Made by a program: the position numbers and the translations under genes
Assembly (NCBI GenBank): GCA_021462855.1
Contig: JAJTXQ010000009.1
Coordinates: 1 to 64,000, forward strand
Source of the DNA: Dehalococcoidia bacterium
Lineage (GTDB): Bacteria; Chloroflexota; Dehalococcoidia; DSTF01; JACRBR01
Direction of reading: 5' to 3'
DNA: 64,000 nt
In this document: in pieces, positions 1 through 64,000 of the stretch
Layout of the letters: every line of letters starts with the position of its first letter
Numbering within the stretch: position 1 is the stretch's first letter
The notes under the pieces: generated by a model
Databases searched by the model: none
Seen by the model: only the letters and a program-made list of their open reading frames with translations
What the model was told of the DNA's origin: nothing

Positions 1-90
1 TATTCGTCGGCGTGTTCGTCGGCGTCGGCGTATTCGTCGGCGTGTTCGTCGGCGTCGGCGTATTCGTCGGCGTGTTCGTCGGCGTCGCCG
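1..90. repeat. 30-bp tandem repeat encoding a Thr/Pro linker
   Basis: Three consecutive near-identical 30-base units fill positions 1-90; the last differs by one base near its end. Read on the minus strand they encode the start of a TPTNTPTNTP-type linker in the surface protein that runs off the left edge. The array may continue outside the window, so its copy number is unknown. Confidence 0.9.
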
Positions 91-1684
91 TCGGCGCGAG
101 GATCTCCACGCCAACGCACGCCGGCCCGGCCGATGGATGCACCGACGGGCTCGCCACCGAATCGCTGGTGACGCTGGCGCAGTTGTCGGTGTTCGCCGTC
201 ACCGCGAGCGCGGTGAACGTCAGCGTGATCGTACGCGAGGTGCCCGGCTCCCAGACCTGTGGATCGCCGTCGCCGGGATCATGCGTCAGGTTGTCCCAGG
301 TGAGCGTGCCCGCCGGCACCACCGACGTCGGCGCGAGGCTTGCGCTGACGAAGCTGAGTTTCGTCGGATCGAACGTATCGGTGACGTCCACGTTTTGCAG
401 ATCGGACGACTGCGCGCCGTTGCTGATCGTCAGCGAGTACGTCACCGTGCCGCCGACCGGCGCCTGCGCGCCGCTCGTCCGCGTCTTCTGCACGCTGATC
501 TGGCAAATGCGCTGCGCGATCTGCGTGAAGATGCTGCTGATGTCGCTCGGCGCGCCGGGGAAGTAGCCCCCCGGCGAGGCGATCGCCGCCAGCAGCGCCG
601 CGTCGCTGTCGCCAAGCTCGTAGCCGATGACGTAGAGGTACGTGCCGCCGTCCCTGATCTGCTGCGACCAGTACTGCGCGTAGACGTCGGCGCCATCGCC
701 GGAGAAGTTCGTCCCGCCTTCCACGGAGCCATCGCGGACGACGGCCAGTTCGTCCGTCATGCCTGGCGTGAAGTCGGTGCTGTCGTCCGGGGACGCCGCT
801 TCGACGGAGAAGCTGCCGTCGGCGTTCATGTCCAGGTACAGCGCGCCGTCGATGACGCGGAAGTTGTAGCCCGCTCCGAAGTTGTAGTCGTCGGCGCCCG
901 TGAGTGTGCCGCTGTTGTTGACATCGAACGCCTTGAGGCGCGCGGCGTTCCGTTGCGACTGGGTGCCACCGTTGATCTGCAGCAGGCCGTTGACGACGAC
1001 GAAGTCGGGCGTGCCGCCGCCGGGGGACGTCACGCTCAGGTCATCGCCCGAGTCGACGTACCCGTTGTCGTTCACGTCGAGGTACAGGTCGTTTTCCGTC
1101 CCGGTGTTGTCGATGTCGAACGGCATGTTCGCGGCGCCGTCGGACAGCAGCACCATGTAGTCGTTGGTGTCGGGGTCGGCGTCGGGGTCGGTGGGCTGCT
1201 CGAGCTGGTTCGCCGCGAGCCACAGGCCCGTGCCGAGGTTCGTGTAGCCGCTGGCGGCATACGCGTTGATGGCGGTGCGCATCGCGGTCGCGCTCGTGGT
1301 GAGCGCCTGGTCCGTCGTCGCGTTGGTGCTGAAGCTCACCGCCGCCATCTCGTGCGGCGAGAGGTCAGTGTCCATCGAGCCGCCGGCGAACGCGTCGACG
1401 AAGCCGATCGCCGCCGCCTTTGCGTTCGTCATCTTCGATGCCGGGGTGCCCATGCTGCCGGAACGGTCAAAGAGGAGGGCGATGTCCGTGGGGATCGGAC
1501 ACTCGACCGAGCCGGTGGCAAACGCCGTGTTGTTGAGGCCGCCATCGCCCGCCGGCAGCAGCACCGACGCGGCGAACGCCGCGACGATGACCGCCGGCAT
1601 CGTGGCGTACCTCAACAGGCCCAGGGCGCGTGCCCGGCGAGCGCCGGGCTGGTTGGCTCCCCCGCGAGCAATTCCTGCCTTCAT
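1..1684 (-). CDS. von Willebrand factor A domain surface protein, 3' end outside window
   Basis: This frame stays open from an ATG at 1682-1684 to the left edge (561 codons), so its C-terminus is missing. A GGGAGG ribosome binding site lies about 6 bases upstream. The N-terminus has a basic stretch and a hydrophobic segment (about residues 27-45), suggesting export. A VWA domain follows, with the MIDAS motif DRSGS at 73-77. Inside the VWA region is an insertion with EF-hand/dockerin-like calcium loops (DVNDNGYVDSGDD, DVNNSGTLTGADD, DMNADG). Next comes a DUF11-like beta domain (VQKTRTSGAQAPVGGTVTYS) and then the Thr/Pro linker. Likely a calcium- and metal-dependent adhesion or envelope protein; the ligand is unknown. 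Confidence 0.85.
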   Translation of the reverse strand, partial: MKAGIARGGANQPGARRARALGLLRYATMPAVIVAAFAASVLLPAGDGGLNNTAFATGSVECPIPTDIALLFDRSGSMGTPASKMTNAKAAAIGFVDAFAGGSMDTDLSPHEMAAVSFSTNATTDQALTTSATAMRTAINAYAASGYTNLGTGLWLAANQLEQPTDPDADPDTNDYMVLLSDGAANMPFDIDNTGTENDLYLDVNDNGYVDSGDDLSVTSPGGGTPDFVVVNGLLQINGGTQSQRNAARLKAFDVNNSGTLTGADDYNFGAGYNFRVIDGALYLDMNADGSFSVEAASPDDSTDFTPGMTDELAVVRDGSVEGGTNFSGDGADVYAQYWSQQIRDGGTYLYVIGYELGDSDAALLAAIASPGGYFPGAPSDISSIFTQIAQRICQISVQKTRTSGAQAPVGGTVTYSLTISNGAQSSDLQNVDVTDTFDPTKLSFVSASLAPTSVVPAGTLTWDNLTHDPGDGDPQVWEPGTSRTITLTFTALAVTANTDNCASVTSDSVASPSVHPSAGPACVGVEILAPTATPTNTPTNTPTPTNTPTNTPTPTNTPTN

Positions 1685-1836
1685 GCCGAGCCCTCCCTCT
1701 GGCATCGGGACATAGCGAGACAAGGTAGGAACGGTGCGGGGGACGTTCGATGGCGAGAGTAGACCAATCAGGGGCTCGCCGTCAATGGGCGATTGGGAGA
1801 AACACGAGTCAAAATGTGAACCTGCGGCGCCGCCGG

Positions 1837-3132
1837 TCAAGCGGCCGTGATGGCCGCATACTCCTTCCGGGCGTCATCGATCGCATGAGAGACGCCGCCG
1901 CCCATGAATCGCATCACGGCGAGCGCCAGGATGAGGTAGACCGCGGCCGCCGCCGCCATCACCACCGGCAGCCCCAGCCCGACCGCCAGCGCCGAGGCGC
2001 CGATGCCCGCGATCGGCATCGTCCCGTTGAACACGACGCCGTTCAGCGACATCACCCGCCCGCGGAACTCGCGCGGCGTCGACTCCTGCATCATCGACTG
2101 GACCAGGCCCAGCTGTGACGAGAACGAAAGCGAGACCAGCGTCCCGGCCGCGACCGCGACCGCCGGGTCCCGCGTCGCCGCCATGACGCCGACGCCGAGC
2201 GGCCCCGCCAGCGCGCCGAACCACATCCGCGCCGGACGCGCCTGCGTCGGCCACCAGACGAGCGCCAGCGCGCCCAACAGCGAGCCCACGCCCGAGGCCG
2301 CCCAGAACGCGCCGAGGACCGCAGATCCCTCGTGGAGCACGTTCTTGACGTAGAACGGCGAGAGGATCGCCATCATCGGGAACAGGAACGTCGTGTTGAG
2401 CGCGACCAACAACAGGAACATCCGCATGTACGGTCGCGCGCGCGTGTAGGCGATGCCTTCCTTGAGGTCGCCGATTGTCGAGCGCGGCGGGCCGGGCGGG
2501 TGCGGCGCCGGACGGTAGCGCACCACGACGAGGCTGAGGATGACGGCGACGAAGCTGGCGGCGTTCAGGAAGTACGTGGTCGACAGGCCGTACGCCGCGA
2601 TCACCACGCCGGCGAGCGCGGGGCCGATCATCCGCGATCCGTGGAACGTCGAGGAGTTCAGCCCGACGACCTGGCTGATCTTGTCTGGCGGCACGAGCTC
2701 GGGCATGAACGCCTGGTACGCCGGCATATCGTAGCCCGCGGCGACACCGAGCAGCGCCGTCGCGATGATGATCATCCATATCTCGGCGACGTCGAACAGC
2801 ACGAGCGCGCCGACGGCCGCCGCGAGCGCCGCCATCGCCGCCTGCGTGACGATGAGGATCATGCGCTTGTCGCCGCGGTCGGCGAGCACGCCGCCGAACA
2901 GCATCACCACGAGCATCGGCACGGCGTTCGCGAAGTTCACGATGCCGAGCGCGAACGCGGAGTTCCACAGCGCGAGCACGACCAGTCCCTGCGCCACCAT
3001 CTGCATCCACGTGCCGACCATCGACACGGCCTGGCCGGTCCAGACAACGCGGAAATCGCGCTCTCCAAGCACCGACATGGAGTCCGGGAGCCGCAGCCGC
3101 GGCAGTGCGCGCGGGGACGTGGTCGTCGCCAT
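1837..3132 (-). CDS. MFS transporter, EntS/MFS_3-like exporter
   Basis: A 431-residue integral membrane protein with about twelve hydrophobic segments. The loop-2 MFS signature is readable as GGVLADRGDKRM near residue 80. The short N-terminal tail followed by RDFRVVWTGQAVSMVGTWMQ matches the MFS_3 (transmembrane secretion effector, EntS-like) family, which exports siderophores, drugs or other small molecules. The substrate cannot be told from the sequence. It stands alone between the VWA gene and the divergent tRNA. Its start is preceded by TATTCT only six bases upstream and no Shine-Dalgarno sequence, suggesting a leaderless mRNA. Confidence 0.88.
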   Translation of the reverse strand: MATTTSPRALPRLRLPDSMSVLGERDFRVVWTGQAVSMVGTWMQMVAQGLVVLALWNSAFALGIVNFANAVPMLVVMLFGGVLADRGDKRMILIVTQAAMAALAAAVGALVLFDVAEIWMIIIATALLGVAAGYDMPAYQAFMPELVPPDKISQVVGLNSSTFHGSRMIGPALAGVVIAAYGLSTTYFLNAASFVAVILSLVVVRYRPAPHPPGPPRSTIGDLKEGIAYTRARPYMRMFLLLVALNTTFLFPMMAILSPFYVKNVLHEGSAVLGAFWAASGVGSLLGALALVWWPTQARPARMWFGALAGPLGVGVMAATRDPAVAVAAGTLVSLSFSSQLGLVQSMMQESTPREFRGRVMSLNGVVFNGTMPIAGIGASALAVGLGLPVVMAAAAAVYLILALAVMRFMGGGVSHAIDDARKEYAAITAA

Positions 3133-3138
3133 CGGAGA

Positions 3139-3144
3139 AGAATA
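3139..3144 (-). promoter_or_regulatory. Putative leaderless -10 element of the MFS gene
   Basis: On the minus strand TATTCT ends six bases before the ATG at 3132, so transcription would start at or within a base or two of the start codon. No ribosome binding site is present. One of twelve such arrangements in this window. Confidence 0.5.
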
Positions 3145-3237
3145 GCGGACGCTAACGCTGCCGGCCGCGCCTGCTGCCGCGCGGTGGCAGGAGTGCCGCG
3201 TGACCCGCGGCGGCGCGATGCGCTAAGATCGGTGCGC

Positions 3238-3313
3238 GGGGCCGTAGCTCAATTGGGAGAGCGCAACACTGGCAGTGTTGAGGTCAGGGGTTCGAGCCCC
3301 CTCGGCTCCACCA
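3238..3313 (+). tRNA. tRNA-Ala (anticodon GGC)
   Basis: A complete cloverleaf. The 7-bp acceptor stem GGGGCCG/CGGCTCC contains the G3-U70 wobble pair that is the alanine identity element. The D arm is GCTC/GAGC, the anticodon stem CAACA/TGTTG with loop CTGGCAG (anticodon GGC), and the T arm AGGGG TTCGAGC CCCCT. The discriminator is A and the CCA end is genome-encoded at 3311-3313. It reads GCC and GCU codons. Confidence 0.97.
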
Positions 3314-3325
3314 GCACCGAAGTCG

Positions 3326-3348
3326 AACGGCCGCCCCGGGCGGCCGTT
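3326..3348 (+). terminator. Rho-independent-like terminator after tRNA-Ala
   Basis: A perfect 10-bp GC-rich stem (aacggccgcc / ggcggccgtt) with a 3-base loop begins 12 bases after the tRNA and is followed by tttcgttt. Position and symmetry fit a terminator of the tRNA transcript. Confidence 0.75.
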
Positions 3349-3460
3349 TCGTTTCCCGCCAGCGCGCGCGCTCGGCCTGGCAGTCATCGGCGCCGCGGAG
3401 TCAGGCGCCGGATTACGACGCAGCACACGAAACAGGCGGCTCCGCAGCCGCCAGCCGTGC

Positions 3461-3466
3461 TACCAT
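3461..3466 (+). promoter_or_regulatory. Putative leaderless -10 element of the DinB-like gene
   Basis: TACCAT, preceded by GC, ends seven bases before the ATG at 3474, with no Shine-Dalgarno sequence between. The predicted transcript starts at the start codon. Confidence 0.5.
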
Positions 3467-3473
3467 CGCCGGC

Positions 3474-3938
3474 ATGCCGGACCCCACCTTCCCGCCGCTC
3501 GACATCTCGCGGCACTGGCGCGGCGTGCAGGCGGACCTGCTCCGCGTCGTCGACCTTGTGCCCGAGGACAGGATGGACTGGACGCCTCGCGGGGACCTCT
3601 GGAACTTCCGCGGCATCCTCATCCACACCGCGGACGCGCGCGACGGCTGGCTGTCCAGTGTCGTGAATGACGGCGAGCCGTACCCGAACATCTGGCTCAC
3701 CGCGCGCTCGCCCGGTGATCTCCGGCGTGAGCTCGAGCGCACATTCGGCCGCCTCGAGCGGTTCCTGTCCGACCAGTCCCGGCTCGACGGCTCGTACGAA
3801 GACGAGTGGGCCGGCGAGACGAAGACGGTCGACGGCCACTGGATCGCCTTCCACCTGCTCGAGCACGACATCCACCATCGCGCGGAGCTGCTGCAGCGGC
3901 TGGCGCTGCTCGGGATCGACCACGGCATCGACTTCTGA
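3474..3938 (+). CDS. DinB-family (YfiT-like) metal-binding protein
   Basis: A 154-residue, all-helical protein of the DinB/YfiT four-helix-bundle superfamily. The likely metal triad is H51 (LIHTADARDGW) plus H131 and H135 in LLEHDIHHRAELL; this C-terminal HxxxH helix is the family hallmark. Members are stress-inducible or thiol-dependent transferases (bacillithiol or mycothiol S-transferases) or remain uncharacterised, so the reaction here is unknown. It is a single-gene unit between the tRNA terminator and the T-box promoter, and appears leaderless. Confidence 0.85.
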   Translation: MPDPTFPPLDISRHWRGVQADLLRVVDLVPEDRMDWTPRGDLWNFRGILIHTADARDGWLSSVVNDGEPYPNIWLTARSPGDLRRELERTFGRLERFLSDQSRLDGSYEDEWAGETKTVDGHWIAFHLLEHDIHHRAELLQRLALLGIDHGIDF

Positions 3939-3977
3939 CCCGCGCCGTCCGCCCGGCGATATGAGGGAGTCCGCCAG

Positions 3978-4008
3978 TTGCGGCGGCGGCCGCCCATGCA
4001 TCTATAAT
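3978..4008 (+). promoter_or_regulatory. Promoter of the T-box/mgtC/leuS operon
   Basis: A perfect TATAAT at 4003-4008 follows TTGCGG at 3978-3983 with a 19-base spacer. It sits about 20 bases upstream of the T-box leader and is the only consensus -10 in the region. Confidence 0.65.
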
Positions 4009-4029
4009 GCCGCTCAACCGGTAGAAGCG

Positions 4030-4273
4030 ACGAAACGCGACGACCCGGAGCAGTAGGCGCGCATCCTAGAGAGCCGGCGGCGGTGCAAGCCGGCAGCCGA
4101 TGCGCCGAACTCGCCGGCGAGCGGCGGGCGCGAATCCGCCGCCGGGCGGACCAGCGGCCGACGGGGGTGCCCGTTACAGCGAACGAAGGTGGCCTGCCGC
4201 ATTCGGCGGGCAACCAGGGTGGTACCGCGGAGCATGCCCTCCGTCCCTGTGGACGGACGGGCATTTTCGTTTC
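4030..4273 (+). promoter_or_regulatory. T-box leader, tRNA-Leu sensing (specifier CUC)
   Basis: The canonical T-box sequence AGGGTGGTACCGCG lies at 4216-4229. Its TGGT (4220-4223) would pair with the NCCA end of an uncharged tRNA having discriminator A, as tRNA-Leu has. Upstream, Stem I features are readable: AGTA, ggcgcgcatc pairing with gatgcgcc, and the AGAGAGCCGG...GGTGCAAGCCGGC apical module. The specifier region gaactcgcc contains CTC (4110-4112), a leucine codon, matching leuS downstream. A terminator follows at 4234-4270. By family rule, uncharged tRNA-Leu stabilises the antiterminator and lets transcription continue into mgtC and leuS. Confidence 0.92.
4234..4270 (+). terminator. Conditional terminator of the T-box leader
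   Basis: The stem atgccc-tccgtcc / ggacgga-c-gggcat (13 bp, one bulged C, loop ctgt) is followed by ttttcgttt. It overlaps the region that competes with the T-box antiterminator, so it is the off state of the switch. Confidence 0.85.
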
Positions 4274-4306
4274 CCGCGGGCGCGGGCGCAGTGGAGGTGC
4301 GGCGTC

Positions 4307-4789
4307 ATCGACATCGGCGATCAATGGGCGATCATCGGGCGCATCGCGCTGGCCGCCGTGCTCGGCGCGATCATCGGGTTCGAGCGCGAGTACCGCGGCT
4401 ACCCCGCCGGCGTCCGCACCATGGCGCTCGTGTGCATGGGGTCGGCGCTGTTCGCGGACATGTCGCCCATCTACAGCGGCCAGGATAACGACCGCATTGC
4501 GGCGCAGATCGTTTCGGGGATCGGCTTCCTCGGCGCCGGCCTGATCTTCCGCGAAGGGCTGAGCGTGCGCGGCGTAACGACCGCGGCGACGATCTGGGGC
4601 GCCGCGGCCATCGGCATGACGGTGGCGATCGAGGCGTACCTTGTCGCGATCGTGGCGGCGTTCTTCGCGGTCGTGCTGCTGGAGTTGCGCGTCGTGACCA
4701 AGCACATCGGGCATGCGTCGGACGAGGACGACAATCACCACCACGCGCCGGACGAGGACGACGGCCCGCCGCGCGCGACGCCGGGATGA
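4307..4789 (+). CDS. MgtC/SapB family membrane protein
   Basis: About 160 residues with the MgtC/SapB signature: GRIALAAVLGAIIGFEREYRG, GVRTMALVCMGSALF and GIGFLGAGLIFREG, with four hydrophobic helices and an acidic/His tail (DEDDNHHHAPDEDD) that could bind divalent metal. MgtC proteins are inner-membrane factors tied to Mg2+ homeostasis and ATP synthase control. The start is unusual. The frame must begin after the T-box terminator, yet no ATG, GTG or TTG lies in frame there. The best candidate is ATC at 4307, nine bases after GGAGG (4293-4297). It lies between the Leu T-box and leuS, 25 bases before leuS, so it should share the T-box control. Confidence 0.8.
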   Translation: MDIGDQWAIIGRIALAAVLGAIIGFEREYRGYPAGVRTMALVCMGSALFADMSPIYSGQDNDRIAAQIVSGIGFLGAGLIFREGLSVRGVTTAATIWGAAAIGMTVAIEAYLVAIVAAFFAVVLLELRVVTKHIGHASDEDDNHHHAPDEDDGPPRATPG

Positions 4790-4814
4790 GCCAGGTACGC
4801 CGGGAGTAGCTGCC

Positions 4815-7301
4815 ATGAGCGAGCAGACGCAGACGAAGGACCGCACGCAGCAGGCCGGCCGCTACGAGCCGCGCGCCATCGAGCGCAAGTGGCAGGCGCG
4901 CTGGCACGCCGATGAGCTCTACCGCACGCCCGATGACGACCCGCGCCCGAAGTGGTACGCGCTCACGATGTTCCCGTACCCCTCCGGCGACCTGCACATC
5001 GGCCACTGGTACGCGATGTCGCCGTCGGATGCGCACGCGCGCTTCATGCGCATGCGTGGCCACAACGTACTGTTTCCGATGGGCTTCGACTCGTTCGGCC
5101 TGCCCGCGGAGAACGCGGCGATCAAGCGCCACGTCCACCCCGCCGAATGGACCGCCTCGAACATCGAGCGGATGCGCGAGCAGCTGCGCGCCATGGGCAC
5201 GATGTTCGACTGGACGCGCGAGGTCGTGACGTCGTCGCCGGAGTACTACCGCTGGACGCAGTGGTGGTTCCTGCAGCTGCTGAGCCACGACCTGGCGTAC
5301 AAGAAGCAGGCGGCGGTCTGGTGGTGCCCGAACGACCAGACCGTGCTCGCCAACGAGCAGGTGCTCGATGGCAAGTGCGAGCGCTGCGGCGCCGTCGTCG
5401 CGAAGCGCGACCTGGAGCAGTGGTTCTTCCGCATCACCCGCTACGCCGACGAGTTGCTCGACTTCTCCGGGCTCGAGTGGCCCGAGCAGGTGCAGACGAT
5501 GCAGCGCAACTGGATCGGCCGCAGCGAGGGCGCCGAGCTGCGCTTTGGCCTCGACGCGCCAGGCGCGGACACGGAGGAAATCCGCGTATTCACGACGCGC
5601 CCGGACACCGTGTACGGCGTCACCTTCTTCGTGCTCGCGCCGGAGCACCCGCTGGTGGCGCGGATCACGACCGACGAGCAGCGCGACGCCGTGCGCGCGT
5701 ACGTCGAGGCGACGAGCCGCGAGACCGAGATTGACCGCCTGTCGACCGAGCGAGAGAAGACGGGCGTGTTCACCGGCGCCTACGTCATCAATAAGTTCAA
5801 CGGCGAGCGCGTGCCGGTGTGGATCGCCGACTACGTGCTGCTGACCTACGGCACCGGCGCCGTCATGGGCGTGCCGGCGCACGACCAGCGCGACTTCGAG
5901 TTCGCGAAGAAGTACGGGCTGAGCATCATCCCCGTGTTCCAGCACCCGGATTGGGACGGCGGCGAGCTGACACAGGCGCTCGGCCACGGCGGGCGGATGA
6001 TCAACTCCGGCCCGTTCAACGGCACGCCCGACGAGGAGGCGATCGCCGCCGTCACGCGCTACGCCGAGGAGCGCGGCTTCGGCGCCGGCACGGTGAGCTA
6101 CCGCCTGAGGGACTGGCTGATCTCGCGGCAGCGCATGTGGGGCGCGCCGATCCCTATCATCTACTGCGACGAGCACGGCGCGGTACCGGTTCCCGAGCAC
6201 GACCTGCCGGTGCTGCTGCCCGACGACGCGGAGTTCCGCCCGACCGGCGAATCGCCGCTGACGTACCACGAGGGCTTCCTGCACACGACGTGCCCCCGGT
6301 GCGGCAAGCCCGCCCGCCGCGAGACCGACACGATGGACACCTTCATGTGCTCGTCGTGGTACCAGATGAGGTACATCGACCCGCACAACGGCGAGCGGCC
6401 ATTCAGCCGCGAGCAAGCGCGCCGCTGGCTGCCCGTCGACCAGTACACGGGCGGCGCCGAGCACGCCGTCATGCACCTGCTGTACACGCGCTTCTTCACG
6501 AAGGCCGCGCGCGACATGGGCGTCGTCGAGTTCGACGAGCCGATGCGGCGGTTGTTCAACCAGGGCCAGATCCTCGGCCCCGACGGGCAGCGCATGAGCA
6601 AATCGCGCGGCAACGTGATCGCCCCCGACGACCAGGTCGAGCGCTGGGGCGCCGACACCTTCCGCGCCTACCTGATGTTCCTCGGCCCGTGGGAACTCGG
6701 CGGGCCGTATGACCCGAGCGGCATCACCGGCGTGCACCGCTGGCTCAACCGCGCGTGGAACGTCGCGACCGGCGACGCCGGGACGGCCTCCCTGCCCGGT
6801 GCGCCGCCGACGCGCGACCTGCGCCGCTGGACGCACAAAACGATCGCGAAGGTCACCGAGGACATCGCCAACTTCCGCTTCAACACGATGGTCGCCGCGC
6901 TCATGGAATTCACGAACTACCTGACGAAGACGCGCGAGTCCGGTGAACCCGTCGATGCCGTCGCCTGGGACGACGCGCTGGCGTCGCTCGTGCTGATGAT
7001 GGCGCCTTCGACGCCGCACATCGCCGAGGAGCTGTGGGCGCGGCTCGGCCGCCCGTACAGCGTGCACACGCAATCGTGGCCCGAGTTCGACCCCGCGCTG
7101 GCGATGGAGGACGAGGCCGAGGTTGCCGTGCAGGTCAACGGCAAGGTGCGCGACCGCCTGCTCCTCCCCCGCGACGCCGCCGAGGACGTCGCCCGCGAAC
7201 GCGCGCTGGCGTCCGAAGCGGTGGCGGCGCACGTCGCCGGTAAGGACATCGCCCGGGTGATCTACGTGCCGAACCGCCTGCTGAACATCGTGGTGAAGTG
7301 A
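4815..7301 (+). CDS. leuS: Leucine--tRNA ligase
   Basis: An 828-residue class I aminoacyl-tRNA synthetase of normal length for bacterial LeuRS. The HIGH motif is at 61-64 (DLHIGHW) and the KMSKS loop is RMSKS at 593-597. The threonine-rich editing-domain motif TTRPDT is at 260-265, and the zinc-binding Cys pairs CERCGAVV and CPRCGK are present. It charges tRNA-Leu with leucine and edits mischarged products. The ATG at 4815 is preceded by CGGGAG. A leucine T-box 540 bases upstream gives direct feedback on the charging state of its own substrate tRNA. The stop overlaps the next gene's GTG. Confidence 0.97.
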   Translation: MSEQTQTKDRTQQAGRYEPRAIERKWQARWHADELYRTPDDDPRPKWYALTMFPYPSGDLHIGHWYAMSPSDAHARFMRMRGHNVLFPMGFDSFGLPAENAAIKRHVHPAEWTASNIERMREQLRAMGTMFDWTREVVTSSPEYYRWTQWWFLQLLSHDLAYKKQAAVWWCPNDQTVLANEQVLDGKCERCGAVVAKRDLEQWFFRITRYADELLDFSGLEWPEQVQTMQRNWIGRSEGAELRFGLDAPGADTEEIRVFTTRPDTVYGVTFFVLAPEHPLVARITTDEQRDAVRAYVEATSRETEIDRLSTEREKTGVFTGAYVINKFNGERVPVWIADYVLLTYGTGAVMGVPAHDQRDFEFAKKYGLSIIPVFQHPDWDGGELTQALGHGGRMINSGPFNGTPDEEAIAAVTRYAEERGFGAGTVSYRLRDWLISRQRMWGAPIPIIYCDEHGAVPVPEHDLPVLLPDDAEFRPTGESPLTYHEGFLHTTCPRCGKPARRETDTMDTFMCSSWYQMRYIDPHNGERPFSREQARRWLPVDQYTGGAEHAVMHLLYTRFFTKAARDMGVVEFDEPMRRLFNQGQILGPDGQRMSKSRGNVIAPDDQVERWGADTFRAYLMFLGPWELGGPYDPSGITGVHRWLNRAWNVATGDAGTASLPGAPPTRDLRRWTHKTIAKVTEDIANFRFNTMVAALMEFTNYLTKTRESGEPVDAVAWDDALASLVLMMAPSTPHIAEELWARLGRPYSVHTQSWPEFDPALAMEDEAEVAVQVNGKVRDRLLLPRDAAEDVARERALASEAVAAHVAGKDIARVIYVPNRLLNIVVK

Positions 7302-7714
7302 GCGTGATGAGCGACGCCGAAGCGCTGCGCGCGCGCCGCGAGGCCGTCGTGCGCGAGCACATGGAGTCGGAGAACGTCCAGGACTTCGGACGCACGATGG
7401 CGACGTTCGCGCACCCGCGCTACGAGCTGATGGCGACCGGCGAGGTGCACGACGGCGCTGAAGCCGTCCGCGCGTACTACGCCGATAGCCGGCGCGCCGT
7501 GCCGGACCAGCGCAACGAACTTCGCGCGCTGCACCACGCCGGCGACGCGGTCATCGCCGAGTTCGACCTGCTTGGTACGCCGGCGGGCGGCAGCGCATCG
7601 TTCCGCTGCCCGATGGTCGCGCTGTTCCTGTTCGAGGGCGAAGGCATCGTCTGCGAGCGGGTGTACTGGGATCGCGAGAGCATCCGCCGCCAGCTTCGCG
7701 GCGAGCCGCGCTGA
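7298..7714 (+). CDS. SnoaL-like/NTF2-fold protein
   Basis: A protein of 138 residues from GTG 7298 (which overlaps the leuS stop as GTGA), or 135 from ATG 7307. It has the alpha+beta pattern of the SnoaL/NTF2-like cone fold: a helical N-terminus (VREHMESENVQDFGRTMATF), then strands including GTPAGGSASFRCPMVALFLFEGEGIVCERVYWD. The family includes polyketide cyclases, ketosteroid-isomerase-like enzymes and many proteins of unknown function. Overlap with leuS suggests translational coupling, but no functional link to aminoacylation is known. Confidence 0.75.
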   Translation: MSVMSDAEALRARREAVVREHMESENVQDFGRTMATFAHPRYELMATGEVHDGAEAVRAYYADSRRAVPDQRNELRALHHAGDAVIAEFDLLGTPAGGSASFRCPMVALFLFEGEGIVCERVYWDRESIRRQLRGEPR

Positions 7715-7784
7715 CGGCGCGTTTGCCGCAGGCCGCCGCGCCCGCGAACATGAGCGCAGGCAGAGGGTAGGCAAGGACATCGCT

Positions 7785-8234
7785 GTGGCCGACGAGGCGC
7801 TTCTCCAGCGCGGCACGTGCGCCGCGCTCGTGATCACCTGCTCCGACTTCCGCTTCAAGACCGCCGAACGCGCGCTGCCCGAATCGGCGGGCCTGCGCGA
7901 CGACTACGACCTGATCGCCCGGCCGGGCGCCATCCGCGCGCTCGTCGCGCCGCGCACGGCCAGCGCGCTCGAGAGCATGGAGGAGGAGATCGCGCTCCTC
8001 TGGCGGGTGCACACCTTCACGCGCGTGCTGATGCTCAACCACATCAGCTGCCGCGCGTACGACGACCTGGTGGCGCACGCGCCCGACGAGCGCGCGCTGC
8101 ACATCGCGCATCTGGGCGAAGCGGCGCCGCGCATCGAAGCGCTGTGCGACGGCGTCACCGCCGAGCCGTACCTCGTCGACCTCGTCGATGGCGCGCTGCG
8201 CGCCGTGCCCGCGGGGGCCGCTGCCCGGCGGTAG
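7785..8234 (+). CDS. Small beta-carbonic-anhydrase-like protein
   Basis: A 149-residue protein with the beta-carbonic anhydrase zinc signature: C19-S-D21-F-R23 near the N-terminus and H86-I-S-C89 (LNHISCRAY). The substrate-side segment IARPGAIR resembles the family's PGN/PGA strand. It is shorter than typical beta-CAs (about 200 residues) and may be a minimal or non-CA member. GTG 7785 is chosen because AAGGA sits seven bases upstream and the Cys motif follows directly. If active it would interconvert CO2 and bicarbonate in the cytoplasm. Confidence 0.7.
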   Translation: MADEALLQRGTCAALVITCSDFRFKTAERALPESAGLRDDYDLIARPGAIRALVAPRTASALESMEEEIALLWRVHTFTRVLMLNHISCRAYDDLVAHAPDERALHIAHLGEAAPRIEALCDGVTAEPYLVDLVDGALRAVPAGAAARR

Positions 8235-8312
8235 CCCTCGGCCCGCCGCTCGCGCGTCGCTGCGCGCCGCGCTCCCTACGAACGGCCCTTACGCAGCGCG
8301 GGCGCGCCCTCC

Positions 8313-8318
8313 TAGGCT
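8313..8318 (+). promoter_or_regulatory. Putative leaderless -10 element
   Basis: TAGGCT ends seven bases before the ATG at 8326, with no Shine-Dalgarno sequence between them. Confidence 0.4.
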
Positions 8319-8325
8319 GGCAGCG

Positions 8326-8682
8326 ATGAAACGCATCTCTCGCCTGGTGCAACCCGAGGATCTACGCGACTTGCTGGACCGCCCGCCGCGCGCGTCGATC
8401 GCCTACGTGCGCGGCGGGCGGCTCGTCGCGGCGCCGGCATCGTTCCGGCACGACGGCGGCCGCTACCTCGTCGCGCCGATCGGCGCACCTCCCGGCGCGG
8501 CGCCGCGCGACGGCGACACGGCGATGGTGCTGGTCGACGACGGCGTGTACTCGCTTCAGTTGCGCGGGCTGCGGCTCCGTGGCGTGTTGCGCCCGGCCGC
8601 GGACGCTGGCTGGTTCGAACTGGCGCCCGAGAAGACGATCGCATGGGACTACGCCCGCATGCACGAGCGCGCCCAGCCATGA
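8326..8682 (+). CDS. Pyridoxamine 5'-phosphate oxidase-like split-barrel protein
   Basis: A 118-residue protein with the beta-strand pattern of the FMN-binding split barrel (PNPOx-like) superfamily: RASIAYVRGGRLVAAPASFRHDGGRYLVAP resembles the first strands that bind FMN phosphate. It is short and lacks a clear C-terminal dimerisation helix. Substrate unknown; relatives include F420- or FMN-dependent reductases. Its stop overlaps the start of another split-barrel gene (ATGA), so the two probably form a translationally coupled pair, perhaps a heterodimer. Confidence 0.6.
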   Translation: MKRISRLVQPEDLRDLLDRPPRASIAYVRGGRLVAAPASFRHDGGRYLVAPIGAPPGAAPRDGDTAMVLVDDGVYSLQLRGLRLRGVLRPAADAGWFELAPEKTIAWDYARMHERAQP

Positions 8683-9122
8683 CCGCACCGCCGCGCATCC
8701 GCGCCCGCGGCAAGATCGCGCGCATCGCCACGGCGTCGGCGCGCGGAACGCCGCAGATCATGCCCCTGTGGTGGGTCAGCGCGCCGGGCGGCCGCATCCG
8801 CATGACCAACGGCGCCACGTCGCCCACGGTGCGCAACATCGCGCACGACGCGCGGGTGACGGTGCTGATCGAGGACGAGCGCGATGGCGCGCGGCGCGTG
8901 CTGCGCATCGAAGGGACCGCACGTTACCGTCCGGGACGCCGCGTGCTTCTCGCTACGCTCCTGCGCCAGCTCGCGAAGTACCACCTCGCGCCGCGCGCGC
9001 TCGCCGGCGCCGTCCGTCACCCGCGCCGCGTGCCGGCGATGCTGCGCTACTACGTCGAGCGGTCCGACAGCGGCGTGATCGAGGTGACGCCGGCGTCGGT
9101 CGAGATCGTCGAGCTCGGTTAA
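8679..9122 (+). CDS. Pyridoxamine 5'-phosphate oxidase family protein (F420/FMN-type)
   Basis: 147 residues. The opening IARIATASARGTPQIMPLWW followed by GGRIRMTNGATSPTVRNIAHDARVTVLI is the classical PNPOx-like split barrel seen in F420-dependent or FMN-dependent oxidoreductases. The RNIAHDARVTV block is the second cofactor-contact strand. The start codon overlaps the upstream split-barrel gene by four bases. The two proteins probably work together; the substrate cannot be read from sequence. Confidence 0.75.
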   Translation: MTAPPRIRARGKIARIATASARGTPQIMPLWWVSAPGGRIRMTNGATSPTVRNIAHDARVTVLIEDERDGARRVLRIEGTARYRPGRRVLLATLLRQLAKYHLAPRALAGAVRHPRRVPAMLRYYVERSDSGVIEVTPASVEIVELG

Positions 9123-9199
9123 CCATTCGCATCGCCGGCTCGCCCGGCCGGCATCGCCGATGCGACGCGCCGGCACGACAGTCGCCGCGACCGCTGCGC

Positions 9200-9205
9200 T
9201 ACCAT
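9200..9205 (+). promoter_or_regulatory. Putative leaderless -10 element
   Basis: TACCAT, preceded by GC, ends seven bases before the ATG at 9213. The same GCTACCAT context is found in front of the gene at 3474. Confidence 0.5.
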
Positions 9206-9212
9206 CTGAACG

Positions 9213-10589
9213 ATGGACATCCTTCCGTTCGTGCGCGAGGGGCTCGGCAACAGTTCGTACCTCGTCGCCACCGGCGACGGCACGGCGCTGCTCGTCGACC
9301 CCGACCGCACGGCGCAGCGCTACTTCGACGCGGCGCACGAGCGCGGCTGGCGCATCGAGGCGGTGCTGGAGACGCACCTGCACGCCGACTTCGTCTCCGG
9401 CGCGCGCGAGGTCGCCGCGGCGTGCGGCGCCACGCTGTTCGTCCCGCGTGACGCGGACTCCGCGTTCGAGCACCGCGCGGTCGCGCCGGGCGAGCGGCTG
9501 ACGCTGCACGGCATGGACGTCGAGGTGCTCGCCTCGCCCGGGCACACGCCGGAACACGTCGCGTACGTCGCCCGCAGCGCGCGCGGGCCGGCGTCGTTGT
9601 TCAGCGGCGGGTCGCTGATCGTCGGCGGCGCCGCGCGCACCGACCTCATCGCGCCGGAGATGACGGATGAGCTCACGCACGCGCAGTACCGCACGCTCCG
9701 CACCGCCTTCGCCGCGCTCGGCGACGAGACGCTGCTGCTGCCGCCGCACGGCGCCGGTTCGTTCTGCTCCGCCGGCAGCTCCGGCGACCGCACATCGACG
9801 CTCGGCGCGGAGCGCGCCCACAACCAGGCGATGCGCATCGACGACGAGGAGGCGTTCGCGCGCTGGTTCATCTCCACGTTCCCCGCAATCCCGGCGTACT
9901 ACGCGCGCATGCGGCCGCTGAACCAGCGCGGCCCCCGCCTCCGCGGCGACATCGCGATGCCGCCGCCGCTCACCGCCGGGGAGTTCGATGCCGCGCGCGC
10001 CGGCGCGACGGTCGTGGACCTGCGCCCCGGGCCGGAGTACATGCGCGCGCACATCCCAGCCTCGCTCAGCAACGCGATCCGCGACGCCTACGCCGTGTGG
10101 CTCGGCTGGCTCGTGCCCGAAGACGCCTCGCTGCTGTTCATCGCGCAGGACGCGGCGGCCCTGGCGCGGGCGATCGACGAATCGCTGCTCGTCGGCTACG
10201 AGCGATTCGCCGGCTATCTCGATGGCGGGTTCGCGGCGTGGGAGCGCGCCGGACTACCGGCCGCATCGGCGCCGCTCGACAGCGTGGCGGAAGCGCGCGC
10301 CGCCCTCATCGCGGGCGCGACGCCGCTGGACGTGCGTGAGCCGGACGAATACCGGGGCGGCCACATCGAAGACGCGATCGCCGCGCCGCTCGGCACGCTG
10401 CCAGCGCGGGTCGCGGAACTGCGCGAGCGCGGCCCGCTCGTCGTGTACTGCGGCGCCGGCGAGCGCTCGACGACCGCCGTCTCGCTGCTCGAACGCGCAG
10501 GCGTGCGCGACGCGCGCAACCTCGCCGGCGGCCTCGACGCCTGGCGCGATGCCGGCCAGCCCATCGTCACGCACAGCGGAGAGCGCTGA
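9213..10589 (+). CDS. Persulfide dioxygenase-like MBL-fold protein fused to two rhodanese domains
   Basis: 458 residues. Residues 1-240 are a metallo-beta-lactamase fold of the ETHE1/CstB type: T54-H-L-H-A-D59-F, GHTPEHVAY and LPPHGAG. The usual HxHxDH reads HxHxDF, losing one second-site ligand; ETHE1-type enzymes use a single iron, so activity is still plausible. Residues about 250-345 form a rhodanese domain with no catalytic Cys. Residues about 360-450 form a second rhodanese with C413 in VVYCGAGERSTTA. Expected role: oxidation of glutathione- or enzyme-bound persulfide to sulfite or thiosulfate in sulfide detoxification. Confidence 0.87.
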   Translation: MDILPFVREGLGNSSYLVATGDGTALLVDPDRTAQRYFDAAHERGWRIEAVLETHLHADFVSGAREVAAACGATLFVPRDADSAFEHRAVAPGERLTLHGMDVEVLASPGHTPEHVAYVARSARGPASLFSGGSLIVGGAARTDLIAPEMTDELTHAQYRTLRTAFAALGDETLLLPPHGAGSFCSAGSSGDRTSTLGAERAHNQAMRIDDEEAFARWFISTFPAIPAYYARMRPLNQRGPRLRGDIAMPPPLTAGEFDAARAGATVVDLRPGPEYMRAHIPASLSNAIRDAYAVWLGWLVPEDASLLFIAQDAAALARAIDESLLVGYERFAGYLDGGFAAWERAGLPAASAPLDSVAEARAALIAGATPLDVREPDEYRGGHIEDAIAAPLGTLPARVAELRERGPLVVYCGAGERSTTAVSLLERAGVRDARNLAGGLDAWRDAGQPIVTHSGER

Positions 10590-10714
10590 GTCTCCTCTTC
10601 GCGCGCCCGCCGCATCCGTGCGCTTGACGCCCGCGGCCGAGCAACCCTAGACTGCGCTAGTCACTAGTAATCTGCAAGCCTGACGGCAGCCAGCCTGCGA
10701 CGGAGGTTCGCCCG

Positions 10715-11491
10715 ATGTCCGACCCAACGGTGCGCCACGAACGAGCTGGCCACGTGCTGAAGATCACGATCGACAACGCCGAGAAGCGGAACGCGTTCGT
10801 CCCATCGATGATGGACGACCTCTCGGCCGCGCTCACATTGCTCGACCGCGATGCGGACCTGCGCGCCGGCGTTCTGTGCGCGGCGGGCGACCACTTCACC
10901 GCCGGCCTCGACATGCCGAAGTTCTTCGGCCCCGGCGCGGAACGGCGCGAACCGCCGCCCGAAGACATCGATCCCTTCCAGCTCGCGAGGATATGCCGCA
11001 AGCCGATCGTCACCGCCGTGCAGGGCATCACGTACACGATCGGCATCGAGCTGATGCTCGCGGGCGACATCGCCGTCGCCGCCGACGACGCGCGCTTCTG
11101 CCAGATGGAGCCAAAGCGCGGGCTGGCGCCGCTCGCGGGCGCGCACGGCCGCTTCCTCATGCGCATGGGGTGGGGCGACGCGATGTACCATCTGCTGCTC
11201 GCAGACCAGTTCGGCGCCACCGAGGCGCATCGCATCGGCCTGGTGCAGGAGGTTGTGCCCGCCGGCACGCAGGTCGGCCGCGCGATGGAGCTCGCCGCGA
11301 TCATCGCCGCCAACGCGCCGCTGGGCGTGCAGGTGACGAAGTTGGCGGCGCGGAAGTTCTACGAGGCGGCAGAAGCCGCCGCACTTGCGGAGCTGCCCAA
11401 CATCCGCGCCACCGTGCTCGGCTCAGAAGACGCGAAGGAGGGCATCCGCTCGTTCATCGAACGACGCGCAGCCGTGTTCGAAGGCCGCTGA
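10715..11491 (+). CDS. Enoyl-CoA hydratase/isomerase (crotonase) family protein
   Basis: 258 residues with the crotonase fold. The oxyanion-hole segment is AAGDHFTAGLDMPKF and the second is GITYTIGIELMLAGDIAVAADDARFCQMEP. The catalytic-glutamate region reads QMEPKRGLAPLAGAHGR rather than the usual PEIxxGxxP, so hydratase activity is uncertain and an isomerase or hydrolase is possible. A GGAGG ribosome binding site lies upstream of the ATG. Unlike many neighbours it has a normal leader. Role: acyl-CoA metabolism, substrate unknown. Confidence 0.85.
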   Translation: MSDPTVRHERAGHVLKITIDNAEKRNAFVPSMMDDLSAALTLLDRDADLRAGVLCAAGDHFTAGLDMPKFFGPGAERREPPPEDIDPFQLARICRKPIVTAVQGITYTIGIELMLAGDIAVAADDARFCQMEPKRGLAPLAGAHGRFLMRMGWGDAMYHLLLADQFGATEAHRIGLVQEVVPAGTQVGRAMELAAIIAANAPLGVQVTKLAARKFYEAAEAAALAELPNIRATVLGSEDAKEGIRSFIERRAAVFEGR

Positions 11492-11520
11492 GCGGCGTCG
11501 CGCGTCCACCGCTCGCCGGG

Positions 11521-11526
11521 TACGCT
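11521..11526 (+). promoter_or_regulatory. Putative leaderless -10 element
   Basis: TACGCT ends six bases before the ATG at 11533, with no Shine-Dalgarno sequence between. Confidence 0.4.
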
Positions 11527-11532
11527 TCGGCC

Positions 11533-12180
11533 ATGTTCGGGCTGCGGGAGCTTCGGCGCGCGATCCGCGATGACCTCGTCGCGCAGGATCACTTCGCGAT
11601 CGGGCCCGGCTGGGCGCCCGAGGGCCGCGGACCGCGCGCGATGTGGTGGCGCTACCGGCGCAACCACCACGCCGCCGGCATCATGATCCTGTACCGCGTG
11701 CGCGAGTGGGCGCGCCGCCGCCCGACGCTCTTCTTGCCCGGCCTCTGCGACCGCGCGATGGAGATCGTGCACCACACATCGATCAGTCGCGAGGTGTCGC
11801 TCGGCCGCGGCGTCTACTTCCCGCACGGCGATGCGCACATCCACGGGCGCACTCGCGTCGGCGACTGCGCCATCATCGGCGTGCACTCCGCGATCGGCCT
11901 GCGCGGCAGCTTCTTCAGCGAGCAGATGGGCACGGGCGGGCCGCAGATCGGCGCGTACGCGCGGATTGGCACCGGCGCGCGCGTGCTCGGCGCGATCACC
12001 GTCGGCGACCGCGCCGTCGTCGGCGCCGGCGCCGTCGTGCTCGAAGATGTGCCGGAGGCGGCGACCGTCGTCGGCATCCCCGCGAAGGTCGTGCGCCAGG
12101 GCCCCGTAGGCGCCGAGCTCACCGCCGCGCTGGCGCGCCTCGAAGCGCTCCGCGCCATGGCAGCGGAGGAAGAGCGTTAG
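11533..12180 (+). CDS. Serine O-acetyltransferase-like hexapeptide-repeat protein
   Basis: 215 residues. The N-terminal helical part (RAIRDDLVAQDHF, MILYRVREWARRRP) is followed by a left-handed beta-helix of hexapeptide repeats, with VHHTSISREVSLGRGVYFPHG and IGTGARVLGAITVGDRAVVGAGAVVLEDVP, ending VVGIPAKVV. This layout matches CysE-type serine acetyltransferases, although sugar O-acetyltransferases are close relatives. It would acetylate serine with acetyl-CoA for cysteine synthesis, or a related hydroxyl. The 3' end overlaps the convergent ferredoxin reductase by four bases. Confidence 0.8.
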   Translation: MFGLRELRRAIRDDLVAQDHFAIGPGWAPEGRGPRAMWWRYRRNHHAAGIMILYRVREWARRRPTLFLPGLCDRAMEIVHHTSISREVSLGRGVYFPHGDAHIHGRTRVGDCAIIGVHSAIGLRGSFFSEQMGTGGPQIGAYARIGTGARVLGAITVGDRAVVGAGAVVLEDVPEAATVVGIPAKVVRQGPVGAELTAALARLEALRAMAAEEER

Positions 12181-13193
12181 AGCTTGAGTTCGCTCGAGTG
12201 GCCGGGGAAGAGGCGCGACTTCGGGTCGATGGCTCGCTTGGCGGCGTTTGCGGCGATCGCCGCCTGCCCGAACCCGGTGACGATCAGGTTCAGCGGCTCC
12301 GAGCCCTCCACCGCGGCGATGTCGCCCGCCGCGTAGACGCCCTCGAGATTCGTCCGCATGAAGCCATCGACGCGCAGGTGACGCACGTCTGCGAGGTCCA
12401 GGCCCCACGATTCGATCGGGCCAAGCGCCGCCTTGAAGCCGATGTTGATCAACACCGCATCGACTTCCAGGTCGCGCTCCTCGCCGGTGCGGTTCTCGTA
12501 GATCGTCGCGCCCTGCACTTCGGGCTCGCCCCAGACGCGCTTCAGCTCCCAGAACGTCAGCATCGGGACGCCGCTCGCGCGCAGCGCGGCGAGGCTCGAC
12601 TCGTGCGCGCGGAACTGGTCGCGGCGGTGGATCAACGTGATGCTCTTCGCCCAGTCCTTGAGGTTCAAGCACCAGTCGACCGCCGTGTCGCCGCCACCGA
12701 CGATCAGCACGCGCTTGCCGCGGAACGGCCGCTTGTCCTTCACGAAGTAGTGCACCCCGTGTCCCTCGTGCTCGATGATCCCCGGGCGCTCGATCTTGCT
12801 CGGCGCGAAGGCGCCGATGCCCGCGCTGATCAGCACCGTGCGCGAGTAGTGCGCCTCGGTCGCCGTGCCCAGGCGCCACACCTGCTCGCCGGCAACATCG
12901 GCCCGCGTCAGCGTGTCGATGCGCGTGCCGTAGACGAACTCCGGCTGGAATAGCGAGCACTGTTCCACCAGCAACCGGACGAGGTCCTGCGCCAGGATCT
13001 TCGGGTGGCCCGGCACGTCGTAGATCATCTTCTCCGGGTAGAGGACGGCGAGCTGGCCGCCGGGCTCCGGCAGCGCCTCGACGACCTTCGTCGACATCTC
13101 GCGCAGGCCGGCGTAGAACGCGGCGAACAACCCCGTCGGGCCGGCGCCGATGATCGTGATGTCGAAGATGCCGTTGGGGTCGCGGTTGAGCAT
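12177..13193 (-). CDS. Ferredoxin--NADP+ reductase, thioredoxin-reductase-like type
   Basis: 338 residues. The FAD-binding motif is TIIGAGPTGLFAAFYAG near residue 13; the NAD(P) motif is RVLIVGGGDTAVDW followed by IHRRDQFRAHESS. FAD contacts at GVYAAGDIAAVEG and a C-terminal GFGQAAIAANAAKRAI complete the fold. The CxxC redox pair of thioredoxin reductase is absent, and the region GQLAVLYPEKMIYDVPG matches YumC-type ferredoxin/flavodoxin-NADP reductases. It transfers electrons between NADPH and ferredoxin. A leaderless-type TAAGCT precedes the ATG. Confidence 0.92.
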   Translation of the reverse strand: MLNRDPNGIFDITIIGAGPTGLFAAFYAGLREMSTKVVEALPEPGGQLAVLYPEKMIYDVPGHPKILAQDLVRLLVEQCSLFQPEFVYGTRIDTLTRADVAGEQVWRLGTATEAHYSRTVLISAGIGAFAPSKIERPGIIEHEGHGVHYFVKDKRPFRGKRVLIVGGGDTAVDWCLNLKDWAKSITLIHRRDQFRAHESSLAALRASGVPMLTFWELKRVWGEPEVQGATIYENRTGEERDLEVDAVLINIGFKAALGPIESWGLDLADVRHLRVDGFMRTNLEGVYAAGDIAAVEGSEPLNLIVTGFGQAAIAANAAKRAIDPKSRLFPGHSSELKL

Positions 13194-13200
13194 CGCGGGC

Positions 13201-13206
13201 AGCTTA
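13201..13206 (-). promoter_or_regulatory. Putative leaderless -10 element
   Basis: On the minus strand TAAGCT ends seven bases before the ATG at 13193. No Shine-Dalgarno sequence is seen. Confidence 0.4.
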
Positions 13207-13338
13207 GCGAGCGACGATCGGAGCCGCTATCGGGGAATCGCCGATGGGTGGCGCGATCTGACCGCCGGCCAGCGCGAGCGGGCATACGGCCCACCTGCGG
13301 CAGCGCGGGCATCGCGGCCAGGCCGCCCGCGCAGCGGC

Positions 13339-13344
13339 TACAAT
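13339..13344 (+). promoter_or_regulatory. Putative leaderless -10 element
   Basis: TACAAT, preceded by GC, ends six bases before the ATG at 13351. No Shine-Dalgarno sequence is present. Confidence 0.5.
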
Positions 13345-13350
13345 CGTTGC

Positions 13351-14121
13351 ATGAAGCCCGATCCCGTCGTGTCGCTCCAGATCATCAACAACGAGCGGCT
13401 GCGGCGTGCCGCGGGGTGGGCCGAGTACCGCGACCTCGGCGGCGCGCTTTCGCTGACGTCCGACGCGCCGGTGGCCGACCTCCACTGCATCGAGAGCTTC
13501 ACCACCAACGCGCGCGCCGTCGAGTCACTGCTCGACATCGGCTTCGCGCTGCTGCGCGCGTTCGACCGCGAGCCCGCCGTGAAGGCCACGCCGCTCGACC
13601 AGCCGGGTGACCTTGCGAAACGGCTCGCGCGGCGGCACATGGCGATCAGGGAGGAGTCCGTAGCGATGGTGCCCCGCGGCGCCGCGCCGTCCGCCCCGCC
13701 GCCCGCCGATGTCAGCGTGCGCGTGGTGACGCCGGACGACGCGATCGCGTTCGCCGACACGGCATCCGCCGCCGGGCCGAAATGGATGCGCGCGCTCATG
13801 CGGACGACGACGCTGGCCAGCATCAACGAGCCGGGCCACACGTTCTACGTCAGTACCGTTGGCGGCGAGCCCGCCGGCACGCTGCACATGCTCGAGGATG
13901 GCTCGGCCGCCGGGCTCTACGCCCTGTCGACGCTGAAGGCGCACCGCGGGCACGGCATCGCGACGGCGCTGCTGTTGCGCGCCATCGCCGACGCGCGGAT
14001 GCGCACGTGCGACTTCATCTGCCTGCGCACGGCGGCCGGCGGCGACGCGCACCGCCTCTTCGAGTCGCTCGGGTTCGAGGAGGCGCACCGCTCGCTGCTC
14101 TGGGAGCCGCGCCGGGGGTAG
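13351..14121 (+). CDS. GNAT-family N-acetyltransferase
   Basis: 256 residues with a GNAT fold in the C-terminal half. Motif A (acetyl-CoA binding) is readable as AHRGHGIATALLLRAIADAR, preceded by the strand AAGLYALSTLK and followed by CDFICLRTAAGGDAHRLFESLGF, the typical motif B end. The N-terminal 110 residues form a separate domain, as in two-domain GNAT proteins. The ATG at 13351 is favoured because a -10-like TACAAT lies immediately upstream and the downstream sequence is conserved-looking. Substrate unknown. Confidence 0.85.
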   Translation: MKPDPVVSLQIINNERLRRAAGWAEYRDLGGALSLTSDAPVADLHCIESFTTNARAVESLLDIGFALLRAFDREPAVKATPLDQPGDLAKRLARRHMAIREESVAMVPRGAAPSAPPPADVSVRVVTPDDAIAFADTASAAGPKWMRALMRTTTLASINEPGHTFYVSTVGGEPAGTLHMLEDGSAAGLYALSTLKAHRGHGIATALLLRAIADARMRTCDFICLRTAAGGDAHRLFESLGFEEAHRSLLWEPRRG

Positions 14122-14193
14122 GCGCGTTGCCCGAACGCGGGGGCGCCGCTACGCTCTCCGTACCCGCGCACCCCTTCGAAACGAGGCACAGCC

Positions 14194-15360
14194 ATGCAAT
14201 TCACGCTGTCCGATGAACATCGCCTGATCCAGGAGACGGCGCGCCGCATCGCGAAAGAGAAGATCGCGCCGCGCGCCGCCGAGATCGACGAGACGCAGGA
14301 ATACCCGCACGACATCTTCGCCGCCTTCCGCGACGCCGGCTTCACCGGGCTGACGATCCCGCAGCAGTACGGCGGCAGTGGCGCCGGCATGCTCCCGCTC
14401 GCGCTCGCGGTCGAGGAGGCGGCGAAGTACTGCTGCGCCTCCGGGCTGATGCTGCTGCTGTCTGCGCTGCCCTCGCAGCCGGTGATGATCGGCGGCGACG
14501 AACGGCAGAAGCAATGGATCGGCAGCGGCATCGCGTCTGGCGAAACGAAGGGCGCGTTTTGCCTCACCGAGCCGAACGTCGGCAGCGACGCGTCAAACCT
14601 CGAGACGCGCGCCGTGCGCGACGGCGACGGCTACGTGCTGAACGGCGAGAAGATGTACATCTCCGGCGGAACCGTCGCCGACTACGTCGTCGCGTTCGCG
14701 CGTACCGACGGCACGCCGGGGCCGAAGGGCATCAGCGCGTTCATCGTGCCGGCCGATACGCCCGGATTCCGCGTCGCCGGGCAGGACCGCAAGATGGGCG
14801 TGCGCGGCGTGCCCACCGCCGACATCGTCTTCGAAGACTGCCGCGTGCCAAAGGCGAATCTCGTCGGCGGCGCAGAGGGCCACGGCTTCACGCACGCGAT
14901 GCTCACGCTCAACTCGTGCCGGCCCGTCGTCGGCGCGCGCGGCCTCGGCCTCGCCGAGGGCGCGATGACCTACGCGCTGGAGTTCGCGCGCGAGCGCAAG
15001 GCGTTCGGCAAGCCGCTCGTCGACCTGCAGGCGATCCAGTTCATGTTCGCCGACATGGCGATCCAGATCGAAGCGTCGCGCATGCTCGTGTACCAGGGCG
15101 CGTGGCGCGTCGACCAGGGCCACTACAAGCGCGAGGACGCGGCGTACCTGTCGATCGCCAAGGCGCACGCGACGGAGACGGCCGTGAAGGTGTCGAGCGA
15201 CGCGTTGCAGGTGCTCGGCGCGCAAGGGTACATGATGGACCACCCGCTCGAACGTCATTACCGCGACGCGCGGCAGCTGATGATCGTCGAGGGCACGAGC
15301 CAGATCCAGCGCGTCGTCATCGCCCGCTCGCTGATCGAGCGCGAGCTGGTGTACCCGTAG
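14194..15360 (+). CDS. Acyl-CoA dehydrogenase
   Basis: 388 residues, the standard short/branched-chain acyl-CoA dehydrogenase length. Signatures: GAFCLTEPNVGSDASN (FAD and substrate binding), NGEKMYISGG, ERKAFGKPL, and the C-terminal QLMIVEGTSQIQR in which E366 is the expected catalytic base. It oxidises an acyl-CoA to the trans-2-enoyl-CoA, passing electrons to ETF. A GAGG-type ribosome binding site precedes the ATG. The downstream formyltransferase starts two bases after its stop, so the two are co-transcribed. Confidence 0.95.
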   Translation: MQFTLSDEHRLIQETARRIAKEKIAPRAAEIDETQEYPHDIFAAFRDAGFTGLTIPQQYGGSGAGMLPLALAVEEAAKYCCASGLMLLLSALPSQPVMIGGDERQKQWIGSGIASGETKGAFCLTEPNVGSDASNLETRAVRDGDGYVLNGEKMYISGGTVADYVVAFARTDGTPGPKGISAFIVPADTPGFRVAGQDRKMGVRGVPTADIVFEDCRVPKANLVGGAEGHGFTHAMLTLNSCRPVVGARGLGLAEGAMTYALEFARERKAFGKPLVDLQAIQFMFADMAIQIEASRMLVYQGAWRVDQGHYKREDAAYLSIAKAHATETAVKVSSDALQVLGAQGYMMDHPLERHYRDARQLMIVEGTSQIQRVVIARSLIERELVYP

Positions 15361-15362
15361 GC

Positions 15363-16274
15363 ATGCGCATCGCGCTGATCGGGCAGGCGGCGTTCGGCGA
15401 AGCGGCGTTCAACGCGCTGCGCGCGGACGGCCACGAGATCGTCGCCGTCGCGTCGGTGCGCGGGGCGCCCGAGCGGCCCGACGCGCTGTGGGCCGCCGCC
15501 AGCGGCGCCGGCGCGCCTGTCTTCCCCACCGGGCGCCTGAAGAACGACGACGTGCTCGATCGCTGGGCGGACACGCGCCCCGACCTCTGCGTCATGGCAT
15601 TCGTCACGCACATCCTGCCGGAGCGCGTAATCGACCTGCCGGCGCACGGCACGATCGAGTATCACCCGTCGCTGCTCCCGCGGCACCGGGGCCGCAGTGC
15701 GATCAACTGGGCCGTGCGCATGGGCGACAGCGTCACCGGCCTGACCGTCTTCCGGGTCGACCGCGGGATCGATACGGGGCCGATCTTGCTGCAGAAGGAA
15801 ACACCGATCGCGCCCGATGACACCGTCGGATCGCTGTACTTCGACCGGCTCTTCCCGATGGGCGTCGACGCGCTCGTCGAAGCGGCGCGGCTCGTCGAAC
15901 GGGGCGAAGCGCCGCGCATCGCGCAGGATGAAGCGCTGGCGACGTACGAACCACCCGCCGAAGACGAGAACAGCGGCATCGACTGGAGCGCCCCGGCGCA
16001 CGACGTCTACAACCTCGTGCGTGGCTCGAACCCGCAGCCCGGCGCACACACCGCGTTCAACGGCGCGATGCTCCGCATCTTCGACGCGCGCCTGCACGAG
16101 GGCGGCGCCGGCGCCGCGCCCGGCACGATTATCGCCGCCGGCGAGACGCTCGACATCGCGCTCAAGGGCGGCGTGCTTCGTGCGATGCGCGTGCAACCGG
16201 CCGGCGGCAAGAAGGTCGCCGCAGCCGAGTGGGCCGCCGCGGCGGGCGCGGAACGCGGGATGGCGCTCGGCTAA
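15363..16274 (+). CDS. Formyltransferase family protein (Fmt / 10-formyl-THF dehydrogenase N-domain-like)
   Basis: 303 residues. The N-terminal formyl-transferase fold carries YHPSLLPRHRGRSAINWA with H101 and VDRGIDTGPILLQ with D137, the catalytic His/Asp pair with the usual 36-residue spacing. The HPSLLPRHRG form is closer to the hydrolase domain of formyl-THF dehydrogenase than to methionyl-tRNA formyltransferase. A C-terminal OB-like domain (residues about 215-300) follows. It would transfer or release formyl from 10-formyltetrahydrofolate. The acceptor is unknown; coupling to acyl-CoA dehydrogenase hints at a catabolic rather than a translation role. Confidence 0.85.
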   Translation: MRIALIGQAAFGEAAFNALRADGHEIVAVASVRGAPERPDALWAAASGAGAPVFPTGRLKNDDVLDRWADTRPDLCVMAFVTHILPERVIDLPAHGTIEYHPSLLPRHRGRSAINWAVRMGDSVTGLTVFRVDRGIDTGPILLQKETPIAPDDTVGSLYFDRLFPMGVDALVEAARLVERGEAPRIAQDEALATYEPPAEDENSGIDWSAPAHDVYNLVRGSNPQPGAHTAFNGAMLRIFDARLHEGGAGAAPGTIIAAGETLDIALKGGVLRAMRVQPAGGKKVAAAEWAAAAGAERGMALG

Positions 16275-17776
16275 AGCGGCCGCGCGGCGAGGTCCAGCGC
16301 GAGCTGCACGAGCGTGCGCACCGGGATGCCGCTGCCGCCCTTCGGGATGACGCCGCGCTCCTTGTCGAACATGTCGACGCCCGCGATGTCGAGGTGCGCC
16401 CACGGCCGGTCGTCGACGAACTCCTTGAGGAAGAATGCCGCGGCGATCGACCCGGCGTTGCGCCCGCCGCTGTTCTTCACGTCGGCCACGTTGCTCTTGT
16501 TCAGATCCTTGTATTCGTTGAACATCGGCAGCTGCCAGCACTTCTCGCCCGTCGCCGCCGACGCCTGCTTGATCCGGTCGGCCAGCGCGTCGCTGTTCGC
16601 GAACACACCGAACGCCACGTCACCGAGCGCGACCGAAATGGCGCCGGTGAGCGTCGCGACGTCGACCAGCGGCGAAAGGCCGAGCTTGGCCGCGTAACAC
16701 AGCGCATCGGCGAGGATCAGGCGGCCTTCGGCGTCGGTGTTCACCACCTCGATCGTCTTGCCGTTCATCGCCCGGAGCAGGTCGCCGGGCTTGGTCGCGT
16801 TGCCGCCGGGCATGTTCTCGGTCGCCGGCACAAGCGCGGTGACATTGACGGGCGCCTTCAGCCGCGCCAGCGCGACCATCGACGCGATCACCGCGGCGCC
16901 GCCCGACATGTCCGCCTTCATCTCCTCCATGCCCGCCGCCGGCTTGATCGAAATGCCGCCGGTGTCGAAGGTGATGCCCTTGCCGATGAACCCGATCGGC
17001 GTCGCGTCGCCGCCGCCGGCGTACGTGAGGACGATGAACTTCGGCGGTTGCGCGCTGCCCTTCGCCACGCCCAGGAACGAGCCCATGCCCTGCTCCTGCG
17101 CCCACTCGCGGCCGTACACGTGCACGCCCAGGCCGTGTTGCTGCGCAAGCTCCTCCGCGCGCCCGGCCAGGTCGGTCGGCGTCATCAGGTTCGCCGGCTC
17201 GTTCTGCAGATCGCGCGCGACGTTCGCCGCCTCGGCGACGATCTGCCCGCGGCTCGCGGCCGCGGCCAGCGCGCCCACGCGCGCGCGGTCCTGCTCGACG
17301 ATCGTGACCGACTCGACGCCGGTCGCGTCATCGTCGGTGCGCTTGTGACGGTCGAAGCGATACAGCCCGAGCATCGCGCCCTCGGCGATCGCCTGCGCGC
17401 ACGCCTCGGCGTCGAGCCCGGCGATGCCGGCGCCGTGTGCGATCGTCGCGAACCGCGCGACGCGCTTGCCGCGCAGGAACCGCGCGACGGCTGCCGAAAG
17501 CTCGCGCACGCGATCAATCGTGAATTCGCCGCTCTTGCCGAGACCGGCGACCAGCACGCGCGGCGCGGGCATCTTGCCGAAGGTGTGGAGCAGCGTCATC
17601 TCGCCCCACTTGCCGCGGATGTCGCCCTGCGCGATCAGCTCGCTGATCATCCCGGCGAGCGCGCGGTCGACGGCGCCCGTGCCGCCGCCGGGCGTGGTGA
17701 CGCCCTCAAACAGGTTGACGACGATGCACGGCGCATCGGACTGCGTGATATCGCCGGCCTGGACGTTGATCTGCAT
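16271..17776 (-). CDS. pepA: Leucyl aminopeptidase, M17 family
   Basis: 501 residues, normal for PepA. The signature NTDAEGRL is at 346-353; metal-binding KGITFDTGGISIKP and MKADMSGGAAV lie upstream. It removes N-terminal amino acids from peptides using two metal ions and forms a hexamer in characterised members. The N-terminal macro-like domain is present. A GAGAGGG ribosome binding site lies upstream, and a -10-like TAAGAT sits about 50 bases before the start. The 3' end overlaps the convergent formyltransferase stop by four bases. Confidence 0.96.
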   Translation of the reverse strand: MQINVQAGDITQSDAPCIVVNLFEGVTTPGGGTGAVDRALAGMISELIAQGDIRGKWGEMTLLHTFGKMPAPRVLVAGLGKSGEFTIDRVRELSAAVARFLRGKRVARFATIAHGAGIAGLDAEACAQAIAEGAMLGLYRFDRHKRTDDDATGVESVTIVEQDRARVGALAAAASRGQIVAEAANVARDLQNEPANLMTPTDLAGRAEELAQQHGLGVHVYGREWAQEQGMGSFLGVAKGSAQPPKFIVLTYAGGGDATPIGFIGKGITFDTGGISIKPAAGMEEMKADMSGGAAVIASMVALARLKAPVNVTALVPATENMPGGNATKPGDLLRAMNGKTIEVVNTDAEGRLILADALCYAAKLGLSPLVDVATLTGAISVALGDVAFGVFANSDALADRIKQASAATGEKCWQLPMFNEYKDLNKSNVADVKNSGGRNAGSIAAAFFLKEFVDDRPWAHLDIAGVDMFDKERGVIPKGGSGIPVRTLVQLALDLAARPL

Positions 17777-18201
17777 GACTCGAGACTGCCCTCTCGCTTG
17801 CCAGCCGCCCCGGCACGGCCGCGCGGCTGCATCTTATGAGTGAGGTACACGGCGAGCAATGCGGCCCGCCCGTCACGCGCGCTCCCCGATCCGTGTATGG
17901 ATCGGCGGCCGACGGCGCCGTCTGCAGCGCGGCGGAAACGCCGAGCGACGGACGCGTGACCGGCGCCGCTGCAGCACTATGTCAACAAGCTGGGCGGCGG
18001 CGATTTGTCCCCAATTCATGTATTCGGTAACATCAGAATCACAGGGTGCACGCCGATGATTAGGACGTGCGCGAACCCAACGACCAGCCGACTGAACGTT
18101 CACACGCCGGTAACCGCGCGGTAACCGGGGCGTCGCAAGCGCGTCGTACCGTGAAGGCGCAGCGGCGGCTGTACGTCGTTGACGGGAGGGAAGAAGAGGA
18201 C
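17777..18201. other. Intergenic region, divergent promoters
   Basis: No convincing gene is seen in these 425 bases. The left part should carry the pepA leader and promoter on the minus strand. The stretch 18001-18050 is clearly lower in GC than its surroundings and contains the predicted promoter for the small gene at 18202. Confidence 0.5.
18005..18033 (+). promoter_or_regulatory. Predicted promoter of the 18202 gene
   Basis: TTGTCC at 18005-18010 and TAACAT at 18028-18033 are separated by 17 bases in an AT-richer patch. It would give a leader of about 160 bases before the ATG at 18202. Confidence 0.4.
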
Positions 18202-18507
18202 ATGAGCGCGCCCCCGCCGGACCCCGCGATCGCCAACGCAGACCTCTGGAGCGCGTACTTCCAGCAGCAGTGGAGGGCGTTCCTGAACCCGTTCGGCGTG
18301 CGCGCCGAATCGCCCGTCGCCCAGCTGGCTGATGGCGCGGCCGCCCGCATCTCGGGCTTCCTGACGCTGCTCGCCGCCGGACCGATCGCCTGGCTGTTCG
18401 AGGCGAACGCGCCGCAGGTGTCCGCGCTCGCCCGCCGGGACGCCATCGCCCACCCGGTCGCGATCCCCGCGCGCGCGCAGGACGAGGCGATCGAACCCGC
18501 GGCGTAG
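18202..18507 (+). CDS. Small protein of unknown function
   Basis: 101 residues, not recognised. The ATG follows GAAGAGGAC. The N-terminal half is aromatic and amphipathic (DLWSAYFQQQWRAFLNPFG). The middle is helical with a hydrophobic stretch (ISGFLTLLAAGPIAWLF, about residues 50-66), and the end is Ala/Glu-rich. The first half faintly recalls phasin-like or membrane-peripheral helices, but that is only an impression. It stands alone between pepA and the arsenic cassette. Confidence 0.55.
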   Translation: MSAPPPDPAIANADLWSAYFQQQWRAFLNPFGVRAESPVAQLADGAAARISGFLTLLAAGPIAWLFEANAPQVSALARRDAIAHPVAIPARAQDEAIEPAA

Positions 18508-18592
18508 GGCGCCATTATCCACCGGGCGATGGAACTGCGGCTCCCGGCTGGGAGCCGATTTGATGTTTGGTGCAACCATGCCCACTCACCCC

Positions 18593-18628
18593 TTGACAGC
18601 GCCCGCCCACATATCGTAAATTCCCGAT
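18593..18628 (+). promoter_or_regulatory. arsR promoter and overlapping palindromic operator
   Basis: TTGACA (18593-18598), an 18-base spacer and TAAATT (18617-18622) form a near-consensus promoter ending six bases before the arsR ATG, so the transcript should be leaderless. The palindrome ATATCG-N8-CGATAT spans 18611-18630, covering the -10 and reaching into the start codon, as expected for an ArsR operator. Confidence 0.8.
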
Positions 18629-18931
18629 ATGAAGGTGATCGAGGCGACGGCCGCGGAGGAGAAGACGGTGGCGATGCTGCGCGCGATCGCGCACCCGGCG
18701 CGCTACCGCATCATCAGGCTGCTCGCCCAACGGCAGGCGTGCGTCTGCGGCGCCCTCGTCGACGAGCTGCCGCTCGCCCAGTCCCCCGTCTCCGAGCACC
18801 TGAAGGTGCTCAAGGATGCCGGCATCGTGCGCGGCACGGTCGAAGGGCCGAACCGCTGCTACTGCCTGGAGCCGGAAGCCATCGCGTGGCTGAAGCGCGA
18901 GTTCGAAGGGCTGAGCAACGCGTGTTGCTGA
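18629..18931 (+). CDS. arsR: ArsR/SmtB-family arsenic-responsive repressor
   Basis: 100 residues with a winged helix: LRAIAHPARYRIIRLLA, then a recognition helix LAQSPVSEHLKVLKDAGIV. C38 and C40 (ACVCGAL) form the CxC metalloid site of the classical ArsR alpha-3 type; extra Cys residues occur in RCYC and in the terminal CC (99-100). It would leave DNA on binding As(III) or Sb(III). The operator overlaps its own promoter and start codon, so it likely autoregulates the arsR-arsM-moaD unit. Confidence 0.93.
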   Translation: MKVIEATAAEEKTVAMLRAIAHPARYRIIRLLAQRQACVCGALVDELPLAQSPVSEHLKVLKDAGIVRGTVEGPNRCYCLEPEAIAWLKREFEGLSNACC

Positions 18932-19005
18932 GCCCCTTCTCTCGTGCGGAGGATATCGGCAAAAACCGATAGCATGGCGCGGAGGAGCGCCGAAAGGAGC
19001 GGAGA

Positions 19006-19752
19006 ATGTCCCGGACAGCAGCAGAGATCAAGCAAGCGGTGCAGGAGCACTACGGCGAGCGCGCACGGAAGGCAGAGGGGTGTTGCGGCCCGTCGTCGCG
19101 CGACAACCTGTACGTCGCCGAGGATGTGCAGGACCTGCCGGAGACCGTTGCCTCGTACGGCTGCGGCAACCCCACGGCGATGGCCGGCATCGGCGAGGGC
19201 GAGGTGGTGCTCGACCTGGGCTCCGGCCCCGGCCTCGACTGCTTCCTCGCGTCGAAGCAGGTCGGCCCGAGCGGCCGCGTCATCGGCCTCGACATGACCG
19301 ACGACATGCTCAAGCTCGCCAACGCCAACAAGGCGAAGCTCGGCGCCGAAAACGTCGAGTTCCGCAAGGGCGAGATGGAGGCGATGCCGGTCGAAAGCGG
19401 CACCGTCAACGTCATCCTTTCCAACTGCGTGATCAACCTGTCGCCCGACAAGGACGCGGTGTTCCGCGAATCGGCCCGCGTGCTCAAGCCGGGCGGCCGG
19501 TTCCACGTGTCCGACATCGTGCTCTCCCGCCCACTGACGGACGGCGAGCGCGACGACCTGGCGCTGTGGGCGGGCTGCGCCGCGGGCGCCCTGCTCGAAG
19601 ACGACTACCTGGCGCGGCTGCGGACGGCTGGCTTCACCGACGTACGCGTCGACAGCCGCGGCCCGATCGGCGAGAAGCCGTGGTACAGTGCGACGATCTC
19701 CGCGTTCAAACCGGCGCCGATCGACCTCATCGCCGCGACGCGATGCTGCTAG
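19006..19752 (+). CDS. arsM: Arsenite S-adenosylmethionine methyltransferase
   Basis: 248 residues. SAM motif I is VVLDLGSGPGLDC (67-79). Cysteines of the arsenite-binding set are present: C26-C27 (GCCGPS), C53 (YGCGNP), C141 (SNCVINLSP) and C191 (WAGCAAG), plus a terminal Cys pair. The SNCVINLSP and GCAAG blocks are the ArsM hallmark. It methylates As(III) to mono-, di- and trimethyl species, a detoxification reaction in the cytoplasm. It lies 74 bases downstream of arsR with a GGAG-type ribosome binding site. Confidence 0.95.
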   Translation: MSRTAAEIKQAVQEHYGERARKAEGCCGPSSRDNLYVAEDVQDLPETVASYGCGNPTAMAGIGEGEVVLDLGSGPGLDCFLASKQVGPSGRVIGLDMTDDMLKLANANKAKLGAENVEFRKGEMEAMPVESGTVNVILSNCVINLSPDKDAVFRESARVLKPGGRFHVSDIVLSRPLTDGERDDLALWAGCAAGALLEDDYLARLRTAGFTDVRVDSRGPIGEKPWYSATISAFKPAPIDLIAATRCC

Positions 19753-19760
19753 GGGAGCGC

Positions 19761-20009
19761 ATGACCACCGTCAGCGTGCGGTTCTTCGCCGGGCTCCAGA
19801 ACGTCGTCGGCGCCAAGACGGCCGACGTATCGCTGCCGAACGGCGCGACGGTGCAGCAGTTGCGCGACCGGATCATCGCCGAGTACCCGGTGCTCGAGGC
19901 CTTCATGGGCACGCTGGTGATCGCGGCGGACGAGGAGATCGTGCCGCCCGAGCGCGTGCTGCGCGACGGCGACACGGTGGAGTTGATACCGCCGATCAGC
20001 GGCGGCTGA
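19761..20009 (+). CDS. MoaD/ThiS-family sulfur carrier protein
   Basis: 82 residues with the ubiquitin-like beta-grasp pattern and a C-terminal Gly-Gly (PPISGG). VRFFAGLQNVVGA and DGDTVELIPPISGG are typical of MoaD-type carriers. The C-terminal glycine would be adenylated and thiocarboxylated to deliver sulfur, classically to molybdopterin. The ATG follows GGGGAGCGC, eight bases after the arsM stop, so it belongs to the arsenic operon. No MoaE or E1-like partner is in the window, so the sulfur acceptor is unknown. Confidence 0.85.
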   Translation: MTTVSVRFFAGLQNVVGAKTADVSLPNGATVQQLRDRIIAEYPVLEAFMGTLVIAADEEIVPPERVLRDGDTVELIPPISGG

Positions 20010-20032
20010 CGGTTCGCTGGATTCCGATGGGC

Positions 20033-20063
20033 AAGAGGGACGCGCGCCTGCGCGTCCCTCTTT
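20033..20063 (+). terminator. Terminator of the arsenic cassette
   Basis: A perfect 13-bp stem (aagagggacgcgc / gcgcgtccctctt) with tetraloop gcct, followed by t. It lies 24 bases after the moaD-like stop and also faces the convergent minus-strand gene. Confidence 0.85.
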
Positions 20064-20090
20064 CGGTGCGCGGCTATCGCCGGCGCGCCG

Positions 20091-21035
20091 TCAACGCGGC
20101 GCTGCGGGCCGCGCGGCCGCAAGATCGTGCAGGCGCGTGGCATACGACTCGATCGTGTCGCGGAGGGCGAGCGGCGCGAGCCACTCGGCGGGGATGCCAC
20201 GCTCCCCGTAGTGCGCGCCGGCAAGCTGCCCGTAGATCGCTCCCGTCGTATCCGCATCATCGCCGAGGTTCACCGCGAGCAGCATCCCCTCGCGGAAGTC
20301 GCCGCCGCGGTCGAACGCCCACAGCGCCGCCTCGAGCGACCGCGCCGCGTAGCCGTTGCCGCGGATCTGCGGCGGGTCCTTCTCCCGGAACGACCCGAGC
20401 GCGACCTCGTCGATCTCCGGCGCGAGCGGTTCGCCAGCCCAGACGCCGGCCGCCGGCTCGAAGCGCGGCGCGAGCAACTCGTCCTTCGTCGCGCCGCGGA
20501 CGGCGCCGGCGATCAGCGCGGCCAGGTACCGGCACGCGTCGACGGCGACCGCTGCGCCGTGCGTGGTGCGTGAGCTCTCGCCCGCGCGCTCGATGGCCGC
20601 GCGGGCGTCGCGGGCGTGGAACAGCGGCACCGGCGCCAGGCGCATCAGCGAGCCGTTGCCGGCCATCCAGCGGTCGGTCGAGCCGCAGTACGGCTCGCGC
20701 GTCTTCTCGAACCGCCACAGCGCGTCCACCGTCGTGTTGCCGATGTCGAAGCAGCGGCCATTCGCGCTGAGGTGGCCGTGCCGGTACCAGCGCACGTACC
20801 GCTCGAGCTGGTCGATCGGGTCAAAGCCCTCGCGCTCGATCAGGCTCTCCGCGAGGCAGAGGGCCATCGACGTGTCGTCGGTCCACTCGCCGGGCTCGAG
20901 GCCGAACGGGCCGCCGCCCGTCATCTCGGCGTGGGGCTCGAACGTGCCGGGCGGCTTGAACTCGAGCGTGGTGCCGAGCGCGTCGCCGGCCGCGAGGCCG
21001 AGGAGCGAGCCGCGGTACCGCCCGAGGGTGTCCAT
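20091..21035 (-). CDS. ADP-ribosylglycohydrolase family protein
   Basis: 314 residues with the DraG/ARH fold. The two Mg2+-binding blocks are visible: [11 protein letters not shown] near residue 50 and [20 protein letters not shown] near residue 260. [14 protein letters not shown] is the family N-terminal signature. It hydrolyses ADP-ribose from proteins or small molecules, for example reversing arginine ADP-ribosylation. It starts two bases after the M1 peptidase stop, so the two genes are co-transcribed and probably coupled. Target unknown. Confidence 0.92.
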
Positions 21036-21037
21036 CG

Positions 21038-23719
21038 CTACGCGCGCGACCGTGCTGCGGCGACGCGCGCCGGCCGGCGCGCGGGCGCGCGGCGAGCGCG
21101 CTTCGGCGCTCCCGTCCGCTTCGGCGCAGTCCCTGCCTTCGTGGCGCCCGCGGGCTTCGCCTGCGACGCCTCGATCTTGTCGATACGGTCGCGCAGCTTG
21201 CGGTTCTCCTCGCCGAGCTTGTCGAGGTCCTCGCGCAGCTTGCGGATCTCCTCGCCCTTGTCGGCGCCCTCGCGCAGGCGGGCGATCGCCTCCTTCGCCG
21301 TGCGGATCACGCGCCCGTCGATGTCGCGGTCGATGACGTTCTGCAGCTCGCCGACCGCCTTCATCTCCTTGAGTTCGGCGAGCGCGCCGATCGCGTTCAG
21401 GCGAACGCGCAGCCAGTCGTCGGTCAGCAACTCGACGAGGCGGTCGTACGCCTTGTCCTTCGCCTTGTCGCTGAGCCGCCCGAGCTTGCCGAGCGCGAAC
21501 GTCGCCGCGCCGCGCACCGGGTTCGACTTCCCGCGCCGCGTCCAGTCAACCGCGATCGGCAGCGCGCGCTCGTCCTTCAGCTCCGTGAGACCGGTGAGCG
21601 CCTGCGCGCGGACGACGTCGTTCTGCGACTCTCGCAACATCGCGACCTTCGCGAGCGCGTCGAAGGCGCGGGGCTGGCGTGTCATGCCAAGCGACTGCGC
21701 GGCCGCCGCTTCGACGTAGTAGCTGGCATCGCCCTTGCGCAGCAACGCGTCGAGCGCCTCGGCCGCGCGTTCCTCGCGGAACTGGCCGAGCGCCGTGACG
21801 ACGCCGCGCCGCGCCTTCGGGTGCTTCACCTTCAGGCATCCGAGCAGCGCGTCGAGCGCGAAGTCGGTCTTCATGGACCCGAGCGCGCGCGCCGCTTCGG
21901 CCTGCACGCCCCAGAAGGCGTCGCGCATCACCGCGTCGGCGAGCGCCGTCGCTGCCTCGCGCGTGCCGAGCTTCGCGAGTTCCTTCGCGGCGTCGATGCG
22001 GCCGATGGCATCGTCGTCGTCCTTCAGTTGGAAGAGCAACATCTCCTTGCCCGGCTTGAAGTCGACCGTCTTCAACAGGTTATGGCCCGGGTCGAAGCGC
22101 ACCATCTGCGGTTTCGCCGGCAGGCTGAAGTAGAAGTTGTGCACCTTCTCGCTGATCTCGACCGCAAACGCATGCGTCTTGCCGTCGACGCTGAAGTCGA
22201 CGGTCACGGGGAAGCGGAACACCGACGAGTCCTTTTCGTCCTGGGTCTGCGCGACGTTGAGCTTCGCCTGCTTCGCTTCCTCGTTCCACTCGTACGCCAG
22301 CTTGAACGCCGGGTGCCCGCCGCGGTACACGAACTCGTCGAACAACCAGTCGATGTTCCGGCCCGTCGCCTCGGTGATCGCGCGCTGGAAGTCCGGCGTG
22401 GTCACGTTCGTGTTGCGGTGCTTGCCGACGTAGTGGTGCAGCGCCTTCCGCCACAGCGCTTCGCCAAGCACCGTGCGGACCATGTGCAGGACAAGCGACC
22501 CCTTCTCGTACAGGTGGCGGTCGAAGAGGTCGATCGGCTGGTTGTACACGTTGTGGACGATCGGGCGGCGGTACCGGCCGGCATCCTCCCCCACGTAGAT
22601 CTGCGTGTTCTGGTACAGGTCGTACCGGAACTCGTCCGTCCCCTTGTTGTGCTCGAGGAACAGCGAGTCGAGGTATGTCGCGAACCCCTCGTTGAGCCAG
22701 CCGTGCGCCCAGTCGCGGCACGTGAGCAGGTCGCCGAACCACTGGTGCGCGAGCTCGTGCGCCACGAGGCTGTCCGGGTCGGAGTCGAGTGACGCGCGCT
22801 TGTCGAGCAGCGACGTCTCGGTCAGTGTCGTTGCGCTGATGTTCTCCATGCCGCCGAAGATGAAGTCCGCGACGAACGTCTGCGCATAGCGGGCGTACGG
22901 GTACGCCACGCCCGTCAGGTCGCCGAAGAAACGGAGCATGGCCGGCGTGCGCCCGAGCGACCGCTCGATGTCGGCGCGGCGCCCCCGCGGGCCGTAGTAC
23001 TGCGCCGGCACGCCGTCGACTTTGTGCTCGATCTCTTCGAACGCGCCGACGATCTGGCTCAGCAGGTACGTGACGTGCGGCGTATCCATGTGCCAGTGGT
23101 AGGTGCGCCCGCCGCCGCGCGCCTCCTTCACGCCTTTGAGCGCGCCGTTGCCGATGCTGATCATCCCCGCCGGCACGGTGACGATCACCTCCGTCGTCTG
23201 CTGGTGGTTGGGGAAGTCGATGCACGGATACCAGTAGCGCGAGTCCTCGCTCTGGCCCTGCGTCCACGCCTGCACGGGCTTGTCCGGATACGCGCGGTCA
23301 GGGCCGGTGAAGTACAGGCCGCGCCGCGGACTCGCGCTGTACGCGATGGCGATATCGGTCTCGGCGCCGGCCTTGAGCGCGCGCGGAAGCTCGATGCGCA
23401 GGGTCGGGTCGCTGTGGCTGAACTTCGCCGCCGCGCCGCCGGCGGTGACGCCGCCGATCTCCATCTCGCCCGCGTCGAAGGTGATGCTGCGCACGCCGTC
23501 GTTGATCGCGCGGACCGTGTGCGTCGCCGTACCGGCGATGAGGCGCTTCCTCGGGTCGATGCGGATCTGAAGCTTGATGTGCCGGACATCCACGACGAGG
23601 TCGCGCGCGTAGTGCGGGCGGTCGCCCGCAAGCGAAAAGCTGCGCGGACCGGCCGCGCTGGCGGAAGCGGCCCGCGAGCACGTCGCGCCGGCATGTTCGA
23701 TGGCATCGAAGTCAGGCAT
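21038..23719 (-). CDS. M1-family metallo-aminopeptidase with HEAT repeats and coiled-coil tail
   Basis: 893 residues. The N-terminal beta-saddle is followed by the exopeptidase motif GGMEN at 289-293 and the zinc site H321-ELA-H325...E344. It removes N-terminal residues from peptides. Residues about 575-800 are HEAT-like helical repeats ([40 protein letters not shown]). They replace the usual ERAP1-type C-terminal domain, as in cold-active M1 enzymes. A coiled coil ([28 protein letters not shown]) and an Ala/Arg/Lys-rich basic tail end the protein. GGGGAGG precedes the ATG. No signal peptide is seen. Confidence 0.93.
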
Positions 23720-23830
23720 CTGGTCCTCCCCTGGGACGAACGATGGCGCGAGCGCGCGCCGCGAGCACGATGCTGTGGGATCGGGTCATGATAGCCGCGT
23801 CACGCGGGCAACGCGATGCGACGGCGCGCG

Positions 23831-24043
23831 TCAGCGTGCGCGGGGGCTGTGCAACGCGCCGCTGGCGATCGGTTCATCGATGTAGAGGTCGCCGTTGCGG
23901 ATCTTGATGTTGAAGCCGCATTCGGGGTTCGTGCAGGCCCACGCCTTGAAATGGATCGACGCGCCCTGGCTGCCGAAGTCAGACAGCGGGACGAGGTCGC
24001 CGAGCTTGCACTTCTGGCACTTGGGGAATCCCGAGACTTCCAT
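23831..24043 (-). CDS. Small zinc-ribbon protein of unknown function
   Basis: 70 residues from ATG 24043 (GGAGG nine bases upstream); ATG 24052, in frame, is an alternative. C9-x2-C12 and C37-x4-C42 form a four-Cys zinc ribbon, followed by a beta-rich C-terminus (GFNIKIRNGDLYIDEPI). Many small zinc ribbons of this kind are conserved without known function. A strong promoter lies 50-90 bases upstream. It is monocistronic. Confidence 0.75.
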   Translation of the reverse strand: MEVSGFPKCQKCKLGDLVPLSDFGSQGASIHFKAWACTNPECGFNIKIRNGDLYIDEPIASGALHSPRAR

Positions 24044-24100
24044 GCCGGCCATCCTCCCCACCCGCGCGGCCCCGCCGAGGCCCGGAGCAAATGTGGCGCG

Positions 24101-24130
24101 AGTATAGCAGCGAGGATTTAACATTTGCAA
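24101..24130 (-). promoter_or_regulatory. Promoter of the zinc-ribbon gene
   Basis: On the minus strand TTGCAA (24125-24130), an 18-base spacer and TATACT (24101-24106) give a good sigma-70-type promoter with a leader of about 50 bases carrying GGGGAGG. Confidence 0.7.
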
Positions 24131-24250
24131 CGCGCCGCAAACCCGCCGACCGCCGGCGCCGCGGCCGCCCGCGCCACCGCGGCGCGGACCAGCGGACGGG
24201 CCCGCATTCGTTATGTGCGAAGACGATCCGCCCGGCGCTCCCTGCCGCCT

Positions 24251-25048
24251 TCAGCGCAGGTCGCGCAGCGCGGCCTCCACCGCTGCGGCGATGACGCGGT
24301 GACCGGCATCGTTCGGGTGCGGGTCAGGCGCCGGGTCGAGGAGATGCGTGAAGTCGCCGCCGCGGCCATCGAAGTCGGGCCGCGCTACGGCGACGCGCTC
24401 GTGGCGCGCCGCCACGCGCTGCACCGCTTCGGCGAGGCGCGGCAGCACGCGCGAGGCGGGCGCTTCGAACTCGTGGCCTGTGCCCGAGAAGAAGTCCGGG
24501 TACGCGAGCAGCACGACCGGCACGCGCGCGTTCGAGTCACGGACATAGCCGACGATCGTGTCGAGGTTGCGTTCCACGCCGGCGATCGCCTCATCGAGCG
24601 GGCACGCCGCTGGCAGCGGATCCTGAGCGCACGCCGCGTTCGGGATCAGCGTCGCCAGGTCGTTGCCGCCTGCGGAAACCGTCACGAACCGCGCCTGCCC
24701 CGCCTCGGTCAACGTGATCGCGCGCGCGAGCTGGCGCTCGATGACGTCGCGTGTCGTCGCGCCGGCCACGGCGAGGTTCAGCAGCGTGACGTCGTGCTCA
24801 CTCGCGAGCAGCGCGGGAAACGACGTGGCCGCCGGGTCGCTGGCGCCGCTGCCGGCGGCGACCGAGTCGCCGAGCGAGACGTAGATCGTGTCGATGCGCG
24901 CCTCGTCGCCGCGGCCGAGCAGCCACGCCACGCCGAGCACCACCGCGCCGGCCGCCAGCAGCAGCGCCACGCCGAGCGCTACGGCGACAAACGCGCCGGC
25001 CCCGCCACGATCGTCCGAATTGCCGAGGTTGCGAGGCGCGAGCAGCAT
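24251..25048 (-). CDS. Membrane-anchored SGNH/GDSL hydrolase
   Basis: 265 residues. One transmembrane helix (about 19-44) anchors an extracytoplasmic SGNH domain. The block I motif YVSLGDSVAAG gives S62 as nucleophile, block III reads SAGGNDLATL, and block V DPHPNDAGHRVIA supplies the catalytic Asp/His. Such enzymes are esterases, lipases or acetylhydrolases acting on envelope polymers or lipids. The ATG at 25048 is chosen because TATACT stands six bases upstream and the signal anchor follows at once; the frame remains open further upstream but is not coding-like. Confidence 0.88.
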   Translation of the reverse strand: MLLAPRNLGNSDDRGGAGAFVAVALGVALLLAAGAVVLGVAWLLGRGDEARIDTIYVSLGDSVAAGSGASDPAATSFPALLASEHDVTLLNLAVAGATTRDVIERQLARAITLTEAGQARFVTVSAGGNDLATLIPNAACAQDPLPAACPLDEAIAGVERNLDTIVGYVRDSNARVPVVLLAYPDFFSGTGHEFEAPASRVLPRLAEAVQRVAARHERVAVARPDFDGRGGDFTHLLDPAPDPHPNDAGHRVIAAAVEAALRDLR

Positions 25049-25054
25049 CGACGA

Positions 25055-25060
25055 AGTATA
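25055..25060 (-). promoter_or_regulatory. Leaderless -10 element of the SGNH hydrolase
   Basis: On the minus strand TATACT ends six bases before the ATG at 25048; there is no Shine-Dalgarno sequence. No good -35 is visible. Confidence 0.55.
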
Positions 25061-25147
25061 GGTCGGGCGCGCGGTGGCCTGAGCGGGCGCGCCGCCGTAC
25101 ACTCTGCGGGCGCACGCAGGCAAGCGCGCGAGACAGGAGATGCGACG

Positions 25148-26506
25148 ATGAAGACGACGACATTTCCGGCAGGTTTCACGTGGGGCACAGCTACGGCCTC
25201 GTACCAGGTCGAGGGAGCGTGGAACGAGGACGGCAAGGGCGAGTCGATCTGGGATCGCTTCAGCCACACCGAGGGCAAGATCCTCAACGGCGACACCGGC
25301 GACGTCGCGTGCGACCAGTATCACCGGTACAAGGAAGACGTCGCGCTGATGAAGGAGCTCGGGCTCACCGGCTACCGCTTCAGCATCGGCTGGCCGCGCG
25401 TGTTCCCGGACGGCCGCGGCGCCGTGAACCAGAAGGGGCTCGACTACTACAGCCGCCTCGTCGATGAGCTGCTGGCGAACGGCATCCAGCCGTTTCCGAC
25501 GCTCTACCACTGGGACCTGCCGCAGGCGTTGCAGGACCAGGGCGGCTGGGCCAACCGCGACATCATCGAAGCGTTCGCGACGTACGCGGAGACGTGCGTG
25601 GGCGCGCTCGGCGACCGCGTGAAGCACTGGATGGTCATGAACGAGCCGTGGGTGTTCACGTTCCTCGGGTACGTGTTCGGGATCCACGCGCCCGGGCTGC
25701 GCGATTCCGCCGCCGGCATGCGGGCCACGCACATCACCAACCTCGCCCACGCGCGGGCGATTCGCGCCATGCGCGCCACGGGCCTGCCACAGACCATCGG
25801 CACGGCGTACAGCATGACATCGACCTACCCCGAGACCGGCAGCGCCGAGGACCGCGCCGCGGCCGAGCGGCACCACGCGTTCGCCAACGACTGGTTCCTG
25901 CGGCCGGTCATGAAGGGCGCGTATCCACATGCCTACGTCGACCAGGAGGCGGCGCTGGCGAAGATGGACGTCCGGCCGGGCGACATGGAGGCGTGCGTCG
26001 CCCCACTCGACTTCATCGGCATCAACCTGTACCAGCGGACGATCGTCGCCGCGGCCGCCAACGACAAGAACCTCGGCGGACGCACGATCATGGGGCCGGG
26101 CCCGCGCACGGATTTCAACTGGGAGGTGTGGCCCGCGGCGCTGTACCAGATGATCATGCGCGTGCATCGTGACTATCCGGGCGTGCCGCTCTACGTCACC
26201 GAGAACGGCTGCTCCTACGGCGACGGACCCGACGCCAGCGGCCGCGTCCACGACGACAGGCGCATCAAATTCCTCGATGGCTTCATCGGCCAGACGGCGC
26301 GCGCGATCGACGAGGGCGCCGACGTGCGCGGGTACTACTGCTGGACGCTCATCGACAACTTCGAGTGGGCGACGGGCACGAGCCAGCGGTTCGGCATCGT
26401 CCACGTCGACTTCGACACGCAGAAGCGCACGGTCAAGGACAGCGGCTACTGGATGCGCGACCTGATCAAGTCGAACCAGATCGCGTATGACGAGACGCTC
26501 GTGTAG
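25148..26506 (+). CDS. Glycoside hydrolase family 1 beta-glucosidase
   Basis: 452 residues, the normal GH1 length. It opens with FPAGFTWGTATASYQVEGAWNEDG. The acid/base E166 lies in MNEPW and the nucleophile E352 in YVTENGCSY. It hydrolyses beta-glucosides or related beta-glycosides with retention of configuration; no signal peptide, so it acts in the cytoplasm. AGGAGA lies about eight bases before the ATG at 25148. No sugar transporter or regulator is adjacent, so the physiological substrate is unknown. Confidence 0.96.
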   Translation: MKTTTFPAGFTWGTATASYQVEGAWNEDGKGESIWDRFSHTEGKILNGDTGDVACDQYHRYKEDVALMKELGLTGYRFSIGWPRVFPDGRGAVNQKGLDYYSRLVDELLANGIQPFPTLYHWDLPQALQDQGGWANRDIIEAFATYAETCVGALGDRVKHWMVMNEPWVFTFLGYVFGIHAPGLRDSAAGMRATHITNLAHARAIRAMRATGLPQTIGTAYSMTSTYPETGSAEDRAAAERHHAFANDWFLRPVMKGAYPHAYVDQEAALAKMDVRPGDMEACVAPLDFIGINLYQRTIVAAAANDKNLGGRTIMGPGPRTDFNWEVWPAALYQMIMRVHRDYPGVPLYVTENGCSYGDGPDASGRVHDDRRIKFLDGFIGQTARAIDEGADVRGYYCWTLIDNFEWATGTSQRFGIVHVDFDTQKRTVKDSGYWMRDLIKSNQIAYDETLV

Positions 26507-26588
26507 TGGATTGAACGCGGGCGGGCCGCGCCGCGGCGCAGCTCACCGACGGGGGACGGCCGCATCATCGGCAGTCCGCGAAGCTGCG

Positions 26589-27524
26589 CTAACTCTGGTA
26601 GTAGATCCGGCAGGAGGTGCGGCCCCAGTACGACTGGCCCGACAGCCCGAGCAGGCAGTCATCGACGTTGACGTTGACCTTCACGCGCGCGCAGGCGCCG
26701 GGTCCATCGGTGACGGACTTGCCGAGGATGAACTTCACGCACGCCGCGAGGTTCGGGTCGCCACCGCCGATCACCTCGTCGCACTCGCCGCGGCCCTCGG
26801 CTGAAAGGCCGGCCATGTAGCCGATGCACGCCTTCAGCGGCGGCAGGCACGAGAGCGCCGTAAACGCGCCCGTGTCGCTCGATGACCAGCCGGCCGGCGT
26901 CAGCGCGTTGACGCGCCAGTAGTGCGTCAGCCCCTTCGCGATGCCAGGCCAGGTGTGCATGCCCGTGCCGCTCGGCACCGGCCCGGCGCCGACGAACGTC
27001 CCCGGAGCGAAGCCGTTGTTCATCGTGCTCAGGTCGAGCCACTGCGGGCCGGACGCGTTCGCCTTCCATTTGAAGGTGGCCCTGACGGTGCCGTCGCCGT
27101 CACACTTCTGCACGACCTCGATCGTCGCCGGCGGGCCGCCGCTGCCGCCGTTACCGCCGCAATTCGATACGAACGCGCCGGCCGCGGTCTCCTTCCACCC
27201 GAACGAGTACAGCGTGTTGACGCGGTAGAAGAACTTCAGGCCCTGCGGCACGCCATCGAGCGCGTACGCCGTCTGGCCGCCGGTGAGCGGGCCGTGCCCG
27301 TGGAACCACCCCGGGATGAAGCCCTCGGTAAGGGAGATATCGACCCACGTCTGCACCGCGTCCTTTCCGGGCGCGGGCCACGCGAACGTGACCGTCGCGG
27401 CGCCGGGCACGGCCGCGCTGCATGACTGCGTCACGGCGCTCCCCTGGGCGCGCGAGTTCGGCGCCTGCACCCAGGTAACAAGGCCGACGCCGACGACCGC
27501 GATGAAGAACCAGCGCCCGATCAC
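26589..27524 (-). CDS. Secreted protein with two internal repeats, function unknown
   Basis: 311 residues from GTG 27524, preceded by GGGAGG. A signal peptide (about residues 1-26, ending SRAQG) points to export. Two repeats of about 100 residues share the pattern aromatic-W-x-DLS/DIS, GFxPGxFxGxGP, G/SGxxxYxWxGIPxGLxxFYRVNxLxxxGW and end in a Cys; they look like Fn3-type beta sandwiches. The last 70 residues are Cys-rich (CIGYMAGLSAEGRGECDEV, VDDCLLGL, SCRIYYQS). Possibly a cell-surface binding protein. Confidence 0.75.
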   Translation of the reverse strand: MIGRWFFIAVVGVGLVTWVQAPNSRAQGSAVTQSCSAAVPGAATVTFAWPAPGKDAVQTWVDISLTEGFIPGWFHGHGPLTGGQTAYALDGVPQGLKFFYRVNTLYSFGWKETAAGAFVSNCGGNGGSGGPPATIEVVQKCDGDGTVRATFKWKANASGPQWLDLSTMNNGFAPGTFVGAGPVPSGTGMHTWPGIAKGLTHYWRVNALTPAGWSSSDTGAFTALSCLPPLKACIGYMAGLSAEGRGECDEVIGGGDPNLAACVKFILGKSVTDGPGACARVKVNVNVDDCLLGLSGQSYWGRTSCRIYYQS

Positions 27525-27594
27525 GGGACCTCCCTATACCCCTATACAGGGAGTGTCGGACGCCGTGCGGCGTTCTGGAGTGCCCCCGTAGGGG

Positions 27595-28212
27595 TCAGTC
27601 CGGCGCCGCTTCGATGGCCGCAAGCGCCGATTCGGCGACCCGGTCCAGCGGGCGCGAAGCGTCGATGATGTGCCAGCGCGCCGGATCCGCCGCGGCGAGC
27701 GCCAGGAATCCGGCGCGCACCCGCTCGTGAAACCCGATGTCGCTGCGGTCGAAGTGGTTCGCGCCGCCCGCCGACTGGCGCCGCGCGAGGCCGGCCTCCA
27801 CCGGCAGGTCGAGCAACAGCGTGAGATCGGGCGCGAGGCCGCCGGTCGCGATGGCGTTGGCGCGGTCCACCAGCTCGCGTGGCAGGCCGCGGCCAAACGC
27901 CTGGTAGGCGACCGACGACGCGACAAAGCGGTCGCACAGCACGGTCGCGCCGCGCTCCAGCGCCGGCCGAATGACCTCGGCGACAAGCTGGGCGCGCGCC
28001 GCTTCGAACAGCAGCAGCTCGGCCAGCGCACCCGCCGGGCGCTCCGGCGCGAGCAGGATGTCGCGAACCCGTTCGCCGAGCGCGGTGCCGCCCGGCTCGC
28101 GCGTCAGCACGACGCCGGCGCCGCGCCCGGTCAGCCGCTCACCGAGCGCGCGCTGTACGCTCGACTTCCCGGCGCCCTCGCCACCTTCCAGCACGATGAA
28201 CCGTCCCGGCAT
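27595..28212 (-). CDS. tmk: Thymidylate kinase
   Basis: 205 residues. The P-loop GGEGAGKSS begins at residue 10, the DR(F/Y) motif lies in LCDRFVASSVAYQ, and the TREPGGT block follows the P-loop as in all TMPKs. It phosphorylates dTMP to dTDP for DNA synthesis. The LID region around RRQSAGGANHFDRSD lacks a clear run of basic residues. The start appears leaderless (TAGAAT six bases upstream). Confidence 0.96.
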   Translation of the reverse strand: MPGRFIVLEGGEGAGKSSVQRALGERLTGRGAGVVLTREPGGTALGERVRDILLAPERPAGALAELLLFEAARAQLVAEVIRPALERGATVLCDRFVASSVAYQAFGRGLPRELVDRANAIATGGLAPDLTLLLDLPVEAGLARRQSAGGANHFDRSDIGFHERVRAGFLALAAADPARWHIIDASRPLDRVAESALAAIEAAPD

Positions 28213-28218
28213 GGCCGC

Positions 28219-28224
28219 ATTCTA
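28219..28224 (-). promoter_or_regulatory. Putative leaderless -10 element of tmk
   Basis: On the minus strand TAGAAT ends six bases before the tmk ATG at 28212; no Shine-Dalgarno sequence is present. Confidence 0.5.
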
Positions 28225-28290
28225 GGGGATGCGCGCAACACGAACGGGGACGCGCCGGCGCCCCCGTGTCCATACCGCAGCGCGGCGCGT

Positions 28291-29226
28291 TCACCGCACC
28301 GTGATCGTCGCGCTGTCGCAGGGGATACGCGGTGTGTCTTCGTTTCCAGGATCGCCCTCGCACGCCGCCCACGCGATAGCGATCCCGTTCGCCGCGATCA
28401 GGTCGTGGAGCGAGAGTGTGGTCTGACCGGGCGCGACGGCATGGAACGTGATGACCCCGATGACGAGATCGCCCATCATGTTCGGGGTACCGACGGTGAA
28501 GCACGACAGGTACGCCTGGCCGGTGTTTGGATCACCATCGCCGTTCACGCCGCCGGGATCGTCGAGATCTCCCTCGGGAGCGGGCATGCAGTCCCAGGCA
28601 GCGGCCGTGCCACCGAGTCCATGGGTGTTGAGGTCCGGGTTGCGTTCGGTCGAGTCGCCTCCGGAGACACTCGGCGCGACAATCTTCACGCGGTCGTAGT
28701 TAAGGACGAACTGCGTGGCCGAGAGGCCCCCCGTGGCCTCGCCCACGTTGGCATAGACGATCGCGACGCGGAACGTGTCGCCGGGGTTCACCTCGCGCGA
28801 GGTCTGGATGCCGGGCTTCGACGCATCGACGTCGACCATCGCGCGCAGGTCCGATGGCTGCGGGTCCGGCGGCGCAACCTCCGTCGGGTCGATCACTGGC
28901 GTCGTGCCGGCGATCGGCGTCACCGCCGGGATCGTGCTGATCACGACGGGCGTGTCGTCGGGCGAGCCACCGAAGACCGGGTCAGCGATCGCCGTCTGCT
29001 CAGAAGGGTCGCGCGTGCCCAGGGGGTCGATCGTCGGGGCGCTGCCGGGCGTGCCGGCCGCGTCCGTGCCCGATGCAGCCGGCGAGCCGCCGCCGGCTGT
29101 GCGCGCGGTTGCGCTCGCCGCCGGCGTACCATCGCCGTTGTCGCCGTCATCGTCACCGCCGCAGGCGACAAAGGCAGCCGCCATCGCCAGGGCCACCGCC
29201 GCTACGAGCGCAGTCTTCTTCAACAA
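28291..29226 (-). CDS. Lipoprotein with cohesin-like domain
   Basis: 311 residues from TTG 29226 (or the next TTG), with GGAGGT upstream. The lipobox AFVAC puts the lipidated Cys at 22. A low-complexity Gly/Asp/Thr/Pro linker (residues about 23-125) is followed by a beta-rich domain resembling cohesins: VNPGDTFRVAIVYANVGEATGGLSATQFVLNYD, then GDLVIGVITFHAVAPGQTTLSLHDL. Cohesin-like modules mediate protein-protein attachment, often through dockerins. Anchored outside the cytoplasmic membrane. Confidence 0.8.
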   Translation of the reverse strand: MLKKTALVAAVALAMAAAFVACGGDDDGDNGDGTPAASATARTAGGGSPAASGTDAAGTPGSAPTIDPLGTRDPSEQTAIADPVFGGSPDDTPVVISTIPAVTPIAGTTPVIDPTEVAPPDPQPSDLRAMVDVDASKPGIQTSREVNPGDTFRVAIVYANVGEATGGLSATQFVLNYDRVKIVAPSVSGGDSTERNPDLNTHGLGGTAAAWDCMPAPEGDLDDPGGVNGDGDPNTGQAYLSCFTVGTPNMMGDLVIGVITFHAVAPGQTTLSLHDLIAANGIAIAWAACEGDPGNEDTPRIPCDSATITVR

Positions 29227-29251
29227 CCCCCACCTCCGTACGCTCCCCGCG

Positions 29252-29815
29252 TCATGGCGTCACGCTCCGCACGGCTCCAGTGACGCGAGCGGCATGATAC
29301 TCGATCGTCTCGCCGCCCTGCTCGGTCACGATACGATACCCGGGCGTGATCACCTGCGCGCACGCCTCGCCGGGGCCGGCGGCGCCGAGGCATGCGTCCG
29401 GCCAGTCGACCGGCTCCACGCTGATGATACGCGCGCCGCTCCCCGCCTGATTCAGCGCGTCAAGCACGACGCGCGGACGCCAGACGCGCCAGCCGTCGGC
29501 GGCGGCCGAAACGTACTCCCACGGCTCGACGTCGGCGCTCGCCGCGCGCGCCATCGGAAGCGTGCCGGACTGCGTGGCGGCGACGCCGGCGGACTCGAGC
29601 TTCTCGGCGGACAGCGCGGCGGCGGGCAGCGTGCGGACCGCGACGAGCAACTCGTCATCGAGCGTGGCGGTGTCACCGGCGCCAGCGGTCGTGACCGCGG
29701 TGGGCAGCGCCGGTCGCGCCGGCGTGCCGCCGCCGTCGCCGCCGCCGCACGCCCCGAGCGCGAGCGCGGCCACGGCCAGCGCGATGGCGCGGGCAGGCGC
29801 CGTCTTCGTCCTCAC
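29252..29815 (-). CDS. Lipoprotein of unknown function
   Basis: 187 residues from GTG 29815 (GGAG seven bases upstream). The N-terminus RTKTAPARAIALAVAALALGAC is a lipoprotein signal with Cys23, followed by a Gly-rich spacer. The mature part has a conserved-looking C-terminus, DWPDACLGAAGPGEACAQVITPGYRIVTE, a motif common in small Chloroflexota-type exported proteins (WPDxCLG...PGE-CAxVxTPGYRI). It ends 26 bases before the cohesin-like lipoprotein's start and may be co-transcribed with it. Confidence 0.78.
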   Translation of the reverse strand: MRTKTAPARAIALAVAALALGACGGGDGGGTPARPALPTAVTTAGAGDTATLDDELLVAVRTLPAAALSAEKLESAGVAATQSGTLPMARAASADVEPWEYVSAAADGWRVWRPRVVLDALNQAGSGARIISVEPVDWPDACLGAAGPGEACAQVITPGYRIVTEQGGETIEYHAARVTGAVRSVTP

Positions 29816-29909
29816 CCTGTCACTCCAGCACACGGCGCCGCCCACTTCAATACGACGCTGGGCGCCGTCCGCCGGTTCCGCGCGCGCCAAAACCGCGTAT
29901 CGCCCCCGT

Positions 29910-29938
29910 TTGGGGGGGTCGAACCGTTCTGCTATACT
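29910..29938 (+). promoter_or_regulatory. Promoter of purA
   Basis: TTGGGG (29910-29915), a 17-base spacer and TATACT (29933-29938). The short inverted repeat cccccgtttggggg overlaps the -35. It predicts a leader of about 70 bases. Confidence 0.6.
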
Positions 29939-30014
29939 CCCGCCGGTCTGCGCCAGAAGGCGCCAGATACGCGAAGGGAGCGGCCGGTCGCCTCGGCGAT
30001 GACGGCCGTACTTT

Positions 30015-31331
30015 ATGCCAGCAGTAGTAGTCATCGGTGGCCAGTGGGGCGATGAAGGCAAGGGCCGCGTCGTCGACCTGATCGCGCAGGGCGCGTCGGT
30101 CGTCGCGCGGTACTCGGCGGGCAACAACGCCGGGCACACCGTCATCAACGACCTGGGCGAGTTCAAGCTGAACGTCGTCCCGGCGGGCATCTTCTACCCG
30201 GAAAAGACGTGCATCATCGGCAACGGCGTGGCGCTCGACCCCGGCGTCGTGCTGAACGAGATCGACCAGCTGGTGTCGCGCGGCATCAGCGTCGAGCACC
30301 TGTTCATCAGCGACCGCTGCCACGTCATCATGCCGTGGCACCCGCTCATCGATATCGCCGACGAGAAGATGCGCGGCGCGGCGGCGATCGGCACGACCGG
30401 CCGCGGCGTCGGTCCGTGCTTCACCGACAAGGTCGCGCGGATGGGCATCCGCACCGGCGACCTGATCGACCCGGATGCCTTCCGCAAGCGGCTCGACTTC
30501 CTGCTGCCGTACAAGAACAAGGTGCTGCAGCAGCTGTACGGCGTGCCGCCCCTCGACGACGCGGACGTCTACCAGCGCTACTGCGCGTTCGGCCAGCGGC
30601 TCAAGCCCTTCGTGCGCGACACGGCGCAGATCGTGCACGAGGCGCTCGACCGCGGCGAGACGGTGCTGCTCGAAGGCGCGCAGGGCTGCCTGCTCGACCT
30701 CGATGCCGGCACCTACGAGTACGTCACGTCGTCCGTCCCATCATCGTCCGCCGGCGGCGCCGGCATCGGCATCGGTATCGGGCCGACGGTGATCCAGCAG
30801 GTCGTCGGCATCTACAAGGCGTACATGACGCGCGTCGGCAACGGGCCGATGCCGAGCGAGCTGCTCGATGAGACCGGCCAGATCCTGCGCATCGAGGGCC
30901 CTCGCCCGGAGATCGGCACGACGACAGGCCGCCCGCGCCGCACCGGCTGGTTCGACGCCGTCGCCTCGCGCTACAGCGCGATGGTCAACGGCGTCACGAG
31001 CGGCGTACTGACACGGCTCGACGTCCTCGACAACTTCCCTTCGATCAAGATCTGCGTGGCGTACGAGACGCCGGACGGCCGCACGCTTACCACGCTGCCC
31101 GCGAGTTCGGTGCTGCTGGGCGAAGTCACGCCCGTATACGAGGAGGTGCCGGGCTGGCTCGCGCCGACGAACACCGCACGCTCATGGGACCAGCTGCCGA
31201 AGGGCGCCCGGGAGTACATCCGCCGGATCGAGAAGCTGATCGGGATCCCGATCGACATCGTTTCAGTGGGGCCGGAGCGCGACCAGGCGATCATCGTCCA
31301 CGACGTACTCAAGGTGAAGCCGCGCACGTAG
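30015..31331 (+). CDS. purA: Adenylosuccinate synthetase
   Basis: 438 residues, the usual length. The glycine-rich loop GGQWGDEGKG (8-17) contains the GTP-binding and catalytic Asp/His machinery with NNAGHTV. Further signatures are GTTGRGVGPCFTDK and LLEGAQGCLLDLDAGTYEYVTSS. It joins IMP and aspartate with GTP to make adenylosuccinate, the first committed step to AMP. A TATACT promoter sits about 75 bases upstream and no other purine genes are adjacent. Confidence 0.97.
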   Translation: MPAVVVIGGQWGDEGKGRVVDLIAQGASVVARYSAGNNAGHTVINDLGEFKLNVVPAGIFYPEKTCIIGNGVALDPGVVLNEIDQLVSRGISVEHLFISDRCHVIMPWHPLIDIADEKMRGAAAIGTTGRGVGPCFTDKVARMGIRTGDLIDPDAFRKRLDFLLPYKNKVLQQLYGVPPLDDADVYQRYCAFGQRLKPFVRDTAQIVHEALDRGETVLLEGAQGCLLDLDAGTYEYVTSSVPSSSAGGAGIGIGIGPTVIQQVVGIYKAYMTRVGNGPMPSELLDETGQILRIEGPRPEIGTTTGRPRRTGWFDAVASRYSAMVNGVTSGVLTRLDVLDNFPSIKICVAYETPDGRTLTTLPASSVLLGEVTPVYEEVPGWLAPTNTARSWDQLPKGAREYIRRIEKLIGIPIDIVSVGPERDQAIIVHDVLKVKPRT

Positions 31332-31345
31332 CCACGCCCACCACG

Positions 31346-31561
31346 ATGGCGAAGGAGGCCGGATTGCGGCACATCCGGCGCGGCATCGCCTCCCCATTCG
31401 CCGTGCTGCTCCGGCAAGCCGCAGCCGACGGCGCCGCGCGCATCTCGCTCGACCCGGTGGACCCGGCGCGCCGCCCGAGCGAACGCTCCAGTTTCGCGAC
31501 GGCCAGTGCTGACCCCGCGCGCGCCGGTATCGCGCTGATCACGGAAGCGACGGCGCGATGA
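31346..31561 (+). CDS. Possible small protein between purA and hydrolase gene
   Basis: 71 residues from ATG 31346, basic N-terminus and Ala/Arg-rich throughout; not recognised. Its stop overlaps the ATG of the next gene by four bases (ATGA), the coupling seen for many real pairs here, which is the main support. It has no clear ribosome binding site and could instead be the spurious extension of a leader. Confidence 0.35.
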   Translation: MAKEAGLRHIRRGIASPFAVLLRQAAADGAARISLDPVDPARRPSERSSFATASADPARAGIALITEATAR

Positions 31562-33048
31562 GGCGCACCGCTGCGCTTGCGTTCGCCGCGCTTGCGCTCA
31601 CGCTCGCAGCGTGCGCCGGCGACGGCGGCGAACCCACGCCGACCGCCGAACCGAGCGCAACCCAGGCCGCGAGCCCGACGCCGCGCGCGCCGTCGCTCGA
31701 CTGGCATGACTGCGACGATGGCTTCGAATGCGCGACGCTCGATGCGCCGCTGGACTACGCCAATCCCGCCGCCGCAACGATCGGCATTTCCCTGATCCGC
31801 TTGCCGGCGCGCGACCCTGAGCGGCGCATCGGCGCGCTCGTGACCAACCCCGGCGGGCCGGGCGCCTCGGGCGTCGACTACGCGCGCTACCTGCCGGGCA
31901 TCCTGCCGGAAGAACTGCTCGACCGCTTCGACATCGTCAGTTTCGACACGCGCGGCAGCGGCGCGAGCGCGCCCGCCGACTGCGGCGACAACTTCGACTG
32001 GCTGTACGACAACGACCCCACGCCCGACACACCCGGGGAACGCCAGGCGCTGATCGATGACGCCCGCCGCTACGTCGACGCCTGCCAGCGCCTGAGCGGC
32101 GACCTGTTGCGGCACGTCGACTCAGTCAGCACGGCGCGCGACATGGACCTCATCCGCGCCGCGCTCGGCGATGAGCGGCTCACCTATCTCGGCTACAGCT
32201 ACGGCACCTACCTCGGCGCCCTGTACGCGGAGCTGTTTCCCGGCAGCGTGCGTGCGCTGGCGCTCGACGGCGCCGTCGACCCGTCGATCCCGTATCCGGA
32301 GGGGCTGATCACGCAGTCGCTGGGGTTCGAGCGCGCGCTCGAGGCGTTCTTCGCCGACTGCGCTGCCCGGGACAGTTGCGCGTTCCGCTCCGGGGGCGAC
32401 CCGGCGGGCGCGTACGACGCGCTCGTGGCCGGGATCGACGCCAGTCCCATCGATGCCGGCCGCGGACGCGCGCTCGGCCCCGGCGAGGCGACGCTCGGCG
32501 TGATCTCGCTGCTGTACGACCGCGAGCATGGCTGGCCGGCGCTTGCGCGCGCGCTCGATGCGGCGCGCGACGGCGACGGCTCACAGCTGATGCGGTACTT
32601 CGACCTGTTCGTCGAGCGCAACGCGGACGGCGGCTACTCCCCGTTCTTCGAAGCCAACACGGCGATCGGCTGCCTCGACGCGCCAGCGCCGCGCGACGTG
32701 CAAGCGTACGACGCGTTCTACCAGCAACTGCGCCGCGACGCGCCGCGGCTGGGCGCGGCGAGCAGCTACCTGGGCCTCAACTGCGCGTTCTGGCCGATCG
32801 ACGCCGTACGCGAGCCCGCGCCGATCCGCGCGCCCGGCTCCGCGCCGGTGCTCGTCATCGGCACGACAGGCGACCCGGCGACGCCGTACGCGTGGTCGCA
32901 GTCGCTGGCATCGCAGCTCGGCTCCGGCGTGCTGCTGACGTACGAAGGCGAGGGGCACACCGCGTTCGGCGGCAAGAGCGCGTGCATCGACGACGCCGTC
33001 GTCGCGTACCTCATCGAGCTCCGCGCGCAAGAAGGTATGCGCTGCTAA
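31558..33048 (+). CDS. TAP-like alpha/beta-hydrolase lipoprotein
   Basis: 496 residues. A lipoprotein signal ends LTLAAC (Cys19), followed by a Thr/Pro/Ala linker. The alpha/beta-hydrolase core has the oxyanion segment NPGGPGASGVDYA, nucleophile S214 in GYSYG, D439 in GTTGDPATP and H467 in GEGHTAFGG. The C-terminal part matches the TAP-like (Streptomyces tripeptidyl aminopeptidase) domain. It probably cleaves peptides or esters outside the membrane. Confidence 0.92.
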   Translation: MRRTAALAFAALALTLAACAGDGGEPTPTAEPSATQAASPTPRAPSLDWHDCDDGFECATLDAPLDYANPAAATIGISLIRLPARDPERRIGALVTNPGGPGASGVDYARYLPGILPEELLDRFDIVSFDTRGSGASAPADCGDNFDWLYDNDPTPDTPGERQALIDDARRYVDACQRLSGDLLRHVDSVSTARDMDLIRAALGDERLTYLGYSYGTYLGALYAELFPGSVRALALDGAVDPSIPYPEGLITQSLGFERALEAFFADCAARDSCAFRSGGDPAGAYDALVAGIDASPIDAGRGRALGPGEATLGVISLLYDREHGWPALARALDAARDGDGSQLMRYFDLFVERNADGGYSPFFEANTAIGCLDAPAPRDVQAYDAFYQQLRRDAPRLGAASSYLGLNCAFWPIDAVREPAPIRAPGSAPVLVIGTTGDPATPYAWSQSLASQLGSGVLLTYEGEGHTAFGGKSACIDDAVVAYLIELRAQEGMRC

Positions 33049-33155
33049 GCGGACGATGCCCCGGCCGTAGCTGAAGCCGCGCCACGGCATGCCGGCCGTC
33101 GCCCCGGGGCGCCGGCGGCGCCGCCACCGCGAATCGTCTCGCCCGCGGCGCGGGG

Positions 33156-33185
33156 GGGCACCCACCCGCCCGACTACGGGTGCCC
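33156..33185 (+). terminator. Inverted repeat between hydrolase gene and pilus operon
   Basis: GGGCACCC (33156-33163) and GGGTGCCC (33178-33185) flank a 14-base loop in an otherwise G/C-tract-rich 220-base gap. It could end the hydrolase transcript or be part of the pilin leader; there is no T-tract. Confidence 0.35.
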
Positions 33186-33268
33186 ACCCGCGCCCCTGTC
33201 TTTCAGCCCCCCGCGGCGCCTTCCGATAACTCTTAGGAGAACACGGACTGCACCAAAGGGGGTCGCAC

Positions 33269-33619
33269 ATGCGCACGTCAAAGAGCGAACGTGGATTCAC
33301 GCTGACCGAACTGCTGATCGTCATCGCCATCCTGGGCGTGCTCGCGGCGGTCGTACTGCCGAACTTCGTCGGGCTGCTGGGCGGCGCGCAGACGAACTCC
33401 GCGGCGTCCGAGCTGAAGATCGTGCAGACGGCGGTCGACGCCAAGATGGCAAACGAGAACCTGGCGACGACGTCGGCGATCACGGCCGCCACGAGCGATA
33501 TGACGACCGCGGCCGGCGGCTTCAGCCTGTCGCCGTCGTACATGCGCAGCACGGCGACGAAGGGCACCTACACCGTCGACGCCACGGGCGCCGTCACACA
33601 GGTCACGACGGGCTACTAG
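33269..33619 (+). CDS. pilA: Type IV pilin (major pilin candidate)
   Basis: 116 residues. A short basic leader (MRTSKSERG) ends in the prepilin peptidase site G9|FTLTE, with Glu5 of the mature protein and a hydrophobic helix LLIVIAILGVLAAVVLPNFVGLL. The small mature globular part has no Cys. GGGGG lies six bases upstream of the ATG. As the first and smallest gene of the operon it is the best candidate for the main pilus subunit. No prepilin peptidase (pilD) lies in the window. Confidence 0.92.
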   Translation: MRTSKSERGFTLTELLIVIAILGVLAAVVLPNFVGLLGGAQTNSAASELKIVQTAVDAKMANENLATTSAITAATSDMTTAAGGFSLSPSYMRSTATKGTYTVDATGAVTQVTTGY

Positions 33620-33658
33620 CGCGCCCGGCCCAACGGGCCGCCACCGGGGAGGCATCGC

Positions 33659-35362
33659 ATGGAAGCAACGGTGACGTTACGCAAACGCCTCGGCCACATG
33701 CTGGTCGAGGCGGGCCTGCTTACCGAGGAGGACGGCGAACGCGCAGCGCGCGAGGCCGCGGAGGCGGGGATGCGCCTCGGCGACTACATCGTCGAAAAGG
33801 GCATCATCACCGGCGAAGCGCTGGCGATGACGCTGAGCCTGCAGCTCGGCATCCCGTTCCTCGACCTGCTGCGCGTCCGCATCCAGCCCGAGGCAATCGC
33901 CCTGGTGCCGGCGGAGTACGCGCGCAGCCACGTGCTGCTGCCCATCGAAACCGACGGCCGCACGTTGCAGGTCGTGATGAACGACCCCGGCAACATGCGC
34001 ACGATCGACGAGCTCGGTTCGATGACCGGGCTCGAAATCAGGCCCGCGGTCGGCATCCCGGACGAGATCCGCCGCGCGATCAACACGCAGTACCGCGTCG
34101 CCACCGAGATCGAGCGCGAGGTCGAGCGTGTGCTGCCCTCGCAGACGGCGGCGGCGGCGCCCCAGGCCGAGCGCATCGACCTCGACGCGCAGTTGAGCCA
34201 GGCGCCGATCGTGCGCACGGCCGACCTGCTGCTGGCGCAGGCAGTGCGCGACCGCGCATCGGACATCCACCTCGAACCGCAGGAGGACGCGCTGCGCGTG
34301 CGCCTGCGCATCGATGGCGTGCTGCACGAGGTGATGCGCCTGCCGAAGGAGATCCACCCGGCGCTGCTCTCCCGCCTGAAGGTGATGGCAGGCATGAACA
34401 TCGCCGAGCGGCGGCGGCCGCAGGACGGCCAGATCAACGCCGAGGTCGAGGGCAACCACGTCGACCTGCGCGCGGCGACCTCGGACACGGCGCACGGCGA
34501 GATGCTGGTGCTGCGCGTGCTCGACAAGAGCGTATCGCTCATGTCGCTGCTCGAGCTCGGGTTCGCGCCGGCGGTGCTCGAACGCTACGTCCGCACGCTG
34601 CGCGCGCCGTTCGGCATGGTGCTCGTCGGCGGTCCGACCGGCTCCGGCAAGACCACCTCGCTCTACGCGTCGATCAACCAGCTGAACTCCGCCGAGCGCA
34701 ACATCATCACGATCGAGGAGCCCGTCGAGTACCTGTTCGAGGGCATCAACCAGATCCAGGTGAACGAAAAGGCGGACATCACGTTCGCCACCGGGTTGCG
34801 CTCGCTGATGCGGCTCGACCCGGACGTCATCCTCGTCGGCGAGATCCGCGACGCGGAGACGGCGCGCATCGCGAGCCAGGCCGCGCTCACGGGACACCTC
34901 GTGCTGTCATCGATCCACGCGAACGACGCCGTGGGCGTGCTGCTGCGGCTGACGGACCTGGGGATCGAGCCGCTGCTCGCCGTGTCGTCGCTCGTCGGCG
35001 TCGTCGCGCAGCGCATGGTGCGGCGCATCTGCACGTACTGCGCCGCCGATGCCACGCCCACCGTCGAGGAGCGCGCGGCGTACGAAGCCGAGCTCGGCGA
35101 GCCGCTGCTGACGATGAAGCGCGGCGCCGGCTGCAACATGTGCGCCGAGACGGGCTTCCTGGGCCGGATCGGCGTCTTCGAGCTGCTCGCGCCGAGCGAC
35201 AACCTGCGCCGGCTGATCATCGAAGGCGCGCAGGCGACGGTGCTGCGCGAGCAGGCGATCGCCGACGGCATGGTGCCCATGCGCCGCGACGGCATGCTGA
35301 AGGTCAAGCAGGGCACCGTTACCGCCGCCGAAGTGCTCCGCGGCGTGTATTCGATCGGATAG
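33659..35362 (+). CDS. pilB: Type IV pilus extension ATPase PilB/GspE
   Basis: 567 residues. The N-terminal MshEN-type domain (RKRLGHMLVEAGLLTEEDGERA) is followed by the secretion ATPase core with Walker A GGPTGSGKTT at 324-333, and a His/Walker B region with GEIRD at 394-398. A zinc site is formed by C458-x2-C461 and C492-x2-C495. It powers pilin polymerisation at the cytoplasmic face. GGGGAGG precedes the ATG; the gene lies 39 bases after pilA. Confidence 0.96.
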   Translation: MEATVTLRKRLGHMLVEAGLLTEEDGERAAREAAEAGMRLGDYIVEKGIITGEALAMTLSLQLGIPFLDLLRVRIQPEAIALVPAEYARSHVLLPIETDGRTLQVVMNDPGNMRTIDELGSMTGLEIRPAVGIPDEIRRAINTQYRVATEIEREVERVLPSQTAAAAPQAERIDLDAQLSQAPIVRTADLLLAQAVRDRASDIHLEPQEDALRVRLRIDGVLHEVMRLPKEIHPALLSRLKVMAGMNIAERRRPQDGQINAEVEGNHVDLRAATSDTAHGEMLVLRVLDKSVSLMSLLELGFAPAVLERYVRTLRAPFGMVLVGGPTGSGKTTSLYASINQLNSAERNIITIEEPVEYLFEGINQIQVNEKADITFATGLRSLMRLDPDVILVGEIRDAETARIASQAALTGHLVLSSIHANDAVGVLLRLTDLGIEPLLAVSSLVGVVAQRMVRRICTYCAADATPTVEERAAYEAELGEPLLTMKRGAGCNMCAETGFLGRIGVFELLAPSDNLRRLIIEGAQATVLREQAIADGMVPMRRDGMLKVKQGTVTAAEVLRGVYSIG

Positions 35363-35372
35363 GGGGCCAGCG

Positions 35373-36611
35373 ATGGCGTTCCGTTACGTCGCGATTGGGC
35401 CGGACGGCGAGCACGTCCGCGGCGCCCTCGACCTCCCGTCGGCCGAGCAGGCGGAGCGCGCGCTGTGGGACGCCAACTACCGCGTCGTCAGCATCCGCTC
35501 CGAGCGGCGGCTGCCTTCCGTCGAGAAGGTGCTGCCGAGCCTGTTCTCCGTCAAGAAGCGCGCGCTCATCACGTTCTCGCGCCAGCTGGCGACGCTGCTC
35601 GAATCCGGCGTGCCGGTGATGCGCAGCCTGGAGCTGCTCGAGGAGCAGACGACCTCGCGGCCGCTGCTGCGCGCCGTGCGCGGCATCGCACGATCGATCC
35701 GCGGCGGCGCCACGTTCGCCGACGCGATCGCCGAGCACCCCGCCGTCTTCCCGCCGATGTACGCGCGCATGGTCGAGCTCGGCGAGCGCACCGGCCGCAT
35801 CGAAGACACGCTGCGCCAGGTCGCGACGTACATGGAGCGCGAGGACGAGGTGGCGAAGCGGGTGCGCGGCGCCATGGCCTACCCCGCGTTCATCATCGTG
35901 CTCGCGTTCGTGGTGATGGCGGTGCTGACGACGACGGCGCTTCCCGCGCTGGTGCAGCTGTTCGACGAGTTCGACGGCGAGCTGCCGATCACGACGCGCA
36001 TCCTCATGTCGGTCACCCATTTCACGGGCGCGTACCGCATGGAATTGCTGATCGGCGTCGCCGTGGCCGTAATCGGCGGCTCGTGGTTCTTCGGGTCCCC
36101 GGCGGGCCGGCGCGCCATCGACCGGGTCGTGCTGCTGGTGCCGGTGATGCGCGCGCTCGTCGTCAACGCGAACGCCGCCCGCTTCAGCCGCACGCTCGCG
36201 GTGCTGCTGCGCGCCGGGCTGCCGCTCACCGAGATCATGGACATGGTCGTCAAGACCACGGACAACAGCGTGCTGCGCGGCAAGGTCGAGGGCGTGCGCC
36301 AGTCGCTGCTCGATGGCAACGGACTCAGCGGGCCGATGCAGGCCGCCGGCTGCTACCCGCACATGCTGGTGCAGATGGTCGCCGTCGGCGAAGAGACGGG
36401 CACGCTCGAGCAGAACCTCGACATCACCGCCGAGTTCTTCACGCGCGAGGTCGATGAAAAGGTCGACGCGCTCACGGGCATGCTCACGCCCGCGCTGACG
36501 CTCGTCATCGGCCTGATCGTCGCATTCATCGCGCTGTCGCTCGTGATGCCGATGTACCAGCTCGTCGGCGACATCCACGACAAGACGAGCGCGCCGCCGC
36601 CGCCGTCATGA
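35373..36611 (+). CDS. pilC: Type IV pilus inner-membrane platform protein PilC/GspF
   Basis: 412 residues with two GspF domains: FSRQLATLLESGVPVMRSLELLEEQ near residue 70 and NAARFSRTLAVLLRAGLPLTEIMDMV near residue 270. Hydrophobic helices lie after each. It forms the membrane platform between PilB and the growing pilus. It starts 10 bases after the pilB stop and overlaps the next gene by four bases. Confidence 0.95.
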   Translation: MAFRYVAIGPDGEHVRGALDLPSAEQAERALWDANYRVVSIRSERRLPSVEKVLPSLFSVKKRALITFSRQLATLLESGVPVMRSLELLEEQTTSRPLLRAVRGIARSIRGGATFADAIAEHPAVFPPMYARMVELGERTGRIEDTLRQVATYMEREDEVAKRVRGAMAYPAFIIVLAFVVMAVLTTTALPALVQLFDEFDGELPITTRILMSVTHFTGAYRMELLIGVAVAVIGGSWFFGSPAGRRAIDRVVLLVPVMRALVVNANAARFSRTLAVLLRAGLPLTEIMDMVVKTTDNSVLRGKVEGVRQSLLDGNGLSGPMQAAGCYPHMLVQMVAVGEETGTLEQNLDITAEFFTREVDEKVDALTGMLTPALTLVIGLIVAFIALSLVMPMYQLVGDIHDKTSAPPPPS

Positions 36612-36976
36612 GCGCGCGCCTGCGGTCCGAAGCCGGCTTCTCGCTCGTCGAGTCGCTCGTCGCCGTCGCGATCCTCGCGTCGGCGCTCGTCGTGTTTCTC
36701 GGCGGCCTCTCGACCGGCGCGCTCGCCACGTCGAGCGCCGACCGGCTGTCGACCGCGCACCAGCTCGCCCGCTCGCAGATGGAAGCGACGAAGGGCGAGC
36801 CATACGCCGCTGCGCCGCACACGTACCCGAGCGTCGCCGCGCCCGCCACGTACGCCGTCAGCGCCGTCGCATCGGCGCTGCCCGGCGGTGACGCTTCGAT
36901 CCAGCTGATCACCGTAACGGTCACGAAGGAAGGCGCGCCGGCGTTCACGCTCGAAGGCTACAAGGTGGACCGATGA
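36608..36976 (+). CDS. PilV/GspI-like minor pilin
   Basis: 122 residues. The class III leader EAGFSLVESLVAVAILASALVVFLGGL has the prepilin peptidase site G|FSLVE and conserved Glu5. The remaining 80 residues are short and beta-rich. Minor pilins of this type prime pilus assembly. The start overlaps pilC and the stop overlaps the next minor pilin, both by four bases. Confidence 0.88.
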   Translation: MSARLRSEAGFSLVESLVAVAILASALVVFLGGLSTGALATSSADRLSTAHQLARSQMEATKGEPYAAAPHTYPSVAAPATYAVSAVASALPGGDASIQLITVTVTKEGAPAFTLEGYKVDR

Positions 36977-38520
36977 CACGCGGGGAGCGCGGCATGTCGA
37001 TGGTCGAGTTGATCATCGGCGCGGCGATCGCGGCGATGATCATCGGCACGCTTGGCACGGTGCTGATCGCGGTGCTGCGCGGCACGGCCGCCGGCGACGC
37101 GCAACAGCACGCGACGGAGCAGGTGCGCAACGGGTTGTTCTGGCTCAACCAGGACACGCAGAGCGCCTTCGCCCCCGCGGCGGCCGTCGCGCCGGGCGAC
37201 GTGCAGCTCCAGTGGACCGATGAGAGCACCGGCACCCCGTACGAAAGCCGCTTCGAGCAGACGGGCAACGACCTCGTGCGCACCTACACCGTGGCCGGTG
37301 TCCCGTCCGCCCGCGTGATCGCGACGGATGTCGTGCCGGGCGGGTTCTCGGCCGCGCTCAGCGGCGCGACGATCACCTACACGCTCACGGTGCAGCGCGG
37401 CGCCGGCACCGAGAGCCGCAGCGAGACGGTGCGGATGCGCGTCGACACGAGCGCCGTGACGCCGTTTGAAACCGTGACGCCCGCGCCCACGGCCACGCCG
37501 ACGGCGACGCACACGCCGACCGACACGCCGAGCGCCACACCGACGCCGACCGACACACCCACGATCACACCTACGCCGACGGCGACGCCGACGATCACCG
37601 CCACGCCGACGGCGACATCGACCGGCACGGCGACGTCCAGCCCGACAGTCACGCCGACGGCGACGCCGGCCGGGCCGCCATGGCTCGCCACGGGCTCGTA
37701 CACCGGGAACGGCGCCGACAACCGCGACATCACCGGCGCCGGGTTCCAGCCCGACGTGGTGATCGTGCGCGCCCACAACGCCAGCGCGCCGGTCATCCGC
37801 ACATCGACGATGTCCGGCGACGCATCGAAGATCGCCGGGTCCAATGCGCTGCTGTCGAGCGACCTGGTCCAGTCCCTGTCGAGCGACGGGGTCCAGGTCG
37901 GAACCCTGCCGCAGGTCAACGCCAGCGGCGTGACGTACTGGTGGGTGGCGATGAAGGCCGGCGCCAACCTGGCCGTCGGCACGTACACCGGCAACGGCGC
38001 CGACAACCGCAACATCACGGGCGTCGGGTTCCAGCCGGACTGGGTCGTCTCGATGGGTGACGGGCAGGCCGACATGTTCCGCCCGGGTCCGCTCACCGGC
38101 GACAAGTCGTACGCGATCACCGGCACGGGGAGCCAGGCCAATCGCCTGCAGGCGTTGCTTGTCGACGGCTTCCAGCTCGGCTCGCACAACAACGTCAACC
38201 AGAGCGGGCGCGCCTACCACTGGTTCGCGCTCGACGCGACGGCGCAGGTCGCCGTGAGCAGCTACACGGGCAACAACACCGACAACCGCGCCATCGCCGC
38301 CGGGATCTCGCCGGCGGTCGTCTGGGTGAAGCGCGAGACAGCGCGCGCCGCCGTGTGGCGCACGAATCGCCTGACGACGGACCGCTCGCTGTACTTCAGC
38401 GCCACGAACCCCAACGCCGACCGGATCCAGTCGTTCGCCGGCACGAACTTTGTCATCGGCCGCAACGCATCCGTCAACGCCAACGGCCAGACGTATTACT
38501 ACCTGGTGCTGACGCCATGA
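36973..38520 (+). CDS. Large minor pilin with Thr/Pro stalk and three C-terminal repeat domains
   Basis: 515 residues. The N-terminal class III leader has cleavage site G|MSMVEL and the hydrophobic helix IIGAAIAAMIIGTLGTVLIAVL (PilW/GspJ-like). A Thr/Pro-rich stalk runs from about residue 169 to 236. Three homologous domains of about 93 residues begin at 242, 337 and 430, each opening with SYTGNG-x-DNR-x-ITG-x-GFQPD and containing an R-x-S/T-MxGD/LTxDxS block. The layout suggests a pilus-tip or pilus-displayed adhesin. The ligand and any known domain family were not identified from memory with confidence. Confidence 0.88.
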   Translation: MTRGERGMSMVELIIGAAIAAMIIGTLGTVLIAVLRGTAAGDAQQHATEQVRNGLFWLNQDTQSAFAPAAAVAPGDVQLQWTDESTGTPYESRFEQTGNDLVRTYTVAGVPSARVIATDVVPGGFSAALSGATITYTLTVQRGAGTESRSETVRMRVDTSAVTPFETVTPAPTATPTATHTPTDTPSATPTPTDTPTITPTPTATPTITATPTATSTGTATSSPTVTPTATPAGPPWLATGSYTGNGADNRDITGAGFQPDVVIVRAHNASAPVIRTSTMSGDASKIAGSNALLSSDLVQSLSSDGVQVGTLPQVNASGVTYWWVAMKAGANLAVGTYTGNGADNRNITGVGFQPDWVVSMGDGQADMFRPGPLTGDKSYAITGTGSQANRLQALLVDGFQLGSHNNVNQSGRAYHWFALDATAQVAVSSYTGNNTDNRAIAAGISPAVVWVKRETARAAVWRTNRLTTDRSLYFSATNPNADRIQSFAGTNFVIGRNASVNANGQTYYYLVLTP

Positions 38521-39242
38521 CGCGCGTGCTCTCATTGCTGCGTTCCCTTAGGGGAGATCGCGCGCAGGCGTTGCCCGTCGCGATCGGCGCGCTCGCCGTC
38601 GGCGCCATCCTCATCACGCCGATGCTCACGGGCGCGGGCACGTCATCGCGTTACACGCGGCAGGTCGGCGCACGCGCGTTGGAGCGCTACAGCATGGACG
38701 CCGGTATCGAGTGGTCAGGGTGGCTCCTGATGGCGAACCCGCTGCTCACGTCCGATACATCCTTCACGTCGACGCCACTGGCGCCGCTGCCGGCGACGGT
38801 CAACGGCGCGCCGTTCCCGCAGACGGAGATCCGTTACATCGTGGGCGCGGGCGCGTTCGAGCGCATCGCCCCGGCGTGGCAGGGCGGCGGCGACGAGTGC
38901 TACACGGTGCGCGCATCGGAGGCGGGCACGCTTTCGGTGCGCGCGGAGGTGGATTCCGGGCAGATGTGGATGGAATTGCTCGCAGGGGGCGCGCCATGCA
39001 CGCGGACGGTGGCACTGCCGCCGCTCGCGGGCACATCGCCGTATGGCGCGGACTTCGCGCTGTCCGCGGCCGGCGAGTACCAGGTGCTCATCGGCACGGA
39101 CACCGCGACGACCGGGACGGTCGAGATGAGCGTGCCGGCGGCAACGTACGAGGTGCGTTCCGTCGTCGGCGCCAGGAGCGTCGTCGCACGGCTCGTCGCC
39201 GGCTATGACGGAGTGAGGGTGGCTTCGTGGCAACTCAAATGA
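38517..39242 (+). CDS. Pilus-operon accessory protein (PilX-like position)
   Basis: 241 residues. A positively charged start (RVLSLLRSLRGDRAQA) is followed by one hydrophobic helix (LPVAIGALAVGAILITPMLTG), giving a membrane-anchored protein with its bulk outside. The rest is beta-rich with a Cys pair (CYTVRASEAG, GGAPCTRTV) that may form a disulfide. Its position matches the PilX-like gene of other type IV pilus operons, but a prepilin cleavage site is not clear. Four-base overlap with the adhesin-like pilin gene. Confidence 0.75.
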   Translation: MTRVLSLLRSLRGDRAQALPVAIGALAVGAILITPMLTGAGTSSRYTRQVGARALERYSMDAGIEWSGWLLMANPLLTSDTSFTSTPLAPLPATVNGAPFPQTEIRYIVGAGAFERIAPAWQGGGDECYTVRASEAGTLSVRAEVDSGQMWMELLAGGAPCTRTVALPPLAGTSPYGADFALSAAGEYQVLIGTDTATTGTVEMSVPAATYEVRSVVGARSVVARLVAGYDGVRVASWQLK

Positions 39243-39859
39243 CACGACGGCATCTCCGAGACGCCATCAAGGGCGGCGACGGCACGCCGGTGCTCAACGT
39301 GCACCCGCGCCAGATGATCATCGCCGGCGCGGCCGCGCTCGTCGCCGTGTACGCGTCGATGTTCGCGGCGATCCACAACGCCCAGCGCGACGAGTCAGCA
39401 GCGGAGCGACGCTACGCCGACACGCGCGCGCTGCTCGCGGCGCCGCCGCCATCGCTCGATTCCCTCATCTTCGAGCGCGACGCCGCCGCATGGGCGCTCG
39501 AGGCGACGCGCGCGCAGCTCGTGCCGCCGGCGGCAGACCTCTCGTCCGACGACGCGACGGCGATGCTCATCCGCAGCGCCGGAGCCGCCGGGCTCGACGT
39601 CAGCGGCATCACGCGCATCGCCCCGGCGCAACAGAAGGAAGGCGCGCAGGTGTACGACGTGCAGGGCATCCGCATGACCGTCACGGGGACGCGCGAGCAG
39701 ATCGCGGCGTTCGTGCAGGCGCTCCACGCCAGCGACCCGGGCCTGCTGCCCGCGCTCACGGCAATGAGCATCGCCGACGACGGGACGGCGCAAGCCGAGA
39801 TCATGTTCAGCGCCCACACGAAGGTCGTGCCAACGCCAGCGGCCGGAGCGTCCCGATGA
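39239..39859 (+). CDS. PilO-like type IV pilus alignment protein
   Basis: 206 residues from ATG 39239, which overlaps the preceding stop as ATGA (GTG 39227 is an alternative). A cytoplasmic tail and one membrane helix (MIIAGAAALVAVYASMFAAI) are followed by a periplasm-side helical stretch and an alpha/beta ferredoxin-like part (YDVQGIRMTVTGTREQIAAFVQAL), the pattern of PilO. It would link PilN to outer parts of the machine. It precedes pilM, unlike the usual pilM-N-O order. Confidence 0.7.
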   Translation: MTRRHLRDAIKGGDGTPVLNVHPRQMIIAGAAALVAVYASMFAAIHNAQRDESAAERRYADTRALLAAPPPSLDSLIFERDAAAWALEATRAQLVPPAADLSSDDATAMLIRSAGAAGLDVSGITRIAPAQQKEGAQVYDVQGIRMTVTGTREQIAAFVQALHASDPGLLPALTAMSIADDGTAQAEIMFSAHTKVVPTPAAGASR

Positions 39860-40749
39860 ATATTCGCAGGCTCCTGCGGCAACCGGTGCTCACCGTCACG
39901 TTCCACGAGCACATCGCCCGCTGGACGCTCGGTCGCGGCACGCAGCTGACCGCCGCCGGTTCGGTCGCGTTGCCCGAAGGGCTGGCGAACGACGCGGTGA
40001 TCGTTGATCCCGAACGCGCGGGCGCCATCCTCCGGACAGCCGGGGGGTTCCCGGGTACCGCGCGCATGCAGACCGTCGTGGCGATCCCGTCGCAGCGGTC
40101 GGTCGTGCGCATCCTGGAGCTGCCGTCGTTGCCACGGAACCAGTTCGCGGAACTCGTCGAGCGGGAGATCCGCCGCGCCATGCCCATGATGGGCGACAAC
40201 GCGCACGTTTCGTGGAAGGCGAAGGCAGAGGTAGACGGTACCGTCTTCGTCGTCGTCGCCGGCGTCCCGCGCGACGTGCTCGATTCGCACGTCGCCGCCG
40301 TGGAAGCGGCCGGCCTGCGGGCCTGCTCCGCGGACCTCGGCATCATCGCCGCCGCGCGCGCGGTGGGGCTGCCGCGGTCGATCATCGCCGCGGTCGAAGA
40401 CTCGGAGGCGGAGATCGGCATCTTCAACCACGGCGTCCCCTCGATCGTCCGTTATGTCGCGATGTCATCGCGCGCCGGCACCGCCGCATGGGCAGACCAG
40501 CTCGCCGAGGAGCTCGGCCGCACGATCAAGTTCTATCGCGACTCGCACCGCCAGGACGACATCCTCGACGGCATCCCGATCCGCATCGTCGGCGGCGCCG
40601 CGCGCGTCGCCGCCGCGTCGCCGCAGATCCCGGCCGCCACCGGCCAGCGCGCCGAACTGGCGGCGCTGCAGGTGAGCGTGCCCGACACCCGCGAGGCGCC
40701 GGCGTTCGCCACGAACATCGGCCTGGCGATGAAGGAGCTGGCGGCATGA
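39856..40749 (+). CDS. pilM: PilM-like cytoplasmic actin-fold pilus protein
   Basis: 297 residues with the PilM/type IV pilus assembly actin-like fold: TVTFHEHIARWTLGRG, AIPSQRSVVRILELPSLPRNQFAELVEREIRRAMP, which matches the PilM interaction region, and AEELGRTIKFYRDSH. PilM binds the short N-terminal peptide of PilN at the cytoplasmic face. It overlaps its neighbours by four bases on both sides. Confidence 0.88.
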   Translation: MNIRRLLRQPVLTVTFHEHIARWTLGRGTQLTAAGSVALPEGLANDAVIVDPERAGAILRTAGGFPGTARMQTVVAIPSQRSVVRILELPSLPRNQFAELVEREIRRAMPMMGDNAHVSWKAKAEVDGTVFVVVAGVPRDVLDSHVAAVEAAGLRACSADLGIIAAARAVGLPRSIIAAVEDSEAEIGIFNHGVPSIVRYVAMSSRAGTAAWADQLAEELGRTIKFYRDSHRQDDILDGIPIRIVGGAARVAAASPQIPAATGQRAELAALQVSVPDTREAPAFATNIGLAMKELAA

Positions 40750-41315
40750 GGACGCAAGCTACCGCCCCCGCGCTCATCGACATCAACATCCTGCCGCGCG
40801 AACGGCGACCGGTGGATGTCTCGGCGCGCGCCATGCTCGGCGCGGCCGCGCTGGCGCTCGTCCTGCTCGGCATCGTGCCGCTCTCGTGGTCCGCGCACGA
40901 CGCGCGCGCGCAGGCGAGCGCAGCGCAAGCCGACGCCAAGGCCGCCGACGATGAGCTCGCCGGATTGCAGGTCGATCTGACGCGCGTGCGCGCGCTCCGC
41001 AGCGAGATCGCCGCCGCCGAAGGCGAGCGCGCCACGCTCGAGGAAGAGCTGCGCATGCTGCAAGGCGGCAGCCACCCGCTCGGCGACGACCTCGCCGCGC
41101 TGTGGGCGCCGGGCACGCTCGGCGCCGGCATGCGCATCATGAAGGTGTCCGGGATCGACCGCGGGCTCACCGTCGAAGGACTCGCCGCCAATCCGCTCGA
41201 TGCGATCGCCTACGCGGCGTCGCTGACCGCAGGCGAGCGCTTCGTCTCCGCCCGCATGACGTCGTTTGCGCCGGCGGCCGAGGGCGGTCGCTTCACGCTG
41301 GAGGTGATGCGTTGA
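40746..41315 (+). CDS. pilN: PilN-like type IV pilus assembly protein
   Basis: 189 residues. The N-terminal [10 protein letters not shown] is the PilN hallmark that binds PilM. One membrane helix ([18 protein letters not shown]) is followed by a coiled coil ([22 protein letters not shown]) and a small alpha/beta domain. It forms the inner-membrane alignment complex with the PilO-like protein. The stop overlaps the next small ORF as TTGA. Confidence 0.9.
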
Positions 41316-41473
41316 ACCTGAAGTTCGTGCGCGTCCAGCGCGCCGCGCCGCCGCCACCCAGCGCGCCGCCGAAGCCGCGCGACAACGCGCCCGACGAACG
41401 CGCGCCGCGCACATGGGGCCTCACGCTCGGCTCGTGGTTCACGCCGCCCGCTTCGCGGCAGGACCGGCGATGA
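41312..41473 (+). CDS. 53-residue Pro-rich ORF between pilN and pilT
   Basis: A 53-residue basic, proline-rich frame ([13 protein letters not shown]) starting at TTG 41312, overlapping the pilN stop (TTGA) and ending in an ATGA overlap with pilT. It fits exactly into the chain of four-base overlaps that links all genes from pilC on, which supports real translation. No signal peptide or known domain. It could be a PilP-like remnant or a flexible linker peptide. Confidence 0.5.
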
Positions 41474-42561
41474 CCGGCGAGACGCCGGCGCTGCACGAGC
41501 TGCTGCGGTGGATGGCCGAAAGCGGCGCATCCGACCTGCACCTCGCGCTCGGCACTCCCCCGGTCTACCGCCGCCACGGCGCGCTCGAGCCTTCGCCAGG
41601 CCTGCCGCCGTTGTCGCCGGATGACATGGCGCGCATGATCGAGGCCGCCGCCGATCCGCGCGAGCGCGCGCGGCTCGAACACGAGCGCGAGCTCGACAAG
41701 GCGCTCGATGTCGACGGCGCCGGCCGGTTCCGCGTCAACATCGCCTTCGAGCGGGGCGCGCCGTACATGACCTTCCGCCGCGTCAACGAGAGCGTGGCCA
41801 CCATCGAAGAACTCGGCCTGCCGGCGGCGTGCGAGCGCCTCACGCGCCTGCCGCGCGGCCTGGTGCTCGTCACCGGCCCGACAGGTAGCGGCAAGTCGAC
41901 GACGCTCGCCTCGATGATCGACCGGATCAACGAGCGCGACCGCCGGCACATCGTCACCGTCGAGGACCCGATCGAGTATGTGCACCGCAACAAGCTCAGC
42001 CTCATCAACCAGCGCGAGGTCGGCAGCGACACGCTGTCCTTCGCCGAAGCGCTGCGCCACGTGCTGCGCCAGGACCCCGACGTGATCCTCGTCGGTGAGA
42101 TGCGTGACCTCGAGACGATGGCATCGGCGATCACGGCCGCGGAGACGGGACACCTCGTATTCGCCACGCTGCACACGCCCGATGCGCCGCAGACCATCGA
42201 CCGCATCGTCGATGCGTTCCCCAGCCACCAGCAGCAGCAGGTGCGCCTGCAGCTGGCGATGGTCATCGAGGGCATCGTGTCGCAGGTGCTGATCCCGAAC
42301 GCTTCGGGTGACGGGCGCGTCGCTGCGTGCGAGGTGATGGTTGGCACGCCAGCGGTCCGCAACCTGATCCGCGAGTCGAAGACGCACCAGGTGCCGACGG
42401 CGATGGCGACGGGCGCGCAGCAAGGCATGCGCACGCTCGACCAGGAGCTGGCCGCGCTCGTCGGGCGCAATGCCATCGCCCGGGAGACAGCGCTCGCCCA
42501 CGCCCGCAACCCCGAGGAGCTCGAGCGGCTGCTCGGACGGCCGATCGCGCATGCAGCTTGA
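41470..42561 (+). CDS. pilT: Twitching motility retraction ATPase PilT
   Basis: 363 residues, normal for PilT. The N-terminal PAS-like part ([26 protein letters not shown]) is followed by the ATPase core with Walker [10 protein letters not shown] at 136-144, the Asp box EDPIEYVH, Walker [11 protein letters not shown], and the His box [11 protein letters not shown]. It depolymerises the pilus and drives twitching or DNA uptake. The stop overlaps the next gene by 11 bases. Confidence 0.96.
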
Positions 42562-44569
42562 GTTACCGGGAAGGCGCGCGGACACGTTCGCGCTGCGCCT
42601 GCCGCGCATGCTCGCCGGCCAGCGCATCGCTACGGCGGCGGCGGTCGCCGGCAGCGGCCTCGCCGCGTTCGCGCTGTACCTCGCGACGCTCGCGCCTTCG
42701 GTCATGTGGTACGACATGGGCGAGTTCGCCACCGCCTCATCGACGCTCGGCATCGCGCACAACACCGGCTATCCGCTGCTGATCCTGCTCGGCAAGGCGT
42801 TCACGTTCCTCCCTGCCGGCGACAGCGACGCATATCGCGTGAACCTGATGTCGGCGGCGTTCACCGCGCTCGCCGTCGCGCTCACCGCGTGGACGATCGA
42901 TGACCTGACCGGCGACGCGTTCGCCGCGTGCATCGGCGCGCTGACGCTGGCGTTCGCCGGCACCGTCTGGGGCAGCGCGACGTGGGCAACGTCGTACGGG
43001 CTCAACCTGTTCTTCCTGGCGCTCATTTCGAAGTTGCTGCTCGCGTGGCACCGCGACCGCGCACCGTCGCTGCTCATCGCGGCGGCGTTCGCGTTCGGGC
43101 TCGGCATGTGCAACCACCGGCTGACCGCGCTCGCCGCGCCCGCCTCGCTCCCGCTCATCATCGCCGCGCGCCGCGATGTCTCGGTGCGCACCGCGCTGCT
43201 CGCCGGCGCGGCAACGGCGCTGGGCCTCGCCGTGTATGCGTATCTGCCGATCCGCGGCGAGCAGGAGCCGGCGCTCTCGTGGGCGCGCCCGGCGGAATGG
43301 CGCACCTACGCGTCGATGTTCATCAACGGCCAGACGCCCGCCGGTTACTGGACCTTCGATGCGGCGCGGCGGGAGGTGCCGTGGGCGTACGCGCGGTTCG
43401 ACCTCGCGCCCGGCGGGCTCGCGCTCGCCGCGCTCGGCGCAGCGGTCTGCATGGTGCGAAAGCGCGCCGTCGCCGCGTATCTCGCGGCCATCGTTGCGTT
43501 GGACCTGGCGATCGTGCTCTCGTACCGCATCCACAACATCTACGCCTACCTGGCGCCGTCGTACTTCGCGCTCGCGCTGCTGATCGGCGTCGCCGCCGCG
43601 TGGATCATCGAACGGGCGCGCAGCGAGCGCCGCGGCGTCGGGCTGCCGCCGTGGGTGCGCGTCGCCGCCGCCGGCGCGGTCCTCGCATTGCTGCCGGCAT
43701 GGCTCGCCGCCGCGAACTTCGCGCGCGTCGACCGGAGTGGCGACTACACCGCACACGACTTCGCGCGCACGACGCTCGAGCGGCTGCCGGCGGGCGCGGT
43801 CGTCATGACTGACTCGTGGACCGCGTCACCGCTCTGGTACGCGCAACTCGTCGACGGGATGCGCCGCGATGTGCTGGTGTCGCCCGCGTTCTCCGTCGAG
43901 GGAGAGGACACCGTGGCGCTCGCGCGGCAGCACCTCGCCGCCGGCCGCCCGGTGTACGCCGCCGACGGCCTGCGCCGGCCGCCCGCCGCCATGCACGACG
44001 CGTTCACGCTGCAGCCGGTGCTCGTCGACGGCATCGAGATCATGGTGACCGACGCGCTGCCAACGCCGCGTTACCGCGACGCGCTCGTCATGCGTGGCTC
44101 ACTGTACCGGGTGCTCGACACGCCCCCGGAGACAGCAGTCGATGCGGTGCCCGCAGGCGCCGAGCGCGACATCCGCCTCGGTGACGAACTGCGCCTCGCC
44201 GGCTTCGAAACGGACGGCGCGGTCGCCGACCGCGGGTCGGTCGTGCAACTCACGTACTACTGGCGCGCCGACAAGCCGGTGACGCAACGTCTCGGCGCGG
44301 TCACGCTGTTCGCCGACGCCGCCGGCCGCATCGCCACGCGCGACGGCTGGCCGCTGTGGCAGCAGGCCCGCGCGATCGGCGAGAACGTGCGCGAGACGCC
44401 CGGCTGGCGCGCCGGCGAGACCGTGCGCGAGTCGTACTTCGTGCTGGTACCGCGCGGCATCGCCCCCGGCGACTACGACGTCCGCGTCACCGTGTACGAC
44501 GCCTCGGATCCGGCGCCGGCGATCGATGGGGCGCCGGCAGCGACCGTCGGCCGGATCACCGTCCGGTAG
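42551..44569 (+). CDS. DUF2723 multi-spanning membrane protein, GT-C glycosyltransferase-like
   Basis: 672 residues. The N-terminal 400 residues hold about ten membrane helices with the DUF2723 signature [37 protein letters not shown]; the D/E in YDMGEF sits in the first outer loop, as in GT-C enzymes. The C-terminal 250 residues form a soluble extracytoplasmic beta domain. Relatives include glycosyltransferases that modify surface proteins (GT117-like). Overlap with pilT suggests it glycosylates the pilins or the Thr/Pro stalk; this link is inference. Confidence 0.85.
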
Positions 44570-44644
44570 CGGACCATCCGGCATCGCCTTTCGCCCTTCG
44601 AGCTGGCGGCACGCCCACACCGCGCATCCGGCATCGCGGGGCGA

Positions 44645-44743
44645 ATGAACGTCCTGGCGAAGGTGGAAGCCGTCACCGCGGCATTCCTGCCGATGAAGAA
44701 GCTCGACCTCGCCACGATCGAGAAGGCGTACACCGCGGCCTGA
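44645..44743 (+). CDS. Possible 32-residue mini-ORF
   Basis: ATG 44645 to TGA 44743 encodes a 32-residue amphipathic peptide (MNVLAKVEAVTAAFLPM...). The reading looks protein-like (alternating Ala/Lys/Glu, KKLDLATIEKAY) but lacks a strong ribosome binding site. A 13-base direct repeat, catccggcatcgc, lies at 44575-44587 and 44625-44637 just upstream. It may be a small protein or the remnant 3' end of a lost gene. Confidence 0.25.
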   Translation: MNVLAKVEAVTAAFLPMKKLDLATIEKAYTAA

Positions 44744-44797
44744 GCCGAGGCCGGCGGGCCTTCGTCGCAGCTCAGGCGCATGGCGCTCGCGCGGCCG

Positions 44798-45484
44798 TCA
44801 GGCCGCCTGCGGTTCGATGCTGATCGTCAACCCGGCGAGCTCGTCGGGCATGTACTGGCGCAACGTGTCGACCTGGAACCGCATGTCGAGCCATTCGCTC
44901 GGCGCGCCTTCCTTCTCGAGCGCGCGGTACGTGCCGTACAACGTGCCGCGGTCGAGCCCGCCGTTCGCCAGCCGCTCGAGGTGCCAGCCCGTCTGCGTCT
45001 CGGTGAAGTCGCCCTTCAGGCGCTTGTTCCAGAGCACGCCCGCGAGGTAGTAGGACTGCAGCCGCACGCGCTCATCGGTCTCCGCGCGGTTCGTCGACTC
45101 GTTCACCAGGATCACCGGGCGGGTGCTCACCGCGAGCACCGCCTCGGCGACGCTGCCGAGCATCATCCGGTCCCAGCCGCGCCGCCCGCGCGTCGCCATC
45201 ACGATCATGTCGGCGCCGGTCTCGTTGGCGATGCGCGTGATCGAGTCGGCGGGGGCGCCCTTCCGGGCGATCACGTCCGCTTCGACGCCCCGTTCCTGCA
45301 GCCCCGCCTGCACCGCTGTCAGGTACGCCTCCGCCTCGCGCAGCGCGTTCGGGATCAGCGAGTGGGCGAGGGAGACCACGTGCGCCAGCGCGAGCCGCGC
45401 GCCGTTCTCCTTCGCCAGCCGCACGCAGTGCGGCAGCAGCATGTTGTCGCGTTCCGACCGGTCCATCGCAACAAGGATGAGCAT
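44798..45484 (-). CDS. Universal stress protein (UspA family) with C-terminal extension
   Basis: 228 residues from ATG 45484 (GGAGG eight bases upstream). Residues 1-145 form a UspA domain beginning LILVAMDRSERDNMLL, with the ATP-binding signature GRRGWDRMMLGS (G-x2-G-x-GS type) and ending STRPVILVN. The last 80 residues are an extra helical domain not in classical UspA (YYLAGVLWNKRLKGDFTETQTGWHLERLANG). Usp proteins bind ATP or other ligands and act in stress responses; the added domain suggests a specific partner. Confidence 0.85.
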   Translation of the reverse strand: MLILVAMDRSERDNMLLPHCVRLAKENGARLALAHVVSLAHSLIPNALREAEAYLTAVQAGLQERGVEADVIARKGAPADSITRIANETGADMIVMATRGRRGWDRMMLGSVAEAVLAVSTRPVILVNESTNRAETDERVRLQSYYLAGVLWNKRLKGDFTETQTGWHLERLANGGLDRGTLYGTYRALEKEGAPSEWLDMRFQVDTLRQYMPDELAGLTISIEPQAA

Positions 45485-45668
45485 CGCCTGTGCCTCCGTT
45501 CTTCGCCGTCCATTGAGGATCGGCGGCGCAGGCGCCGTCCCGCAGTGGCGGGCGGCCTCCCCGGGCACGCCAACCCGCGCACAATTCGTGCCGTGCGGCA
45601 CTGCCGGCGACGCCGCTCGCGGCCGGGGCGCTGCGGGCCCGTTCCCCGGCAGCGCCCCCACGGCGGGC
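45485..45668. other. Intergenic region upstream of uspA-like gene
   Basis: No gene is recognised in this 184-base stretch. It holds the uspA-like gene's 5' leader with GGAGG and, on the far side, the 3' end of the small minus-strand ORF at 45669. Confidence 0.4.
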
Positions 45669-45866
45669 TCATCCGCGCGGGATGCGCACGCCGATGCGGT
45701 CGAACTCGGCCGCCGTGCGACCATACTCGCGGTAGCCCCGGCGCCGCCGAGCGGCTGCCCGCGTCGGGGCTGCCGACGCGGTGAGTCGAGCGTCAGGCAC
45801 GCCAGTCCAATACCGATGCATGGGGTAACGGTCATCGGCGGCGTTACGCGGCTTCCCGGTGCACAT
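45669..45866 (-). CDS. Possible small basic protein, unknown
   Basis: 65 residues from ATG 45866. A strong AAGGAGG lies four bases upstream, the best argument that it is translated. The sequence is Arg-rich and compact (CTGKPRNAADDRYPMHRYW, YREYGRTAAEFDRIGVRIPRG) and not recognised. It lies in an otherwise gene-free 600-base gap. Confidence 0.4.
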   Translation of the reverse strand: MCTGKPRNAADDRYPMHRYWTGVPDARLTASAAPTRAAARRRRGYREYGRTAAEFDRIGVRIPRG

Positions 45867-46039
45867 GGTGCCTCCTTCATCGTCCCGGGTGTCCCCGGCG
45901 GGCGTTACCACCGTGCCCTGCGGCCGGTTGGTGTGGCAGTCGGCGAGCCCGTTGCTCTCGTGCCAACTCTGGATGACGGTGACGCGCGACGCGCGCCACC
46001 TACAGAATCGGACGCGCCGGAGCGATCTTGCGCCCGGGG

Positions 46040-46086
46040 TTGACATTTGCGCGCCGGAGGCCGTAGTTTACTAACTGGTTAACTAC
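46040..46086 (+). promoter_or_regulatory. Promoter and ArsR-type operator of the SRPBCC operon
   Basis: TTGACA (46040-46045), an 18-base spacer and TAGTTT (46064-46069). An imperfect palindrome with GTAGTT...AACTAC ends (46063-46086) covers the -10 and transcription start, as expected for autoregulation by the downstream ArsR-type repressor. Confidence 0.7.
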
Positions 46087-46098
46087 GAGGTCCTGCAC

Positions 46099-46494
46099 AT
46101 GACCGCTGGCACGCTCGACACCACCTTCGCCGCGCTCGCCGACCCGACCCGGCGCGCGATCCTCGCACGCCTCGCGCACGGCGGCGAGACCTCGGTCACG
46201 GAACTCGCATCGCCGTTCCGCATGACCCTTCCCGCCGTGTCGAAGCACCTCAAGGTGCTTGAGCGCGCCGGGCTGATCGAGCGCGGGCGCCGGGCGCAGT
46301 GGCGCCCCTGCCGGCTCGATGCCGAGCCGCTGCGCGAGGCCGCCGACTGGCTCGCCGGCTATCAGCAATTCTGGGAAGAACGCTTCGACCGCCTCGACGC
46401 CTACCTGCACGAACTGCAGACGGACGAGACGCCGGAGCGCGAAGCAACGCCGGACCGCACCAGCAACAGACACACAAGGGAGGAGAACCCATGA
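46099..46494 (+). CDS. ArsR-family repressor paired with SRPBCC protein
   Basis: 131 residues, winged-helix fold: FAALADPTRRAILARLAHGGETSVTELASPFRMTLPAVSKHLKVLERAGLIERGRRAQWRPCRLDAEPL. It lacks the CxC metal site of arsenic-type ArsR and belongs to the large non-metal branch that travels with AHSA1/SRPBCC proteins. A charged tail (DETPEREATPDRTSNRH) follows. The stop overlaps the next gene's ATG. Confidence 0.9.
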   Translation: MTAGTLDTTFAALADPTRRAILARLAHGGETSVTELASPFRMTLPAVSKHLKVLERAGLIERGRRAQWRPCRLDAEPLREAADWLAGYQQFWEERFDRLDAYLHELQTDETPEREATPDRTSNRHTREENP

Positions 46495-47504
46495 CCCAGG
46501 CGACCAGCAGCCTCAGCGTTACCCTGCCATCGGACCGCGAGATCGCGATGACCCGCGCATTCGACGCGCCGCGCCAGCTCGTCTTCGACGCGTGGACGAA
46601 GCCCGAGCATGTCCGCCGCTGGTTCGGCGCGGTCGAGGGGTACACCATGCCCGTCTGCGAGATCGACCTGCGCGCCGGCGGGGCGTGGCGCTGGGTAATG
46701 CGGGGCGCCGACGGCAGCGAGATGGAGATGTACGGCGAGTATCGCGAGATCGCGCCGCCCGACCGCCTCGTCAACACCGAGAACTTCGCCGGCGAATTCT
46801 TCGAGGCGATGGGCGGCGGCTCCGTCAACACCATGGTCCTCGAAGAACACGGCGGGCGCACGACGATGACGCTGACATCGCTCTACAAGTCGAAGGAGGC
46901 GCGCGATGCCGTCCTGCGCACCGGCTGGGAGAGCGGCGCCGGAGAGACGCTCGACCGCCTGGCCGAGATCCTCGCCGGCACGCGGGAAGACGGCACGCCG
47001 GTCACAAAGACGCTGCCCGGCGGCACGGCCTTCACCGTGCGCGGCGCGAGGGAGTTGCTCGTCGAGCGCTGGTTCAAGGCGCCGCGCGAGCTCGTCTTCG
47101 CCGCCTGGACCGAATGCGACCGGCTGATGAAATGGTGGGGGCCCCGCGAGTGGCCGCTCAGCCGCTGCACCATCGACCTGCGCGAGGGAGGGGTGTGGCA
47201 CTACTGCATGCGCGCGCGCGCCGACGGACAGGAATCCTGGGGCAAGGCAACGTACCAGCGCATCGCGCGGCCATCGCACCTCGTGTTCCGCGACTGCTTC
47301 TCGAACGCCGACGGTGACGAGATCCCGCCGTTCTCGCGCATGTCTGTCTCGTTCAGCGAGCACGACGGCGGCACGCTGATCACTAGCGTGTCGACGTTCG
47401 ACACGCCGGAGCAGATGCGCCAAGTGATCGCGATGGGCGTGATGGAAGGTCTGGGTGAAACGCTCGAGCTGCTCGCCGAGCACCTGGCCGAATCGCAGCG
47501 CTGA
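46491..47504 (+). CDS. Double SRPBCC/AHSA1 domain protein
   Basis: 337 residues made of two tandem AHSA1/SRPBCC domains of about 155 residues. The first has TRAFDAPRQLVFDAWTKPEHVRRWFG, the second ERWFKAPRELVFAAWTECDRLMKWWGP. Each ends in the helix pattern GxGETLxxLAEhLA. The fold makes a hydrophobic ligand pocket. Such proteins travel with ArsR-type repressors, but the ligand is unknown. GGAGG lies upstream and ATGA couples it to the repressor. Confidence 0.92.
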   Translation: MTQATSSLSVTLPSDREIAMTRAFDAPRQLVFDAWTKPEHVRRWFGAVEGYTMPVCEIDLRAGGAWRWVMRGADGSEMEMYGEYREIAPPDRLVNTENFAGEFFEAMGGGSVNTMVLEEHGGRTTMTLTSLYKSKEARDAVLRTGWESGAGETLDRLAEILAGTREDGTPVTKTLPGGTAFTVRGARELLVERWFKAPRELVFAAWTECDRLMKWWGPREWPLSRCTIDLREGGVWHYCMRARADGQESWGKATYQRIARPSHLVFRDCFSNADGDEIPPFSRMSVSFSEHDGGTLITSVSTFDTPEQMRQVIAMGVMEGLGETLELLAEHLAESQR

Positions 47505-47526
47505 GACCGGGCGCACCGGCTGTGAT

Positions 47527-47557
47527 GGAAGGGGGCCGCCATCCGGGCGGCCCCTTC
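47527..47557 (+). terminator. Terminator after the SRPBCC gene
   Basis: A 13-bp stem with one bulged G (ggaagggggccgcc / ggcggccccttcc) and loop atcc, 22 bases after the stop. No T-tract, but the position fits termination. Confidence 0.6.
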
Positions 47558-47664
47558 CGTGCAGGCGCTACCGTACCGGCCGTCTCGGGAACGCAGCGCG
47601 CGGGAAACGCTCGCAACCTGCATCCGGCCGCCGCCGGACGATGTAATTCACCGTGTGGCCGGCG

Positions 47665-47670
47665 TACGAT
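47665..47670 (+). promoter_or_regulatory. Putative leaderless -10 element
   Basis: TACGAT ends six bases before the ATG at 47677; no Shine-Dalgarno sequence lies between. Confidence 0.45.
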
Positions 47671-47676
47671 GTCCGC

Positions 47677-48048
47677 ATGCACATCGTGCCGAAGCGGGGA
47701 CGCGGCCGCCCGCGCTACCCGGGCATCCTGACGCCGGCCGAGCTGCGCGTGTTGCGCGGGCTGCGCGGCGGGAAGACCAACGCGGCGATCGCGGCGGACC
47801 TCGGCGTCAGCGTCAACACGGTGCGCACGCACGTATCAAGCGTGCTCGGCAAGCTCGCCCTGCCGAGCCGCCGCGAGCTCGCAGCGATGGAGGAAGCCAT
47901 GACCACCAAGCGTGACCTGAAATGCTCGTTCTGCCTGAAGTCGGAGCACGAAGTGCAATATCTGCTCGGCGGCGCCGGCGCATCGTACATCTGCGGCGCC
48001 TGCATCGACACGTGCAACCGCATCATCGCCGGGCAGAAGGCGGGGTGA
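47677..48048 (+). CDS. LuxR-type HTH fused to ClpX-type C4 zinc finger
   Basis: 123 residues. Residues 18-68 are a LuxR/GerE-type helix-turn-helix (LTPAELRVLRGLRGGKTNAAIAADLGVSVNTVRTHVSSVLGKL). Residues 80-117 match the ClpX N-terminal zinc-binding domain, with C83-x2-C86 and C106-x2-C109. In ClpX this module dimerises and recognises adaptors and substrates; here there is no AAA+ part. A second ATG (M75, 47899) is preceded by GGAGG five bases upstream and would make the zinc domain alone. The start at 47677 appears leaderless. Role unknown; possibly a regulator whose stability or activity is controlled through Clp-like contacts. Confidence 0.88.
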   Translation: MHIVPKRGRGRPRYPGILTPAELRVLRGLRGGKTNAAIAADLGVSVNTVRTHVSSVLGKLALPSRRELAAMEEAMTTKRDLKCSFCLKSEHEVQYLLGGAGASYICGACIDTCNRIIAGQKAG

Positions 48049-48123
48049 CCGCGCGGGAAGAGCCCGAACCGGCGCAACGCTGGAGCGAGCGAGAGGGAGC
48101 CGGGCAGCGCTTGCGGCGATCGC

Positions 48124-48804
48124 CTACTCCGCCGCGCGCACGCACCACGCGCCGTTGGTCGTGCCAATGCCGGCGGGAACCGCATCGCCCGGCTGTCCGG
48201 GATTGAAGTTCGTGAGGCGGACGGCCCACGCCCAGTTGCCCGTCCACGAGATGTCCCGCGTCGTCGTCCAGAAGCTGCCGGAGGACGGCACGTTCGTGAA
48301 GGGGTGTCCCGGCGGCAACGAGGGCGACGGCGCGACGACGCCCGGATCGATCAGCGACATCAGCTCACTGGCAGTCGGCAGACGCCAGCCGCGACGTTCG
48401 CCCTTGGTCAGGTTCGCGCAACTCAGCCGCGCGCTCTCCCACCCTTGGAGCGCATAGTTCGAGAGGTCGCGCTGCCACACCAGTCCGGTCTCGTGGTCCA
48501 GCACGCCGTGGTAGGTGTCAAAACAGGTGGTGTCGTTGCAGACCCGGATGAGCAGGACGCACTCGAACCGCGACGAGCCGCAGCCGCTCACATCGCCGTT
48601 CGTCGAGTCGAGTTGCAGCACCCAGTCCGGCGGCATCTGGTCGAGTTGTTGCAGCGTCGGGGCGGGCGTCCCGGGCGGGTCCATCGGGCCCCCGGAGGCT
48701 CGGCCGGTGAACATCAGGAGCGCCATCACCGCGAGCGCGCCCACGGCAATCCAGCCGGCCCGCGCCAGCAGCCGCCACGCCGGGGCGAGCATGCTCCCGC
48801 TCAT
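48124..48804 (-). CDS. Secreted DUF1566 (Lcl C-terminal-like) protein
   Basis: 226 residues from ATG 48804 (ATGA overlap with the upstream gene's stop). A signal/anchor helix (WIAVGALAVMALLMFTG) precedes a mature region starting ASGGPMDPPGTPAPT. The DUF1566/Lcl core is marked by CGSSRFECVLL, GVLDHETGLVWQRDLSN, GWRLPTASELMSLIDP, LPPGHPF and the final WCVRAAE. Such domains occur in surface collagen-like and adhesion proteins. It is the second gene of a tandem pair of paralogues. Confidence 0.85.
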   Translation of the reverse strand: MSGSMLAPAWRLLARAGWIAVGALAVMALLMFTGRASGGPMDPPGTPAPTLQQLDQMPPDWVLQLDSTNGDVSGCGSSRFECVLLIRVCNDTTCFDTYHGVLDHETGLVWQRDLSNYALQGWESARLSCANLTKGERRGWRLPTASELMSLIDPGVVAPSPSLPPGHPFTNVPSSGSFWTTTRDISWTGNWAWAVRLTNFNPGQPGDAVPAGIGTTNGAWCVRAAE

Positions 48805-49457
48805 GAGGCGCCTCGCACACACCACGCGCCAGTGCTACCACCACCTCCACCACCTGTTCCCAGCGCGAAGCCCGGAACGAAGCCCGGTGCCCGGTAGTAG
48901 ACCATGTAGACATCGTCACCCGAGCCGTCAACGACCTCGTACCACGACGATGTCCACACCCACAGCGCCACGGGCAGGCTGGTGAACGGGTGACCGGGTG
49001 GCAACGAAGACTCGCTAGGGCCGATGACGGTTGGGTCGAGCAGACTCGACGCTTCCCCGAGCGTAGGCAGCCGCCAGCCGGCACGGCCACCACCCCGATA
49101 ATTGAGGCAGGCGCTCATCGCCCCCTCCCAGCTCAGCGCGGCGTTCCAGTTTGCCAGGTCGCTCTGCCAGACGAGGCCGGTCTCGCGGTCCAGCACGCCC
49201 TCCCATGCGAAGTGGCAGTTGGGATTGCAGATTACGCGCGACATGACGCACTCGAAGCGCGCTGAGCCGCAGCCGGACTGCGCGGACAGCGTGAACATCC
49301 AGTCGGGGGGCATCTGGTCCAGCGACTGCATGGTGGGGCCCGGCGTCCCGACAGGGTCGAGCGACCCGCCGCGCGCGTCCCGGGCGGCGGCGGCCAGCAC
49401 GGCGATCGCGAGCGCGCCCGCCAGCGCCCAAACGCCCCTGCCTGCAACAAACCGCAT
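48801..49457 (-). CDS. Secreted DUF1566 (Lcl C-terminal-like) protein, paralogue
   Basis: 218 residues from ATG 49457 (GAGGTGG upstream). A signal helix (GVWALAGALAIAVLAAAARDARG) is followed by GGSLDPVGTPGPT, then CGSARFECVMSR, GVLDRETGLVWQSDLANW, AGWRLPTLGEASSLLDP, LPPGHPF and final WCVRGAS. Same order of motifs as the downstream gene, showing recent duplication. The frame stays open for another 120 codons upstream, but that part has no coding features and would hide the signal peptide. Confidence 0.83.
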   Translation of the reverse strand: MRFVAGRGVWALAGALAIAVLAAAARDARGGSLDPVGTPGPTMQSLDQMPPDWMFTLSAQSGCGSARFECVMSRVICNPNCHFAWEGVLDRETGLVWQSDLANWNAALSWEGAMSACLNYRGGGRAGWRLPTLGEASSLLDPTVIGPSESSLPPGHPFTSLPVALWVWTSSWYEVVDGSGDDVYMVYYRAPGFVPGFALGTGGGGGGSTGAWCVRGAS

Positions 49458-49813
49458 CACAGCCACCTCGCGCCGTTGTCGCTGCGCGCGCGATCGTATG
49501 CCTGCCCTGGCGCGTTGTCTAGATGCATACGGTGGCACATCTGGTAGTTCGTCCAGTAGTTCGTCAAGTCCTTCGTAATCCGCCAATCCTTCGCCCCGCG
49601 CCAGAGCCGCCCTCGGGCATCCTCGACGCGCCGCAGCGCCGCAGCGCCGCGACGGCGGGCCGGCGAGGCCGCCGAGCGACCCCGGGCGGAGCCGGCGCCT
49701 CCGCCGTAGGTCTGACCGCTGCTCCATCGCGCGCTCGATGTGACGCTCGACGCCGCCACCCGACAATGCGGGCATCGAGTCACATATCACGCAGCACAAG
49801 GAGCACGCCGGAC
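49458..49813. other. Intergenic region with a low-GC repeat patch
   Basis: No gene is firmly supported in these 356 bases between divergent genes. The stretch 49540-49600 is much lower in GC than its surroundings and carries a 9-base word, tagttcgtc, twice at a 12-base period (49545-49553, 49557-49565), then tccttcg twice. On the minus strand one frame is open across it but lacks gene-like signals. The promoter of the DUF1566 pair must lie here. Confidence 0.5.
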
Positions 49814-51256
49814 ATGACCAGGACATCTTCGAAGATCACTACGCCAGCCACCGCCGCCCGGGGCGCCACGCGGGACTTCTTCGCCGGCCTCCGCGGCCGC
49901 ATCGCCGGCGAGATCGTCACGCCGGACAGCGAGCGCTACGACGACGCGAGGCAGGTGCAGATCGCGCAATTCGATCGGCGGCCGAGCGCGGTCGTGCGGG
50001 CGACGTCGACCGCGGACGTAGCGGAGGCCGTGCGATTCGCGCGCGAGCAGGGCATCCCGCTGGCGGTGCGCAGCGGCGGACACAGCATCGCCGGCCTGAG
50101 CATGGTCGACGGCGGCGTCACCGTCGACCTCTCGGGCATGAAGCGCGTCGAGGTCGACGGGGCGACGGGACGGGCGCGCGTCCAGGCGGGCGCCACCTCG
50201 GGCGATGTCGCCGGGCCCGCGCACGAGCACGGACTGGCGATCACGACGGGCGACACGTCGAGCGTCGGCATGGGCGGCCTCGTGACCGGCGGCGGCATCG
50301 GCTACATGGCGCGCAAGTTCGGCCTGACGATCGATAGCCTCGTCTCGGCGCAGGTCGTGACGGCCGACGGCAAGGTACGCACCGCGAGCGCGGCCGCGCA
50401 CCCGGACCTGTTCTGGGCGATCCGCGGCGGCGGCGGCAACTTCGGCATCGTCACGGAGTTCGAGTTGCAGCTGGCGCCCGTGCGCGACATCCTCGGCGGC
50501 GCGATCGTGCTGCCGGCAACGCGCGAGGTGATCCGCGGGTACCTCGACTACATGCCCACCGCACCCGACGGCCTGACCACGCTGGTCAACGTCTGGCCGG
50601 CGCCGCCCGCGCCGTTCATCCCGCAGGAGTTCGTCGGCACGCCGTGCGTGATGATCCTCCCCGTGTGGACCGGCGACTTCGAGGAGGGGCAGCGCGCGAT
50701 CGCGCCGCTGCGCGCGCTGGCGGAGCCGATCGCCGACACCGTCGCGCCGATGCCGTACCCGGCGATCTACAACTACACGCAAGAGCTGACGAACCGGCAC
50801 GGCGTCGCGCTCCGGTCGATGTTCTCCGACGAGTTGAGTGACGCCGCGATCGACGCGGTGGTCGCCGCGGTCAGCGCGCCGACGTCGGCGGTGCCGCTGG
50901 TGCACATCCGCGGCCAGGGCGGCGCCATCGCCCGCGTAGCGCGCGATGCCACCGCGTTCGCGCACCGCACGCAGAAGTACTTCGTCTCCGTCATCTCGGT
51001 GTGGATGCCCGAGGACGGGCAGGGCGCGGCGCACGAAGCGTGGGCCGACGCGCTGTGGCGGCAGCTGCGGCCCGAAGGCAACGGCGCGTACGTGAACTTC
51101 CTGCAGAACGAGGAGCCGGCGCGGATCCGCGACGCCTACCCGGCGGAGACGCTGCGCCGCCTGCGCGAGATCAAGACGACGTACGACCCGGAGAACATGT
51201 TCCGGTTCAACCAGAACATCCAGCCGCTCGCCGGCGCCGCGACGCAGGCCGCGTAG
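49814..51256 (+). CDS. FAD-binding (PCMH/berberine-bridge) oxidoreductase
   Basis: 480 residues. The PCMH FAD domain contains RSGGHSIAG, where H90 is the probable covalent FAD attachment, and TTGDTSSVGMGGLVTGGGIGYMARKFG; the second covalent Cys of bicovalent family members is replaced, so FAD is probably linked once. The BBE domain ends the protein (YVNFLQNEEPARIRDAYPAETLRRLREIKTTYDPENMFRFNQNI). It oxidises a sugar or secondary metabolite with O2 or another acceptor; the substrate is unknown. AAGGAG precedes the ATG. Confidence 0.93.
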   Translation: MTRTSSKITTPATAARGATRDFFAGLRGRIAGEIVTPDSERYDDARQVQIAQFDRRPSAVVRATSTADVAEAVRFAREQGIPLAVRSGGHSIAGLSMVDGGVTVDLSGMKRVEVDGATGRARVQAGATSGDVAGPAHEHGLAITTGDTSSVGMGGLVTGGGIGYMARKFGLTIDSLVSAQVVTADGKVRTASAAAHPDLFWAIRGGGGNFGIVTEFELQLAPVRDILGGAIVLPATREVIRGYLDYMPTAPDGLTTLVNVWPAPPAPFIPQEFVGTPCVMILPVWTGDFEEGQRAIAPLRALAEPIADTVAPMPYPAIYNYTQELTNRHGVALRSMFSDELSDAAIDAVVAAVSAPTSAVPLVHIRGQGGAIARVARDATAFAHRTQKYFVSVISVWMPEDGQGAAHEAWADALWRQLRPEGNGAYVNFLQNEEPARIRDAYPAETLRRLREIKTTYDPENMFRFNQNIQPLAGAATQAA

Positions 51257-51279
51257 CGCGCCCACCGGCACGCCGGCGC

Positions 51280-51310
51280 AGAGGCCCGCGGCATGTTGCC
51301 GCGGGCCTCT
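51280..51310 (+). terminator. Terminator after the flavoprotein gene
   Basis: A perfect 13-bp stem (agaggcccgcggc / gccgcgggcctct) with loop atgtt, followed by gccttcttctt, 23 bases after the stop. Confidence 0.85.
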
Positions 51311-51463
51311 GCCTTCTTCTTGTCAATCGCGGCGTTTCAGCGCCCCCGGCGCAGCTGAAGCTGCGCCGCCACATCCACGCTGCGCGCTCCTGTACTGCAA
51401 CTTCCCGCGGGGCAGCGCGCTCCATCAGGCGCGCGGGCCAGGGACAGCAGCGGCTTGATCGCT

Positions 51464-53707
51464 CTACACGTCGGACGGCAGCCGCACCGCGCCGGCGGCG
51501 ATCAGCGCGTCGAGGGCGCCCGCGCGGCCGATGTCCGCGAGCACGCTCGCGGCGTCGGCGCCCATGCGCGGTGTCGGGCGGCCGGGCATCGTCGCGCACG
51601 ACGAGAACCACTGCGCCGGGCCGTTGTGCCGCACCGGGCCATGCCCGTCGTGCTCGCGCGCCAGGCTCAATCCGTGCGCGACCGCGACCGGGTCGGCCAT
51701 GGCCTGCGACACGCGGTTCACACGGTGCGCGCCGAACCCCAGGTCGCGCAGCGCCTCGACCCACTCATCGACGCTCATCTCGCGGAAACGCGCTTCGAGC
51801 AGCCGCTCGACCTCCGCCGCATCGAGCGCCGGCGCCGCTTCGAGCCCGGGCACGCGCGCGATCCGTCGCGCCGCATCGGCGCCGCCGCCGAGGAAGAACC
51901 ACCCGTCGCTCGCGTTGTACATCCGCTGGAACGGCGACGCGCCGCGCGACTCCTGCCCGCCGTGCTCGGCGATCGCATCGCCGCCGGGCGACAGCATGCG
52001 CCACGACTGCAGCATTCCCGCCGTGCGCGCGAGCGCCGTCTTCACGTGCGCGCCTTCCCCGGTCGCTCGCCGCCGCCACAGCGCCGCGGCGATCCCGTAC
52101 GCGGCGAGCAGACCCGTACCGTAGTCGTTCACCGCGAACGGCAGCAGGGCGGGATGCTCGGCGCCGCCGAAGCGCACCTGCATGCCCGTCAGCGCCTGCA
52201 CCGTCTCCTCGTAGCCGCCGCGCGATGCCCAGGGGCCTTCATCGCCGTACGCCGTGATCGAGCCGTAGACGATCCCCGGCCGCCGCGCGCGCACCTGCTC
52301 ATAGCCAATGCCCAGCCGCTCGACCACGCCGTTGCGGAAGTTCTGCACGACGACATCGGCCGTGCCGGCGAGCTGCCAGAAGACGTCGCGTCCCGCGGGC
52401 GTGCGCAGGTCGAGCATGATGCTGCGCTTGCCGCGGTTGATGTCGAGGTGATAGCCGTTCCGCTCGCGATGCGGGTCATCGACCTTGATCACGTCGGCGC
52501 CCATCTCCGCGAGCGTGCGGGCGCACACCGGCCCCGCGAGCACGATGCACAGGTCGAGCACACGCACGCCGTCCAGCGGGGCCGGCCGCGGTGCCGCTCC
52601 CGCGGCGGGCCGGGCCGGTCGTGCGGGCGCCGGCGCCACGGCGCCCGCGAGCGAGCGCGGCCGGATCGGCGACGCATCGCCGGCGACGGCGACCGCGCGA
52701 CCGGGCTGCAGCATCGCGCCGCCCTCCGGATCATCGACGCGCGCGATGATGCCCGACGAGCGTGCGTGGTCGTGCGCGAGCCACTCGTTGGTCGTGCGGC
52801 ACGCAGCGGCCGGGAAGTTGATCGCGCCGAGCGTGTCCTCCCACTCGGCGGCCGAGCGCGTCGCGAACAGCGCACCCAGGCGGCGCGTGAGCTCGGCGTT
52901 CAGCTCCGGCTCCCGCAGCAGCCGCTCCTGGTCGATCATCCCGTCGTCGCGCCACCGCGGCAGGCCGAGCGCGTCGACAAAGCGCTCGCCGCGCGCCTGC
53001 GTCGTGCCGACGATGTGCAACCAGCGTCCGTCGGCGCAGCGATACTGCCCGTCCCACGCCGGCACCGCGTGCACGCCCGCGCCCGACTTCTCGATCCGCA
53101 GTCCGACGAACCCGATCGCCTGGTACATCGCGTCGAACAGCGGCGCGCGGATGTGCTGGCCGGCGCCATCGCGATCGCGCGCGTGCAGCGCCGCGGCGAT
53201 CGCCGTCACGGCGTTGAACGCCGCGAATGACGATGCGACCGGTTCGTGCGTGTACACCGGCGGGCCGCCGCGGGTGCCGTACGCCGAGCGGCGGTACGTC
53301 GCCGTGGCGGCCGCGACGACGCCCTCCCACGCCGGCATCGAAGCGCGCGGATCGTCGGCGGCGAAGCCGGGCAGCGAGCAGTAGAGCAGCCGCGGGTGCG
53401 CCGCGAGCATCGCTCCCGCGCCAAGCCCGAGGCGGTCCATCGCTCCCAGGCGGAAGTTCTCGATCAGCACGTCGGATGCGGCGATCCATGCGCGCGCCGC
53501 ATCAAAGCCGGCAGCGGTCTTCAGGTCGAGCGTGATCGAACGCTTGCCGCGGTTCCACGTCGCATTCGCGGGATGAGCGAATCGCGGCCCGCCGGGCGGG
53601 TCGATGCGGACGACGTCGGCGCCCTGGTCGGCGAGCATCATCGCCGCCAGCGGCCCGGCGATGTACTGCCCGAAGTCAATCACCCGAACGCCGTCAAGCA
53701 ACGCCAC
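51464..53707 (-). CDS. Fused double CaiB/BaiF family III CoA-transferase
   Basis: 747 residues from GTG 53707 (GGAGG upstream). Two complete CoA-transferase family III modules lie head to tail. The first is residues 1-370 (LDGVRVIDFGQYIAGPLAAMMLADQGADVVRID). The second is about 390-747 (LDGVRVLDLCIVLAGPVCARTLAEMGADVIKVD). A Pro/Ala-rich linker joins them. D192 in PLFDAMYQ aligns with the catalytic Asp of the family; the matching position in the second copy is R561 (TALARTAG). Family III enzymes are interlocked dimers, so this is a covalent pseudo-dimer with one active centre lost. It moves CoA between carboxylic acids; substrates unknown. Confidence 0.92.
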   Translation of the reverse strand: MALLDGVRVIDFGQYIAGPLAAMMLADQGADVVRIDPPGGPRFAHPANATWNRGKRSITLDLKTAAGFDAARAWIAASDVLIENFRLGAMDRLGLGAGAMLAAHPRLLYCSLPGFAADDPRASMPAWEGVVAAATATYRRSAYGTRGGPPVYTHEPVASSFAAFNAVTAIAAALHARDRDGAGQHIRAPLFDAMYQAIGFVGLRIEKSGAGVHAVPAWDGQYRCADGRWLHIVGTTQARGERFVDALGLPRWRDDGMIDQERLLREPELNAELTRRLGALFATRSAAEWEDTLGAINFPAAACRTTNEWLAHDHARSSGIIARVDDPEGGAMLQPGRAVAVAGDASPIRPRSLAGAVAPAPARPARPAAGAAPRPAPLDGVRVLDLCIVLAGPVCARTLAEMGADVIKVDDPHRERNGYHLDINRGKRSIMLDLRTPAGRDVFWQLAGTADVVVQNFRNGVVERLGIGYEQVRARRPGIVYGSITAYGDEGPWASRGGYEETVQALTGMQVRFGGAEHPALLPFAVNDYGTGLLAAYGIAAALWRRRATGEGAHVKTALARTAGMLQSWRMLSPGGDAIAEHGGQESRGASPFQRMYNASDGWFFLGGGADAARRIARVPGLEAAPALDAAEVERLLEARFREMSVDEWVEALRDLGFGAHRVNRVSQAMADPVAVAHGLSLAREHDGHGPVRHNGPAQWFSSCATMPGRPTPRMGADAASVLADIGRAGALDALIAAGAVRLPSDV

Positions 53708-53745
53708 GGCACACCTCCGCGCGCCCATTGTACGCGCGGGTCGGG

Positions 53746-55062
53746 CTAGGCGCCGGAGTCGCGCGCTGGCGCCACGGGTACGGCGCGGACCGCCGGATCG
53801 GCCGCGGGCTTCGCGCCGGGCGCCGTCAGCCCGAAGATGCGCGCGATCGGCCACGCGAGCGCGAGTGACACCGGCACGTACAGCGCGAGGAACGCCCACC
53901 ATCCCGGCCCCGCCGCCGCTTCGCCGCGCAACAGGCCCGTGATGAGACGCAGCGGCTCGCTGGCGATCAGCACGGCGTACGAGATCGGCCCCGTCCACGC
54001 GAGTAGCCGCAACGGCGCCGTCGCCTCGAGCCGCCCCGGCGCCTTCACGATGAGCGGGAGCACCATCAGCGTCAGTCCGAGCACAATCATCGAATCGGCG
54101 AGTGCGTTGAAGTAGCCGTAGCGGTCATCGATGAGCGAGCCGCCCGTATGCAGCAGCAGGCCGATGAACAGGACGCCGGCGATGTCGAACGGGGCGCCGG
54201 CGTACTCTTCAAGCAGCGCGCGGCGGTGCGCGAACAGCCAGCCGAGCGACATCCCCAGCGTGAACTCGAACACGCGGAACACCGACGTCGACTGCGCCAT
54301 ATGCTCCGCGGGCTGCCAGATGAGCGCGCCCACGTTGTACAGGAGCACCGACTTCGCTACGACGGTCACCGTGAGCCCGGCAAGGGAGAACCACCACGGC
54401 CCGACGCGATCGAGCAGCGGCCTGAGCACAGGGAACAGCAGGTAGTACTGCAAGATCAGCACAACGAACCACAGTCCCACCGGCGAGGCGAACCGCCATT
54501 CGGCGCTGAACGCGCGGGGGACGATCGCCACGGCGGCGAACGCCTCGCCCCAACCTGGCGCGACCGGCGTCACACCCGTGAACGTGACGTGGTGGTACTG
54601 GTACACGAACCCGCCGCCGTGGCGCTGCGCGTTGTACAACGCGACGGCGCACACGACGAACATGAAGAGCGCAACGCCGAACCAGTACGGCAACAGGATC
54701 TTCTGCAATCGCGCGCGATAGAACGCGGACGCGCTCGCGATGCTCAGCGCGCGCGGACGTCGCACCGCCGACAGGTACAGCGCCATGCCGCTGAGCATCA
54801 TGAACAGCGGCACGCCCTGGTAGCCATCGCGCAGGACGATGTCGCTCAGCGATGTCGGCAGGCGCGACCACTCGCTATCCCGAACGCGATACCACAGCTG
54901 TTCGTAGTACCACGCCGTCGGCAGCGGCAGGAACTTGATGTCCACCCAGAGGTGGAACAGCACGACCCACAGGATGGCCAGTCCGCGCAGCACATCGATC
55001 GCGATGATGCGGCCGGCATCTCCCGCGGCCGCGACTTCGCCAGCGCCGGCCGCATCAGTCAT
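53746..55062 (-). CDS. Acyltransferase 3 family membrane protein
   Basis: 438 residues with about ten membrane helices. The family signature is AIDVLRGLAILWVVLFHLWVD with the catalytic-type His, and DGYQGVPLFMMLSGMAL. It would O-acylate a surface polysaccharide, lipid or peptidoglycan sugar using cytoplasmic acyl-CoA. ATG 55062 follows AGAGGAG; an in-frame ATG at 55080 is an alternative. It lies 38 bases upstream of the CoA-transferase gene on the same strand and may be co-transcribed with it. Confidence 0.9.
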   Translation of the reverse strand: MTDAAGAGEVAAAGDAGRIIAIDVLRGLAILWVVLFHLWVDIKFLPLPTAWYYEQLWYRVRDSEWSRLPTSLSDIVLRDGYQGVPLFMMLSGMALYLSAVRRPRALSIASASAFYRARLQKILLPYWFGVALFMFVVCAVALYNAQRHGGGFVYQYHHVTFTGVTPVAPGWGEAFAAVAIVPRAFSAEWRFASPVGLWFVVLILQYYLLFPVLRPLLDRVGPWWFSLAGLTVTVVAKSVLLYNVGALIWQPAEHMAQSTSVFRVFEFTLGMSLGWLFAHRRALLEEYAGAPFDIAGVLFIGLLLHTGGSLIDDRYGYFNALADSMIVLGLTLMVLPLIVKAPGRLEATAPLRLLAWTGPISYAVLIASEPLRLITGLLRGEAAAGPGWWAFLALYVPVSLALAWPIARIFGLTAPGAKPAADPAVRAVPVAPARDSGA

Positions 55063-55191
55063 GGCGCCACTCCTCTGCATGGGGCAGACGATACGGCTGG
55101 CAGCGCCGATCATCAACCGGCGCGCGTTTGCGGCGAGCGAGCCGTCAAGATCCGGCGCGGCGCGGATCGCGGGCGGGCCGCGGCTGCGGTG

Positions 55192-55581
55192 TCACTCCGC
55201 CGGCAGGCCCAGCGCGGCGCGGACGGCGGGCACGAGCGCGGTGTACAGGTCGGCCTTGGCGATGATCGGCACGCCGAGTTCGCGCGCGCGCTCGTAGACA
55301 TCGGCGTACTGCGATTCGGCGGTCTGCATGATCACCGGAAACGACGGCCCGCGGTGAGCGCGCGCCGCCTCGACGACGCGCCAGCCGCTGCCGCGCGGCA
55401 TGCGGAAGTCCGTGACGGCCAGGTGCCACTCCAGCGACAGGTCCTCGAGCAGCGCCGCCGCCGCGAGCCCGTCCTCGACGCCGACGCAGGTGAGCCCGAG
55501 CGGCGTCAGCAGCCGCGCGATCGCCTCGCGGTAGGCGTACACGTCCTCGGCGATCAGCACGCGCATCCGATGAGTGTCCAT
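55192..55581 (-). CDS. Single-domain response regulator (receiver only)
   Basis: 129 residues forming one CheY-like receiver domain: acidic pocket E12-D13 (LIAEDVYAY), phospho-acceptor D58 (AVTDFRMPRGSG), and the conserved Lys in PIIAKADLY. There is no output domain and no histidine kinase nearby, so it probably acts by protein-protein contact, as CheY or Spo0F does. The start appears leaderless (TACGCT six bases upstream). Confidence 0.9.
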   Translation of the reverse strand: MDTHRMRVLIAEDVYAYREAIARLLTPLGLTCVGVEDGLAAAALLEDLSLEWHLAVTDFRMPRGSGWRVVEAARAHRGPSFPVIMQTAESQYADVYERARELGVPIIAKADLYTALVPAVRAALGLPAE

Positions 55582-55587
55582 GCGCGC

Positions 55588-55593
55588 AGCGTA
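55588..55593 (-). promoter_or_regulatory. Putative leaderless -10 element
   Basis: On the minus strand TACGCT ends six bases before the ATG at 55581; no Shine-Dalgarno sequence is present. Confidence 0.45.
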
Positions 55594-55792
55594 CACGCAC
55601 AACCGCATCGTCGTGCGCGCTGTGACGGCGCGGAATTGCCCGGGCCGTCCCGGGGCGCGCCGTCGCCGCACTCGTGCGGGAATTGACTTGTCCCTCCTGG
55701 CCGCGTCAAGCAGCGGCCAGCTCGGCCATAGACAAGCGCGCCTTCGATGCCGGATCATCACGAACGACTAGCGTAGCGCTGGGGGTGATCGC

Positions 55793-56881
55793 ATGCGCAA
55801 ATGGCTGATCCGGGCTGGCTGGATGGCGCTCGGCGTCGCGGGCCTGTACGGCGCGGCGGCGCTGGCAGGCGTCGCCAGTGGCGGCCCGCTCGACCCGCCA
55901 CCGGGCCCCGTCGGCTCGACGCTGCGCTCCCTGTCCGACATCCCGCCATCGTGGCACCTGAAGCTCGATGCGACGAACGGCGGCGACGAGAACTGCAATT
56001 CCCAGCGGTTCACCTGCGTGCTGGACGGCGGCGCCGTGCTCGACAACGAGACCGGCCTGGTGTGGGATCGCAGCCCGTTCACAATCGTGCGCAACTGGGA
56101 ATCCTCGATCAACGACTGCGGGAGCGCGCTGATCGGCGACCGCGGCGGCTGGCGTCTGCCGACCGACACCGAGGTGCGCAGCCTGCTGGACCCGAACGCC
56201 AGCGGCGCGCCGCTCCTGCCCGACGGCCACCCATTCAACGTGTTCAGCTCGTACGGATCCGTGTGGACGATGTCCGTTGTGGCGGGCGAAGCAGACCGCG
56301 CGTATGCCGTCAACATGGACACGCTCGGTCGGCTCCCATCGCCGAAGATCGCTGAACACAAGCGATGGTGCGTGCGCGGCGCGCAGTCCGATGCGCCGGA
56401 GGACTCGGAAGTCGCAGAACAGCCGCCGGCCTGGTACGAGACACTCGACGCGACCGGCGGCTGCTTCTCGGAGCGGTTCCGTTGCGTCATGGAGAACGGC
56501 GAAGGTGTGCTCGACCGCGAGACCGGCCTCGTGTGGCAACGCGACCTGCCGTACCCCGGGACATCGATGCTGTGGAACATCGCATGGGCGGAGTGCCAGG
56601 GCCTTGATACCGGGGGTCGCGGCGGCTGGCGCCTGCCGACGCGGGAGGAACTCGGCTCGCTGCAGAAACGCAACGACGGCTTCGGTAACACGCTGCCCCC
56701 GGGCCACCCGTTCAACATCCCGTACGGCACGCAGGTGTGGACGGCCACGACCGTGCCGCAGTTCCCGACGATGGCGTACTGGACGAACGTCGGCGGCGGG
56801 GGCGGATCCGCGGCGGACAAGGCGAGTGCCCTTTCCGGCGTCCTGTGTGTGCGCGGGGGCCGTGGCCACGACGGATCGTGA
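55793..56881 (+). CDS. Secreted protein with two DUF1566 (Lcl-like) domains
   Basis: 362 residues. A signal helix (WMALGVAGLYGAAALAGVASG) is followed by GGPLDPPPGPVGS, the same mature start as the pair at 48-49 kb. Domain 1 (about 50-195): CNSQRFTCVLD, AVLDNETGLVWDRS, GGWRLPTDTEVRSLLDP, LPDGHPF, WCVRGAQ. Domain 2 (about 205-355): CFSERFRCVME, GVLDRETGLVWQRDLPY, GGWRLPTREELGSLQ, LPPGHPF, LCVRGGR. A surface or secreted adhesion-type protein; ligand unknown. Confidence 0.87.
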   Translation: MRKWLIRAGWMALGVAGLYGAAALAGVASGGPLDPPPGPVGSTLRSLSDIPPSWHLKLDATNGGDENCNSQRFTCVLDGGAVLDNETGLVWDRSPFTIVRNWESSINDCGSALIGDRGGWRLPTDTEVRSLLDPNASGAPLLPDGHPFNVFSSYGSVWTMSVVAGEADRAYAVNMDTLGRLPSPKIAEHKRWCVRGAQSDAPEDSEVAEQPPAWYETLDATGGCFSERFRCVMENGEGVLDRETGLVWQRDLPYPGTSMLWNIAWAECQGLDTGGRGGWRLPTREELGSLQKRNDGFGNTLPPGHPFNIPYGTQVWTATTVPQFPTMAYWTNVGGGGGSAADKASALSGVLCVRGGRGHDGS

Positions 56882-56905
56882 CGGGAGACGAACTGGCTGT
56901 CGTGC

Positions 56906-58384
56906 CTACTGCTGCGAGTCGGCCGCGATGCTGCACGATCCGTAGTCTTCCACGTAGCGGACGTGCGCCGTGCCGGTGGCGACGAACTCGACCGAGAGGC
57001 GGCCGACGCCCGTCACCTCGCCATTCGTGACCGGGAGGTCGAGCTCCAGCACCGGCAGGGTCATCGCGAACACGCCGAAATCGCGGTAGCCCGGCACGAT
57101 CTGTTCGAGCTTGAAGAAGTCCGTGGCCCTCAGCTGGTTGTCGCCGGTCAATTCCGTGGCTTTGTACTCCAATTCGATCGCGCTTCCCGGGGAAGGCTGG
57201 TCTCCGCAGTCGTTCGACGTGACGGTAACGGTGAACTTCCACGGGCCTGCGTTGACCGCGTCCGGCCCGGGATCGACCGTCGCCGTCGGCGCGACCGTCG
57301 GCGATGCCTCCGGCTGTCTCGTCCGCTTCGTGGCGCCTTCCTCATCATCATCATCATCCGGTCTCGCGGCCGGCGGTAGTTCCCCCGCACGCAGCATCTC
57401 GACATGCGAAACCAGATCGCGCACCAGGTCGGCCGCATCGTCATCGAGTTCCTCGCTGTCGATGTCGTGGCGGGCGAAGATCAGCACCTCGTCGGAGGCG
57501 GCGATACAGCTCCACGCATAGATGACGACATCGGTCTCCGTGCGCGATGTGCGGACACAGTCAGCCTCCGGATCGTCGATCTCGGTCGGCCGGGCATTGC
57601 CGATCCATCGGTCGCGGTACGTCTCTGCTTCGTCGTTGTCGACGAAGGCGTAGAACGTCGCCCGCCAGCCGTCGTCGTTCGTCCAGCCGAAATTCAGCGA
57701 ATCATCGAACTGCGCCAGCAGGTCATCGCTTTCGACGTCGAACCCATCGGTGAAGGCCGTGCCATCCGGCGCCGGCGGCGGCGCGATGCTCATGAGCAGC
57801 GCGGCGAGGGGGCGGCGAGGCAACGGCGCGACGTCGTCCGGCGCGTCATCGATCAGGCGCTTGATGTGCGCCTCGATCGCTTCGTACAGCTCGGACGCCT
57901 GTGCCTCGATCTTCTCCGGATCCGCGTCTTCGTCTGGACCGGGGAAGAACGAATCGACCTCGATCAAGAGCGGGCCACGGTGTCCCATGCAGAAGGACGT
58001 GAAGACGAGGTCGTCCCACAAGCAGCCGGACGCATCGCTGCCATCGTCGCTGAGATTGATGTCCAGCCCGTCCGCGGCGTCCCGGAGCTCCGCGCGCGCC
58101 TCCTCCCCGCTGCGGAAGAGATCGAGGTAGACCTCGTGCGTGGCATCGTCGCTCTCGAAGTACACGGTGGCGCCGGCGATCGCTCTCCCTGCATATGTGG
58201 CCCCGACTTCCAGGTCATCGGTCTGCTCGAAGCCCTTCGGAAGCTCGATTGCTGCGTCGTCGTCGAACAGGGCCACAGCGAGCGCGACGGGGTCCGGCTC
58301 ACCTGCCTCATCGCCGCACGCGGAGAGCAGCGCCAGCGGCAGCATCGCGATCAGCAAGAACCGCGGCCACGAAGTCCGTGCCAT
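56906..58384 (-). CDS. Large acidic lipoprotein of unknown function
   Basis: 492 residues from ATG 58384 (AAGGGGG upstream). The lipobox LLSAC puts the lipidated Cys at 23. The mature protein is very acidic (runs such as PDDDDDEE) and has two related alpha/beta segments of about 150 residues (ALFDDDAAIELPKGFEQTDD... and FDDSLNFGWTNDDGWRATFYAFVDNDEAETYRDRW). A Thr/Pro/Ala spacer and a C-terminal beta sandwich follow. Anchored outside the membrane. Not recognised beyond this. Confidence 0.82.
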   Translation of the reverse strand: MARTSWPRFLLIAMLPLALLSACGDEAGEPDPVALAVALFDDDAAIELPKGFEQTDDLEVGATYAGRAIAGATVYFESDDATHEVYLDLFRSGEEARAELRDAADGLDINLSDDGSDASGCLWDDLVFTSFCMGHRGPLLIEVDSFFPGPDEDADPEKIEAQASELYEAIEAHIKRLIDDAPDDVAPLPRRPLAALLMSIAPPPAPDGTAFTDGFDVESDDLLAQFDDSLNFGWTNDDGWRATFYAFVDNDEAETYRDRWIGNARPTEIDDPEADCVRTSRTETDVVIYAWSCIAASDEVLIFARHDIDSEELDDDAADLVRDLVSHVEMLRAGELPPAARPDDDDDEEGATKRTRQPEASPTVAPTATVDPGPDAVNAGPWKFTVTVTSNDCGDQPSPGSAIELEYKATELTGDNQLRATDFFKLEQIVPGYRDFGVFAMTLPVLELDLPVTNGEVTGVGRLSVEFVATGTAHVRYVEDYGSCSIAADSQQ

Positions 58385-58499
58385 ACCAGTCCCCCTTTTC
58401 GAACGGCGCCAGTGTACACCCGTCGAAGCCGCGCGGACGACAACGCCGGCAAGCGCAGTGCCGGCGGGGGACAGTCCACCAGTGATGCTCCAGTGAGCG

Positions 58500-59756
58500 T
58501 TACACGTTCCCTGCTGGCGCCGTTGCATCTTCCAGCAGCCGCACGCGATCCCATGCGCGCGCCGCGGCCGCCGCGGCAAGAATCGCGAGCAGCGGCACAA
58601 CCGGGAAGTGGTATCGGCTCTCCGGCCAGAAGACGATCTCTGCGGCGGTCCACCCGAGCACTCCCCACGCTATCGCGACGTGCCAGCGGTCGTGGCGCCG
58701 GAAGACGAACGCCGCGCCGGACACTGCCACGGCCAGCACAACGAAGAAATACAGGTTCGCCAGCGTTGCCCAACGGTCCGCCGCTTCGGGCCCGATGGGC
58801 GGCCTCTCGTGCAGGATCCAGGCCACTCCATCGCGGTCGTTGCCGTACAGATCGCCGAGCTTGTCCAGCTCAAGCGGCGCCAACTCCCACGGGTGCCGCA
58901 GCATGTGGCCGGCCGTCTCGCGCAGCGGGGGCGCCTGGCCGAGAATCCCCCCCTCGCGGTTACGATAGTTCGGGTCGAGCGCGCTCGAGAGGGCGCCACC
59001 GGATCCGGAGCGAATCGGAATGAAGTCGTCGAAGCGGACCGCGTTGCGAACGGTCCATGGCGCGACCGCGAGCACGACCCCTGCTGTGAACGCGGCGCCA
59101 TATCGCAGTGGCCGGCGCCAGCGTGGCTGCGCCAACAGCCAGAGCGGCGGCAGCGTCGCAGCGAAGATGAGCGCCTCGGCGCGGGTGAGCACCGCGGCGC
59201 CGGCAAGCACGCCGAGCGCGATCAGCTTGAGCGACGACGCCTCCGCATCGGCGAGTGTCCACCACGCCACCAGCGCGACGAACGAGAGAAAGAGGAACCC
59301 GAAGAACACCTCGGTCATCACAAGCGTCGCGAAGTAGATCTGCCCGGGACACAGCGCCAGCACGGCGGACGCCAGCAATCCCTCGCGGCGACCGAATGCC
59401 CGCGCGCCAAGCGCGTAGGTCAACGCGCACGCGGCCGCCGCGAGCGCCACGTTCAGGGCCTTCGCCGTGATCAGCGTGGCGCCAAAGATGGCGAATGCGG
59501 TCGCGAGAACTGCCGAATACCCCGGCGGCCAGTGCGCGGAGAACCGCCCGAATTGATCGCGGTACGCCCCATCCTCGGCGAGCCATTGGGCTGAAGCGAA
59601 GTAGAACACGGTGTCATCGATGCGCCCGTCGAACGGATCGACGTTGACGTACGCGATCCAGGCCACGCGCAGGGCGATGCCTGCCGCGATGATGCCGAAC
59701 AGCAGTCGCGGCAACGCGCGGATCCGTCGTCCCAGTCGATTGAGCAGGGCCACCAT
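58500..59756 (-). CDS. GT-C/ArnT-like (GT39) membrane glycosyltransferase
   Basis: 418 residues with about ten membrane helices. The first extracytoplasmic loop carries DGRIDDTVFYFASAQWLAEDG, with the acidic pair expected of GT-C enzymes, followed by SAHWPPGYSAVLATAFAIFG. Such enzymes use polyprenyl-phosphate sugars as donors and transfer them to lipids or proteins on the outer face. It is divergent from the GT2 gene, whose DPM1-like product could make that donor. Confidence 0.87.
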   Translation of the reverse strand: MVALLNRLGRRIRALPRLLFGIIAAGIALRVAWIAYVNVDPFDGRIDDTVFYFASAQWLAEDGAYRDQFGRFSAHWPPGYSAVLATAFAIFGATLITAKALNVALAAAACALTYALGARAFGRREGLLASAVLALCPGQIYFATLVMTEVFFGFLFLSFVALVAWWTLADAEASSLKLIALGVLAGAAVLTRAEALIFAATLPPLWLLAQPRWRRPLRYGAAFTAGVVLAVAPWTVRNAVRFDDFIPIRSGSGGALSSALDPNYRNREGGILGQAPPLRETAGHMLRHPWELAPLELDKLGDLYGNDRDGVAWILHERPPIGPEAADRWATLANLYFFVVLAVAVSGAAFVFRRHDRWHVAIAWGVLGWTAAEIVFWPESRYHFPVVPLLAILAAAAAARAWDRVRLLEDATAPAGNV

Positions 59757-59922
59757 GATCGACGTGAGACTAGCACGGAGATCGCATGTGCGTTGACGAA
59801 GGCGCCGCGACCGCTCCTTGACAAGTTATGGGAGATGTGTTGCGATCCTTCGCGCCCTGCCGTTGTCTGTCCGGGGCATTCCGCCCATGTGCTTGTCGCT
59901 CTCGGCTTGAAGGAGGCTTCCT

Positions 59923-61116
59923 GTGGCCCTGGAAGCACGTAGCACGGTACGACCGAATCTCGGTTCCGCGCGGGTGGCGCGCGAGCCGGCTCCCAGCTTC
60001 GTGTCAATCATCATGCCCTGCCTTAACGAGGAAGCTGCCGTGACCGATTGCGTTGAACAGGCCCTCGGCTGGCTCAACGCGACGCAGACGCGCGGCGAAG
60101 TCATCGTCGTGGACAACGGCTCGGCCGATGCCAGCGCGGCGCGCGCCGCCGCGGCCGGCGCTCGTGTCGTGAACGAGTCGGCGCGCGGCTACGGACACGC
60201 TCTCCTGCGCGGCATCGCGGAAGCCCGTGGCGATGTGCTGGTCATGGGCGACTGCGACGGGACGTACGACTTCGGCAACCTGACCGCACTCATCCAGCCA
60301 CTCCGCGACGGGTACGACGTCTCCATCGGGAACCGCTATTCGGGTGGCATCGCTCAGGGCGCCATGACCTGGAGCCACCGGTACATCGGCACGCCGGTGA
60401 TCTCGATGCTGTTGCAAATCTTCGCTGGTGTGCAGCACGGCGACAGCCAGTGCGGCCTGCGCGCGTTCACTCGACGCGCCGTCGAGGCGCTTGACTTGCG
60501 GTCAGGGGGAATGGAGTTCGCGTCGGAGATGCTCCTGAAGGCATCCCGTCGCCACCTGCGCGTCGCCGAAGTGCCGATCACGTACGAGGTGCGAATCGGT
60601 GAGACGAAGCTCCGCACCATGCCGGACGGGTGGCGCCACCTGCGATTCCTCCTGCTCGCCACGCCGACATGGCTCTATCTGATCCCGGGCCTCCTGCTGG
60701 CGGCGCTCGGTATCGCCACGGTCGCGTGGTCGTTCCTGCCGTCCCGTTCCGTGGACGTGGGCCAGTTCCACTGGCAACCAGTCTTCGCAGGCCCGATCTT
60801 CCTCATCGTTGGCATCAACGCGCTTGCGCTAGGCCTTGTCTCACGGATGCATACCGATGCCATCGGGCTGACCAGCCCTGGCCCGCTCTCGCGCTTCTAC
60901 CGGAGGTGGGTGAGCTTTGAGCGTCTCGCGGCGACGGGCGGGCTGCTCGTGCTCGCCGGCGTTGCCGTGGACATCATGCTGTTCTGGCTCGGCGAAGTGC
61001 GGGGGGTGCTCCTCACCGACCGGCAAGCGCTCGCGTCGCTTGCCCAAATGTCGATCATCGCCGGCGCTAACCTGGTGCTCGCCGGAGGACTCGGCGGACT
61101 CCTGCGCAACGACTGA
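59923..61116 (+). CDS. GT2 family polyprenyl-phosphate sugar transferase
   Basis: 397 residues from GTG 59923 (AAGGAGG six bases upstream). The N-terminal GT-A domain has SIIMPCLNEEAAVTDC, VIVVDNGSADAS and the metal site region VMGDCDGTYDF, as in DPM1-type enzymes. The C-terminal 150 residues contain about four membrane helices (YLIPGLLLAALGIATVAWSFL). It likely transfers a sugar from a nucleotide donor to polyprenyl phosphate, making the donor for the divergent GT-C enzyme; this pairing is inference. Confidence 0.9.
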   Translation: MALEARSTVRPNLGSARVAREPAPSFVSIIMPCLNEEAAVTDCVEQALGWLNATQTRGEVIVVDNGSADASAARAAAAGARVVNESARGYGHALLRGIAEARGDVLVMGDCDGTYDFGNLTALIQPLRDGYDVSIGNRYSGGIAQGAMTWSHRYIGTPVISMLLQIFAGVQHGDSQCGLRAFTRRAVEALDLRSGGMEFASEMLLKASRRHLRVAEVPITYEVRIGETKLRTMPDGWRHLRFLLLATPTWLYLIPGLLLAALGIATVAWSFLPSRSVDVGQFHWQPVFAGPIFLIVGINALALGLVSRMHTDAIGLTSPGPLSRFYRRWVSFERLAATGGLLVLAGVAVDIMLFWLGEVRGVLLTDRQALASLAQMSIIAGANLVLAGGLGGLLRND

Positions 61117-61124
61117 GGCGGCGC

Positions 61125-62171
61125 GTGCATGACCGCGGCAGTGCCCCCATGACGCAGCGTCATCGCCGGGGTGCGCCGGCGCGATACGCCTTGCTCGCGC
61201 TGCGCTTCGTCGGACCGCTGCTGCTCGTCGCGCTGCTCGTCTGGGTGGTGGACCTCCGCAAGGCCGTGCGCGCGCTCGCAGACGCCGACCTGGCGTGGGT
61301 CCTCTGTTGTATCGCAGCCTTCCACGCCGTCATGCTGCTGCGCGCCGCCCGGTGGGCGGCCATTCATGCGCTCTTCAAGCTGGGCCGCCTGGGGTTGATG
61401 TACAACCTGCGCCTTTCATACGCGACCGGCATCGCCTCGCTCGTCGTGCCTCAGTTCATCAGTCCGTTTGCTCGTTTTGTCATGCTTGTCCAGGATGGCT
61501 ACCCGCGGGCACGGTCGGGCGCGGCGGCGCTCCTTGAGAAGGCCGGAGACCTGTGCACGTACGTCGCGATCGGCGTGCCGGGACTGCTGTACATCGCCGC
61601 GCGCGAAGGGCATGCGGCGTACGCATGGGCTGGCGGCGCGGCCGCCCTGGCCGCCGCCGTGGCCGCCGCCGGGACGATGCGGGGTCGCGTCGGCGGCGTC
61701 GCGGACTTCATCCTGCGGCGGGTTGGCCCCCCGGAGGCGCCGTCGGCCGCGCGCGGCGTCGAAGAAGTCATTGATTCGCGGAATGGCGCACACCTGGCGG
61801 CATTCGCGGGCACGTCGCTCGCCACCGGTTTCCTGCAGCTCATCGCCACCTACGTTGCGGTCCGCGCGCTTGGCCTCGATCTTGCCTTCACGTATGTGGC
61901 GGCGGCGTGGGGCGTCGTCGCCCTCACGATGTTGCTGCCGATCTCGGTCAACGGCCTTGGGACGCGCGAAGGCGTGTACGTCGCAGTCTTCGCCGCGCAG
62001 GGCGTGGGACGAGAGGACGCGTTTGCTGTGAGCCTGCTCGTCGTCGCCGCGTCGCTGGCCGCCGCCGCGCCGGGCGTGCTCGAGTGGCTGTACCGCGCCG
62101 CGTGGCCGAAGCGCCGTACGGCGGCGTTCGCCCCTTCTGCCGAACGAACCGCGGAATCATCGCCGACATGA
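61125..62171 (+). CDS. Lysylphosphatidylglycerol-synthase-like (UPF0104) membrane protein
   Basis: 348 residues (GTG 61125; ATG 61149 is an alternative) with about eight membrane helices and the UPF0104/LPG synthase TM pattern: RAARWAAIHALFKLG, YATGIASLVVPQFISPFARFVMLVQDG, and LLPISVNGLGTREGVYVAVFAAQG, whose GxGxREG motif is characteristic. Members are flippases or lipid-modifying enzymes. The stop overlaps the next gene by four bases. Confidence 0.87.
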   Translation: MHDRGSAPMTQRHRRGAPARYALLALRFVGPLLLVALLVWVVDLRKAVRALADADLAWVLCCIAAFHAVMLLRAARWAAIHALFKLGRLGLMYNLRLSYATGIASLVVPQFISPFARFVMLVQDGYPRARSGAAALLEKAGDLCTYVAIGVPGLLYIAAREGHAAYAWAGGAAALAAAVAAAGTMRGRVGGVADFILRRVGPPEAPSAARGVEEVIDSRNGAHLAAFAGTSLATGFLQLIATYVAVRALGLDLAFTYVAAAWGVVALTMLLPISVNGLGTREGVYVAVFAAQGVGREDAFAVSLLVVAASLAAAAPGVLEWLYRAAWPKRRTAAFAPSAERTAESSPT

Positions 62172-63112
62172 CACGCCGCACATACGAGCTCACGACCGGC
62201 CTTCACCTTGCCGTGCATACCCGGGACGAGCCAGCGCTGTTCCGGTCACTCTTCGGGACGGTCGAGGAACGCACGCTGCGCGCGGACATTGACCTGTCGC
62301 TGAGCATGCGCCTTCGCGAGCCGAGCGAGCGTGGCCGCTACAAGGGCATTCCGTGGGGAATCAACGCGCGCGAGCAGGATGGCGGTATCGCTCTCGCGTT
62401 CGGCGCGCCGTTCTTCACGGCGTACCTTGCGTTGCACCTCGCGGTCATCCCGGCCGCCCAGGCCATGCTGCGACGCGCTGGCCGAGCGCTCGTGGCCGGC
62501 GCCGCGGTCCAGACGCCGGGCGGCGCCACGCTGTTCCTGGGAGGGACCGGCGCGGGCAAGACAGGCGCCATGCTCCGCGCCGTCGCCGCTGGAGCTCACC
62601 CTGTCGGCGACGAATACGTTGCGCTCGGCGCTGGCGGTGAACTCGACTCACTCCTTCACGGCGTGGCCGTCCGCCGCAATCTGCGTATCGATGCGCCCGC
62701 GCTCTACGGGCGCCTGTCGCGCCGCGATCGCGGGCTGGTCACGTTGTTTCACGTCGGCGCGCTCGCGAGCGGAGGGCGCTTGCGTCCGCTCCTGCACGTC
62801 GCGTGGCCACAGCTTGGCCTGCTTCAGGAGCGCGCTGAATCGAGCGTGGCGCGAGCGGTATGGATCGATGCCGGCGCGCGCGAGCCGCACGCCGTGACTC
62901 CCGCCGAAATCGCGACTCGCGCGGCACGCCACATGGAAGCGCGCGCCGCCGCCTACGGCTCCCCGATCCCGGCGCTTGGCATCGGCACGCCGGGCGACGA
63001 CCGCGCGGTCCTCGAACGCGCCCTCGCTTCGGCGGAATGCTACGTCGCACCCTCGGCGCTGGCTGCGGCGCTCAGTGGCGCGCCCGCGCAGGAAGCGAGT
63101 CTCACCCATTGA
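62168..63112 (+). CDS. HPr kinase-like P-loop protein
   Basis: 314 residues. The P-loop GGTGAGKT is at 125-132 in ATLFLGGTGAGKTGAML. The acidic segment HPVGDEYVAL about 25 residues later matches the HPr-kinase C-terminal fold. The N-terminal 110 residues are a separate alpha/beta domain. HprK-like proteins of this kind occur next to glycosyltransferases and peptide-modification genes; their substrates are mostly unknown. Coupled to neighbours by ATGA at the start and TTGA at the stop. Confidence 0.8.
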   Translation: MTRRTYELTTGLHLAVHTRDEPALFRSLFGTVEERTLRADIDLSLSMRLREPSERGRYKGIPWGINAREQDGGIALAFGAPFFTAYLALHLAVIPAAQAMLRRAGRALVAGAAVQTPGGATLFLGGTGAGKTGAMLRAVAAGAHPVGDEYVALGAGGELDSLLHGVAVRRNLRIDAPALYGRLSRRDRGLVTLFHVGALASGGRLRPLLHVAWPQLGLLQERAESSVARAVWIDAGAREPHAVTPAEIATRAARHMEARAAAYGSPIPALGIGTPGDDRAVLERALASAECYVAPSALAAALSGAPAQEASLTH

Positions 63113-63771
63113 GCGACCGCCTGCCCGCTTCCACCGACGGCTTCGACCCCAGGACGCACTATCGCCAACCCGCTGTCGCCCGGTCGTATGACCGCGTGCG
63201 GTTCGGAGGCGTGAGCGGCTCCCTCGTCCATGCGCTCGAGCGGCGCATGATCCTGCGCGCGCTAGGCGCGGCCGGCGGCCTCCGCACCGTACTGGACCTG
63301 CCTGTCGGGACCGGGCGTCTCATCCCCGCCCTGCGAGAGGCCGGGTACGAACCCATCGGCGCCGATATCGCATCCGGGATGGTTGCGCGCGCGCGCGACC
63401 GGGTTGCGGGCACGCCGCTCATCGTGGCGGATGGCGACGCGCTACCTCTCCGCGGCGATTCGGTCGACGCCGTTGTCTGTCTGCGCCTTCTTCCCCACCT
63501 GGACCAACCGGCCCGAGAGCGGCTTCTGCGCGAGGCTGCGCGCGTCGCGCGGGTGGAGGTCGTGGCTGTCTACCAGCCGCACAAACTCACGATGTGGTAC
63601 GCCCTCCGCAGCATCGTCCTCCGACAGCGGTTGCCGCGGCACTACGTGTCGCACGATGACATCATCGAGGAGGCAGCGCGGTGCGGGCTGGTCGTGCGCG
63701 CATCCGTCCCGTTGCTTCCGGCTGTGTTCATGGAGCGCGCATTCGTGTTCGTGCACGCGAGCCCGCGATGA
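63109..63771 (+). CDS. SAM-dependent class I methyltransferase
   Basis: 220 residues from TTG 63109 (overlaps the upstream stop as TTGA). Motif I is RTVLDLPVGTGRLIPALREAGYEPIGADIASGM, followed by VADGDALPLRGDSVDAVVCLRLLPHL, the typical Methyltransf_11 layout. The motif I Gly pattern LPVGTG is slightly unusual. It would methylate a small molecule or glycolipid; the substrate is unknown. Stop overlaps the next gene as ATGA. Confidence 0.87.
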   Translation: MSDRLPASTDGFDPRTHYRQPAVARSYDRVRFGGVSGSLVHALERRMILRALGAAGGLRTVLDLPVGTGRLIPALREAGYEPIGADIASGMVARARDRVAGTPLIVADGDALPLRGDSVDAVVCLRLLPHLDQPARERLLREAARVARVEVVAVYQPHKLTMWYALRSIVLRQRLPRHYVSHDDIIEEAARCGLVVRASVPLLPAVFMERAFVFVHASPR

Positions 63772-64000
63772 CGCGTGAGCCCGAGGGCGCGGGCACGCTC
63801 CGGACACCTGGATGGGCGCTCATCCATCACGCGCCCGGCGCGCCCGCGCTGGCGCTCGTTGCGTGGGCCCTCGCAATCGCAGCGCTCGGACGCGGCATGG
63901 ACGGAGTCCTGCGCGCGAGCATCCTCGAGCCGCTGCTGGTCCTCATCGCGCTGCCGCTGGCGATTGAGTTGCCGCGACGTGTCGCCCTGGCCGCCGGCTC
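63768..64000 (+). CDS. Membrane protein, 3' end outside window
   Basis: The first 77 residues of a frame starting at ATG 63768 (ATGA overlap with the methyltransferase stop) and open to the right edge. Two hydrophobic segments (APALALVAWALAIAALG and ILEPLLVLIALPLAIEL) are visible, so it is likely a membrane enzyme or transporter of the same cluster. Too short to classify. Confidence 0.6.
   Translation, partial: MTREPEGAGTLRTPGWALIHHAPGAPALALVAWALAIAALGRGMDGVLRASILEPLLVLIALPLAIELPRRVALAAG

Follow-up and report, generated by a model that had tools for sequence, protein, structure and literature searches.

A small LuxR-type helix-turn-helix protein with a ClpX-type zinc finger in a Dehalococcoidia genome, and the promoter box that it shares with a family of membrane-helix proteins

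Cyanobacterial sigma factors that carry a ClpX-type zinc finger have already been published, and zf-C4_ClpX was found to make up 6.29% of accessory domains (PMC11119718). The N-terminal domain of ClpX itself is a dimer in known structures; the fold of CsfB resembles this domain, and those who solved the structure of CsfB were aware of no dimers with this fold other than CsfB and ClpX (PMC5890618). Leaderless genes have a signature of their own, namely a TANNNT element about 12 bp upstream of the start codon and no Shine-Dalgarno (SD) sequence (PMC3160421).

The locus described here lies in a window of 64,000 nucleotides, the whole stretch of DNA that was analysed, from a Dehalococcoidia bacterium. 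It contains a gene in which a predicted LuxR-type helix-turn-helix (HTH) is followed by a ClpX-type zinc-binding domain (ZBD), with the following features.

47636-47650 (+): promoter box GGACGATGTAATTCA, at -41 to -27 relative to where transcription is predicted to start, candidate operator for the HTH that the gene encodes
47665-47670 (+): -10 element TACGAT, six bases 5' of the ATG (-12 to -7), assigned from the enrichment of TANNNT at gaps 6 and 7
47677-48048 (+): HTH-ZBD fusion gene, 123 aa, ATG at 47677, stop codon at 48046-48048
47725-47889 (+): predicted LuxR/NarL-type (GerE) HTH, residues 17-71, from Pfam, AF2 helices and structural matches
47827-47829 (+): codon of T51, in the recognition helix SVNTVRTHV of the HTH
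47889-47893 (+): internal SD-like GGAGG, five bases before ATG 47899, anti-SD duplex -9.3 kcal/mol
47899-48048 (+): possible internal ORF from M75, 49 aa, zinc finger alone, proposed from the sequence; the domain folds alone in AF2
47920-48030 (+): ClpX-type C4 zinc finger, residues 82-118, predicted ligands C83, C86, C106 and C109, from Pfam, 2ds5 and Foldseek

Both domains scored above their Pfam cut-offs, the N-terminal one as GerE (E 7e-14, 51.7 bits, cut-off 23.5) and the C-terminal one as zf-C4_ClpX (E 4e-12, 46.3 bits, cut-off 27). No AAA+ domain was found in the protein by Pfam, and the ORF stops 5 residues past the finger; the claim of an initial sequence-only reading, that an HTH and a ClpX ZBD are fused here without an AAA+ domain, was thus borne out. 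A receiver or autoinducer-binding domain was also absent from the Pfam results, and only a 16-residue arm lies N-terminal to the HTH. AF2 placed helices at residues 20-30, 35-42, 46-59 and 65-76 with a core pLDDT of about 80-90, which gives a tetra-helical NarL-type fold. The best structural matches were nearly all of the LuxR/NarL type (Z 6.5-7.8), with RcsB, VqmA, NarL and GerE at Z 6.8-7.8. These Z scores are middling, and the predicted LuxR/NarL identity of the HTH is carried by the sequence match. The structural search with the full model listed only HTH matches, so the finger was predicted and searched alone. It was modelled with a pLDDT of 88.7 and matched the E. coli ClpX ZBD in Foldseek with an rmsd of 0.5-0.7 A over 37 columns; its PDB sequence match was 2ds5 (E 4e-8).

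The fusion gene is real, because a full-length relative exists and its codon statistics are near those of called genes, the coding potential per codon being 0.27 and 0.22 for the two halves of the fusion and 0.29 for the median called gene. An assembly chimera or a pseudogene was ruled out by the occurrence of that relative in another genome. Upstream of the gene, 46099-46494 and 46494-47504 (+) encode an ArsR-type regulator and then a protein with two tandem AHSA1 domains, a common pair; downstream, 48124-48825 and 48801-49826 (-) encode two adjoining, related Lcl C-terminal-domain (Lcl_C) proteins that are probably exported.

The distribution of the fusion was surveyed in 99 near genomes, 393 genomes of the class and 400 of the phylum, samples that overlap. 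Besides its own genome, the whole fusion was present in one genome only (G005), from the same family and another genus.

L056 of G005, 1489-1866 (-): full-length relative, 125 aa, 47% identity over the alignment, four Cys kept

The sequence-only reading had suggested a survey of related genomes for HTH-ZBD fusions. Such a fusion does exist in a relative, but in only one among the 393 class genomes. The fusion is therefore rare, and its distribution is patchy, since a second genome of the genus of G005 (96% complete) does not have it. The two loci share no neighbourhood: AHSA1 and Lcl_C genes flank the fusion gene, and erythromycin esterase and GH43-like genes flank L056. A public genome scan with the full protein returned 47 loci, all of them HTH-only, and a ClpX finger was found near the HTH in none of the 47. 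A match on a Pararhizobium plasmid over residues 18-116 proved to be an ordinary response regulator. Among viral contigs, single-sequence or A1 queries found nothing related to the fusion or to the finger; a broader finger alignment recovered ClpX and proteins of 85-125 aa with a C-terminal finger, which are numerous on prophage contigs, and none with a LuxR HTH.

The start of the gene was compared with others in 464 kb of the source genome, that is, the window and 400 kb of further stretches, on which the statistics for this genome are based. Of the 173 ORFs that begin with ATG, 22 had TANNNT at a gap of 6 or 7 bases from the start codon, against about 1 for any other gap. The full-length start had been read from the sequence as leaderless, and with TACGAT at gap 6, no SD upstream of ATG 47677 and a spacing that is strongly enriched in the genome, a leaderless start is well supported. 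The same layout is kept in the relative L056 (TAGACT-N6-ATG). GTG 47653, which would give a protein of 131 aa, was rejected as a start, because transcription is predicted to start downstream of it and L056 lacks an equivalent start codon.

The HTH of the fusion was closest to those of genes in the class that encode an N-terminal LuxR HTH and a membrane helix, with the same RGRP arm. About 65 genes of this family were sampled, with up to ten per genome. In their products the arm and HTH are followed, some 25 residues on, by a membrane helix and then by an extracytoplasmic part, which in several of the scanned genes took the form of a beta-propeller (PD40/TolB, YCF48/BNR, NHL, RCC1). No published description of N-terminal LuxR HTH proteins of this class with a membrane helix and a beta-propeller was found in the literature. 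In the fusion protein the hydrophobic stretch after the HTH is absent and the ClpX finger stands instead; the fusion is a relative of this family and not a membrane member of it.

The promoters of the sampled family genes share a box, about GGGTRRKGWAAWTCG, located 13-14 nt before a leaderless -10 element. The visible consensus served to seed a position weight matrix (PWM), and both the fusion gene and L056 were kept out of its training. With this matrix the box scored above the 99% shuffle level in 64 of 68 family upstream regions; TANNNT followed it after 13-14 nt in 60 of the 68, with the start codon most often six bases further on. The box-bearing upstream regions of N-terminal LuxR HTH genes are L056-L073, L095-L112 and L285-L324, and in some family promoters (L063, L320 and L321) there are two tandem copies about 20 nt apart. 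Consistent with this spacing, the box GGACGATGTAATTCA of the fusion gene sits 14 nt before its -10 element; it scored 15.1 bits on the matrix, a value reached by 0.15% of shuffled upstream regions. In L056 only the core GATGTAAT and the spacing are kept: the core lies 16-17 nt before the -10 element, and the box scored 4.9 bits, with 12% of shuffles as good. The possibility that GATGTAAT is a general -35 element of leaderless genes was rejected, as other leaderless promoters show no such motif. The sequence ACGATGT occurs twice at the fusion promoter, 28 bp apart, at 47638-47644 within the box and at 47666-47672 over the -10 element; the second copy could be a repressor half-site or merely the -10.

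Recognition-helix residues near position 51 touch bases in NarL-DNA complexes. Across 63 family genes, T or S at residue 51 was accompanied by A at base 6 of the box in 18 of 19 cases, and Y, F or another residue in 0 of 44 (Fisher 7e-15); the family genes are related and these counts are not independent, and with distinct combinations only the Fisher value was 3e-12. The sole exception in the whole set was L065 of G014. Both held-out genes fit the rule, the fusion gene with T51 and GGACGATG, and L056 with S and GGCCGATG. A partial Mantel test that controlled for the rest of the HTH linked the 5' half of the box to the recognition helix (r 0.34, 0 of 1000 permutations), and no covariation with the helix was detected for the 3' half. 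The two states coexist, each paired with its own box, in G011, G079, G132, G200, G226, G234 and G327. The association between helix residue and box base across the family is a new result.

Because the 5' half of the box covaries with each gene's own recognition helix, we infer that the HTHs of the family, that of the fusion included, bind their own promoters. Instead of being bound by the HTH encoded downstream, the box might serve a dedicated alternative sigma factor as its -35 element, or it might be a site for some other regulator; its -35 distance, the lack of covariation in its 3' half and its occurrence before other genes, where a shared factor could read it, agree with such a role. A shared sigma factor, however, would not give two residue-base pairings within single genomes, and the 5' half tracks each gene's own helix; we regard a role of the box for a sigma factor or another regulator in place of the gene's own HTH as quite improbable. 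Other genes preceded by the box encode exported proteins: a search of seven genomes for the box and -10 element gave 36 sites, about half of them at HTH genes, and a control with the reversed pattern gave 0. In HTH-rich genomes, L326-L345 have the box and -10 element before genes for lipoprotein, LysM, solute-binding and other exported proteins, and the sites before exported-protein genes are a probable regulon in those genomes. In the source genome the site at the fusion gene was the sole match with the two patterns tried, a search in which weaker sites are possible, and its own promoter is the only target seen for the fusion HTH there. The family as a whole looks like a large family of self-regulating one-component proteins.

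LuxR-type HTHs commonly act as dimers. Since the finger takes the place of the sensor part, and since known structures show the ClpX finger as a dimer, the simplest role for it, by analogy, is probably that of a dimerisation and input module, with zinc, thiol state or a peptide as the possible input. The main rival to this role is a link to proteolysis, whereby the finger would bind ClpX, in a mixed ZBD dimer, or its adaptors, and ClpXP would degrade or receive the autoregulator so that its level reports the protease load. Two things speak for it, a normal clpX gene elsewhere in the source genome and the close match in sequence and fold to the ZBD of ClpX, to which substrates and the SspB tail bind (ZBD-XB complex, 2ds8); the interaction is a candidate only, however, and the finger is about 40-43% identical to that of the genome's own ClpX. 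Such a link appears unlikely, and dimerisation and input are preferred here.

The sequence-only reading had also placed GGAGG five bases before ATG 47899 (M75), leaving 49 residues, and these coordinates are exact. The GGAGG-N5-ATG lies precisely at the border between HTH and finger, with M75 placed by AF2 in the final turn of the fourth HTH helix. Among 2211 internal in-frame ATGs in the source genome, 1.4% had a duplex as strong as -9.3, or 0.10 per gene; the internal SD is therefore unusual for one site and not remarkable genome-wide. The GGAGG arises from the codons ATG GAG GAA (Met-Glu-Glu), and in the predicted mRNA fold two of the five SD bases were almost fully paired and two mostly paired. 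The site is not conserved in the sole full-length relative: L056 has a GTG at the M75 column, with a duplex of -5.0, which is reached by 20% of internal GTGs.

It had been proposed that one frame yields two products, the leaderless full-length regulator and a free 49-residue finger that would antagonise it as a heterodimer or compete for the partner of ClpX. The SD and ATG on which that proposal rested are present, but the conservation of both, as judged from one relative, failed. Several observations are in keeping with such a device: the position and strength of the site, a finger predicted to fold alone, and the existence of intragenic C-terminal antagonists in RpnL/RpnS (PMC10327210). There is also an independent parallel in Tolypothrix PCC 7910, where the ECF sigma factor from a plasmid gene (L093 1530-2354, WP_167727975) carries a ClpX finger at its C terminus and the gene has AAGGAG-N9-ATG in frame just before the finger, an SD as good as that at 3.7% of internal ATGs on that plasmid. 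Against this stand the GTG without SD in the relative, the origin of GGAGG from Met-Glu-Glu codons, the pairing of most of the SD and the frequency of equally strong sites, and a two-product device of this kind is rather improbable; the internal start hints faintly at a second product.

Rather than marking a second start that is conserved, the internal SD and ATG most likely arose by chance or were left as a relic by the fusion. As a relic, they would stem from a separate finger gene that was joined in frame behind an HTH gene together with its own SD and ATG, signals that are now functionless. Two unrelated fusions of a DNA-binding domain and a ZBD have an SD and ATG directly before the finger, L056 keeps an NTG codon at the M75 column with the SD gone, and prophages often encode small proteins that have a ClpX finger without being ClpX. 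Such an origin is nevertheless doubtful, as no ancestor of the finger was found in unfused form and each site alone can be explained by chance. The start signals before the finger in these fusions may be relic or device, and two cases do not decide. ClpX fingers have been acquired by DNA-binding proteins more than once. A viral contig (L161 796-1704) encodes a 303-aa protein with a C-terminal ClpX finger and an N-terminal part that looks ParB-like by eye; this part had no Pfam match.

Taken together, the data make it reasonably probable that the gene encodes a soluble, leaderless one-component autoregulator from the HTH-membrane-propeller family in which a ClpX finger has replaced the membrane sensor. 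On this reading a small soluble transcription factor would be made from a leaderless mRNA, and its N-terminal LuxR-type HTH would bind GGACGATGTAATTC, the box in the -35 position of the gene's promoter; the gene would thereby regulate itself, as the covariation suggests. The protein would derive from the class-wide family with HTH, membrane helix and extracytoplasmic beta-propeller; the sensor part of that family would have been exchanged for the finger, which would likely serve in dimerisation and as the input for zinc, thiol state or a peptide ligand. A more far-reaching version, to which we give little credence, is that the membrane one-component regulators of the class each name their own operator through a helix-to-base code, and that the fusion is a soluble offshoot whose finger couples it to ClpXP and which is possibly tuned by free finger translated from the internal start. 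The link between helix and box turns an anonymous HTH family into testable self-regulating switches with predicted operators, and it gives an orphan fusion gene a predicted DNA target. The fusion is also a natural reuse of the ClpX finger outside ClpX, useful for asking what the finger does alone.

As a transcription factor with a ClpX finger, the fusion is a rare variant of something known. Its finger shares the C4 ligands and treble-clef fold of the ClpX N-terminal zinc-binding domain (2ds5-2ds8, 1ovx); in ClpX this domain precedes an AAA+ unfoldase, whereas here it is attached to an HTH. The cyanobacterial ECF proteins with zf-C4_ClpX are likewise HTH proteins that bind DNA, have a ClpX finger at the C terminus and lack an AAA+ domain, and the Tolypothrix gene, like the fusion gene, has an SD and ATG before the finger, but those proteins have sigma regions 2 and 4 rather than a LuxR HTH and belong to another phylum. 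GerE and PedR are very small LuxR regulators which, as in the fusion protein, have no receiver or autoinducer domain; GerE matched the fusion HTH in structure (Z 6.8) and PedR was a weak NCBIfam match, and both lack the zinc finger that the fusion protein has. The RpnL/RpnS genes-within-genes offer a model in which translation from an internal start yields a C-terminal antagonist of the complete protein, whereas the second product of the fusion gene is only putative and its internal start is not conserved. The HTH-membrane-propeller family resembles the fusion in its HTH, RGRP arm, promoter box and leaderless layout; it differs in having a membrane helix and a propeller, in place of which the fusion carries the ClpX finger.
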